A stretch of 36,385 bases of DNA, taken from the NCBI GenBank assembly GCA_017560205.1, contig JAFYOL010000252.1, positions 1 through 36,385 on the forward strand, read 5' to 3'. Made by a program: the position numbers and the translations under genes. Of this stretch, positions 1 to 36,385 are shown one piece after another. Each line of letters opens with the position of its first letter. The first letter of the stretch is position 1. The notes beneath the pieces were generated by a model. The model did not search any database and was not told where the DNA came from. It was given only the letters and a program-made list of their open reading frames with translations. This stretch comes from Erysipelotrichaceae bacterium. Its GTDB lineage: Bacteria > Bacillota_I > Bacilli_A > Erysipelotrichales > Erysipelotrichaceae.

Positions 1-408
1 ACAGATGATGGATTGATTATGTCTTATTTGTGTTATTCTGATTTGACAGTCAAGAATGAGTATTATCGTCTGACAAAAGATAAAGCTGAACTTTTGACTG
101 ATCAGGTTTATGTTGAGTATGATGCAATTGTTACTGAGAAAGGTATCTTCTATGTTGTTAGAGATGAGCAGGATCCTACTGTAAGAAGACAAGAGCGAAA
201 TGAGGAGTATGATCCATATCTGAATGTCTATTTTGCAGACTACGCGGGTAATCTGCAGCATCTTTTCCGTCTGGAAGGAACAGATGCTACTCTGCATTAT
301 TCTGAAAAGCTGAAATCCTTGCTGATTTATGAATCAGACTGGCAGACAGAAGAAAACCGTACATATCAATTTGATTTAAAGAAATTGCAGTTAAAAGAAA
401 TCAAGTAA
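1..408 (+). CDS. C-terminal part of an unrecognised protein (5' end outside the window)
   Basis: The frame is open from the first base, so this is the last 135 or so residues of a longer protein; the TTG at 13 and ATG at 19 have no ribosome binding site and are probably internal. The visible part is rich in Tyr, Asp and Glu, has no membrane segment, and reads as alternating short beta-strands (for example FRLEGTDATLHYSEKLKSLL, residues about 90-110). That pattern would fit the end of a beta-propeller or an extracellular beta-rich domain. It precedes a WG-repeat lipoprotein by 50 bases on the same strand, so the two may be related surface proteins. I cannot name the family. Confidence 0.6.
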   Translation, partial: TDDGLIMSYLCYSDLTVKNEYYRLTKDKAELLTDQVYVEYDAIVTEKGIFYVVRDEQDPTVRRQERNEEYDPYLNVYFADYAGNLQHLFRLEGTDATLHYSEKLKSLLIYESDWQTEENRTYQFDLKKLQLKEIK

Positions 409-458
409 TAAACAATCACCTTTATAAAATGATTGTACAATGATAGTGAGAGGTATCT

Positions 459-2843
459 ATGAAAAAGAAAATAATCTCTGTATTGCTATGCAGTGTCTTC
501 TTGCTGGTTTCTTGTGCAAACCAGCAAGAACCTACTGCTGTAGATTACGAAAAAATCTCATCAGAATTAACAGAACTGCTGAACACAACGGAGCCTTACT
601 CTTATTATCGTGAATGGAAAAATGCAGAAGTGGTGGTAACAGAAGATTCATTTGAAATTCTGTATCCTGGATACGCATATCCATTCGTGAAGATATTAGA
701 GGATGACGGAAAATCAATGATTCAAATGTATTCTCAACGGACAGAAAAACTTTTCTATACAAAAGGAACTGAATCAAAATATGCCTATTTGACTATAGAA
801 AGTTATGTTCATATGGAACAATACAACCAGATATTGGAATGCACATTGCAAGCAAATGATGGTCAGGACGTTTATCATTTCTTTTATGACAATGAACTGA
901 ACACAATTTTTGAGTATACAGATTCAATTAAAGAAGAACTGGTTTTTACAAAGAGTCTTCAAAATTCAATTCTTTCGTATTGTGAAGACTATGTATATTC
1001 CATGCACAATAAATTGAAACAGTCGAAACAAATTGTTGAATGGCTGTTAAAAGAAATAGGATATGAAACATTTGAATGGCAGGAAGATTTACCTGCCGCT
1101 AAACTGGAATATACCCTTATGGATCACTCTGATGAATATGAAGTTATGTTTGAGGACTTTGAACCAGATGAAATCTATCCACTCTATCACTGGAATGGTC
1201 AGGAAATGGCTGAAAACTTGTTTGTGGTAAAGAAAGATGGCCTATATGGTGTTGTCAATAAAGAACAACAGCTAGTTGTTCCATTCATTTCAACCAATTT
1301 GCCAAGTGCTGAGGAGTATCATGTCCATTACACACCTGCTGAGGAATATCGAGATACTTCATGGTATTATCTGCCATACTCTCACTATCAGATTTGTCAG
1401 GGAGACCATGGTACAAGTGGCTACTACTATTATCGAGTTGAAGGAACAGACCACGTCATTAAAGCCAGCTATGGACATGAAGGCCCTTATGGTCTTGTCG
1501 AATTCGAAAAAAATGAACTGAATGGACAGTTAAATGCATATGAGTTGATTGAAGTCAGTGAAGCTATTGGTGATACTGTATGGATTGAAGAAACTCGTTA
1601 TCTTAAAACAGGGAAATACGGAGTTTTCTCTGAAAATGGTATTGTAACCGATGCCATCTATGATGGCGCCCTTTCAATCAACTCTGATCTTGCTGCAATG
1701 AAAAGAGGAGAATACTGGGGCTATGTGGATAAAAATGGAGATGAAGTGATTCCTTTTGAATATGAACCTATCTTGTTTGGGTATCCATATCCTGCAAGTG
1801 GCCATTATGTCATTGTGAAGAATCAGGAAGGTAAATTCGGTATTCTGAACTCCATTGGACGACAGCTTACCCCTTTCCAGTATGATTTTGCTTCACCATT
1901 CATAGGAAACAACGCAATTCTCTACTTTAAAGGTCAATGGAAATATATTCGACCTACTGCCTTCGGTGATGTATCAAACAGTTTCTCACTAAAACCAGGA
2001 ACAGTTGAACATGGCGTCTATAGAAATGAATCCATCGGTCTTCAACTTAAACTTCCTGAAAATGCCTCTGTTCTCACACATCATGAAAACTTTGATTCTA
2101 TCATTCTAAATCATGGTGAAATGTGTGCTGATCTCGCATTTACGGATGAGGGCGCGATGACAATTCAATTCCTCAAAATTGATGGAAGCCGCAACATGAG
2201 TGATAAAGAATTGTATTGGACAATTTTTGAAACCTATCCCCAATTATTTAATGATATGGTTACTTGGTTAGATGGCAGTGTAATGACCATTGCAGATATG
2301 ACTTTTACTCACATTGATGCAACAACCAATCCAGATTCATCAATCAGTACAGATATGTATTTTAAACGTCATGGTGATCATGTCATTTTTATCGGAACCG
2401 AATATGATGAAGAAGTCACAAATCAAGGTACTGAATTGTTGAAAGCATTTGAAGCATGTTACGAAAATGAGATTGAGACAAAAGAAGGAAATCTGGTTTA
2501 CTTTGGAAATCCTGAGACCAGCAATATGTTTCTTCCTGTCCCTTCTGCATCTTATGTTACCATTTCAACAATCGATAAAACGATTTCTTATGGCTATGAA
2601 GGTGGTTCCAATACAATCGGATATAACGGAATACTTACAGAGCTGGATGATCATATCTACTCAGCTTCTGGAAATTATTCGACTGGTACGAATGGAATTT
2701 TTGAAGACATGGTTAAACCTGGCGTTGATTTCTATGTTGTTCTCAAAGAAGGTCGTATGTATGCCATCTTTGAAGATTTAAGCTTTGAAGAACTAAGACA
2801 CTACGAAAATGATGACTACTTTAAATTCGGAGGAACTGAATAA
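459..2843 (+). CDS. WG-repeat-containing lipoprotein
   Basis: A 794-residue exported lipoprotein. A Lys-rich N-terminus and hydrophobic stretch end in a lipobox (L-V-S-C, Cys19), so the mature protein should be anchored to the outer face of the membrane. Four WG/KWG-type repeats are visible at about residues 253-275 (DGLYGVVN), 382-405 (GKYGVFSENG), 414-440 (YWGYVDKNGDEVIPF) and 450-475 (GKFGILN). Before them, at about 20-245, is an unassigned domain; after them, from about 500 on, is another unrecognised region. WG repeats form beta-strand-rich ligand-binding folds whose biological role is mostly unknown. The ATG at 459 is preceded by a GAGAGG Shine-Dalgarno sequence. It follows a partial beta-rich protein. 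Possible roles are surface adhesion or glycan or peptide binding; nothing in the sequence settles this. Confidence 0.8.
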   Translation: MKKKIISVLLCSVFLLVSCANQQEPTAVDYEKISSELTELLNTTEPYSYYREWKNAEVVVTEDSFEILYPGYAYPFVKILEDDGKSMIQMYSQRTEKLFYTKGTESKYAYLTIESYVHMEQYNQILECTLQANDGQDVYHFFYDNELNTIFEYTDSIKEELVFTKSLQNSILSYCEDYVYSMHNKLKQSKQIVEWLLKEIGYETFEWQEDLPAAKLEYTLMDHSDEYEVMFEDFEPDEIYPLYHWNGQEMAENLFVVKKDGLYGVVNKEQQLVVPFISTNLPSAEEYHVHYTPAEEYRDTSWYYLPYSHYQICQGDHGTSGYYYYRVEGTDHVIKASYGHEGPYGLVEFEKNELNGQLNAYELIEVSEAIGDTVWIEETRYLKTGKYGVFSENGIVTDAIYDGALSINSDLAAMKRGEYWGYVDKNGDEVIPFEYEPILFGYPYPASGHYVIVKNQEGKFGILNSIGRQLTPFQYDFASPFIGNNAILYFKGQWKYIRPTAFGDVSNSFSLKPGTVEHGVYRNESIGLQLKLPENASVLTHHENFDSIILNHGEMCADLAFTDEGAMTIQFLKIDGSRNMSDKELYWTIFETYPQLFNDMVTWLDGSVMTIADMTFTHIDATTNPDSSISTDMYFKRHGDHVIFIGTEYDEEVTNQGTELLKAFEACYENEIETKEGNLVYFGNPETSNMFLPVPSASYVTISTIDKTISYGYEGGSNTIGYNGILTELDDHIYSASGNYSTGTNGIFEDMVKPGVDFYVVLKEGRMYAIFEDLSFEELRHYENDDYFKFGGTE

Positions 2844-2880
2844 ATTCAACTCTTGTCAATTTCCCCTTTATCCAATTCTA

Positions 2881-2889
2881 TGCTATACT
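2881..2889 (+). promoter_or_regulatory. Extended -10 promoter for rqcP
   Basis: TGC followed by TATACT forms an extended -10 element, with only a weak -35 (TTCCCC) 17 bases upstream. The predicted start is near 2896, which gives a very short leader carrying the GGAG at 2896-2899. Confidence 0.5.
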
Positions 2890-2908
2890 CTTTGTGGAGT
2901 GTGATACG

Positions 2909-3178
2909 ATGCGTCTGGATAAATATTTAAAAGTTTCTCGTATTCTGAAAAGAAGAACAGTTTCCAAGGAACTTGCACTGCATGAAAGAATTCAGGTCAA
3001 TGGCAAAACAGCGAAACCAAGCTGTGATGTCAAAGCTGGTGATGTGATTACGATTACATTTGGTAATCGTCAGATGAGTGTAAAAGTCATGGAGACAAGA
3101 GAATACACAAAGAAAGAAGATGCTTCCATCATGTACGAAGTACTGGAAGAAAAATTCATTGAAGAACCTTTATTCTAA
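2909..3178 (+). CDS. rqcP: S4-domain RNA-binding protein RqcP (YabO/Hsp15 family)
   Basis: An 89-residue S4 RNA-binding protein beginning MRLDKYLKVSRILKRRT, the signature start of RqcP. In Bacillus subtilis RqcP works with RqcH on stalled 50S subunits during alanine tailing of nascent chains; that role is transferred from the family. The S4 motif with the VNG turn lies at residues 1-60, followed by a Lys- and Glu-rich tail. An in-frame GTG at 2894 would add five residues, but the ATG at 2909 has a GGAG nine bases upstream and matches the family start. A terminator overlaps the stop codon, so yabP downstream is a separate unit. The order rqcP-yabP-yabQ-divIC is conserved in spore-forming Bacillota. 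Confidence 0.9.
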   Translation: MRLDKYLKVSRILKRRTVSKELALHERIQVNGKTAKPSCDVKAGDVITITFGNRQMSVKVMETREYTKKEDASIMYEVLEEKFIEEPLF

Positions 3179-3196
3179 GGTTCTTTTCTTTTTATC
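3162..3196 (+). terminator. Terminator of rqcP
   Basis: A perfect 9-bp stem (AAGAACCTT / AAGGTTCTT, loop TATTCT) is followed by TTCTTTTT. It includes the rqcP stop codon and separates rqcP from yabP. Confidence 0.8.
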
Positions 3197-3227
3197 AAGT
3201 TCATAAAGTGTATCAGGAGGTACATTT

Positions 3228-3521
3228 ATGAATGATCATCCGATTAAATTTGAGACAAACCCATATCATCGAGTCATGATGTCTGATAGAAAAAGCCTGG
3301 AACTTAGCGGTGTGAAACAGATTGACAGTTTTGATGCCAATGAATTTTTACTGGAAACATCACAAGGCTGGTGCATTATTGCAGGAAGAGAGCTGACACT
3401 GGATAAACTGGACACTGAAAAAGGAGAATTATCCATTCGTGGACTGGTGGATGCAATTGAATACCTCAACAACAAACAAGGCAAATCTTCTGAAGGTTTC
3501 TTTAAACGTCTGTTTCAATGA
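3228..3521 (+). CDS. yabP: Sporulation protein YabP
   Basis: A 97-residue protein of the YabP family. The central block includes LSGVKQIDSFDANEFLLETS, then GRELTLDKLDTEKGELSIRG, the conserved YabP core. In B. subtilis yabP is transcribed by sigma-E in the mother cell and works with yabQ in forespore cortex formation. An AGGAGG at 3215-3220 precedes the ATG. The stop codon overlaps the yabQ start as ATGA, so the two are translationally coupled. With yabQ, it suggests that the organism makes spores or descends from a spore former. Confidence 0.85.
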   Translation: MNDHPIKFETNPYHRVMMSDRKSLELSGVKQIDSFDANEFLLETSQGWCIIAGRELTLDKLDTEKGELSIRGLVDAIEYLNNKQGKSSEGFFKRLFQ

Positions 3522-3952
3522 TTCTTCTTCCTCAGCAGTTTCAGTTGCTTTTTTATCATCTGATTGCAGGCTGGCTGGCGGGTTTCAGTTATCAGTTTGA
3601 ACATGCCATTAAAATACAGTTCAAGAAAAAGCTGACACGGAATCTGATTGATTTTATCTGGGTGACATGTTGTACATTGTTGTTTTATTTTGGTCTGTTT
3701 TTATTAAATGGCGGTGTAACTCAGTTTTATTGTGTACTCTTTTTCTGTCTTGGTTTTATGATCTATCTTCAGTTTTATTTTCCTCATCTTGTCTTTTTAA
3801 GTCGGCCTGTGTCAATCATCTTCACTAGATTTTCACTTGTCTTTTCCCATTTCTTCTGTATAATAAATATGCGGAAGAAAAGGAGGGCTTTGTTTGGCAC
3901 CATCAAAAAAGACAAAGCGAAGAATCAAAGGGCCTGTCCTGAGAGCGATTAG
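3518..3952 (+). CDS. yabQ: Spore cortex biosynthesis membrane protein YabQ
   Basis: A 144-residue integral membrane protein with about four hydrophobic segments (roughly residues 8-25, 46-66, 72-90 and 98-115) and a basic C-terminus, as in the YabQ family. YabQ localises to the outer forespore membrane and is needed for cortex synthesis in B. subtilis. Its start overlaps the yabP stop (ATGA). The last 59 bases overlap divIC in another frame, and a sigma-A-like promoter for divIC lies inside the gene. Sequence conservation of YabQ is low, so the assignment rests partly on its position between yabP and divIC. Confidence 0.8.
   Translation: MILLPQQFQLLFYHLIAGWLAGFSYQFEHAIKIQFKKKLTRNLIDFIWVTCCTLLFYFGLFLLNGGVTQFYCVLFFCLGFMIYLQFYFPHLVFLSRPVSIIFTRFSLVFSHFFCIINMRKKRRALFGTIKKDKAKNQRACPESD
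3837..3864 (+). promoter_or_regulatory. Internal promoter for divIC within yabQ
   Basis: TTGTCT at 3837-3842 and TATAAT at 3859-3864, spaced 16 bases, lie in the 3' part of yabQ. This would let divIC be expressed in growing cells without the sporulation genes. Confidence 0.6.
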
Positions 3953-4223
3953 TTTTGTTGTGATTGCGGTATCCTGTTTCATGATTTACGGGGTAGCTCG
4001 TGAAGTAATGAACACGATGGAACTGAAGAATCAGCTGGAAGATGTCAAACTTCGTCTGGAAACGATTCAAGCTGAAAATGAACAGCTGACTTCTCAGCAG
4101 GAAAAGCTTCAGGATCCAAACTATGTGCAGTCTTATGCACGTGGTAACTATATGCTTTCTAAAGAAGGGGAACAGATTTTCTATTTGCCTTCAGAAGGAA
4201 GTTCTGATGCAGATTCAGAATAA
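3894..4223 (+). CDS. divIC: Septum formation initiator protein DivIC (FtsB/FtsL-like)
   Basis: A 109-residue bitopic division protein. It has a basic cytoplasmic N-terminus (KKTKRRIK), one membrane segment at about 17-36, and a coiled coil at about 42-75 (heptads within LKNQLEDVKLRLETIQAENE), followed by the DPNYVQSYARGNYMLSKEGE segment typical of the family. DivIC pairs with FtsL and FtsQ/DivIB in the divisome. The start is TTG at 3894; AGGAGG at 3881-3886 is correctly spaced and no in-frame ATG lies near. The gene overlaps yabQ by 59 bases and has its own promoter. A terminator follows directly. Confidence 0.88.
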   Translation: MAPSKKTKRRIKGPVLRAISFVVIAVSCFMIYGVAREVMNTMELKNQLEDVKLRLETIQAENEQLTSQQEKLQDPNYVQSYARGNYMLSKEGEQIFYLPSEGSSDADSE

Positions 4224-4250
4224 GGAAGCTGAAAAGCTTCCTTTTGTATT
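4222..4250 (+). terminator. Terminator of divIC
   Basis: AAGGAAGCT / AGCTTCCTT, a 9-bp stem with a GAAA tetraloop, is followed by TTGTATTT. Confidence 0.8.
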
Positions 4251-4265
4251 TACAGGAGGTTCTTT

Positions 4266-5822
4266 ATGAAAACTGCATTTATTCATGGTGTAGTCAGTCC
4301 ACATGATCAAAACTGTACTGCATTTGTCATTGAAGATAATAAGTTTATTTATGTAGGTGATGATGAAACTGCATTGCAGATGACAGACAACATCATTGAT
4401 TTACAGGGACAATGTGTCTTGCCCGGATTCAATGACTCTCATATGCATCTATTAAATACAGGCAGTTTTCTTGCGAATCTTGACCTTACTAAAGCACATT
4501 CTGCTCAGGATATTTATGATTTAGTTAAAGAAAAAGCTAAGACATGCACTGAACAGATGTGGATCTGTGGACGTGGATTCAATCAGGATAATTTCACAGA
4601 TGGATCTATGATTACTAAAACTGAACTGGATGCCATCACAGATTGTCCAGTGGCATTAGTACGCTGCTGTGGACATATGATGGTGGTGAACTCAAAAGCA
4701 CTTGAATTAGCTAATATTGATGAACACACGACAATTGATGGCGGCGGCATTGACTTTGAACATGGATGGCTGAGCGAAAATGCCAATGAACGCATTAAAT
4801 CAGCACAGACTTACACAACGAAACAGATTGAAGAACTGATCATCAAAGGGGCAAAGTTCTGCAACCAGTATGGCATCACATCAGTACAGAGTGATGATTT
4901 TATGACTTTAACACAGCACTACAATCAGGTACTGGATGCTTATCATCACTTAGATAAACAAGATTTGTTAACTGTACGTGTACATGAACAGTGTCAATTC
5001 CCTGATTTGAATACATTCAAAGAATTCCTGGAAGATGAACGTCGTCACTATCACACAGATACTTTGTCCATGGGACCTTTAAAGATGCTTCAGGATGGTT
5101 CTTTAGGTGCACGTACTGCAGCTTTATCAGAACCTTATCATGATGATCCTTCTACATCCGGTATGATTGTCATTCCACAGAAAACACTGGAAGATTTTCT
5201 GACGCTGGCAAAACAGCACAACATGGCTGCAGCTGTGCATGTCATTGGGGATGAAGCCTGTGAGACTGTCTTAAAGGCTTATGAAAAAATCAGTGACACA
5301 GACAATCCTTTGCGCAATGGTCTGGTTCATGTGCAGATTACCCGTGAAGATCAGTTAAAGCGCATTGCAGATTTGAAACTGCATGGCTACATTCAGTCCA
5401 TCTTTGTGGACTATGATGCCCGCATTGTACAGGAACGTGTCGGTTCACTGGAAGAAACATCGTATGCCTTCAAGACACTGTCTGAAACATCCACGATCTC
5501 CAATGGTTCAGATTCACCAGTTGAATTACCTGATGTCCTGAAAGGCATTGAATGTGCAGTATCACGTACATCCATTACAGATGCTTCACGTTCACTCAAC
5601 AAAAAAGAGGCCCTTTCAGTCAAAGAAGCCATCAATTCTTATACAACAGGTGGTGCATATGCTTCTTTTGAGGAACATCTCAAAGGAAAGATTGCAGTGG
5701 GCATGCTGGCAGACTTTGTCATTCTTGATCAGAATCCAATGATGGTTCCAGTTCATCAGATTCATGAAATTCAAGTAAAAGAAACTTGGATGAATGGAAA
5801 GAAAGTCTATTCAAAAGCGTAA
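4266..5822 (+). CDS. YtcJ-like metal-dependent amidohydrolase
   Basis: A 518-residue protein of the amidohydrolase superfamily (Amidohydro_3, YtcJ/AepA type). It shows the metal-binding HxH in NDSHMHLL (about residues 56-63), the LQDGSLGARTAALSEPY block at about 275-292 typical of this group, a later AAAVHVIGDEA metal-ligand strand at about 320-330, and SNGSDSPVE near 415-423 with the catalytic Asp. A short beta-sandwich built from both termini (DLQGQCVLPGFNDSH and GKIAVGMLADFVILDQNP) flanks the TIM barrel. Such enzymes hydrolyse C-N bonds in cyclic or linear amides; the substrate is not known for most members. The start ATG has an AGGAGG six to seven bases upstream. No signal peptide is seen, so it should be cytoplasmic. 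Confidence 0.85.
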   Translation: MKTAFIHGVVSPHDQNCTAFVIEDNKFIYVGDDETALQMTDNIIDLQGQCVLPGFNDSHMHLLNTGSFLANLDLTKAHSAQDIYDLVKEKAKTCTEQMWICGRGFNQDNFTDGSMITKTELDAITDCPVALVRCCGHMMVVNSKALELANIDEHTTIDGGGIDFEHGWLSENANERIKSAQTYTTKQIEELIIKGAKFCNQYGITSVQSDDFMTLTQHYNQVLDAYHHLDKQDLLTVRVHEQCQFPDLNTFKEFLEDERRHYHTDTLSMGPLKMLQDGSLGARTAALSEPYHDDPSTSGMIVIPQKTLEDFLTLAKQHNMAAAVHVIGDEACETVLKAYEKISDTDNPLRNGLVHVQITREDQLKRIADLKLHGYIQSIFVDYDARIVQERVGSLEETSYAFKTLSETSTISNGSDSPVELPDVLKGIECAVSRTSITDASRSLNKKEALSVKEAINSYTTGGAYASFEEHLKGKIAVGMLADFVILDQNPMMVPVHQIHEIQVKETWMNGKKVYSKA

Positions 5823-5836
5823 ATATACGTTATAAT
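5808..5836 (+). promoter_or_regulatory. Promoter of the hairpin leader upstream of the alpha/beta hydrolase
   Basis: A perfect TATAAT at 5831-5836 lies just after the amidohydrolase stop codon. The -35 is poor (TATTCA at 17 bases, or TTCAAA at 15). Transcription would start near 5843. Confidence 0.45.
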
Positions 5837-5841
5837 ACAGG

Positions 5842-5858
5842 TACAACCACAGGTTGTA
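5842..5858 (+). promoter_or_regulatory. 5' hairpin in the leader of the alpha/beta hydrolase
   Basis: TACAACC-ACA-GGTTGTA is a perfect 7-bp stem with a 3-base loop placed almost exactly at the predicted transcript start. With the terminator hairpin at 5872 it forms a leader of about 55 bases. It could protect the 5' end of a short RNA or be part of an attenuator. It does not match a riboswitch I recognise. Confidence 0.4.
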
Positions 5859-5871
5859 TCAAAGGCTGAGG

Positions 5872-5898
5872 AAAAGAGTGCAGACTCTTTTTCTTTTT
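5872..5898 (+). terminator. Terminator between the amidohydrolase and the hydrolase (possible attenuator)
   Basis: AAAAGAGT-GCAG-ACTCTTTT is followed by TCTTTTT. It can end the amidohydrolase transcript, but because a TATAAT precedes it and a Shine-Dalgarno sequence follows at once it may also act as an attenuator. Confidence 0.65.
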
Positions 5899-5910
5899 AT
5901 GGGGGTTTTT

Positions 5911-6654
5911 ATGAAAGTGAATAAAAGGTCCATCCTGTTTGCGTCTGTGATTCTTTTGATTACAGCACTGATTCAATGCGGTGTATATATCACTGATTAT
6001 TATCATGCAGATCGTGATGCCATTGTTGCCTTTCAGCAGAATCAGACTGTGACAAAACAGGTGCTTTCTGACGATACCATTGCCTATGTACCTGATAATG
6101 CCAGACAGGGAATTATCTTCTATCCTGGTGGTAAAGTAGATACTGCAGCTTATGAACCTCTGGCATCTGCATTAAGTGAACAGAACATCGCAGTGTTCCT
6201 TGTCGAAATGCCCTTCCATCTGGCTGTATTGGACGCTGATGCTGCAGATGGCATACAAGATCAGTATCCAGATATCTCATCCTGGTATATGGCAGGTCAC
6301 TCCTTAGGTGGCACAATGGCTGCTTATTATCTGGAGGAACATCATGAATCTTTTGAAGGATTGATTCTTCTGGCTTCCTATTCAACCTATGACTTGTCAC
6401 AGACACAATTGAATGTACTTTCCATTGCCGGAAGTGAAGATCAGGTGCTGAGCTGGGATCAATATGAGGCAAATAAAATCAATCTTCCGGATACAATGAC
6501 TGAAATCATCCTTGAAGGTGGCAATCATGCTCAATTTGGCATGTATGGACCACAATCAGGTGATGGTCAGGCACTTATCACCAATGAAGCTCAGATTGAA
6601 TCAACTGTTCAATACATCCTGAAATATATAGAAAAAGAGGCTGTCAACAAATAG
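5911..6654 (+). CDS. Membrane-anchored or secreted alpha/beta hydrolase
   Basis: A 247-residue alpha/beta-hydrolase (Abhydrolase_5-like). An N-terminal hydrophobic segment at about residues 7-25 is an uncleaved anchor or signal peptide. The oxyanion strand GIIFYPGGKVD is followed by the nucleophile elbow GHSLGG (Ser131), an Asp candidate in AGSEDQV, and the His in GGNHAQFG. This family contains esterases and dienelactone-hydrolase-like enzymes; the substrate cannot be read from the sequence. The ATG at 5911 is preferred over an in-frame TTG at 5854 because GGGGG at 5901-5905 is well spaced and the longer form would run through the terminator. The 3' end of the gene overlaps its own terminator hairpin. 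Confidence 0.8.
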   Translation: MKVNKRSILFASVILLITALIQCGVYITDYYHADRDAIVAFQQNQTVTKQVLSDDTIAYVPDNARQGIIFYPGGKVDTAAYEPLASALSEQNIAVFLVEMPFHLAVLDADAADGIQDQYPDISSWYMAGHSLGGTMAAYYLEEHHESFEGLILLASYSTYDLSQTQLNVLSIAGSEDQVLSWDQYEANKINLPDTMTEIILEGGNHAQFGMYGPQSGDGQALITNEAQIESTVQYILKYIEKEAVNK

Positions 6655-6694
6655 ATTTTGAATCTATATGCAACAGCCTCTTTCTTTATCTCTA
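6634..6694 (+). terminator. Two-part terminator of the alpha/beta hydrolase, probably bidirectional
   Basis: Outer arms AAAGAGGCTGT (6634-6644) and ACAGCCTCTTT (6673-6683) pair over 11 bp, with an inner ATAGATT/AATCTAT stem at 6651-6667. Both strands have T-rich tails, so it may also stop transcription arriving from brnQ. Confidence 0.7.
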
Positions 6695-6702
6695 GAAAGT
6701 AC

Positions 6703-6816
6703 TTATTTACTCTTTAATTTTGTCTTATAGAACTGTACAAACGTAAGTGTTGTGACTGTTGCAGCAGTAATATCCGCTACAGGTTCTGCCAGAAAGACAC
6801 AAAAAGTAGAATCTGC
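6703..6816 (-). pseudogene. C-terminal remnant of a MATE-family efflux transporter
   Basis: On the minus strand a frame ending in TAA at 6703-6705 encodes about 37 residues with VFLAEPVADITAATVTT followed by a basic QFYKTKLKSK tail. This resembles the last membrane segment and tail of MATE (MdtK/NorM-like) transporters, where AEP-AD in that position is common. No start codon or upstream MATE sequence exists; the frame runs into the 3' end of brnQ. It looks like the leftover of a gene removed by deletion. It does not match the C-terminus of the intact MATE gene at 9191, so it is not a local duplicate. The length is short and the call is from motif memory only. Confidence 0.45.
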
Positions 6817-6818
6817 GC

Positions 6819-8114
6819 TTATTTTTTCTTAATCAATAAACTTACAATCAATGCCACAACCGCAACACTGACCCATCCAAATCCTTGTGCATACAATGGA
6901 AGCAGATGACAGAGATTGGTTACTCCTGGCAATGGAAGACCTGCTGTTTCAAAGGCACTGATGACACTCACAATCGCTGTTGCCCCAATGACAACCGGAT
7001 AAACATAAGGACTGTTTCTCCAGAACTTATCAGATAATCCAAGCAGAATCAACATGATGGATACTGGATAAATCGCATTCAGAATCGGAATGGAAACACT
7101 CAGAATCTGACTCAATCCAAGATTGCAGATCAGAAATGAGAACACCACAATCACAAATACCCATGTACGATACGATACTTTCTTCCACAGTGTTGAGAAG
7201 AACTGTGAAATTGAAGTAATCAGACCAACACAAGTTGTCAGACATGCCAGTGTGAAAATCGCAGCCAGCAGGATTGCCCCTGGATTTCCAAACAGCTGAT
7301 ATACGATGCATCGTAAAGTCCATGCCCCATTGTCCTGAATTGGATAGACACCTGAACTGAACATTCCCATCAATGTCAACATGACATAAACAGATGCCAG
7401 AATTGTGCCTGCCGCAATACCTGCCACAACAGTATGTTTCAATACACTCTTCTTTTCCTTTAAACCAAAAGTTGTCAATGTTGTCGCAATGACAAGTCCA
7501 AAGTTCAAGGCTGCAATGGTATCCATAGTCTGATATCCTTCAGAAAAACCAGTCAGAAACGCTCCACTTTGATACGCTGTCAATGGCTCCGCAACACTCT
7601 TTTCACCGTTGAACACAAAGGAAATAAACAGGAACACAATCAGAATCAAAAGACTTGGTGTCAGATAATTCCCAATACGCTGTACCAGTTTGCTTGGATT
7701 CAATGCCAGCCATGTCGCAACCACAAAGAACACCAATGAATACAGAATCATAAACATGGTCAGATTTGCACCCTCTGGAAGATATGGTGCTACAGCCATC
7801 TCAAATGGAACAGATGCAGCTCTTGGAATACCCAGACCAGGACCAATTGAGGCATAAATCAGAATTGTAAAAATCAGCGCAAATGTTTTCCCTGCTTTTC
7901 TTGCCAGCAGATCCAGTCCATCAAACTGAGCTACGACAACAACACCCAACACAGGCAAAATTACTGCTGTAATCAGAAAACCAATCAATGCAACAATGGA
8001 TTGATTTCCTGCACTTTGTCCCAAAAACGGTGGAAAAATCAGATTTCCTGCCCCAAAAAACAAAGAGAACAACATAAAGCTGATCAGCAGCATCTCTTTT
8101 CTTTTTAACGTCAT
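6819..8114 (-). CDS. brnQ: Branched-chain amino acid carrier BrnQ (LIVCS family)
   Basis: A 431-residue protein with about twelve membrane segments, opening with the family signature FGAGNLIFPPFLGQSAG (residues about 20-36). LIVCS carriers bring in Leu, Ile and Val with Na+ or H+. A GGGGGATAAG Shine-Dalgarno sequence precedes the ATG (8112-8114). It is transcribed away from the patatin-like gene, and the two promoters share the interval 8156-8238. Its stop codon abuts the remnant of a MATE gene, so the present 3' end may be a deletion junction. The protein is of usual length for the family and shows no sign of damage. Confidence 0.92.
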   Translation of the reverse strand: MTLKRKEMLLISFMLFSLFFGAGNLIFPPFLGQSAGNQSIVALIGFLITAVILPVLGVVVVAQFDGLDLLARKAGKTFALIFTILIYASIGPGLGIPRAASVPFEMAVAPYLPEGANLTMFMILYSLVFFVVATWLALNPSKLVQRIGNYLTPSLLILIVFLFISFVFNGEKSVAEPLTAYQSGAFLTGFSEGYQTMDTIAALNFGLVIATTLTTFGLKEKKSVLKHTVVAGIAAGTILASVYVMLTLMGMFSSGVYPIQDNGAWTLRCIVYQLFGNPGAILLAAIFTLACLTTCVGLITSISQFFSTLWKKVSYRTWVFVIVVFSFLICNLGLSQILSVSIPILNAIYPVSIMLILLGLSDKFWRNSPYVYPVVIGATAIVSVISAFETAGLPLPGVTNLCHLLPLYAQGFGWVSVAVVALIVSLLIKKK

Positions 8115-8155
8115 TCTTCTTATCCCCCTAAGAATTATGTTTTTATTTTACCTGA

Positions 8156-8185
8156 ATTATATTTCAATGGAAAGTCTGAAATGAA
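8156..8185 (-). promoter_or_regulatory. Promoter of brnQ
   Basis: On the minus strand TTCATT (8180-8185) and TATAAT (8156-8161) are 18 bases apart. The -35 lies in one arm of an inverted repeat whose other arm holds the -35 of the divergent gene. Confidence 0.5.
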
Positions 8186-8219
8186 ACAACTGAAATAATT
8201 CTGCAATATTTTCATTTCA
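8177..8219. repeat. Inverted repeat spanning the brnQ/patatin divergent promoters
   Basis: TGAAATGAAA at 8177-8186 is the exact reverse complement of TTTCATTTCA at 8210-8219. Each arm overlaps the -35 of one divergent promoter. It may be a shared operator or only mirrored -35 sequences. Confidence 0.5.
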
Positions 8220-8238
8220 TAAAACATTTTGATATAAT
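8210..8238 (+). promoter_or_regulatory. Promoter of the patatin-like gene
   Basis: TTTCAT (8210-8215) and TATAAT (8233-8238) are 17 bases apart, with an AGGTGA Shine-Dalgarno sequence and ATG 25 bases further on. Confidence 0.6.
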
Positions 8239-8262
8239 GAATTTCAGAAATCAGGTGATACA

Positions 8263-9123
8263 ATGAGTGAAAAGAAAATAGGACTGATCCTTGAGGGCGG
8301 TTCCATGCGCTGCATGTATACTGCAGGTGTGCTGGATACCTTCATGGAAGAAGATATTCATATCGATGGTATTATCGGTGTCTCTGCAGGTGCTTTGTTT
8401 GGATGCAACTACTTTTCTAAACAGAAAGGCAGAGTCTTGCGATATGGTACACGTTTCTGCAAAGACCCTCGAAACATGAGTTTTCTGAATTTCTTTCTGA
8501 CAGGGAATCTGGTAGGTAAAAAGTTTGCCTATTATGATGTCACTTTAAAGTATGATCTGTTTGACAATGAAACCTTCATCAAAAACAATACAGGCTATTA
8601 TGCAACCGTCACCAATGTAAAAACAGGAAAAGCTGAATACATTGAAATGAAAGATGTCATCAAGGATATGGAAGTACTGCGTGCTACTGCAGCCATTCCA
8701 TTTGTCTCACAGCTAGTTGAACTGAACGGCAATCACTATCTGGATGGTGGTGTTGGTGACAGCATTCCTGTTGTTCAGGCAAAGAAAATGGGTTATGACA
8801 AGCTGGTTGTTGTGCTGACAAGACCACAAGGTTATCGTAAAAAGCCTTTATCGGATGCTTTGCAGAAACTGCTGAAGCTGAAATATGGCAAATACCCTGA
8901 ATTTATCAAAGCGATGCTGGAACGACACATTCATTACAATATGACCATTGATCTGATTCATAAAATGGAACAGAAAGGTGAACTCTTTGTGATTCGACCT
9001 TCACAGACCATTGATGTGGGCACCATTGAACGTGATCGTGAGAAACTGAAAACTGCACATCGCTTAGGAGTCAATGACTGCAGAAAACAGCTGCAGAAAC
9101 TCAAAGATTATCTTCAATCATGA
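8263..9123 (+). CDS. Patatin-like phospholipase (YjjU type)
   Basis: A 286-residue patatin-like lipid acyl hydrolase. It has the Gly-rich oxyanion motif LEGGSMRCMYTAGVLD (residues 10-25), the nucleophile elbow GVSAGA with Ser41, and the DGG dyad motif with Asp161. The active-site dyad is therefore complete. Family members cleave acyl chains from phospholipids or other esters; the bacterial YjjU group is poorly characterised. There is no signal peptide, so it should be cytoplasmic or membrane-peripheral. A strong terminator follows the stop codon, so it appears to be a single-gene unit divergent from brnQ. Confidence 0.85.
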   Translation: MSEKKIGLILEGGSMRCMYTAGVLDTFMEEDIHIDGIIGVSAGALFGCNYFSKQKGRVLRYGTRFCKDPRNMSFLNFFLTGNLVGKKFAYYDVTLKYDLFDNETFIKNNTGYYATVTNVKTGKAEYIEMKDVIKDMEVLRATAAIPFVSQLVELNGNHYLDGGVGDSIPVVQAKKMGYDKLVVVLTRPQGYRKKPLSDALQKLLKLKYGKYPEFIKAMLERHIHYNMTIDLIHKMEQKGELFVIRPSQTIDVGTIERDREKLKTAHRLGVNDCRKQLQKLKDYLQS

Positions 9124-9146
9124 CGGCAACAGCCGTCATTTTTATA
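9120..9146 (+). terminator. Terminator of the patatin-like gene
   Basis: ATGACGGC-AACA-GCCGTCAT, an 8-bp GC-rich stem, is followed by TTTTTATAT. It overlaps the stop codon. Confidence 0.85.
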
Positions 9147-9190
9147 TCCTTTTATAACGTTCTTTGATAAACTGAATGTAGAGGATTTTT

Positions 9191-10570
9191 ATGAAGCTTA
9201 TCAAACACTACAACAAAGAAATGATTCTGCTGATCTGGACACTGGCTTGGCCAACCATGCTGGAACAAGCCATGCAGACAGCCGTACAATACATCGATAC
9301 AGCCATGGTGGGATCCCTTGGAACACAGGCAACGGCAGCAGTCGGAGCTACATCGACCGTCAACTGGCTGATTGGGTCTACCATTATGGCGCTGGGCATT
9401 GGGTTTTTAGCTTACATTGCCAAAGCTTTTGGTGAAGGAAACAAAGAAGCCGCAAAAGATGCCAGTGCACAGGCAGCACTGATGACACTTCTGGCAGGAA
9501 GCTTGTTGACGATTGTGATTCTATCAGTCAGTTCAAAAGTGCCAGTCTGGATGAAAGTTGACCCTGCAATTCAATCCACTGCAGCCCTTTACTTCTTTAT
9601 TCTATATCTGCCTATGCTGCCGCGTACTGCCAGCATGATCTTTGGTACAATTCTTAGAGCTGCCGGTGATACAAAAACACCAATGAAAATTGGGGTTCTG
9701 GTCAATCTGATCAATGTCGTACTGAACTTTTTAATGATTTATCCAACCCGCACAGTAACAATGTTGGGTATACAGCTGCTTATTCCTGGTTTCGGATGGG
9801 GTGTATTAGGTGCAGCGATAGCCAGTGCTATTGCCTTTGTAGTCGGTGGTTTACTCATCACTATTGTGGTGTATCGTCATCCACTGGTCTCATTTAAAGG
9901 AAGATCACTGAAGCCTGACATGAAGATTCTTAAACCATGTTTCAAAGTGGCACTGCCAAACATGATGCAGCGTTTTGGTACATCCTTGGGCTATGTTGTC
10001 TTTGCATCCATGATCAATTCCATTGGTGAGGTCGCTACGGCAGCTCATACAATTGCCAATACCGTTGAATCTGCTTTCTACATTCCAGGTTATGGCATGC
10101 AGACGGCAGCGGCTACCCTGGCAGGCAATGCCTATGGGGCAAAAGATGACAAAAAGATGAAAGAATTATCGGCGATGTTTATTCCAATTGAAGTCTTTCT
10201 GATGACATGTTCCGGTGCACTTCTGTTTGTTCTGGCTCCATCTTTGATGTCGATTTTCTCAACCAGTGATGAAGTGATTCGTTTAGGGTCGACTGTATTG
10301 CGTATGGTTGCGATTTCTGAACCTTTCTATGGCTATTCCATCATTGTGGAAGGTTTCATGCAGGGTGTCGGAAAAACCAAGCTTCCATTTATCTTCAATA
10401 TTATCGGCATGTGGGGGTTCCGCATTGTCGGTACCTTCATCTGCATTACCTTCTTCCATACAGGTCTGATCAGCGCATGGGCCTGCATGATCGCCCACAA
10501 TCTGCTTCTGTTCGGACTGTTTGTCTGGTGTCATATCACCGGCAGATGGAATCCGCTTCATCAACGTTAA
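9191..10570 (+). CDS. MATE-family efflux transporter
   Basis: A 459-residue multidrug and toxin extrusion family protein with about twelve membrane segments in two homologous halves. The first half begins WPTMLEQAMQTAVQYIDTAMVG, a typical MATE opening; the second begins ALPNMMQRFGTSLG near residue 255. MATE pumps export cationic compounds, metabolites or drugs in exchange for Na+ or H+. GAGG lies eight bases before the ATG. The stop is only 12 bases before the ceramidase-like gene, which has an AGGAGG in the gap, so the two form an operon. The transported compound cannot be told from sequence. Confidence 0.9.
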   Translation: MKLIKHYNKEMILLIWTLAWPTMLEQAMQTAVQYIDTAMVGSLGTQATAAVGATSTVNWLIGSTIMALGIGFLAYIAKAFGEGNKEAAKDASAQAALMTLLAGSLLTIVILSVSSKVPVWMKVDPAIQSTAALYFFILYLPMLPRTASMIFGTILRAAGDTKTPMKIGVLVNLINVVLNFLMIYPTRTVTMLGIQLLIPGFGWGVLGAAIASAIAFVVGGLLITIVVYRHPLVSFKGRSLKPDMKILKPCFKVALPNMMQRFGTSLGYVVFASMINSIGEVATAAHTIANTVESAFYIPGYGMQTAAATLAGNAYGAKDDKKMKELSAMFIPIEVFLMTCSGALLFVLAPSLMSIFSTSDEVIRLGSTVLRMVAISEPFYGYSIIVEGFMQGVGKTKLPFIFNIIGMWGFRIVGTFICITFFHTGLISAWACMIAHNLLLFGLFVWCHITGRWNPLHQR

Positions 10571-10582
10571 GGAGGAAACTTT

Positions 10583-11740
10583 ATGCGTTTTGGCACAACT
10601 CAAGTCATCATCAATGCACCATTTCCAGTAAAACAATCCGGTCATATGCAGCAAGTCACAGAGCTGACTGAATATCACGATGATCTGCATGCCCGTCTGC
10701 TTTATCTTGAAGATCAGGATACCTCATGGCTTCATATCTCTATTGACTCCATTGAATTCAAACTCTACTTCCAGGAAACTCTGGAAAAAGAACTGAGAAA
10801 CATCTTAAGAAATGATCTGCATGTCACAGTCAGCGGAACACATTCCCATTACTGCTGTGACCCGCTCAATGAAAAATACATTGAATTCCTGTTGAAGACC
10901 ATCATTGAGGCTGCATCATCCATGGAAATCAAAGAAATGGGTGATCTGACCATCAGCTACAGCACATGTCCATTTGAAGGTGTAGGAAAAAGCCGTATCT
11001 CCCATCATGTTGCAGAATCTGTACAGGTTGATTTGTTTCAAATCAAGAAAGATGGAAAGAGTCTTGCAGATATCATCGTACACAACGTACATCCAACTGT
11101 TCTGTATGCGACAACACCATACTTCAGTGCTGAATATCCAGGATATCTGCTTCAGTGCATGAATGAAGCTGAACCTGATGTCTTCCACACATTCATGAAT
11201 GGTCCTGCAGGGGATATCAGTACACGTTTTACCCGCAAATGTCAGACCTATGAATCGGTTGAACTTCTGGGCAGAAACCTCTATGAAAAAGTCATGGAAA
11301 TGAAACAGGAAGAACTTCCTGAAGTTCCATTAAAACTCAGTTTTGACAGCACAATCATTCCACTTGAACATCAATTCCATCCAATTGATATGTCCAAACT
11401 CCCACAGAATCTGACAGATCGTGAACTTGAAACCATTGGATTTGGACAGATTGTGCGTCAGCAGCTCAAAGAATCGCCTGAACAGCTTGAAAAAGAAAAC
11501 CTGTTCAGCTGTGTCAACTTCGGTGGACCACGCATTGTCTTTGTCCCAAATGAAATGTTCAGCTGGTACAGAACACAAGTAGATGATCGATTCTGTGCTT
11601 TGGTCTGCTACTCCAACGGACAGTCCCCTTACATTACTGCACCTGGTAAATATCTGCTGACTTATGAAACATTCACTGACACATTAACCGATGAAACAAA
11701 ACAGAAACTTTGTGCAGTGCTCCACCAATATGGAAAATAA
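10583..11740 (+). CDS. Neutral/alkaline ceramidase-like hydrolase
   Basis: A 385-residue protein resembling the N-terminal catalytic domain of neutral/alkaline non-lysosomal ceramidases. It shows a metal-binding THSH motif (residues 86-89, at the end of a strand VTVSG), a HPTVL motif near residue 171, and NGPAGDIS near 210, matching the NxxxGD(L/V)S block of the family. It lacks a signal peptide and the C-terminal domain of true ceramidases (which are about 650-780 residues), so it is probably cytosolic and may act on another amide or sugar-linked substrate. It is the second gene of an operon with a MATE transporter. A dyad terminator separates it from the convergent GH3 gene. The superfamily call is fairly firm, the substrate is open. 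Confidence 0.65.
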   Translation: MRFGTTQVIINAPFPVKQSGHMQQVTELTEYHDDLHARLLYLEDQDTSWLHISIDSIEFKLYFQETLEKELRNILRNDLHVTVSGTHSHYCCDPLNEKYIEFLLKTIIEAASSMEIKEMGDLTISYSTCPFEGVGKSRISHHVAESVQVDLFQIKKDGKSLADIIVHNVHPTVLYATTPYFSAEYPGYLLQCMNEAEPDVFHTFMNGPAGDISTRFTRKCQTYESVELLGRNLYEKVMEMKQEELPEVPLKLSFDSTIIPLEHQFHPIDMSKLPQNLTDRELETIGFGQIVRQQLKESPEQLEKENLFSCVNFGGPRIVFVPNEMFSWYRTQVDDRFCALVCYSNGQSPYITAPGKYLLTYETFTDTLTDETKQKLCAVLHQYGK

Positions 11741-11745
11741 TACAA

Positions 11746-11776
11746 CAAAGCCGAGATATCATCTCGGCTTTGCTTA
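11746..11776. terminator. Bidirectional terminator between convergent genes
   Basis: CAAAGCCGAGAT / ATCTCGGCTTTG form a perfect 12-bp stem with an ATC loop at 11746-11772, between the ceramidase-like gene (plus) and the GH3 gene (minus). The T-tracts are modest on both sides. Confidence 0.75.
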
Positions 11777-11790
11777 TTTCCAAGGAAATA

Positions 11791-14097
11791 CTACAATCCC
11801 AGCGCTTTTAAAATCCCTTTAAAGAAATGACCATTTCCAATCAGTACAATCGCTTCTGCAAGATTATCATTCATGATATTTCCTGCATTGATGACCATGG
11901 CACGAATTGGACAATCCATAGCCCCTGTTACCATCATGCGATAAGTTGGATTGGACATATCCTTTGGACCATCTACACCACGTGATACAAACCATGTGAC
12001 AAATTTGGTCAACAGTCTCATAAAACCTGATGTTTCACTCATTTCAAGTACCGTATTGTCCAGTGTAAATTCACCTTTGACAGCTTCCTTGAATTCAGGG
12101 ACTTTATATCCCATCAGATTTTCCCACTGTTCTCTTGCAGGTTCACCTTTTAATGTGACATACCAGTCATCTGCTGCGATGTTCACGGACTCACCTTCAA
12201 CTTCAATTGTTTCACTGAGTGATCCAACTAAAATCTGATAAGTTCCCGCTTTGACTTTCCAGCCCTTATCCCAAATCTGGAAACAATCATCATTCAATGT
12301 GAACTGCACTTGTTTTGTCTCTTGCGGCTCAAGTTCAACTTTCGTGAAGCTTTTGAGTTCTTTCTTTGCGTGATAGCCTTCTGCATCATTGCCCACATAC
12401 ATCAGGACGGCTTCTTTTCCTTTTACAGAACCTGTGTTTGTGATGGAAACACGTACTTCATTGTGCACCACACTTAAGTCAGAATAGGCAAAAGTTGTAT
12501 AAGAAAGACCATAACCAAATGGATAACGGACAGGTACATTAGCTTTGTCGTAATAACGATAGCCTACATAAATTCCTTCACGATATTCTGTGTTTTTCTT
12601 TCCGAATGTGTTCTTTGAAATCACATCATCATATGTCATTGGCCATGTTTCAGCCAGTTTACCTGATGGATTCACTTCGCCCTTCAACAAGCCCTCAACA
12701 GCTTCAGCACCGGCCTGACCTGGAAGACCCATGTAAAGAATGGCATTGACCTGATTCTGCCATGGCACCTCCATGGCACTGCCACCCAGCAGCACCACAA
12801 CTGTATTTGCGTTGACTGAGGCAACGGCTTCAATCATTTTCACATGACCTTCCGGCATACGCAGATGCTCGCGATCAAAGCCTTCTGATTCATACAAATC
12901 AGGCAGCCCAGCCACAACAACTGCAACCTTGTGTTTGGATGCCAGATCCTTCGCCTGTTTCAGCGTATCTTCTGTAACAGCACCCTCTTTGTCGCAGCAG
13001 GCATAGTAAGGCACATTCAGCACATCTTTTAACTGTGGAAGCTGAAGTGGATTGATGTGTGAACTTCCTGTACCCTGATATCGAATATCTTCTGCCATGT
13101 GACCAATCAGACAGATATCATCTGTGTTCAATGGCAGGACACCTTCATTTTTCAACAGAACTGCACCCTCTTCAGCCACTTTTCGTGCCAATTCATGGTG
13201 GGCAGCACTGTTCATTTCTTTTTTCTTTAAGTTCATGACAGATTGAATCAGAGTCAGAATTCTTTCCACACTCTGATCAATGTCTTTTTCATCCAGAAGA
13301 CCTTCTTTGACTGCCTTCAGCAGTTTCTTTTCCATATAGGTATTAGCTCCTGGCATGTTGAGATCACATCCTGCCTGGAATGCCTTGATGCGATCATTCA
13401 TTGCGCCCCAGTCGGTCATCACAAGACCATCAAATCCCCATTCTGTACGCAGAATATCAGTTAATAATGTCTTATTGTCAGAACCATGGATGCCATTGAC
13501 CTTGTTGTAGCAGCACATCACTGTACCTGGCTTTGATTCTTTGACCGCCATTTCAAATGGTTTCAGATAGATTTCACGCATGGTCTTTTCATCCAGCTGA
13601 CTGTCTCCATTCTGGCGTTTGAATTCCTGGTTGTTGGTGGCAAAGTGCTTCAAGGATGCTTTTACACCTGTGCTCTGCAGACCTTTGATCCATGAAACAC
13701 CCATCTTTCCTGACAGATACGGATCTTCTGAGAAATACTCAAAGTTGCGTCCACACAATGGATTGCGCTTGATGTTGCAGCCTGGCCCCAAGACAATGGA
13801 CACACCCATACTCAGTGCTTCTTCCGCAATCGCTTTGCCTTCTTCTTTGATCAGTTCAGTATTGAAAGTCTGTGCAGCGGTAACTGCAGTAGGAAAACAC
13901 GTAGCAGGTTCAGATTTATTGATACCTAACATATCGGATGAACCCAGCTGACATCTGAGTCCATGAGGACCATCTGACATCATGATCGATGGCACATTGA
14001 ACTGACTTAACTCATAAATGTGCCAGCAGTCTTTCCCTGTACAGAACTTGATTTTTTCTTCCAGTGTCATCTTTGACACGATTTCTTTGATGTTCAT
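11791..14097 (-). CDS. GH3 beta-glucosidase-like glycoside hydrolase
   Basis: A 768-residue cytoplasmic glycoside hydrolase family 3 protein. The N-terminal barrel holds SDGPHGLR, the KHFATNNQE substrate-binding motif near 150-158 and the nucleophile Asp229 in VMTDWG. The alpha/beta sandwich (residues about 310-510) has LGGSAMEVPW and GLPGQAGAEA, and a fibronectin-III-like domain follows (about 540-640, with YPFGYGLSYTTF). A tail of about 110 residues after it, with a hydrophobic stretch at about 685-700, is unusual for textbook GH3 enzymes. There is no signal peptide. The gene is 11 bases downstream of a methyltransferase and has an AAAGGAG Shine-Dalgarno sequence. Beta-glucosidase activity is the commonest in this subgroup, but xylosidase or arabinosidase activity is possible. 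Confidence 0.88.
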   Translation of the reverse strand: MNIKEIVSKMTLEEKIKFCTGKDCWHIYELSQFNVPSIMMSDGPHGLRCQLGSSDMLGINKSEPATCFPTAVTAAQTFNTELIKEEGKAIAEEALSMGVSIVLGPGCNIKRNPLCGRNFEYFSEDPYLSGKMGVSWIKGLQSTGVKASLKHFATNNQEFKRQNGDSQLDEKTMREIYLKPFEMAVKESKPGTVMCCYNKVNGIHGSDNKTLLTDILRTEWGFDGLVMTDWGAMNDRIKAFQAGCDLNMPGANTYMEKKLLKAVKEGLLDEKDIDQSVERILTLIQSVMNLKKKEMNSAAHHELARKVAEEGAVLLKNEGVLPLNTDDICLIGHMAEDIRYQGTGSSHINPLQLPQLKDVLNVPYYACCDKEGAVTEDTLKQAKDLASKHKVAVVVAGLPDLYESEGFDREHLRMPEGHVKMIEAVASVNANTVVVLLGGSAMEVPWQNQVNAILYMGLPGQAGAEAVEGLLKGEVNPSGKLAETWPMTYDDVISKNTFGKKNTEYREGIYVGYRYYDKANVPVRYPFGYGLSYTTFAYSDLSVVHNEVRVSITNTGSVKGKEAVLMYVGNDAEGYHAKKELKSFTKVELEPQETKQVQFTLNDDCFQIWDKGWKVKAGTYQILVGSLSETIEVEGESVNIAADDWYVTLKGEPAREQWENLMGYKVPEFKEAVKGEFTLDNTVLEMSETSGFMRLLTKFVTWFVSRGVDGPKDMSNPTYRMMVTGAMDCPIRAMVINAGNIMNDNLAEAIVLIGNGHFFKGILKALGL

Positions 14098-14108
14098 GTG
14101 AAACTCCT

Positions 14109-14891
14109 TTATTTTTTGACATATTCATACAATCGATATGTCTTATCCGCAATACTTCCTGCATACACGGTCTTGAAGATCCCCTTTTCCAGACCAGTCA
14201 GTTCATCAATCAGATGCTGTGGTGTCATTTCACATTTTGCGACAAATGAGAAACCTGTGTTCTTACACAACATCATTGGATCATCAATACCAGTTACATC
14301 AGTAACACCGACATCATTGATTGGATTCTTCACCTTGGATGCTTTTGCGGCAAATTCAGTATACACATCCACCAATAAATGAACTGTTTTAAAATGTTCA
14401 CCCAGTTCTTTCAGCAGTTTCTGCGTATCTTCAATCTGAAGATACATGCTGATGCCTTCCATGACTACAACAGCTGTCTCTTCTTTGATTTCTGTTAACC
14501 AGGATGTATTTCTTACATCGGATGCAACCATGTGATACAGTTCATCTTCTGTATAATATTTTTTTCTTTCTTCAATGACACTTTCAAAGTCCACATCATA
14601 CCAATGATGTTTTTTATGAGTTACACGCACTGCACGGCTGTCTAATCCACATCCCAGATGCAGCACAACACCTGTTGTTTCATTCATCTTTTTAGTAACC
14701 CATTCATCAAAGACACGAGCTCTCATGCCCATGTAGTAAGCCAGCCATTTTGTCGCTGATTTTCCTTTGAGTTCAAATTCTTCTTTTGCCCAGATTTCTT
14801 CTGCCATCTTATCCTGCAGAATGATACCTTTTTTACTGACATATGATTTTCCGAAAAGCGGAATATACATTGTTTTGTTGATATTGTTCAT
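14109..14891 (-). CDS. SAM-dependent O-methyltransferase (leucine carboxyl methyltransferase/TcmP-like)
   Basis: A class I SAM-dependent methyltransferase of about 260 residues. It shows the LHLGCGLDSRAVR motif I that is typical of the leucine carboxyl methyltransferase/TcmP family, then WYDVDFESVIEERKKYY and the motif EGISMYL. The ATG at 14891 is chosen because AGGTG lies six bases upstream; an in-frame ATG at 14906 has no such site. A TATAAT at 14909-14914 on the minus strand provides a promoter and a terminator separates it from rhaD. It is followed by the GH3 gene at 11 bases, so they are co-transcribed. Family members methylate carboxyl or hydroxyl groups of small molecules; a plant aglycone would be a guess from context only. 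Confidence 0.75.
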   Translation of the reverse strand: MNNINKTMYIPLFGKSYVSKKGIILQDKMAEEIWAKEEFELKGKSATKWLAYYMGMRARVFDEWVTKKMNETTGVVLHLGCGLDSRAVRVTHKKHHWYDVDFESVIEERKKYYTEDELYHMVASDVRNTSWLTEIKEETAVVVMEGISMYLQIEDTQKLLKELGEHFKTVHLLVDVYTEFAAKASKVKNPINDVGVTDVTGIDDPMMLCKNTGFSFVAKCEMTPQHLIDELTGLEKGIFKTVYAGSIADKTYRLYEYVKK

Positions 14892-14908
14892 AATCATCAC
14901 CTGCATTC

Positions 14909-14914
14909 ATTATA
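14909..14914 (-). promoter_or_regulatory. -10 element for the methyltransferase-GH3 operon
   Basis: A perfect TATAAT on the minus strand, close to the translation start, lies just after the rhaD terminator. The -35 at 17 bases (AACGCA) is poor and falls inside the terminator stem. Confidence 0.45.
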
Positions 14915-14924
14915 CACTACCTAA

Positions 14925-14952
14925 AAGAAAATGCGTTCATTTTGAACGCATT
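14925..14952 (-). terminator. Terminator of the rhamnose operon
   Basis: AATGCGTTCA / TGAACGCATT, a perfect 10-bp stem with a 3-base loop at 14930-14952, overlaps the rhaD stop codon. On the minus strand the tail is TTCTTTT. Confidence 0.75.
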
Positions 14953-15763
14953 AGATATTTAAAAAGTCTTTTCTGTAATCCACTTTAAAGAATTCAGCCA
15001 ACTCTTTCAGCTGATGATCTTCAATGGTGTTCACACGTGGAAGATGAGCAGTCAACATATAAATCTGAGCTGCTTTTTCAACTGTTTCAATCAGACCGAA
15101 TGTTTCATCCAGGTCTTTACCTGCACCATAGATGCCATGCATACCCCAGACAACCAGACGATACTGTTCCATCTTGTTGGCAGTTGCATCACCGATTTCA
15201 TTGGTACCGCACAACATCCAAGGTAGTACACCAACACCATCCGGGAACACAACGATGCATTCTGTGCACATCTGCCAAAGTGTACGTGTGAGTTCTCTTT
15301 CATCCAGCACATGCACATAATTCATTGCCAGTGTGTAGGTTGGATGAGAGTGCATGATGACATGATGATTTGGATCCACTTTTAAACGTGCCATGTGACT
15401 CTTCAAGTGCGCAGGAAGTTCAGATGTAAAACGTCCTCCATCCTTATAACCCCACAGAAGCTCCGCAGTCTGACCATCTTCAGCAATGCGAATCAGCCCC
15501 AGATTGGTTTCCGGATCATCTTTGACATTCTTGAAGTATTTGCCTGTCCCTGTCACAAGGAAGTATTTTCCTTTCAGGTCTGTGGCATCAAATCCCAATG
15601 GAATTGTGCGTAAAACTTCCTCTGTAAGATATGGAGCAACTTCCTCTTCTTCCAGAAGCAGTGAGATGTTTCCGCCATTTCTTTCATCCCACCCTAAACG
15701 ATACATGTTGGCACATGTGTCCATCATTTTATGTAAAAATGGAGCATTCAATACATTCTTCAT
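14951..15763 (-). CDS. rhaD: L-rhamnulose-1-phosphate aldolase
   Basis: A 270-residue class II aldolase that splits L-rhamnulose 1-phosphate into dihydroxyacetone phosphate and L-lactaldehyde. The zinc ligands are visible as MHSHPTYTLAM (His138 and His140) and GMHGIYGAG (His209), with spacing as in Escherichia coli RhaD (His141, His143, His212). NGGNISLLL near residue 30 is the phosphate-binding loop of the aldolase/RhaD family. The start codon overlaps the rhaA stop codon by one base (TAATG), so translation is coupled. It is the last gene of the rhamnose operon. No lactaldehyde reductase or microcompartment gene follows. Confidence 0.95.
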   Translation of the reverse strand: MKNVLNAPFLHKMMDTCANMYRLGWDERNGGNISLLLEEEEVAPYLTEEVLRTIPLGFDATDLKGKYFLVTGTGKYFKNVKDDPETNLGLIRIAEDGQTAELLWGYKDGGRFTSELPAHLKSHMARLKVDPNHHVIMHSHPTYTLAMNYVHVLDERELTRTLWQMCTECIVVFPDGVGVLPWMLCGTNEIGDATANKMEQYRLVVWGMHGIYGAGKDLDETFGLIETVEKAAQIYMLTAHLPRVNTIEDHQLKELAEFFKVDYRKDFLNI

Positions 15764-16995
15764 TATCGATTCACCAGTACTTTCTTTTCATAGTCCAGAA
15801 TTGCTGCAGTTGGATCAAGCTCAACGTTTTCACGTCTGCAGTATTCTTCCCAGATTTCACCAAATGGCATCATCTTCAGCTGTTCCTGCATCAGCATCAG
15901 TTCTGTAGTGCGGTTTTCATCCTGTAGTTTTCTCAGTTGTGCATGTGGTGTCAACAAGGCATACAGAACAGCTTTCTTGACATTGCGTACACCTGTTACC
16001 CAGGCAGAAATACGATTGATCGATGCATCAAAGTAGTCAGTTGCGATAAACACACGATCCAATGCATCATGGGCAACGATTTCCTTCATGATTTCTTTTG
16101 TCTCATCATCAAACAGCACCACATGGTCACTGTCCCAGCGTACACCACGTGTTACATGCAGTGCCACTTTTTCATTGAAGCACAACAATGCAGACATCTT
16201 ATCCGATACCACTTCGGTTGGATGATAATGTCCATTGTCCATCAGTGGTGTAATGCCATTCTTTGTAGAATAAGACAGTGTAAATTCAGCAGAACCTACT
16301 GTATATGATTCAAGACCAATACCGAATACCTTAGATTCCAGTGTCACTACAACTTTTTCTCTGTCATAATCCATTGCGAAGATTTCATCCAGAGATTCCT
16401 TAAAACGCATTCTAGGACCTAAACGATCAGCTGGAATGTCTTTGTATCCATCTGGAATCCAGATGTTCATAACACAGACTTCACCTGTTTCTTCCGCAAA
16501 ATATTCAGAAATTCTGATGCACGCTTTGACATGATCAATCCAGAACTTTCTGATTTCAGCATCAGGGGATGACAATGTCAGGTTATCTTTAACCATTGGA
16601 TGAGAGAACAGTGTTGGATTGAAATCCAGACCAAGTCCTCTTTCTTTTGCGTAATCCACCCACTTTTTAAAGTGTTTTGGTTCAATTTTGTCACGATCCA
16701 CATGACCTTCTTCAAAAATGGCATAACATGAATGCAGATTCAATTTCTTCTTGCCTGGAATCAGATTGAACGCAGTATCCAAGTCCATCATCAGGTGTTC
16801 AGGTGTAGATGCTTTTCCAGGATAGTTCCCAGTTGCCTGAATTCCTCCAGAGAGTGCTTCTTTTGAGTCAAATCCCTGCACATCATCTCCCTGCCAGCAA
16901 TGCACAGACACATTGACCTGTTTCATTTTCTCTAAGACTTCTTCTGTGTTGATGTTTAATTTTTCATAGCGCTGTTTAGCTTCAACATAACTCAT
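15763..16995 (-). CDS. rhaA: L-rhamnose isomerase
   Basis: A 410-residue Mn2+-dependent isomerase converting L-rhamnose to L-rhamnulose. The sequence carries typical RhaA blocks such as VHCWQGDDVQGFD near residue 31, GKASTPEHLMMDL near 59, LDFNPTLFSHP near 125, and the metal-site region MDNGHYHPTEVVSD near 255-268, with ATDYFDASINRI near 320. Length is close to the 419 of E. coli RhaA. Its start overlaps the rhaB stop as ATGA and its stop overlaps the rhaD start, so the three rha genes form a tight coupled operon. Confidence 0.97.
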   Translation of the reverse strand: MSYVEAKQRYEKLNINTEEVLEKMKQVNVSVHCWQGDDVQGFDSKEALSGGIQATGNYPGKASTPEHLMMDLDTAFNLIPGKKKLNLHSCYAIFEEGHVDRDKIEPKHFKKWVDYAKERGLGLDFNPTLFSHPMVKDNLTLSSPDAEIRKFWIDHVKACIRISEYFAEETGEVCVMNIWIPDGYKDIPADRLGPRMRFKESLDEIFAMDYDREKVVVTLESKVFGIGLESYTVGSAEFTLSYSTKNGITPLMDNGHYHPTEVVSDKMSALLCFNEKVALHVTRGVRWDSDHVVLFDDETKEIMKEIVAHDALDRVFIATDYFDASINRISAWVTGVRNVKKAVLYALLTPHAQLRKLQDENRTTELMLMQEQLKMMPFGEIWEEYCRRENVELDPTAAILDYEKKVLVNR

Positions 16996-18437
16996 GGTTG
17001 TACCTCCTTCACCTGAAAACTATGTTTAATCATTTTTCTTGCTTCTTCTAAATTACGGATTTCTTCAAATGTGATCATCTGTACAATCAGATTTCCAATG
17101 GCAGTTCCTTCGGTTGGACCTGCATAAACGATACGATTCGTCGCTTTCGCTGTCTTTTCATTCAGATAATCATCTTGTGAGCCTCCACCGACAATGTTGA
17201 TGCTGGTGAAGTGCTTGCCTGTGATGTTTTCCAGGTTTTCAATGGCCTCTTTGTAGCACAATGCCAGTGAATTGTAGACACACTGCATCAGTTCACCAAT
17301 TTCATTTGGTACAACCTGATGTGTACGTTCACACTCTTTCTTGATTTCTGCAATCATGCTTTCAGGAGAGAGGAAACACTCCTTGTTGACATCAACGATG
17401 GATGGAAAGCTTTCATATTTTCTCGCTTCTTCAATCAGATCTGGAAAACTCCAGATTTTTTCTTTTTTATCCGTCTTCTGTTTCCCCTGTACATAGGCAA
17501 CACCATTCAGTTCTCGACGGATGGACTGAATCATCCAAAGACCCATGATGTTTTTCAGATAACGATAGCGATACCACGCTCCACCTTCATTGGTGAAATT
17601 CTGCTGCATGGACACCAGTGTTGTGATCGGTGCTTCATTTTCCACACCTAACAAACTCCAAGTGCCGCTTGAGATGTATACGGCATGTTCATCCTGAGCA
17701 GGAATTGCCAGAAATGCAGATCCTGTATCATGTGTTGCAGGAAGCATCACCACTGCATTGAATCCCACTTCTTTCTCAACTTCTTCACTCAAAGGACCTA
17801 AGATTGTCCCTGGCATTGCCAGTGAGTGAAACAGTTCTTTTGGATATCCCAAAGCATCTAAAATTTCATCATCCCACGTCTTTGTATAAGCATTGACCAG
17901 ATTCGTTGATGTTGCATTGGTGTATTCATTCTGTTTGATACCTGTCAATTTATAATTCAGATATTCAGGAATCATCAACATCCATGTAGCCACTTCCAGC
18001 TGTTTGGGATCTTCCTGTTTTAAAGCCATCAACTGATAAATCGTATTGAATGGCTGATACTGGATTCCTGTTTTTTCATAAAGAACTTCAGCTGATATTT
18101 TCTGATTGACCAGTTCTTTCATACCTTCAGTTCGACTGTCACGATAAGCTACTGTATCCCCTACAATCTCATCCTGTTCATTCAATAACACATAGTCAAC
18201 AGCCCACGTATCAATACCTATGACCTCCGGAATCAGATTCTTTTCACGACACTGTTTCAAACCTTCCACAATGCCCTTCCATAAATTATCCATATCCCAG
18301 CAGTCATGACCATGAATATGTTTCTGAACATTATCAAAACGATGCACTTCTTCCAGTTTCAACGTACCATCTTCAACTGTTCCAATGATGTGTCTACCTG
18401 AGGATGCACCGATGTCAATCGCAAGATATCTGCGCAT
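16992..18437 (-). CDS. rhaB: L-rhamnulokinase
   Basis: A 481-residue FGGY-family sugar kinase that phosphorylates L-rhamnulose at O1. The phosphate-binding start YLAIDIGASSGRHIIG is typical of RhaB (A-S-S-G-R), the catalytic Asp lies in the segment GIDTWAVDYVLL, and THDTGSAF and NIVGGGSQD are the second-domain ATP-binding motifs. An AGGGGG Shine-Dalgarno sequence lies in the 23-base gap after the GH78 rhamnosidase gene, which places the rhamnosidase in the same operon. The stop overlaps the rhaA start. Neighbours make the rhamnulokinase reading secure against other FGGY kinases. Confidence 0.96.
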   Translation of the reverse strand: MRRYLAIDIGASSGRHIIGTVEDGTLKLEEVHRFDNVQKHIHGHDCWDMDNLWKGIVEGLKQCREKNLIPEVIGIDTWAVDYVLLNEQDEIVGDTVAYRDSRTEGMKELVNQKISAEVLYEKTGIQYQPFNTIYQLMALKQEDPKQLEVATWMLMIPEYLNYKLTGIKQNEYTNATSTNLVNAYTKTWDDEILDALGYPKELFHSLAMPGTILGPLSEEVEKEVGFNAVVMLPATHDTGSAFLAIPAQDEHAVYISSGTWSLLGVENEAPITTLVSMQQNFTNEGGAWYRYRYLKNIMGLWMIQSIRRELNGVAYVQGKQKTDKKEKIWSFPDLIEEARKYESFPSIVDVNKECFLSPESMIAEIKKECERTHQVVPNEIGELMQCVYNSLALCYKEAIENLENITGKHFTSINIVGGGSQDDYLNEKTAKATNRIVYAGPTEGTAIGNLIVQMITFEEIRNLEEARKMIKHSFQVKEVQP

Positions 18438-18460
18438 AAAAAAGTCCCCCTTCTGCTCTC

Positions 18461-20629
18461 TTATAGTTTATCAGAAACAGGCGCAAAGAAACAGCTTGTT
18501 CCTTTTTGAACCTGCATCGTTTTTCCATTTATGATAATTTCTGCTTCGGTTGGTACAGTGATGTCAAAGCGCCACATATCTTCCTGTTTTTTCCAGTTGG
18601 ATTCGACAACTCCTGCACGTGTCTGTACAGAAACTCTCAGCCAGTCCAGACGCTTATCTGGTATTGGGGCAATTCTGATTTTCTGATATCCTGGTGCTTC
18701 TTCTTTTGTCTGAATGCCTGCAGCCTTGGTATAAATCCAGTCACATACAGATCCATAAGCATAATGATTGAATGAATTCATATCAGCACTCCAGAAATCA
18801 CCATTTGCCATGATGCCATCCCAATGTTCCCAGACGGTTGTAGCACCCTTGGTTACAGGATACAGCCAGGATGGATATGTTTCTTTCAGCAGCAGATCAT
18901 ATGCCAGTTCACTGTAGCCATAATCCGATAAAACATGCAAAAGATACGGTGTACCGACAAATCCTGTTTCAAGATGACCTGCTTTTCTTACTTTTTCTGC
19001 CAGATGATCAGCTGCCTTCTGCGGATCTTCTGCCAGTTTAAAATGGGCAGCCAGTACACATTCTGTCTGTGTTCTGTATTCTGTAAATGTCTTCTGGAAT
19101 GTCTGTTTTATCTTTCTGTACAGTTCTTTCAGTTCAGATGCATCTTTATACAGAACTTCAGCAGCCTTGATGGTCAATTCTACTGAACGCGCATAAAATG
19201 CAGACGCAATCAAATCCTCTGAACTTGACCCTTTATAACTTCCTGATGGTGCATCCAGGCCCAGCCAGTCTCCATAGTGTGTACCACCAGTCCACAGATA
19301 AGGTGTTGTAGTATGTGTACTCATATAATCAATCCACTTGCACATACTTTCAAACTGATTCTCTAAAACCTGTGGATTTCCATAAGCCAGATACACTTCC
19401 CATGGACAGATAACAGCTGCATCACCCCATGCTGTCGATGCATGTGGATTCTGCAGAACATCCGGTACAACATGCGGTACATAGCCATCTTCATGTTGAT
19501 GAGCAGACAAATCATTCAGCCATTTCATAAAGAACGTTTCCACATCATAATTTAAGCAGGCAGTTTTTACGAAGACTTGCGCATCTCCAGTCCACCCCAA
19601 ACGTTCATCACGCTGTGGACAATCTGTCGGAACATCCACAAAGTTGCCCTTTTGTCCCCACAATACATTGGAAAACAGCTGATTCAATCTGGAATTGGAT
19701 GTTTCAATATGACCTGTCTGTTTCATGTTGGAATAAATTGCGATAGCCTTGAACTGATCCATGGAAACTGTACCTGGAAACTCATTCACTCTGACATAAC
19801 GGAAACCCCAGAACGTCAGTTTTGGATGATGAGTCTGTTTTCCTTCATGACAGATATAACGATACATAGCTTTAGCACCACGATAATTCTCTGTATAGAA
19901 ATTCCCATCTTTATCCAGAACTTCCGCAAAAGACAAATCAATCACATCATTTTCATGCGCATCCACACAGACTTCCACTAAACCTGTCAGATTCTGTCCA
20001 AAATCCAGTACAACTTCCTGTTTTGGCGTCACAATCAGACGCATTGGATGAAGAATTTCCATTTCACGAATCTCTTCACCTTCCTGCTCAATCAATGTAT
20101 GAGTTGGACCATCAAAGAGTTCTACTTTATGATCATAAACTGGTATAACACGTCCATCGACAATCTCACCATCATACAATTCTGAGAAAAGCACCTGTGA
20201 GTCTGCACAAGTCCACTGTTCATCCGTTTCAATGATTTCCTGTGAACCATCCAGATAAGTCAAGGTTAAAACTGCAGTGCATGCTGCAGGAAACTTCATC
20301 ATTTCTTTCTGATATTTTCTAGCCCAGTCAGCCAAAGGATTGCGATACCATCCCTTGCCTATTAAAATCGTCAGATGATTCTCTTCCTTGATTAAAGAAG
20401 TCACATCATAACTTTGCACCTGCAGGCGATGATTATATGCCGTCCACCCTGGTGCCATATAGAAATCTCCAATACGATTTCCATTCAATCGTGCTTCATA
20501 CACGCCCAAAACTGTACACTTTAATTCTGCATGTTTCAGTTCTTTCTTTACTCTGAATTCTCTTGAAAAAACAGGAGCTATATCCTGATGTTCCTGAACG
20601 GGTTTAATCCATTTTGCATTCCATTTCAT
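18461..20629 (-). CDS. GH78 alpha-L-rhamnosidase
   Basis: A 722-residue glycoside hydrolase family 78 protein. N-terminal beta domains (WNAKWIKP, ARLNGNRIGDFYMAPGWT, residues about 1-140) precede the DFGQNLTGLVEV motif and the (alpha/alpha)6 catalytic barrel, which carries the hallmark DCPQRDERLGWTGDAQVF near residues 335-352 with its conserved acidic residues. A C-terminal beta-sandwich ends the protein. There is no signal peptide, so short rhamnosides must be imported before cleavage. It releases L-rhamnose from glycosides such as those of flavonoids. It is first in the operon with rhaB, rhaA and rhaD, so the freed rhamnose is used at once. AAGGTGG precedes the ATG. Confidence 0.93.
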   Translation of the reverse strand: MKWNAKWIKPVQEHQDIAPVFSREFRVKKELKHAELKCTVLGVYEARLNGNRIGDFYMAPGWTAYNHRLQVQSYDVTSLIKEENHLTILIGKGWYRNPLADWARKYQKEMMKFPAACTAVLTLTYLDGSQEIIETDEQWTCADSQVLFSELYDGEIVDGRVIPVYDHKVELFDGPTHTLIEQEGEEIREMEILHPMRLIVTPKQEVVLDFGQNLTGLVEVCVDAHENDVIDLSFAEVLDKDGNFYTENYRGAKAMYRYICHEGKQTHHPKLTFWGFRYVRVNEFPGTVSMDQFKAIAIYSNMKQTGHIETSNSRLNQLFSNVLWGQKGNFVDVPTDCPQRDERLGWTGDAQVFVKTACLNYDVETFFMKWLNDLSAHQHEDGYVPHVVPDVLQNPHASTAWGDAAVICPWEVYLAYGNPQVLENQFESMCKWIDYMSTHTTTPYLWTGGTHYGDWLGLDAPSGSYKGSSSEDLIASAFYARSVELTIKAAEVLYKDASELKELYRKIKQTFQKTFTEYRTQTECVLAAHFKLAEDPQKAADHLAEKVRKAGHLETGFVGTPYLLHVLSDYGYSELAYDLLLKETYPSWLYPVTKGATTVWEHWDGIMANGDFWSADMNSFNHYAYGSVCDWIYTKAAGIQTKEEAPGYQKIRIAPIPDKRLDWLRVSVQTRAGVVESNWKKQEDMWRFDITVPTEAEIIINGKTMQVQKGTSCFFAPVSDKL

Positions 20630-20684
20630 CTTATCGCCACCTTACTTTCACTTTATCAGATTCATTTGTTTCAATAAAGGTCTT

Positions 20685-20713
20685 TTGCTGAATCTTTACC
20701 AATGATGTATTAT
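20685..20713 (+). promoter_or_regulatory. Promoter of the two-component system
   Basis: TTGCTG (20685-20690) and TATTAT (20708-20713) are 17 bases apart; the AAGGTGA Shine-Dalgarno sequence and ATG (20733) follow closely. Confidence 0.5.
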
Positions 20714-20737
20714 ATTGTTAGAAGGTGAAGCTATGAA
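20709..20737 (-). promoter_or_regulatory. Promoter of the rhamnosidase-rha operon
   Basis: On the minus strand TTCATA (20732-20737) and TATAAT (20709-20714) are 17 bases apart. The -10 overlaps the -10 of the divergent kinase promoter and the -35 covers its start codon. It would give a leader of about 70 bases. Confidence 0.4.
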
Positions 20738-21800
20738 AAAAGCACAATTCAAATCCAGAAATATCTTGATAACTTTGCTGATCATGACCCTCTCTTTTTT
20801 TCTGAGTGTAGGTCTGCAGTATGCAGGAATTGAAGAACACATCGCAACCCTGTTTGTCTTTGCCGTATTCCTGGTTTCATTGAATACGGAAGGCTACTGG
20901 TACGGTATCTTTTCTGCCATTGCAGGAACACTCATGGTTAACTATGCCTTTACCTTTCCCTATTTTTCTTTGAACTTCACAATTGGTGCCAACCTGCTTT
21001 CTGCAGTCATCATGATTGCCTTAGCCTTAATGACAAGCACTTTGATTTCACAGAACAAGCGTCAGCAGCTCATTAAGGCAGAAAGTGAGAAAGAACGCAT
21101 GAGAGCCAATCTGCTTCGTGCTGTCTCCCATGATTTAAGAACACCTCTGACTTCCATTTATGGATCAAGTTCTGTTCTGATTGAAAATTCAGAGACCATG
21201 AGTACAGAACAGAAAGAAAAGATGCTGAAAGGCATAAAAGAAGATTCACAATGGCTGATTCAGATGGTTGAAAATCTGTTGTCAATTACACGTATTGATG
21301 AAGGGAAAGTCAAAATCATCAAGACACCAACCGTAGTCGATGAACTGATTGATTCAGTCATGACCAAATTCTCTAAAAGATACCCTGAACAGGATGTTGA
21401 TATCATCCTTCCAGAGACCATTGAACTGGTCCCTATGGATGCCTTGTTGATTGAACAGGTTATCCTGAATCTTCTGGAAAATGCCATGCATCATGCCAGA
21501 AACATGACACAACTCTCACTTCATGTAACCGCACTGAAAAAACAAGCGATGTTTGAAGTGATGGACAATGGATGCGGCATTGAAATCAACAAAATGAATG
21601 ATTTGTTTACAGGGATTTTTGAACCAAAAGACGGTCAGGCAGACACCAAGAAAAGAAACTCTGGTATTGGTCTTTCCGTATGCGCAACCATTATTAAAGC
21701 TCATGGCGGAACCATCAGTGCTGAAAACAGATTATCAGGCGGAGCTGTATTCCGTTTTGTCTTAGATAAAGAGGAGGAAGAAGATGGGCAGCAGAAATAA
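20733..21800 (+). CDS. Sensor histidine kinase with KdpD-type DUF4118 membrane domain
   Basis: A 355-residue membrane histidine kinase. Four membrane segments at about residues 10-100 form a DUF4118 domain as in KdpD (VFLVSLNTEGYWYGIFSAIA, VNYAFTFPYFS). A dimerisation domain with His133 in VSHDLRTPLTS follows, then an ATPase domain with N box (LLENAMHHA), DNGCGI and NSGIGLSVC. The N-terminal KdpD sensor and Usp domains are absent, and no kdpFABC genes are nearby. The ATG at 20733 has the best Shine-Dalgarno sequence (AAGGTGA). The 3' end overlaps the response regulator gene by 17 bases. The next gene is a phosphate cotransporter preceded by Pho-box-like repeats, which suggests that phosphate rather than potassium is the cue. 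Confidence 0.88.
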   Translation: MKKAQFKSRNILITLLIMTLSFFLSVGLQYAGIEEHIATLFVFAVFLVSLNTEGYWYGIFSAIAGTLMVNYAFTFPYFSLNFTIGANLLSAVIMIALALMTSTLISQNKRQQLIKAESEKERMRANLLRAVSHDLRTPLTSIYGSSSVLIENSETMSTEQKEKMLKGIKEDSQWLIQMVENLLSITRIDEGKVKIIKTPTVVDELIDSVMTKFSKRYPEQDVDIILPETIELVPMDALLIEQVILNLLENAMHHARNMTQLSLHVTALKKQAMFEVMDNGCGIEINKMNDLFTGIFEPKDGQADTKKRNSGIGLSVCATIIKAHGGTISAENRLSGGAVFRFVLDKEEEEDGQQK

Positions 21801-22485
21801 AATACTGATCGTTGAAGACGATGAAAATATCGCAAGTGTCGTTCAGACCCTTCTGGAAACCAATGGGTATCAGGTCTTTCAGGCAAGAAAATGCAAAGAA
21901 GCCCTCATGATGACCACTTCTTATGTCCCTGATCTGGTGGTACTGGATTTAGGCCTTCCTGATGCAGATGGAATTACCTACCTGAAAGAAATACGACATC
22001 ACTTCTCATTGCCTGTCATTGTGCTTTCTGCTCGAAGCAATGAACACGATAAAGTTGAAGCACTGGATGCAGGTGCCAATGACTATGTGACAAAACCTTT
22101 CGGTGCTGCAGAATTTCTGGCACGTGTACGCTCTGCACTGAGAAACGCAAAAGGTCATGTCCCTGGAAAGAAATTTGAACTGAATGGACTTTCTATTGAT
22201 TTTGACAGTCGTAAAATCTATGTCAGAGAAACACAAATTCATCTGACTCAGACTGAATACAACATTGTGGTTTTACTTGCACAGAACATTGGAAAAGTCA
22301 TGACCTATTCCCAGATTATCAAGGAAGTATGGGGATATCCAGATGATGGAAGCATCAAGAAACTTCAGGTGAATATGGCCAATATCCGCAGAAAATTCGG
22401 TGAAAAACCAGGAAAAGGAAGCTACATCATCAATGAACTGGGTGTCGGATATCGCATGAATGATGAATTAACGGATATTTCCTGA
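21784..22485 (+). CDS. OmpR/KdpE-like response regulator
   Basis: A 233-residue two-domain response regulator. The receiver domain (residues about 5-120) has the acidic pair Asp12/Asp13, the phosphorylation site Asp55 in VVLDLGLPD, and Lys in DYVTKPF. The C-terminal winged helix (about 130-228) has the OmpR-type pattern LTQTEYNIVVLLAQNIGKVM, with the usual GVGYRM end. The gene overlaps the kinase gene by 17 bases; GAGGAGGAAG precedes the ATG. Sequence flavour is KdpE-like. TTAACA-type direct repeats begin 5 bases after the stop codon, immediately upstream of the cotransporter gene, and are the natural candidate binding site. Confidence 0.9.
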   Translation: MGSRNKILIVEDDENIASVVQTLLETNGYQVFQARKCKEALMMTTSYVPDLVVLDLGLPDADGITYLKEIRHHFSLPVIVLSARSNEHDKVEALDAGANDYVTKPFGAAEFLARVRSALRNAKGHVPGKKFELNGLSIDFDSRKIYVRETQIHLTQTEYNIVVLLAQNIGKVMTYSQIIKEVWGYPDDGSIKKLQVNMANIRRKFGEKPGKGSYIINELGVGYRMNDELTDIS

Positions 22486-22489
22486 ACTC

Positions 22490-22538
22490 TTAACATGATT
22501 TTAACCACATCTTAGCTATAAGAATGATTCAATATAGA
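22490..22538 (+). promoter_or_regulatory. Pho-box-like triple direct repeat and promoter of the Na/Pi cotransporter gene
   Basis: Three hexamers, TTAACA (22490), TTAACC (22501) and TTAGCT (22512), repeat with an exact 11-bp period. This is the geometry of the B. subtilis PhoP box, whose consensus is a TTAACA-like hexamer with about five-base spacers. A -10-like TATAGA lies at 22533-22538, so the third repeat occupies the -35 position, as at response-regulator-activated promoters. Confidence 0.6.
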
Positions 22539-22567
22539 CGGATATTTTTATCTGTCTTTTATATTGA
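22530..22567 (+). promoter_or_regulatory. AT-rich hairpin upstream of the cotransporter gene
   Basis: CAATATA / TATATTG outer arms and a GACgGATA / TATCtGTC inner stem form an imperfect hairpin just before the GAAAGGAAA Shine-Dalgarno sequence. It may end or slow transcripts reading through from the regulator gene. It is AT-rich and only moderately convincing. Confidence 0.35.
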
Positions 22568-22579
22568 AAGGAAACTTTT

Positions 22580-24220
22580 ATGACTACTGACAACATATTA
22601 TCTCTCTTTGGAGGACTTGCCCTGTTTCTGTATGGGATGCACATGATGAGTGAAGGTCTTGAAGAAGCAGCCGGCGACAAAATGAAACAGATTCTGGAAA
22701 AACTCACCAGCAATCGTTTCCTGGGTATTATTGTAGGTGCTTTGATTACTGCCGTTATTCAAAGTTCATCCGCCACAACTGTCATGGTTGTAGGATTTGT
22801 CAACTCAGGTCTGATGACACTGCAGCAGGCTGTATGGATCATCATGGGGGCAAACATCGGGACAACCATCACAGGTCAATTGGTTGCGTTAAGTGTATCC
22901 GATATGGCGCCAATCCTTGCGATTATCGGTGTCATCATGGTGACTTTCATCTCCAACAAGAAAGCCAACAGCATCGGTGAAATCCTGGCAGGTCTTGGTG
23001 TCTTGTTTATCGGGATGAACATGATGTCTTCTGCCATGTCTCCATTACGTACGGAACCTTTGTTTATTGATTTCATGACAACTATTTCTAATCCATTTAT
23101 TGCGGTTGTCTTTGGGGCTGCCTTCACTGCACTGATTCAAAGTTCATCAGCTTCAGTCGGTATCCTGCAGACCATTGCCATGGGTGGATTGATTCCATTG
23201 AGTTCATCTATTTATATTATCTTTGGTCAGAACATTGGTACATGCATTACTGCAGTACTGGCATCTTTAAGTGCTAAACGTTCTGCAAAACGTACAACAG
23301 TCATCCATCTTTCATTCAATCTGATTGGTACAGCACTGTTTATGATTCTGATTCAGTTCATTCCATTTGTAGACTGGATGGTTACCCTAACGGACAATGC
23401 AGCAGCACAGATTGCCAATACACACACAATCTTTAACGTGACAACATCCATTCTTCTGATTCCATTTGGAACTTATCTGGCTAAACTGGCTGAAACTGTA
23501 CTTCCAGTTCTTCCGAACGAAAACAAAGAAGAAATCACTCTGTCCTTTATCGATGACAAGAACATCGGGAACACTGCAATTGCGATGGCAAACCTGAGAA
23601 AAGAAGCCAACGCCATGTTGGAAATGACTCAGACCAACCTGATTCAGTCGGTAGGACGCATGACAGGAAACAATTACAGCTTTGAAGAAATTGATCATCG
23701 TGAAGATAAAATCAACGGTATCAACTACAAGGTTGCCGAATACATGTCTAAAGTTTCACTGCTTCAGATGAATCAGCAGGAAAGCGACATCTGCAATGCC
23801 CTGTACAAGAGCTTTGCGGACATTGAACGCGTGGGTGACCATGCCTTCAACATCGCTCAGTACTCCTTAGAGCTGGACAAAGGAACTCTTGATGCCAGCA
23901 TGTGTGCACAAATCAATGAACTGACTGCCCTTCTGATCAAGACCATCGATATTCTGATGCATGAAGATGTATTGAAGATTGAATCAGATGGTGAGGTTAT
24001 TGAAGCCATTGAACAGAAAATCGATGATCTGACTGCTTTATATCGTCAGCAGCAGATTGAACGTCTTATCAACAAGGAAGTTGACGCAAAAGACTGCGTT
24101 ACTTTCTCACAGATGATGACAGACATCGAACGTATTTCTGACCATCTGCTCAACATCATGGAAGAATACAGAAAAGTACATATTTCACTGACTCAGCAAT
24201 TGTTCAACAACGCAGATTAA
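22580..24220 (+). CDS. Na+/phosphate cotransporter with C-terminal PhoU domain (NptA-like)
   Basis: A 546-residue type II Na/Pi cotransporter family protein. About eight to nine membrane segments hold the two inverted-repeat signature motifs, VIQSSSATTV (near residue 60) and LIQSSSASVG (near 186). The cytoplasmic C-terminus (about 350-546) is a PhoU-like helical domain with two E-D motifs, DIERVGDHAFNIAQ and DIERISDHLLNIME. It imports inorganic phosphate with sodium; the PhoU part is thought to bind metal and regulate. It lies directly behind a two-component system and a Pho-box-like promoter, which argues for phosphate-controlled expression. Confidence 0.93.
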   Translation: MTTDNILSLFGGLALFLYGMHMMSEGLEEAAGDKMKQILEKLTSNRFLGIIVGALITAVIQSSSATTVMVVGFVNSGLMTLQQAVWIIMGANIGTTITGQLVALSVSDMAPILAIIGVIMVTFISNKKANSIGEILAGLGVLFIGMNMMSSAMSPLRTEPLFIDFMTTISNPFIAVVFGAAFTALIQSSSASVGILQTIAMGGLIPLSSSIYIIFGQNIGTCITAVLASLSAKRSAKRTTVIHLSFNLIGTALFMILIQFIPFVDWMVTLTDNAAAQIANTHTIFNVTTSILLIPFGTYLAKLAETVLPVLPNENKEEITLSFIDDKNIGNTAIAMANLRKEANAMLEMTQTNLIQSVGRMTGNNYSFEEIDHREDKINGINYKVAEYMSKVSLLQMNQQESDICNALYKSFADIERVGDHAFNIAQYSLELDKGTLDASMCAQINELTALLIKTIDILMHEDVLKIESDGEVIEAIEQKIDDLTALYRQQQIERLINKEVDAKDCVTFSQMMTDIERISDHLLNIMEEYRKVHISLTQQLFNNAD

Positions 24221-24225
24221 ACCAC

Positions 24226-24260
24226 AAGGCAGTTCAAATAAACTGCCTTTTCTTGTCTTT
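24226..24260 (+). terminator. Terminator of the cotransporter gene
   Basis: AAGGCAGTT-CAAATA-AACTGCCTT is a 9-bp stem followed by TTCTTGTCTTT. Confidence 0.8.
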
Positions 24261-24295
24261 CGATTTCAGTTAAAATAAACATAAAGGAGTCCACC

Positions 24296-25393
24296 ATGAA
24301 ATCTGTTACCTTTCTGATTAAACCTGCATCCAGTCTATGCAATATGCGCTGTACATATTGTTTTTATCATGATGTCGCAAAACACCGTGAAACAGAATGC
24401 ATGGGCATCATGAGGGAAGATACTGCATACACCCTCATTCAGAAAGCCTGTGAAGCAATTGAACACAAAGGTATCATACAGTTCACGTTCCAAGGTGGAG
24501 AACCTACTCTGGCAGGTCTTGATTTCTATGAGAAATGGATACAGATGGAACAGGAAATCTGTACGGATTCCATGCAGATTTATCATTCCATTCAGACTAA
24601 TGGACTTATTATTGATAAAAAATGGGCAGAATTTCTGAAAAAACATCAGTTTCTAGTTGGTTTATCTCTGGATGGTCCGGCTGAATTTCATGATGCTTAT
24701 CGCATTACTGCACAAAATCAGCCTACTTTTGCACGCGTCCTTGATACTTTGAGATTATTGGATCAGCATCAAGTCGATGTCAATCTGGTCAGTGTTATTA
24801 CCAAAACATCTGTGCAGCATCCTGTACAAATGGTTCAGACACTTAAAAAACTGGGAAATCATCCTCTTCAGTTGATTGCATGCCTGGATTCTTTGGATGG
24901 ACAGAGTGAAAATTCATTATCTGCAGATGAATATGGTCAATTCCTGTGTCAGCTGTATGACTGCTGGCTGGATGATTTCAGAAAAGGGATTTATGTCAGT
25001 GTTCGTCTGTTTGATGATGTGCTTCGCATGTTGATGGGAATGCCAGCTACCAATTGTGCAAACCGAGGATTGTGTGGAGGCTATCTGACAGTAGAGGCCG
25101 ATGGAAGTCTGTATCCATGTGACTTCTATGTACTGGATGACTACAGAATCGGAAACATTCATGATTTTTCAGTTGCCCAGGCCTTTCAACATGATATTTA
25201 TCAGAACTTCATTCATCAAAGCAGACAACGTCCTCATCATTGTACAGACTGTCGATTCTTAAGAATCTGCAAAGGTGGATGTCGACGTGAGTGGATTAAC
25301 AACACCAACCCGATGTGCAAAGCCTATTTCATATTTTATGAACATGCCCTGCCTTCTTTATATGTCATCGCTAAACAACAAATGAGCCATTGA
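24296..25393 (+). CDS. Anaerobic sulfatase-maturating enzyme (radical SAM, SPASM)
   Basis: A 365-residue radical SAM enzyme of the anSME type. The N-terminal KPASSLCNMRCTYCFY gives the CX3CX2C cluster ligands Cys15, Cys19 and Cys22; FQGGEPTL is the GGE motif. The C-terminal SPASM domain carries the auxiliary cluster cysteines in NCANRGLCGG, DGSLYPCDFY, CTDCRFLRICKGGC and PMCKAYF. Such enzymes oxidise an active-site Cys or Ser of sulfatases to formylglycine without oxygen. A Cys-type sulfatase lies next to it in convergent orientation. AAGGAG precedes the ATG. Length is typical (about 370). This supports an anaerobic lifestyle. Confidence 0.93.
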   Translation: MKSVTFLIKPASSLCNMRCTYCFYHDVAKHRETECMGIMREDTAYTLIQKACEAIEHKGIIQFTFQGGEPTLAGLDFYEKWIQMEQEICTDSMQIYHSIQTNGLIIDKKWAEFLKKHQFLVGLSLDGPAEFHDAYRITAQNQPTFARVLDTLRLLDQHQVDVNLVSVITKTSVQHPVQMVQTLKKLGNHPLQLIACLDSLDGQSENSLSADEYGQFLCQLYDCWLDDFRKGIYVSVRLFDDVLRMLMGMPATNCANRGLCGGYLTVEADGSLYPCDFYVLDDYRIGNIHDFSVAQAFQHDIYQNFIHQSRQRPHHCTDCRFLRICKGGCRREWINNTNPMCKAYFIFYEHALPSLYVIAKQQMSH

Positions 25394-25413
25394 TTCAATG
25401 GCTCATTCTTTTT
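25381..25413. terminator. Bidirectional terminator between maturase and sulfatase genes
   Basis: AATGAGCCATTGA and TCAATGGCTCATT form 13-bp arms around one base. The + tail is CTTTTTAAT. The structure includes the maturase stop codon and serves the convergent pair. Confidence 0.8.
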
Positions 25414-26767
25414 AATCTGTAATTTCAGGACGATATCCTTCTGCTTTTTCTATCCAGTTCAACAATCGATTTCTCAATTCAAGCTTTACTTCATTGTATT
25501 CAGTCTGATGTACGACATTGTTCAGCTGATATGGGTCAGCCTTTAAATCATACAGGAAATCATCTGCATAAAGTTCAGCAGCTGCCACAAGACCACCATG
25601 AGCATCTGGTGCATAAACAGAATACAGATACTCAGCTGTGCGGATACAGCGACCTACACGACTTTCAGAAATCTGTGCAAACACTTCATTAGGGCGATCT
25701 TCATCTTTCTTTTCTACTACATCCAGAAGATTTTCTCCAATCATGGCATCTTTTACATCAACACCTGCTAAAGCCAGAAATGTTTTCGGCAAACTTTCTG
25801 TGCTGACCAGTTCCTTGACAACCTGTCCACCCTTGTATGGTCCTCCGCAAATCACCAGCGGTACATGCAGACAACCATCATGACATGAACGCTTGTAGTC
25901 ATCATAACCATTCAGATGATCATCTGTGTTTCTCGTTCTGAAATGAGAACCATGGTCAGAGGCAAACACAATCACGGTGTTGTCATATAAACCTTTTTCT
26001 TTCAGTTTAGCGACCAGCTTGCCCAGATTTTCATCCAGTGCTGCACACTGTCCCAGATAATCCGGATATTCTTCTGCTGCATTGCCTTTTAAAGCCTTTA
26101 AATCTTCAGGAAGCACAAAGTTCGCATATTTTTCTTTTGAACCTTCAGGTCCTTCATAATGATTTCGATCATTCTGATGATGAGGCTCAATCTGTGAAAT
26201 GGTCATAAAGAATGGTTTAGAACCATCATACTGATCCAGATATTCCAAGGCAAAATCATTGATGCAGTCAGCACGATATCCTTTAAAATCGATACGCTGA
26301 TCAAGTTCATCAAAGACATACCCATCATAGCCATGAGATGTGAATTCGAGCACATCGGCAGCCCTCCAGAAACCAGTGTATCCACCTCTTAATTCCTTAG
26401 GAACTGCAGTAATCGTATGGTCAATCACAGGCTTCTTTTCCAGTTCACCATCGGAGGCTAAATGCCACTTTCCAATATAAGCTGTTTCATAGCCTGCATC
26501 CTTTTCCATGTAGTCGGCAAGTGTCTTGATATCACTTGGAAGCATGATGTTGTTTCGGAAGCATCCTGTTTCTGTCGGATATTTTCCAGTCTGAAACAAG
26601 GCACGACATGGTCCACACACTGGCTGAGGCGAGAATGCATTCTCAAAAAGAACACCCTCCTGTGCCAGAGCATCCAAATTGGGTGTGATATCCAATGGCT
26701 GTCCATAACATCCGCAGGTATCCCAACGCTGCTGATCCGTAAAATAAAAGATGATATTGTTTGGCAT
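25412..26767 (-). CDS. Cys-type sulfatase
   Basis: A 451-residue sulfatase family protein. The metal site starts with FTDQQR (Asp11, Gln12). The signature is VCGPCRALFQTG: Cys51 would become formylglycine, Pro53 and Arg55 are conserved, and Cys54 replaces the usual Ser or Ala. Further metal and catalytic residues are seen in GKWHLASDGE, ISQIEPHHQND and FASDHGSHF. No signal peptide is seen, so it should act in the cytosol on imported sulfated molecules. The gene is convergent with its likely activating enzyme. A TTTACA/TATGAT promoter lies upstream. The substrate is unknown; host glycan or sulfated saccharide is plausible. Confidence 0.9.
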   Translation of the reverse strand: MPNNIIFYFTDQQRWDTCGCYGQPLDITPNLDALAQEGVLFENAFSPQPVCGPCRALFQTGKYPTETGCFRNNIMLPSDIKTLADYMEKDAGYETAYIGKWHLASDGELEKKPVIDHTITAVPKELRGGYTGFWRAADVLEFTSHGYDGYVFDELDQRIDFKGYRADCINDFALEYLDQYDGSKPFFMTISQIEPHHQNDRNHYEGPEGSKEKYANFVLPEDLKALKGNAAEEYPDYLGQCAALDENLGKLVAKLKEKGLYDNTVIVFASDHGSHFRTRNTDDHLNGYDDYKRSCHDGCLHVPLVICGGPYKGGQVVKELVSTESLPKTFLALAGVDVKDAMIGENLLDVVEKKDEDRPNEVFAQISESRVGRCIRTAEYLYSVYAPDAHGGLVAAAELYADDFLYDLKADPYQLNNVVHQTEYNEVKLELRNRLLNWIEKAEGYRPEITD

Positions 26768-26792
26768 AGTCTATTCCTCACTGCTTTTCTTT

Positions 26793-26821
26793 ATCATATC
26801 ATTTGATATTCTGGATGTAAA
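26793..26821 (-). promoter_or_regulatory. Promoter of the sulfatase gene with spacer palindrome
   Basis: On the minus strand TTTACA (26816-26821) and TATGAT (26793-26798) are 17 bases apart. An ATATCA/TGATAT palindrome at 26796-26809 overlaps the -10 and spacer and could be a repressor site. Confidence 0.5.
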
Positions 26822-26839
26822 TTTTAACTCTCTTTTCAA

Positions 26840-26870
26840 CAGAAAAAATAAAAACACTCTTGCGAGTGTT
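26840..26870 (-). terminator. Terminator of the AEC transporter gene
   Basis: On the minus strand AACACTC-GCAA-GAGTGTT is followed by TTTATTTTTTC. Confidence 0.85.
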
Positions 26871-26871
26871 C

Positions 26872-27786
26872 TTACCAGATATAAGATGCCACAATCAACA
26901 TGGCCGGCATGCTGACAAGACATAAAATTGTCGACAGACACACAATCTGTGAACCATAATCTGTCCCCTTGTCAAACATCTGTGCAAAGATTGGACAAAT
27001 GACCGCAACCGGTGCAGAAGCCGCAATCAACAGGACCATACGCACTTCACTATACGATGCAGGCACAAACTTGAACAGGAAAATCATAATCACAGGACAC
27101 AGAATCAGACGATACAGGGATACCTGATAGACTTTCAGATTTGTAAACAGCTTCAACAGATTTGTCTTAGCCATATAAGCCCCTAAAATAATCATCGCCA
27201 ATGGTGTTGTCATCGCCCCCAATGTGCTGACAGCTTCCATGACAGGTGTAAATGGTTTAACAGGCATCAAAAAGATAACCAGCCCAATTCCTACTGCCCA
27301 GACACATGGATTTGTCGTAACCTTCTTGATGGATGCAGTCTTCTTATCCCCTGACATCAGCACAATACCATACGTCCACACAATCACATAAAACAAGGCA
27401 ATAAATGGTGCCAGATAGAACACAGCTTCTACCCCCAACAACCCTGTAACCAATGGAATTCCCAGAAATCCTGCATTTGAGAAAATCAGGGAGAACTTTT
27501 CAATGGACTTGTGTTTTGGATACATCACATTTGAAATGACAATGTTCAACAGATAAATCACTAAACTCAATCCAAAAGACACCAACAAACCAATCAGTTT
27601 CTCAGTGCTGTATGCCTGATTGAATGAACTTGCGATCATGCATGGTGTTGTCACCATCAAAAGCATGCTGCTTAAACGAGACGTTGTATCATCATTCAAT
27701 GTCTTATTTTTATACAGGATATAACCTGGTGTCATCATAATAAACATTTTGACAATCTGATAAAATAAAGTAATTGCAGATTCCAT
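26872..27786 (-). CDS. AEC-family membrane carrier
   Basis: A 304-residue protein of the auxin efflux carrier family with about ten membrane segments in two halves. Typical features are the N-terminal GYILYKNKTLNDDTTSRLS, the central SNAGFLGIPLV motif with Asn and Gly-Pro, and the C-terminal block ASAPVAVICPIFAQMFD. Bacterial relatives move malate, malonate or other organic acids; the substrate here is unknown. It lies behind the MalY/PatB-like gene but has its own TTGCGA/TATACT promoter and is separated by a terminator, so the two are adjacent units that may share some read-through. Confidence 0.88.
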   Translation of the reverse strand: MESAITLFYQIVKMFIMMTPGYILYKNKTLNDDTTSRLSSMLLMVTTPCMIASSFNQAYSTEKLIGLLVSFGLSLVIYLLNIVISNVMYPKHKSIEKFSLIFSNAGFLGIPLVTGLLGVEAVFYLAPFIALFYVIVWTYGIVLMSGDKKTASIKKVTTNPCVWAVGIGLVIFLMPVKPFTPVMEAVSTLGAMTTPLAMIILGAYMAKTNLLKLFTNLKVYQVSLYRLILCPVIMIFLFKFVPASYSEVRMVLLIAASAPVAVICPIFAQMFDKGTDYGSQIVCLSTILCLVSMPAMLIVASYIW

Positions 27787-27810
27787 AAAAATACCTCTTC
27801 AACGACGAAA

Positions 27811-27838
27811 AGTATACCACAAAAACAGGCATTCGCAA
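27811..27838 (-). promoter_or_regulatory. Promoter of the AEC transporter gene
   Basis: On the minus strand TTGCGA (27833-27838) and TATACT (27811-27816) are 16 bases apart. The -35 lies inside the terminator hairpin of the upstream gene. Confidence 0.5.
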
Positions 27839-27849
27839 CGAATGTCTGT
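27825..27849 (-). terminator. Terminator of the aminotransferase-like gene
   Basis: ACAGaCATTCG-TTG-CGAATGcCTGT on the minus strand, an 11-bp stem with one mismatch, is followed by TTTTTGTGG. Confidence 0.7.
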
Positions 27850-27856
27850 CTATTTT

Positions 27857-29032
27857 TTACAACCAGTTTTTCTTTTTCATGCATGCAACCACACGTTCCA
27901 TGCCTTTTTCAAGAATTGAACGAGGACATGCACAGTTGATTCTCTGATATCCATCTGAATCTTTGAATCCACGACCATCCTGAAGCTCTACACCACCTTC
28001 AAACTTCAGCACTTCTGCAAAGTTATCCGGAACGTTGTAACCACTGAAATCCACCCATGCAAGATACGTTGATTCAGGAATTTCAAATCTGCATTTTGGC
28101 AGATGTTCACTCAGGAAGTCTTTCAGCCAGACCATGTTTTCATAAACATAATCCAGACATTCCTCCAGCCACACATCGCCATGATTGTATGCTGCAGCCA
28201 ATACTTCAAAACCAAAAATATTGATGCTGGAAAGACCTGTTGCCTTTGCACGACGTGCAAATTCTGTACAGATTTCTTGATTAGGAATCAACGCATAAGA
28301 AATCTTCATCCCTGCCAGATTGAACGTCTTGGTTGGTGCACCCAACAAGACAATCTGATCATTGAACTTAGAATCTACACCTAACATAGAGACATGTTCT
28401 AAAGGTTTAAACACCAGATCCGCATGAATTTCATCGGACATGACCACAATGTTGTATCTGTGTGCAACTTCCAGCATTTCTCTCAATTCTTCTTTAGTCC
28501 ATGATTTTCCTACAGGATTATGAGGATTGCAGAAAATCAGCATCTTAATCTTAGGATCATTTTTCAGCATTTCTTCCATCTTATCCAGATCAATGCGTAC
28601 TTCAGGTTCCAGAATCAGTGGACAGTACACCACTTCACGATTGACATCTGCAGGTGTCTTAAAGAATGGAGGATATACTGGTGTCATGACCATCACTTTT
28701 TCATCCGGCTGAACCAGCTGTTCCACTGCAGTGTACATCGCATACACAACACCTGTCGTTAACACGATATCTTCTTTTTTGATTTCAATGTTATGATGAC
28801 GCTTTTCCCAGGAAATAATCGCATTCAGACAATCTTCTGTTGGATCGGTATAACCATAAATACCATGCTGCGCACGTTTGATGATTGCTTCATTGATTTC
28901 AGGCAGACAATTAAAGTCCATATCAGCTACCCACAACGCTACAACATCATCCAGATTGTATCGTGACTGATAACGATCCCATTTTGTAGAACTTGTCCCT
29001 AAACGACTATTTGCATGATTAAAATCGTACAT
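27857..29032 (-). CDS. MalY/PatB-type PLP-dependent C-S lyase (aminotransferase fold)
   Basis: A 391-residue fold type I PLP enzyme. It opens with the MalY/PatB pattern NHANSRLGTSSTKWD, then VALWVADMDF, and has YGYTDPTEDC, FCNPHNPVGKSWT, SDEIHADLVF and the PLP lysine Lys235 in APTKTFNLAG. These enzymes cleave cystathionine or cysteine S-conjugates to a thiol, pyruvate and ammonia. The ATG at 29032 is chosen over one at 29053 because AAGAAGG lies seven bases before it. A terminator follows. Aminotransferase activity cannot be excluded. Confidence 0.88.
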   Translation of the reverse strand: MYDFNHANSRLGTSSTKWDRYQSRYNLDDVVALWVADMDFNCLPEINEAIIKRAQHGIYGYTDPTEDCLNAIISWEKRHHNIEIKKEDIVLTTGVVYAMYTAVEQLVQPDEKVMVMTPVYPPFFKTPADVNREVVYCPLILEPEVRIDLDKMEEMLKNDPKIKMLIFCNPHNPVGKSWTKEELREMLEVAHRYNIVVMSDEIHADLVFKPLEHVSMLGVDSKFNDQIVLLGAPTKTFNLAGMKISYALIPNQEICTEFARRAKATGLSSINIFGFEVLAAAYNHGDVWLEECLDYVYENMVWLKDFLSEHLPKCRFEIPESTYLAWVDFSGYNVPDNFAEVLKFEGGVELQDGRGFKDSDGYQRINCACPRSILEKGMERVVACMKKKNWL

Positions 29033-29107
29033 ACTCAAACCTTCTTTCAACATGATTTCATTATATCAGAACTCTTCAACAATGAACCAGGATTCTAAGG
29101 TAGTTAT

Positions 29108-29134
29108 TTGCATTTATAGTTAAATTATTATACA
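29108..29134 (+). promoter_or_regulatory. Promoter of the TIGR02206-like gene
   Basis: TTGCAT (29108-29113) and TATACA (29129-29134) are 15 bases apart in an AT-rich interval, 28 bases before the ATG. Confidence 0.45.
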
Positions 29135-29161
29135 ATGCCAAAAAGACACTGGAGTAAGACT

Positions 29162-29917
29162 ATGCAAGATTTTTTTCGTTATTTTTTTGATAAAGGGACA
29201 GAACCGGAATTCGCCCTGTTTACCCCTGCTCATTTCATGCCTATTCTTCTTTTGATTGCAGCATTGGTTTTTATCTATCGCAATCAAGATAAAATAAGAA
29301 GTTCCCGCTTTGAGACAAACATTCGCTATGTGCTTGGATTTTCACTGATTATCTGTGATATGTCCTATTACTGGCGTTTATCCGCATGTCCATGGCTGGC
29401 TGAAGGCGTCGTTGAAAACCTGCCTATCGGTGTATGTGCATGGTCCGTGATTTTCTGTGCATTCATGATGATAGGAAAAAGTCAAAGACTCTTTGATATT
29501 GCCTATTTCTGGCTGCTGTCAGGCTCGTTGTTTGCGCTTTTGACACCAACCCCGCTTACTTTTTATGGACCTACCCGATTCAGATATTATCAGTTCTGGC
29601 TGGAACACACACTTGGTTATATCGCTATCTTCTATATGATCTTTGTTCATCGCATGAGACCGAATCTTCGTTCTATGCTTCGCTCATATGCTGCCCTGAT
29701 TTTCATGGCAGTGTTTGCTGCATGGGTCAATTCCATGATTCCTGGAGCTAACTATCTGTATATGGCACGACCTGAAAGTGCTCCATCCATTCTGGACATT
29801 CTGCCTCCGCATTATGGTTTGCGAATCTGTATTATGGCACTGGCAATGACTGTCATGTTCGGATTGGCTTATCTTCCTTGGTATCTCAAAGACCGCAAAG
29901 GTGCTGTAACAAAATAG
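29162..29917 (+). CDS. TIGR02206-like integral membrane protein (YwaF type)
   Basis: A 251-residue protein with about seven membrane segments. The N-terminal FFDKGTEPEFALFTPAHF, the later CAWSVIFCAFMM and LTPTPLTFYGPTRFRYYQFW, and HRMRPNLRS match the TIGR02206/YwaF family of uncharacterised membrane proteins. The ATG at 29162 has GGAG seven bases upstream; an in-frame ATG at 29135 lies almost on the -10 element. No biochemical role is established for the family. It is a single-gene unit with its own promoter and terminator. Confidence 0.75.
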   Translation: MQDFFRYFFDKGTEPEFALFTPAHFMPILLLIAALVFIYRNQDKIRSSRFETNIRYVLGFSLIICDMSYYWRLSACPWLAEGVVENLPIGVCAWSVIFCAFMMIGKSQRLFDIAYFWLLSGSLFALLTPTPLTFYGPTRFRYYQFWLEHTLGYIAIFYMIFVHRMRPNLRSMLRSYAALIFMAVFAAWVNSMIPGANYLYMARPESAPSILDILPPHYGLRICIMALAMTVMFGLAYLPWYLKDRKGAVTK

Positions 29918-29933
29918 TTACAGCACCTTTTAA
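29897..29933 (+). terminator. Terminator of the TIGR02206-like gene
   Basis: AAAGGTGCTGTAAC and GTTACAGCACCTTT form a perfect 14-bp stem with loop AAAATA, overlapping the stop codon. The T-tract is short. Confidence 0.75.
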
Positions 29934-29942
29934 TCATTATAT

Positions 29943-30032
29943 TCAAGCCTGTACAATCAGCTTTCTGAAATGAGATTTAATAGACTGTGTAGAGAAAAGG
30001 ATAACTGCAGAAATAAGAATAGCGTTCAACAT
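29943..30032 (-). CDS. Small 29-residue hydrophobic peptide with its own promoter and operator-like site
   Basis: A short reading frame on the minus strand with an excellent Shine-Dalgarno sequence, AAAGGAGG, seven bases before the ATG. The peptide has a hydrophobic N-terminal half (residues 2-14, LNAILISAVILFS) and a basic C-terminal half (KSHFRK), so it should insert in or lie on the membrane. A consensus promoter (TTGACG, 17 bases, TATAAT) lies at 30078-30106 and a GTTAG/CTAAC palindrome between promoter and ribosome site. No family is recognised. Candidates are a regulatory membrane peptide, a type I toxin, or an uptake ORF of a leader RNA. Promoter, ribosome site, and frame together make chance unlikely. 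Confidence 0.6.
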   Translation of the reverse strand: MLNAILISAVILFSTQSIKSHFRKLIVQA

Positions 30033-30052
30033 ATGATTTCCTCCTTTAATAT

Positions 30053-30068
30053 GTTAGTTATATCTAAC
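30053..30068 (-). promoter_or_regulatory. Operator-like palindrome at the start of the small peptide transcript
   Basis: GTTAG and CTAAC arms flank a 6-base AT centre (ATATAA on the minus strand). It sits at about +3 to +18 of the predicted transcript, a usual place for a repressor site. The TTAG...CTAA arms resemble DtxR/IdeR-type sites, which is only a suggestion. Confidence 0.5.
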
Positions 30069-30077
30069 TTTAATTCT

Positions 30078-30106
30078 ATTATATTCATATGTTTTGATTT
30101 CGTCAA
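30078..30106 (-). promoter_or_regulatory. Consensus sigma-A promoter of the small peptide gene
   Basis: On the minus strand TTGACG (30101-30106) and TATAAT (30078-30083) are exactly 17 bases apart. It is among the best promoters in the window. Confidence 0.75.
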
Positions 30107-30117
30107 ATGTAACGCTC

Positions 30118-30146
30118 ATAAAAAAAGTCTGTTTTTTCAACAGACT
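30118..30146 (-). terminator. Terminator of the yigZ-membrane protein unit
   Basis: On the minus strand AGTCTGTT-GAAAA-AACAGACT is followed by a run of T. It overlaps the stop codon of the 108-residue membrane protein and separates it from the small peptide promoter. Confidence 0.8.
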
Positions 30147-30471
30147 ACTTTTTCATCTTCGCTTCTTTTTCTTTCAGGAAATTCGCTTTCAATGTACCAC
30201 CCAATACACTTCCAAAGAAAGCACAGGCTGCATAAACAATACCATACAGAACTGCAGTTTCATTGAAATACAACAATGCAGATGGCACAAACAAAATACC
30301 GCACATCACAGGAAACAACAGCTCATATCCATATTTCATTCCTGGAAACAAGGAAATCACAAAACATGACAACGGTGCAATCGCCAGCAGATAAAGAATC
30401 AATTCTCCTGTTTCATGCATTGTCAGTGGAAGCAGATAATACACCGCACCAAGTAAAAGATACTTAATCAT
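30145..30471 (-). CDS. Small integral membrane protein of unknown family
   Basis: A 108-residue protein with three to four membrane segments (about residues 3-19, 22-40, 50-68 and 73-92) and a Lys-rich cytoplasmic tail. I do not recognise the family. The ATG at 30471 is preferred over TTG at 30477; AAAGGGTGA lies about eight bases upstream. The start overlaps the end of the yigZ gene by eight bases, so the two are translationally coupled and followed by a shared terminator. Nothing in the sequence indicates a catalytic role. Confidence 0.7.
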   Translation of the reverse strand: MIKYLLLGAVYYLLPLTMHETGELILYLLAIAPLSCFVISLFPGMKYGYELLFPVMCGILFVPSALLYFNETAVLYGIVYAACAFFGSVLGGTLKANFLKEKEAKMKK

Positions 30472-31075
30472 TGGCAATCACCCTTTCCACCACAGTTTCT
30501 TCAAGATGAACAGGCAGATGTTTTCCGCTTGTGCACTCTGAAATCACAGTTTCAATATCTTTTGACTCTGCATAGAATTCCAGAGAAACCATTTCTCCAT
30601 ATTCCTTGTTGATCACATCACAGCTTTTTAAAGTATACTCCATCTTGCCCAATAAATTATAAGGGACAGTCAGGACATAGTGATGCATTTTCATGGTCTT
30701 GGTTTTCTTAGCCAGAGAAATGGATTCTGATACAGAACGGCTGTATGCACGCACCAGACCACCTGCACCCAGTTTAATACCGCCAAAATAACGAACTACC
30801 ACAGCCAATGTATCATGCAGACCACTTCTTTTCAGTGCTTCCAGCATAGGTACACCTGCAGTTCCTGATGGTTCGCCATCATCATTGGAACGTGCCAGTT
30901 CATTGTTTTCACCAATCACAAATGCAGTACAGTGATGAGTTGCATCCGGCATCGCTTTGCGGATACTCTGAATCTTCTCTCTTGCCTCTGCTTCTGAGAA
31001 AACACGCGAAAGAATACAGATAAATCTGCTTTTTTCAATTTCAATGGTATGTGTAAACTCTTCAGCCAGACGCAT
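30464..31075 (-). CDS. yigZ: YigZ/IMPACT-family protein
   Basis: A 203-residue protein of the UPF0029/IMPACT family. The N-terminal domain holds EIEKSRFICILSRV, then DATHHCTAFVIG, and the signature DDGEPSGTAGVPMLEALKRSGL, GGIKLGAGGLVRAYSRS. A C-terminal DUF1949 ferredoxin-like domain follows from about residue 135. Eukaryotic IMPACT inhibits GCN2; the bacterial role is not settled, with translation-related or proline-peptidase-like proposals. The ATG at 31075 has GAGGGGG upstream and fits the family; an upstream in-frame start at 31111 would lie on the promoter. The stop overlaps a small membrane protein gene. Confidence 0.9.
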   Translation of the reverse strand: MRLAEEFTHTIEIEKSRFICILSRVFSEAEAREKIQSIRKAMPDATHHCTAFVIGENNELARSNDDGEPSGTAGVPMLEALKRSGLHDTLAVVVRYFGGIKLGAGGLVRAYSRSVSESISLAKKTKTMKMHHYVLTVPYNLLGKMEYTLKSCDVINKEYGEMVSLEFYAESKDIETVISECTSGKHLPVHLEETVVERVIAND

Positions 31076-31099
31076 GTGAAAATCCCCCTCATTGGTACA

Positions 31100-31105
31100 A
31101 GTATA
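31100..31105 (-). promoter_or_regulatory. Extended -10 promoter of yigZ
   Basis: On the minus strand TGG precedes TATACT, an extended -10 element, between the tatD terminator and yigZ. The -35 is weak. Confidence 0.45.
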
Positions 31106-31136
31106 CCACAAGTCACACTTTCTGCACAGAAAAGAA

Positions 31137-31162
31137 AAGACAGGATTAAAATCCTGTCTTAT
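31137..31162 (-). terminator. Terminator of the TatD gene
   Basis: AAGACAGGAT / ATCCTGTCTT, a 10-bp stem, is followed on the minus strand by TTCTTTTCTG. Confidence 0.8.
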
Positions 31163-31923
31163 TTGTTGATTTCATACACACGAAGTGCATTTTCCATGGA
31201 CTTCTGGGCAACAAATTCTTCAGAAACACCACGAAGTTCCGCAATCATCTGAACCACTGTCTTCACATCATCAGCTTCACAGCGATCATCTTTTCTCTCA
31301 TATGGGGCAGCATATGGACAATCTGTTTCAATCAAAAGACGATCCCATGGCGTTACCATCAGACATGCGATAGGAGCAGCATTCCACTCTGGATAAGTGA
31401 GGTCATTGTTGAAGCTCACATACATCCCGATATCAAAAGCACGCTGAAGAATATCCACAGGTCCTGAATAACGATGAATGACACCTTTTGGACGATATTC
31501 TTCCAGAATTTCAATCACATCTTCATGAGCTTCACGGTCATGAATGATAACCGGCATATCCAGTTCTTTTGCCAGTTCAAGCTGTTCCTTAAAGATTCTT
31601 TTCTGCAGATCTTTTGGTTCGTTCCAGAAATAATCCAGCCCCATTTCACCAATCGCTACAATCTTAGGATGTTTTGCCAGTTCTCTGACTTTTTCCAGAT
31701 AATCAGCAGGTGTTTCTTCTGTCCAATGCGGATGAATCCCAATACTTCCATAAGCGAAATCATACTTATCCACAATTTCCATGACTGTATCAAACACTTC
31801 TACATCACTGCAGCAATTCAATATATATTTCACATCTGTGTTTCTTAAATATTCAAGACGTTCATCACGATCTTCTTTAAACTGAGCATCTTCATAATGT
31901 ACATGACTATCAAACAATTCCAT
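31159..31923 (-). CDS. tatD: TatD-family metal-dependent hydrolase/nuclease
   Basis: A 254-residue TIM-barrel metal-dependent protein of the TatD family. DSHVHYED gives the HxH ligands His7 and His9; IGEMGLDYFW holds the Glu ligand; PVIIHDREAHED and GVIHRYSG give His ligands; LLIETDCPY has the catalytic Asp. E. coli TatD is a 3'-5' exonuclease; relatives act on DNA or D-amino-acid-linked substrates. It has its own promoter (31942-31970) and terminator. Immediately upstream, on the other strand, is a tRNA gene. Confidence 0.92.
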   Translation of the reverse strand: MELFDSHVHYEDAQFKEDRDERLEYLRNTDVKYILNCCSDVEVFDTVMEIVDKYDFAYGSIGIHPHWTEETPADYLEKVRELAKHPKIVAIGEMGLDYFWNEPKDLQKRIFKEQLELAKELDMPVIIHDREAHEDVIEILEEYRPKGVIHRYSGPVDILQRAFDIGMYVSFNNDLTYPEWNAAPIACLMVTPWDRLLIETDCPYAAPYERKDDRCEADDVKTVVQMIAELRGVSEEFVAQKSMENALRVYEINK

Positions 31924-31941
31924 AGAATATCCTTTTTATCT

Positions 31942-31970
31942 ACTATAAGATTACCATATAAAATGATGAA
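31942..31970 (-). promoter_or_regulatory. Promoter of the TatD gene
   Basis: On the minus strand TTCATC (31965-31970) and TATAGT (31942-31947) are 17 bases apart. Confidence 0.5.
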
Positions 31971-31988
31971 CTTCATCTGAAATGTTCT

Positions 31989-32017
31989 TTTCAAAAACCA
32001 TAAGAATGTGATATCAT
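31989..32017 (+). promoter_or_regulatory. Promoter of tRNA-Val
   Basis: TTTCAA (31989-31994) and TATCAT (32012-32017) are 17 bases apart, with a TGA extension before the -10. Transcription would start about four bases before the mature tRNA. Confidence 0.55.
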
Positions 32018-32027
32018 TATTCAGCAC

Positions 32028-32103
32028 GGACGCTTAGCTCAGTTGGGAGAGTACTTCCTTGACGTGGAAGGGGTCATGGGTTCGAGTCCCCTAGCGTCCA
32101 CCA
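32028..32103 (+). tRNA. tRNA-Val (anticodon GAC)
   Basis: A 76-base tRNA with CCA encoded. The acceptor arms GGACGCT (32028) and AGCGTCC (32093) pair over 7 bp; the anticodon arm is CTTCC-TTGACGT-GGAAG with anticodon GAC (valine); the T loop is TTCGAGT. It has its own promoter and terminator and no other tRNA beside it. No direct repeat of its 3' end was seen downstream, so it is not an occupied integration site in this window. Confidence 0.95.
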
Positions 32104-32114
32104 TTTTAAGATTC

Positions 32115-32138
32115 AAAGGCTGATTCCAGCCTTTTTTT
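32115..32138 (+). terminator. Terminator of tRNA-Val
   Basis: AAAGGCTG-ATTC-CAGCCTTT is followed by TTTTA. Confidence 0.85.
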
Positions 32139-32199
32139 ATTGTCTAAAGATACAAATCTCAGGTTTTATGCTACGATATCTATACAATGAGGTAGATTT

Positions 32200-32850
32200 A
32201 TGGCGATTAAAACATTAGACTTGTCTCAATATCCAAGACGTGATCATTTCAATTACTTCCAGACACTGGCTTATCCTTATTTAGGCGTTACCTGTGAAGT
32301 TGATATTACTGAACTTTATCAGTTTGTCAAAGAAAAACAGCTTCCTATGTTTCTGACTCTGTTGTGGTGTGTCAGCCGCGCAGCCAATGATGTGCGTGAA
32401 TTCCGTTATCGCATCAAAGACAATCAGCTGGTTGAAGTTGATTTCTGCGATACATCCCACACCGTAGCTAAAGATGATGAAACTTATGCTTACTGTGTAT
32501 TAAAGGCAGACATGGATCTGGCACCTTTCTTAAAGGTTGCAGCTGTTAAACATGAAGCTTCACGAACAAGCGGTACAATTGATGAAGATCCAGATGAAGC
32601 ACTCTCCATGATTTTCATTTCTACACTGCCTTGGTTCTATTTCACCGATCTGACTCAGCCAGTTCCAATTCCTGCAGACACCAACCCACGCATTACCTGG
32701 GGAAAGTTTCAGGAAAAAGAGGGCAGAATCATGATGCCTCTGAATGTTTTATGTCATCATTCACTGGTTGACGGAAAACATCTGGCGAATTTTTTTGATT
32801 GCCTGAACAAACGCATGAAAGATGCGATCAACTCGGGGGTAAACGCATGA
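32200..32850 (+). CDS. Chloramphenicol acetyltransferase-like acyltransferase (CatA fold)
   Basis: A 216-residue protein of the type A chloramphenicol acetyltransferase family. The N-terminal PRRDHFNYF and later PWFYFTDLTQP are family blocks, and the catalytic motif CHHSLVDG (His187 as base, Asp five residues on) is intact. True CatA enzymes acetylate chloramphenicol with acetyl-CoA; many chromosomal relatives in gut Bacillota have no shown resistance role, so the substrate is open. The stop codon overlaps the start of a metallo-beta-lactamase-fold gene (ATGA), making a coupled pair. Confidence 0.85.
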   Translation: MAIKTLDLSQYPRRDHFNYFQTLAYPYLGVTCEVDITELYQFVKEKQLPMFLTLLWCVSRAANDVREFRYRIKDNQLVEVDFCDTSHTVAKDDETYAYCVLKADMDLAPFLKVAAVKHEASRTSGTIDEDPDEALSMIFISTLPWFYFTDLTQPVPIPADTNPRITWGKFQEKEGRIMMPLNVLCHHSLVDGKHLANFFDCLNKRMKDAINSGVNA

Positions 32851-33530
32851 AACTGACACAACTGACAAAACACATCTGGATCAGTGAACATGAACAGCGT
32901 CGTGACCGTCCAAAACTTGGTTATATTCACACTGATACGCATACGGTTGTGATTGATGCCGGTCATTCCAAAGAACACGTACAGGAATTTTATGATGCTC
33001 TGTCAAAAGAAAATCTGCCACTTCCTGAACTGACACTGATTACACACTGGCACTGGGATCACACATTCGGCATGCATGCAGTCCATGGTCTAACATGTGC
33101 TGAAAGACGAACAGAAGCACAGCTTCAAAGAGTTCTAAGCGACTGGAATGAAACCTCTTCCCAACAATACAAAGACATGAATGAACACATTTGTGCTGAA
33201 TATGAAGACCGTACAATCCAGATCAAAGGGGCAGACATCGTCTTCGACAATGAACTGAACATTCATCTGGGTGAAGTCTCCGTTCATGCCTTCCACGTTC
33301 CATCCTCTCATACAGAAGATTCAACCATCATTTTGATTCCTGAAGAAAAGGTGATTTTTATCGGAGACTGCATCTGTGGAAAATATCCTGAATGGATTGT
33401 GGATTATCCTGTACGCAATCAATTGATTGAACTGTTAAAAACTCTCGATTTCAATATTGCAGTAGGATCACACTGGGAACCCTTCACTAAAGAAGAACTG
33501 ATTACAGCTTTAGTTAATGATACAATTTAA
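32847..33530 (+). CDS. Metallo-beta-lactamase-fold hydrolase
   Basis: A 227-residue MBL-fold protein. The metal motif is THWHWDHT (HxHxDH), with later ligands in PSSHTEDS and GDCICG, and GSHWEPF near the end. This is a general hydrolase group (glyoxalase II, lactonase or other), and the substrate cannot be told. The ATG at 32847 is chosen because GGGGGT lies seven bases upstream and it overlaps the stop of the CAT-like gene; an in-frame start at 32799 falls inside that gene. The two probably act together or are expressed in a fixed ratio. Confidence 0.85.
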   Translation: MKLTQLTKHIWISEHEQRRDRPKLGYIHTDTHTVVIDAGHSKEHVQEFYDALSKENLPLPELTLITHWHWDHTFGMHAVHGLTCAERRTEAQLQRVLSDWNETSSQQYKDMNEHICAEYEDRTIQIKGADIVFDNELNIHLGEVSVHAFHVPSSHTEDSTIILIPEEKVIFIGDCICGKYPEWIVDYPVRNQLIELLKTLDFNIAVGSHWEPFTKEELITALVNDTI

Positions 33531-33531
33531 A

Positions 33532-33560
33532 AAAGAAGGAATAAACTTCCTTCTTTTTAC
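33532..33560. terminator. Bidirectional terminator between the MBL and aldehyde dehydrogenase genes
   Basis: AAAGAAGGAA / TTCCTTCTTT form a 10-bp stem with loop TAAAC and a T-run on the plus strand; the two genes converge here. Confidence 0.75.
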
Positions 33561-34927
33561 TTTAAGAATACTCTTAATAATTTACTGAACAATTCACTGC
33601 GATGATGACGATAACGAAACGGCAAATCCATCCATGTTTTCTTATCCATGATGTTTTTTGTATGAGAAAACGCCTTAAAACCAGCTTTTCCATGATAATT
33701 TCCCATACCGCTTTCACCAACACCACCAAATGCAAGTTCACTTGTCCCTAAGTGAGCCATAACATCATTGATGCATCCTCCACCATACTGAATACGTTCA
33801 GTAACAGCTTTAATGACCTGCTTATCTTCAGTAAAGAGATAAAGTGCCAACGGTTTAGGTTTGTCCTGCATCAAATGAATGATTTCTTCAGTTGTTTCAT
33901 AGGTCAGTACTGGAAGTACTGGTCCAAAGATTTCTTCTTTCATGACTGCATCATCCCATGTCACATCATCCATAATTGTCGGTTCAATCTGGTATGTTTC
34001 TGCATTTGATTTTCCACCATGCACTACTTTATCGAGATCAATCAGACCTTTTACTCTTTCAAAGTGTTTCTCATTGATGATTTTTCCATAATCTGTCTGA
34101 TTTAATGGATTTTCTGTGTACTGAAGTTCAATCTGTTTCTTCAGTTCTTTGATCAGCTGATCTTTTACAGAAGAATGAACCAGAAGATAATCGGGGGCAA
34201 CACAAGTCTGTCCACAGTTCAGATACTTTCCAAACACAATTCTTTTGGCCGTCAGCTCAATCTTGGCTGTTTTATCCACAATGCATGGACTTTTTCCACC
34301 AAGTTCCAATACTGCAGGTGTTAAATGTTCTGCAGCATTTCTCAACACTTCTTTTCCTACATTGGTACTTCCAGTAAAGAAGATAAAATCAAACTTCTGT
34401 TTTAAAAGTTCTGCGTTTTCTTTTCTTCCGCCTGTTATGACGCAGACTACTTCTTCATCAAAACATTCTTCCAGAATCTGTCTTACAACTTCACTTGTGC
34501 ATGGAGAATACGCACTTGGTTTGACAACCGCAGTATTTCCTGCCGCAATCGCATTGGCCAATGGATCGATTGTCAACAGAAAAGGGTAGTTCCATGGACT
34601 CATAATCAAGACTGTTCCATAAGGTACTGATTTTGTATAGCTTCTTGCCGCAAATTGTCCAAGAGGTGTCTTGACTGTCTTTTCTTTGGCATAGCTTCTG
34701 ACATGTTTGATCATATGACTGATTTCTGTCAAAGCCAGTCCTACTTCACACATGTAGGCTTCAAAATCATTCTTGCCCAGGTCCTTTTCCAATGCATTTA
34801 GAATATCCTGTTCATGATGTTGTATTGAATCATACAATTTCTTTAACATTTTAATTCTATATTCTACATCAATGGTCTTTCCTGTATGAAAGAACTCACG
34901 TTGTCTCTGTACTTTTTCTTGAATCAT
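33557..34927 (-). CDS. Aldehyde dehydrogenase (class 3/YwdH-like)
   Basis: A 456-residue NAD(P)-dependent aldehyde dehydrogenase. It has MSPWNYPFLLTIDPLANAIAAG, the Glu in VLELGGKSPCIVD, the nucleophile Cys in YLNCGQTCVAPDY, and EEIFGPVLPVL. Length and the C-terminal hydrophobic end are those of the class 3 fatty aldehyde dehydrogenase group, which oxidise medium- and long-chain or aromatic aldehydes. The ATG at 34927 has GGAGG upstream; an in-frame start at 35002 would include the promoter region. It is divergent from a MarR regulator, and two direct repeats lie over its -35, so MarR control is likely. Confidence 0.92.
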   Translation of the reverse strand: MIQEKVQRQREFFHTGKTIDVEYRIKMLKKLYDSIQHHEQDILNALEKDLGKNDFEAYMCEVGLALTEISHMIKHVRSYAKEKTVKTPLGQFAARSYTKSVPYGTVLIMSPWNYPFLLTIDPLANAIAAGNTAVVKPSAYSPCTSEVVRQILEECFDEEVVCVITGGRKENAELLKQKFDFIFFTGSTNVGKEVLRNAAEHLTPAVLELGGKSPCIVDKTAKIELTAKRIVFGKYLNCGQTCVAPDYLLVHSSVKDQLIKELKKQIELQYTENPLNQTDYGKIINEKHFERVKGLIDLDKVVHGGKSNAETYQIEPTIMDDVTWDDAVMKEEIFGPVLPVLTYETTEEIIHLMQDKPKPLALYLFTEDKQVIKAVTERIQYGGGCINDVMAHLGTSELAFGGVGESGMGNYHGKAGFKAFSHTKNIMDKKTWMDLPFRYRHHRSELFSKLLRVFLK

Positions 34928-34955
34928 TCTTGATCCTCCAATTCTGCAATGCACT

Positions 34956-34984
34956 ATTTTACACCAGTTTTCACAATTTGTCAC
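34956..34984 (-). promoter_or_regulatory. Promoter of the aldehyde dehydrogenase gene
   Basis: On the minus strand GTGACA (34979-34984) and TAAAAT (34956-34961) are 17 bases apart. Confidence 0.5.
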
Positions 34985-34987
34985 AAT
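34971..34987. repeat. Ten-base-period direct repeat at the aldehyde dehydrogenase -35
   Basis: TCACAAT occurs at 34971 and again at 34981, one helical turn apart, overlapping the -35 of the aldehyde dehydrogenase gene. It is a candidate site for the divergent MarR protein, though MarR sites are more often inverted repeats. Confidence 0.4.
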
Positions 34988-34995
34988 ACACTGAA

Positions 34996-35025
34996 TTGAC
35001 ATTTTATATTAAGTGTCTTTATAAT
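34996..35025 (+). promoter_or_regulatory. Promoter of the MarR gene
   Basis: TTGACA (34996-35001) and TATAAT (35020-35025), both perfect hexamers, are 18 bases apart. Confidence 0.8.
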
Positions 35026-35047
35026 AACACCACAACAGGAGGTGCCT

Positions 35048-35491
35048 ATGCTGGATCGTTTTGAAATGTTTACTGTACTGATGTCAAAACTCAGTTATCA
35101 GATTAAGAAAATCAAATCGGAAGAGATGGAAAAGTTCAACTTGAAAGGCACGCATCTTTCTTGTCTGTACTATCTTTTCAAAAACAAGGAATTAACCGCA
35201 ACTGAACTCTGTGATATCTGCAATGAAGATAAAGCATCCATTTCACGCTCTGTTGAATACCTTGAGAAACAAAATTACCTGATTTGTGAATCCAAAACTG
35301 AGAAAAGATACAAATCACTGATTCATCTGACACAAAAAGGAGAAGAAATCGCTAAATCCATCTGTCAGAAAATTGATGGTATTGTAGAAATGGCCAGTGC
35401 AGGATTATCAGAAGCTGATCGAGAAATCATGTATCGTGCATTGATGCTGATTAACGGAAATCTGAATAAATTGAATGATGAAGTCCATTAG
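35048..35491 (+). CDS. MarR-family transcriptional regulator
   Basis: A 147-residue winged-helix regulator. Helices at about 5-35 form the dimer interface; LKGTHLSCLYYLFKNKELTATELCDICNEDKASISRSVEYLEKQNYLI contains the recognition helix (ASISRSVEYLEKQ) and the wing (ESKTEKRYKSLIHLT). MarR proteins usually repress divergent genes and release DNA on binding small phenolic or oxidising ligands. The ATG at 35048 has an AGGAGG five bases upstream; the GTG at 35042 lies inside that site. It is divergent from an aldehyde dehydrogenase. Confidence 0.9.
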   Translation: MLDRFEMFTVLMSKLSYQIKKIKSEEMEKFNLKGTHLSCLYYLFKNKELTATELCDICNEDKASISRSVEYLEKQNYLICESKTEKRYKSLIHLTQKGEEIAKSICQKIDGIVEMASAGLSEADREIMYRALMLINGNLNKLNDEVH

Positions 35492-35504
35492 TGGACTTTT
35501 TCTT
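35481..35504 (+). terminator. Terminator of the MarR gene
   Basis: AAGTCCA-TTAG-TGGACTT is followed by TTTCTTTT. It overlaps the stop codon. Confidence 0.8.
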
Positions 35505-35596
35505 TTGCTCAATGTTAAAATATAAGAAATTAAAAATTCTTTTAATAATGTTTTTTAATCAGTCATACAACTGAATGGAAAGGTATCTGAAGTAAT

Positions 35597-36103
35597 ATGG
35601 ATAAAAACTTCATCTATTGTCAAAGGGATATTCCTAAACATGAGTTGAGATATGGCTTGTGGTCCAGTGCTGCAACAGGCTGCGGATGGATTGCCGTCTA
35701 CAACATTCTTACTCTTTACGGTATCCCCTGCGATCCTCAACAGATTCTCAATGAAGTCAAAAGAGATGTTCCTGTCCTTAATGGATTATGCGGTTCATTC
35801 CTCATGAGTCCTGCATGGGTTTTAAGAAGGCATGGATTTGATGTCTGCTTTACCACAAAGAAAGAAAAAATGGACCAGATTGCCCAACAAAATGAAACAG
35901 GTATTCTCTTTTACTGGTGGAAAACCAAAAAGAAACTAGGTGCACACTTCTGTGCAGTTGAAAAAACTGAAGAAGGTTATATTGGATACAATACATATTC
36001 CAATTCAACCGGACCTGATTCATACGGTCCTAGCATTAAAGACTTCCTGGACAAAAGAAAATACTTCGGTGCTGTCTATTTCGGTATCACAAAGCACAAA
36101 TAA
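35597..36103 (+). CDS. C39-like cysteine-protease-fold protein, cytoplasmic
   Basis: A 168-residue protein resembling the C39/BtrH-type papain-like fold. The putative nucleophile Cys29 is in ATGCGWIAVYN at the start of a helix; His117 is in GAHFCAVE; Asn132 in GYNTYSN can complete a Cys-His-Asn triad. There is no signal peptide or membrane segment, unlike secreted C39-like YvpB proteins, and no ABC transporter as in bacteriocin exporters. The Shine-Dalgarno sequence is weak: AAAGG is distant (about 13 bases) from the ATG. It might be a peptidase or an acyltransferase of the same fold. Confidence 0.65.
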   Translation: MDKNFIYCQRDIPKHELRYGLWSSAATGCGWIAVYNILTLYGIPCDPQQILNEVKRDVPVLNGLCGSFLMSPAWVLRRHGFDVCFTTKKEKMDQIAQQNETGILFYWWKTKKKLGAHFCAVEKTEEGYIGYNTYSNSTGPDSYGPSIKDFLDKRKYFGAVYFGITKHK

Positions 36104-36106
36104 CAT

Positions 36107-36145
36107 AAAACCTCACTATTTCTAATGAAATAATGAGGTTTTTTC
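36107..36145 (+). terminator. Terminator of the C39-like gene
   Basis: AAAACCTCA-c-TATTTC pairs with GAAATA-a-TGAGGTTTT (one mismatch) over a TAAT loop, followed by TTTC. Confidence 0.8.
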
Positions 36146-36234
36146 ATTTTCTGGTGAATAACAGAAATGAAGGGATCTGTTGAAGCTTGCCCGTCTGGAC
36201 TTATGCATGCCACATAACGAAAGGAGGGCTTTCT

Positions 36235-36385
36235 ATGATTACAATATCCATAGAACTTCTGTCTTCTTTTTCACTTTCAGATATCTGTGATGTCATTGTT
36301 GCAGTCTGCGATATCATCACACTCTTGATTTTGATTATAGGATACAAAAGAAAAAGCGCTGTTAGTTCCTACCAAGACAACCAGC
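36235..36385 (+). CDS. Small hydrophobic protein, cut by the window end
   Basis: An open frame of at least 50 codons starts at ATG 36235 with a strong AAAGGAGGG Shine-Dalgarno sequence six bases upstream and runs off the window. The protein has an acidic, amphipathic N-terminus (SIELLSSFSLSDICDV), one membrane segment at about residues 19-38 (VIVAVCDIITLLILIIG), then a basic YKRKS turn. This layout is that of small single-span membrane proteins including type I toxins and holin-like toxins. The interval 36146-36234 before it has no other gene, and GCCC at 36189 could pair with GGGC at 36226 over the ribosome site. I do not recognise the family. Confidence 0.5.
   Translation, partial: MITISIELLSSFSLSDICDVIVAVCDIITLLILIIGYKRKSAVSSYQDNQ

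Follow-up and report, generated by a model that had tools for sequence, protein, structure and literature searches.

A putative iron-repressed membrane micropeptide behind a DtxR/IdeR-type box in a genus of the Erysipelotrichaceae

Introduction

Does a stand-alone frame of only 29 codons encode a peptide that the cell makes, and if so, which signal governs it and on what might the peptide act? This question is raised by a locus on the minus strand of the window, the whole stretch of 36,385 nt analyzed here (contig JAFYOL010000252.1 of an Erysipelotrichaceae bacterium). An earlier note on this DNA had taken the frame for a regulated membrane peptide gene, whose product would regulate a transporter or kinase or act as a toxin, and had seen in its palindrome a hint of a metal-responsive DtxR-type repressor. 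Small proteins repressed by metals are already a known kind, represented by MntS, the Fbp proteins and the PF12669 peptides, and metal-regulated micropeptides nearly escape annotation.

The unit and its signals

The promoter, palindrome, ribosome site and 29-codon frame described in the earlier note were each found at their places. The sigma-70 promoter TTGACG-17-TATAAT (30078..30106, minus strand) matches the consensus at 11 of 12 positions and is kept in the sister species; a promoter scan placed its -35 element TTGACG at 30106-30101 and its -10 element TATAAT at 30083-30078, with a spacer of 17 nt. The putative DtxR/IdeR-type operator GTTAG-N6-CTAAC (GTTAGATATAACTAAC, 30053..30068, a palindrome and thus assigned to neither strand) begins 9 nt past the -10 box, at the expected transcription start. 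It is followed by the ribosome-binding site AAAGGAGG (30040..30047, minus strand), 7 nt before the ATG, and by the frame itself (29943..30032, minus strand), which encodes the 29-residue peptide MLNAILISAVILFSTQSIKSHFRKLIVQA with a hydrophobic N-terminal half and a basic C-terminal half. The hydrophobic stretch is about 14 residues long. An amphipathic helix lying on the membrane surface is therefore a possible alternative to a membrane span, because this stretch is short for a full transmembrane helix.

The unit was said to be cut off from the gene upstream, and an intrinsic terminator of that gene (30145-30477) indeed separates the two at 30126..30146 on the minus strand, with an 8-bp stem, a loop of 5 and a T6 tail; a similar hairpin occurs in one sister species (G002). 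The upstream membrane gene shows a weak match to DUF2651 and has few close relatives (2 loci in the genome contigs). On the other side, an inverted repeat read directly from the sequence, GGTGCTGTAAC-N6-GTTACAGCACC (29900..29927, no strand assigned), is common to the unit and the convergent gene at 29135-29917. It carries a strong T-run on the plus strand only and a weak one on the minus strand, and is the probable 3' boundary of the unit. The unit occurs in a single copy in its own genome (G000, a draft of 1.9 Mb).

The earlier note had also considered these signals better than those of most genes nearby. The promoter was the top scorer within the 3-kb region covered by a consensus scan. Promoter-like sites as a class were no more frequent there than in shuffled sequences (7 vs 8.8). 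Because of this, the promoter taken alone proves nothing about a gene. The unit rises above chance because it is conserved with identical spacing, because its frame appears to be under purifying selection and because its palindrome is apparently the box of a regulon.

Conservation and selection of the frame

Among 60 relatives searched, the micropeptide was present in just two other species, both of the same genus (G001 and G002), and by sequence search the family is restricted to three of the four species of the genus that were examined. The orthologous peptides are 76% and 54-55% identical to that of the window, and 16 of 29 positions are common to all three (MLNAILISAVILFSTQSIKSHFRKLIVQA, MLNAILISAIVLFSTQSIKYQFRKWIAEA and MMHALLISVIVLFSTQSIKKALRRRIAMA). 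A three-row profile run against 273 family genomes recovered the orthologues with E-values of 1e-18 to 1e-21 and found no credible relatives past these three, and the peptide matched nothing in Pfam or NCBIfam. The next profile match (E 1.7e-4) was rejected, as it lies inside a 319-aa frame without a box, and a DNA match in another genome (G045, L009) proved on reading to be merely AT-rich sequence with a ribosome site.

In both sister species the locus is arranged as in the window, between the same membrane gene, which adjoins yigZ in G002, and a patB-like aminotransferase gene. The promoters there read TTGACT/TTGACG-17-TATAAT, the 9-nt gap to the operator is identical, the operators read GTTAGATATA[AG]CTAAC, the ribosome site AAGGAGG is retained and the units finish with the terminator GGCAGGTAYCTGCC-TTTT. 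The gap between the peptide and the aminotransferase gene varies: the window has the convergent gene 29135-29917, of the TMEM164 family (YwaF-like), G002 has a degraded insertion element (L026:3646-4883) and G001 has neither.

A comparison of synonymous and nonsynonymous changes, as proposed in the earlier note, gave dN/dS pairs of 0.12/0.93, 0.33/1.42 and 0.27/1.11 for the three orthologues, a ratio of about 0.13-0.25. Differences by codon position were 4, 3 and 11 and 9, 4 and 14, the third positions being highest, and the aligned similarity stops at or before the stop codon. These values support purifying selection on the frame 30032-29943. We regard the frame as a real translated gene because the unit is conserved at the same locus, the dN/dS is low and the similarity fades at the stop codon.

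The same data bear on the idea that the RNA is the product that matters, namely a small RNA of the RyhB/FsrA/IsrR type, about 150-170 nt long and repressed by iron, which would pair with the mRNAs of iron-using proteins. Iron-sparing small RNAs are typically short, monocistronic and controlled by an iron-type box, as in the case of IsrR (PMC9410917), and in mid-frame some synonymous positions are the same in the three species. However, third codon positions change most and the similarity fades at the stop codon. The fold predicted for the RNA does not exceed those of shuffled sequences in stability (z +0.6), no Rfam family was matched, and the tiny peptides of other genera described below repeat the coded feature, a hydrophobic half and a basic tail, and not the RNA sequence. 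No conserved RNA, structured or unpaired, came to light beyond the reading frame in the orthologue alignment, the fold or Rfam. We therefore consider a functional small RNA unlikely; a dual-function RNA, in which the peptide is perhaps a second function, is possible but not supported by these results.

A box shared with iron genes

A translated peptide being the favored product, we turn to its control. A scan for further copies of the palindrome near metal genes, another suggestion of the earlier note, did find them at feoA/feoB and at other metal genes. Exact GTTAG-N6-CTAAC sites are rare in the four examined species of the genus (1, 4, 6 and 6). Several of them stand before iron genes: before feoA and feoB in G002 and before feoB in G001, with three more at feoA/feoB in G003, where a DtxR-family gene lies alongside. 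In the genome of the window itself, feoAB is fused, and the copy of the box upstream of it has one mismatch. Further exact boxes in the genus precede a membrane-HMA protein, an ABC exporter/G3E GTPase pair and a two-component system.

The box was not confined to the genus. Within 20 nt of a GGAGG, it was found in 161 of 273 family genomes, with at least 150 matches among those listed vs 3 for a reversed control, and a second box pattern had matches in 54 of 56 genomes vs 11 control matches. Taking the first frame behind the box as the readout, with several gene names assigned by our own reading of the sequences and not by a database, the box-led genes across the family encode FeoA, FeoB, flavodoxin, a siderophore-type binding protein and permease, ZIP transporters, CydDC-like ABC exporters, DUF3793 and HMA proteins. 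Genes of FeoB-associated Cys-rich peptides also stand behind the box in several members of the family. From this content we read GTTAG-N6-CTAAC as the box of an iron-type DtxR/IdeR regulon in the family, and the presence of the box at its promoter supports the membership of the micropeptide gene in this regulon. The hint of a DtxR-type repressor is thus supported, with the box preceding feoA and feoB in sister species and, together with flavodoxin, family-wide, and with a DtxR-family gene in the genome; so is the reading as a regulated membrane peptide gene, with its frame apparently under selection and a regulon box at its promoter. Our literature search found no paper on DtxR operators in Erysipelotrich bacteria.

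Two of the box-associated loci have features of their own. The G3E-type GTPase bears a long tandem His/Cys/Glu-rich repeat, HHHHDEHCECGCHDHE (L055:2914-3855 on G000:C185 and L051:1914-3053 on G002:C26). The intergenic region that separates it from the divergent ABC exporter pair contains box-like palindromes. The response regulator/histidine kinase pair has one or two exact boxes upstream (L054:2718-2793 on G001:C194 and L052:240-255 on G002:C81), and a ZIP-like transporter gene lies near it in G001.

A similar appearance would be expected of an antimicrobial peptide, or of a membrane toxin from a type I toxin-antitoxin system. Like this peptide, toxins of the Fst and TxpA types are small and combine a hydrophobic half with a basic tail. 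However, the consensus scan detected no antisense promoter-like site, with none on the plus strand between 29136 and 30612; the gene is single in its genome, occupies a stable chromosomal locus in three species, is apparently governed by an iron box and lacks a Pfam or NCBIfam match. The toxin alternative offered in the earlier note thus found no backing, and we regard it as very improbable.

The regulator and its metal

For the preferred reading, a peptide gene under metal control, a regulator is needed. The genome encodes a DtxR-family protein of 126 aa (G000:C182), which matches Fe_dep_repress and Fe_dep_repr_C well above the cut-off and has MntR, SloR, IdeR and DtxR as its closest solved structures. 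The boxes of IdeR (TTAGGTTAGSCTAACCTAA) overlap with either the start of transcription or the -10 element, and a single IdeR dimer can occupy two CCTAA repeats that are separated by 4 bp (PMC10317159). The 14-bp core TTAG-N6-CTAA of our box corresponds to this single-dimer site, TTAGG-N4-CCTAA, and likewise lies at the transcription start (PMC10317159). In contrast to the IdeR system, there is one dimer site here instead of two overlapping ones, and the regulator is short (about 122-126 aa) and has no SH3-like domain.

The iron selectivity of IdeR depends on Met10 and Cys102, whose counterparts in MntR are Asp/Asn and Glu (PMC10317159). The regulator of G000 has an iron-like Cys (DEACKVEH) at the position of Cys102 and a manganese-like Asp (EDYLE) at that of Met10. 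The content of the regulon points to iron as the sensed metal. Nevertheless, the regulator may sense manganese or both metals, because the ligand residues are mixed and the regulon contains a ZIP transporter and a metal-binding ABC protein.

Similar tiny peptides in other genera

At least five further families of tiny peptides, of 26-34 residues and built of a hydrophobic half and a basic tail, stand directly behind the box in other genera. They are represented by MYTQFTLAALLVAGFVTLRRTVRQKAGLQ (G072) with MSIILACVLVIGFIQLRTFIKRQARKQ (G119), MSEIIAIGMTAALVSVITIGGPAMRRKYLGRK (G118, with orthologues in G113 and G124), MVNLIILASVSAGTAAFLHLVKRACHNRLTRYRI (G114), MEMHKLFAWATVFCFVMTMYTGYRRR (G090) and MEYILNSVVVMSVSLGMIYMNIYVKRMCKAFLAQ (G245), the last lying directly before a flavodoxin-like gene. 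The three orthologues of the G118 family have a box each and dN/dS values of 0.15, 0.23 and 0.03, which indicate that this family, too, is under purifying selection. Judged by E-value, the G072 peptide lacks clear relatives; its match in G119 (E 0.85) has its own box, a ribosome site and a frame of 27 aa. The hydrophobic-half/basic-tail build was seen in 6 of 10 tiny frames behind boxes vs 4 of 65 control frames (Fisher p = 1.8e-4), with thresholds of hydropathy and charge that were chosen after the cases had been seen. Other tiny frames were dropped: that of L144 resembles the start of a broken methyltransferase gene, that of L148 is not hydrophobic, that of L200 has a GTG start and no basic tail, and that on the plus strand of L185 came from the G072 box read on the opposite strand.

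Alignments of the window peptide to these tiny peptides were no better than those of shuffled sequences, and we do not claim them as homologues. The first 24 residues of a box-led membrane-HMA protein (G264) align with the window peptide without gaps (score 43, which none of 2000 shuffles reached; the protein was one of ten targets compared), and this protein has a weak PF12669 match over the aligned stretch. This hints that the window peptide may be a cysteine-free relative of such a membrane module. In box-led proteins at L343:74-433 and L081:4234-4590, a membrane segment that resembles the FeoB-associated peptides and bears a CC motif is linked to a heavy-metal-associated (HMA) domain.

That the frame serves a downstream gene as its leader peptide or attenuator, as its shortness, its strong ribosome site and the G245 peptide directly before a flavodoxin-like gene might suggest, is hardly credible, given that the next downstream gene in the window is convergent, that a terminator lies directly 3' of the unit in G001 and G002, with an insertion element beyond it in G002, that the amino-acid sequence is apparently under purifying selection and that the fold is unremarkable.

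Discussion

Taken on the comparative evidence, the product is likely an iron-repressed (or iron/manganese-repressed), translated membrane micropeptide, which is probably made when iron runs short. When iron is plentiful, a metal-loaded DtxR-family repressor would occupy GTTAG-N6-CTAAC and block the near-consensus promoter. When iron falls, the repressor would leave the operator, allowing a short mRNA (about 150-170 nt) to be produced and efficiently translated. The N-terminal half of the peptide may then insert into the membrane, and its basic C-terminal tail would be expected to stay in the cytoplasm, following the positive-inside rule. Most likely, the peptide would bind and adjust a larger protein that takes part in the response to iron starvation, be it one of metal transport or another membrane protein. 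In view of the regulon as well as the FeoB-associated peptides, the leading candidate is the ferrous-iron transporter FeoB. However, the unit does not adjoin feo genes and the partner is therefore a guess; we put forward a metal transporter in this role only tentatively.

The FeoB-associated Cys-rich peptides (PF12669) are likewise tiny single-span membrane peptides with a basic stretch after the span, and several in the family lie behind the same box. They differ from the micropeptide, which has no cysteine in any of the three orthologues and is found not beside feoB but between the yigZ-linked membrane gene and the aminotransferase gene. By test, it is not a member of PF12669, as none of the three orthologues matched at E 10 and the positive control gave 1.5e-12. 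For the Cys-rich peptides themselves, translation is unproven (PMC8749426). MntS of E. coli is also a small protein from a metal-repressed promoter under an MntR/DtxR-family regulator, and was proposed to act through inhibiting the exporter MntP (PMC4361602). Likened by description only, it differs in that the regulon here points to iron instead of manganese and that the micropeptide has a hydrophobic half. FbpA, FbpB and FbpC of Bacillus subtilis are Fur-controlled and linked to the FsrA RNA, whereas the box here is of the DtxR type and the peptide is half hydrophobic. The Fbp proteins are likewise small, and are basic proteins produced on iron starvation for iron sparing (PMC3574147, PMC8464778).

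The box works as a finder, in that the first frame behind GTTAG-N6-CTAAC reveals several unlisted peptide families of gut bacteria, tied to iron starvation through the regulon. If such micropeptides act on FeoB or a sister transporter, this would bear on what replaces FeoC outside the Gammaproteobacteria, a question left open for the Cys-rich peptides (PMC8749426). It is conceivable, if rather doubtful, that the Erysipelotrichaceae use mostly cysteine-poor micropeptides of 26-34 residues behind the iron box, diverse in sequence and alike in build, as fast-evolving partners of FeoB or of another membrane protein of iron starvation. In this they would stand in for FeoC or for the Cys-rich FeoB-associated peptide.

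In several members of the family, the box was also found before genes resembling class I fructose-bisphosphate aldolase and phosphoglycerate mutase (L124, L150, L140, L147, L149, L168 and L183). These are apparently metal-saving substitutes, which would mean that metal-saving swaps in glycolysis are under the control of iron.
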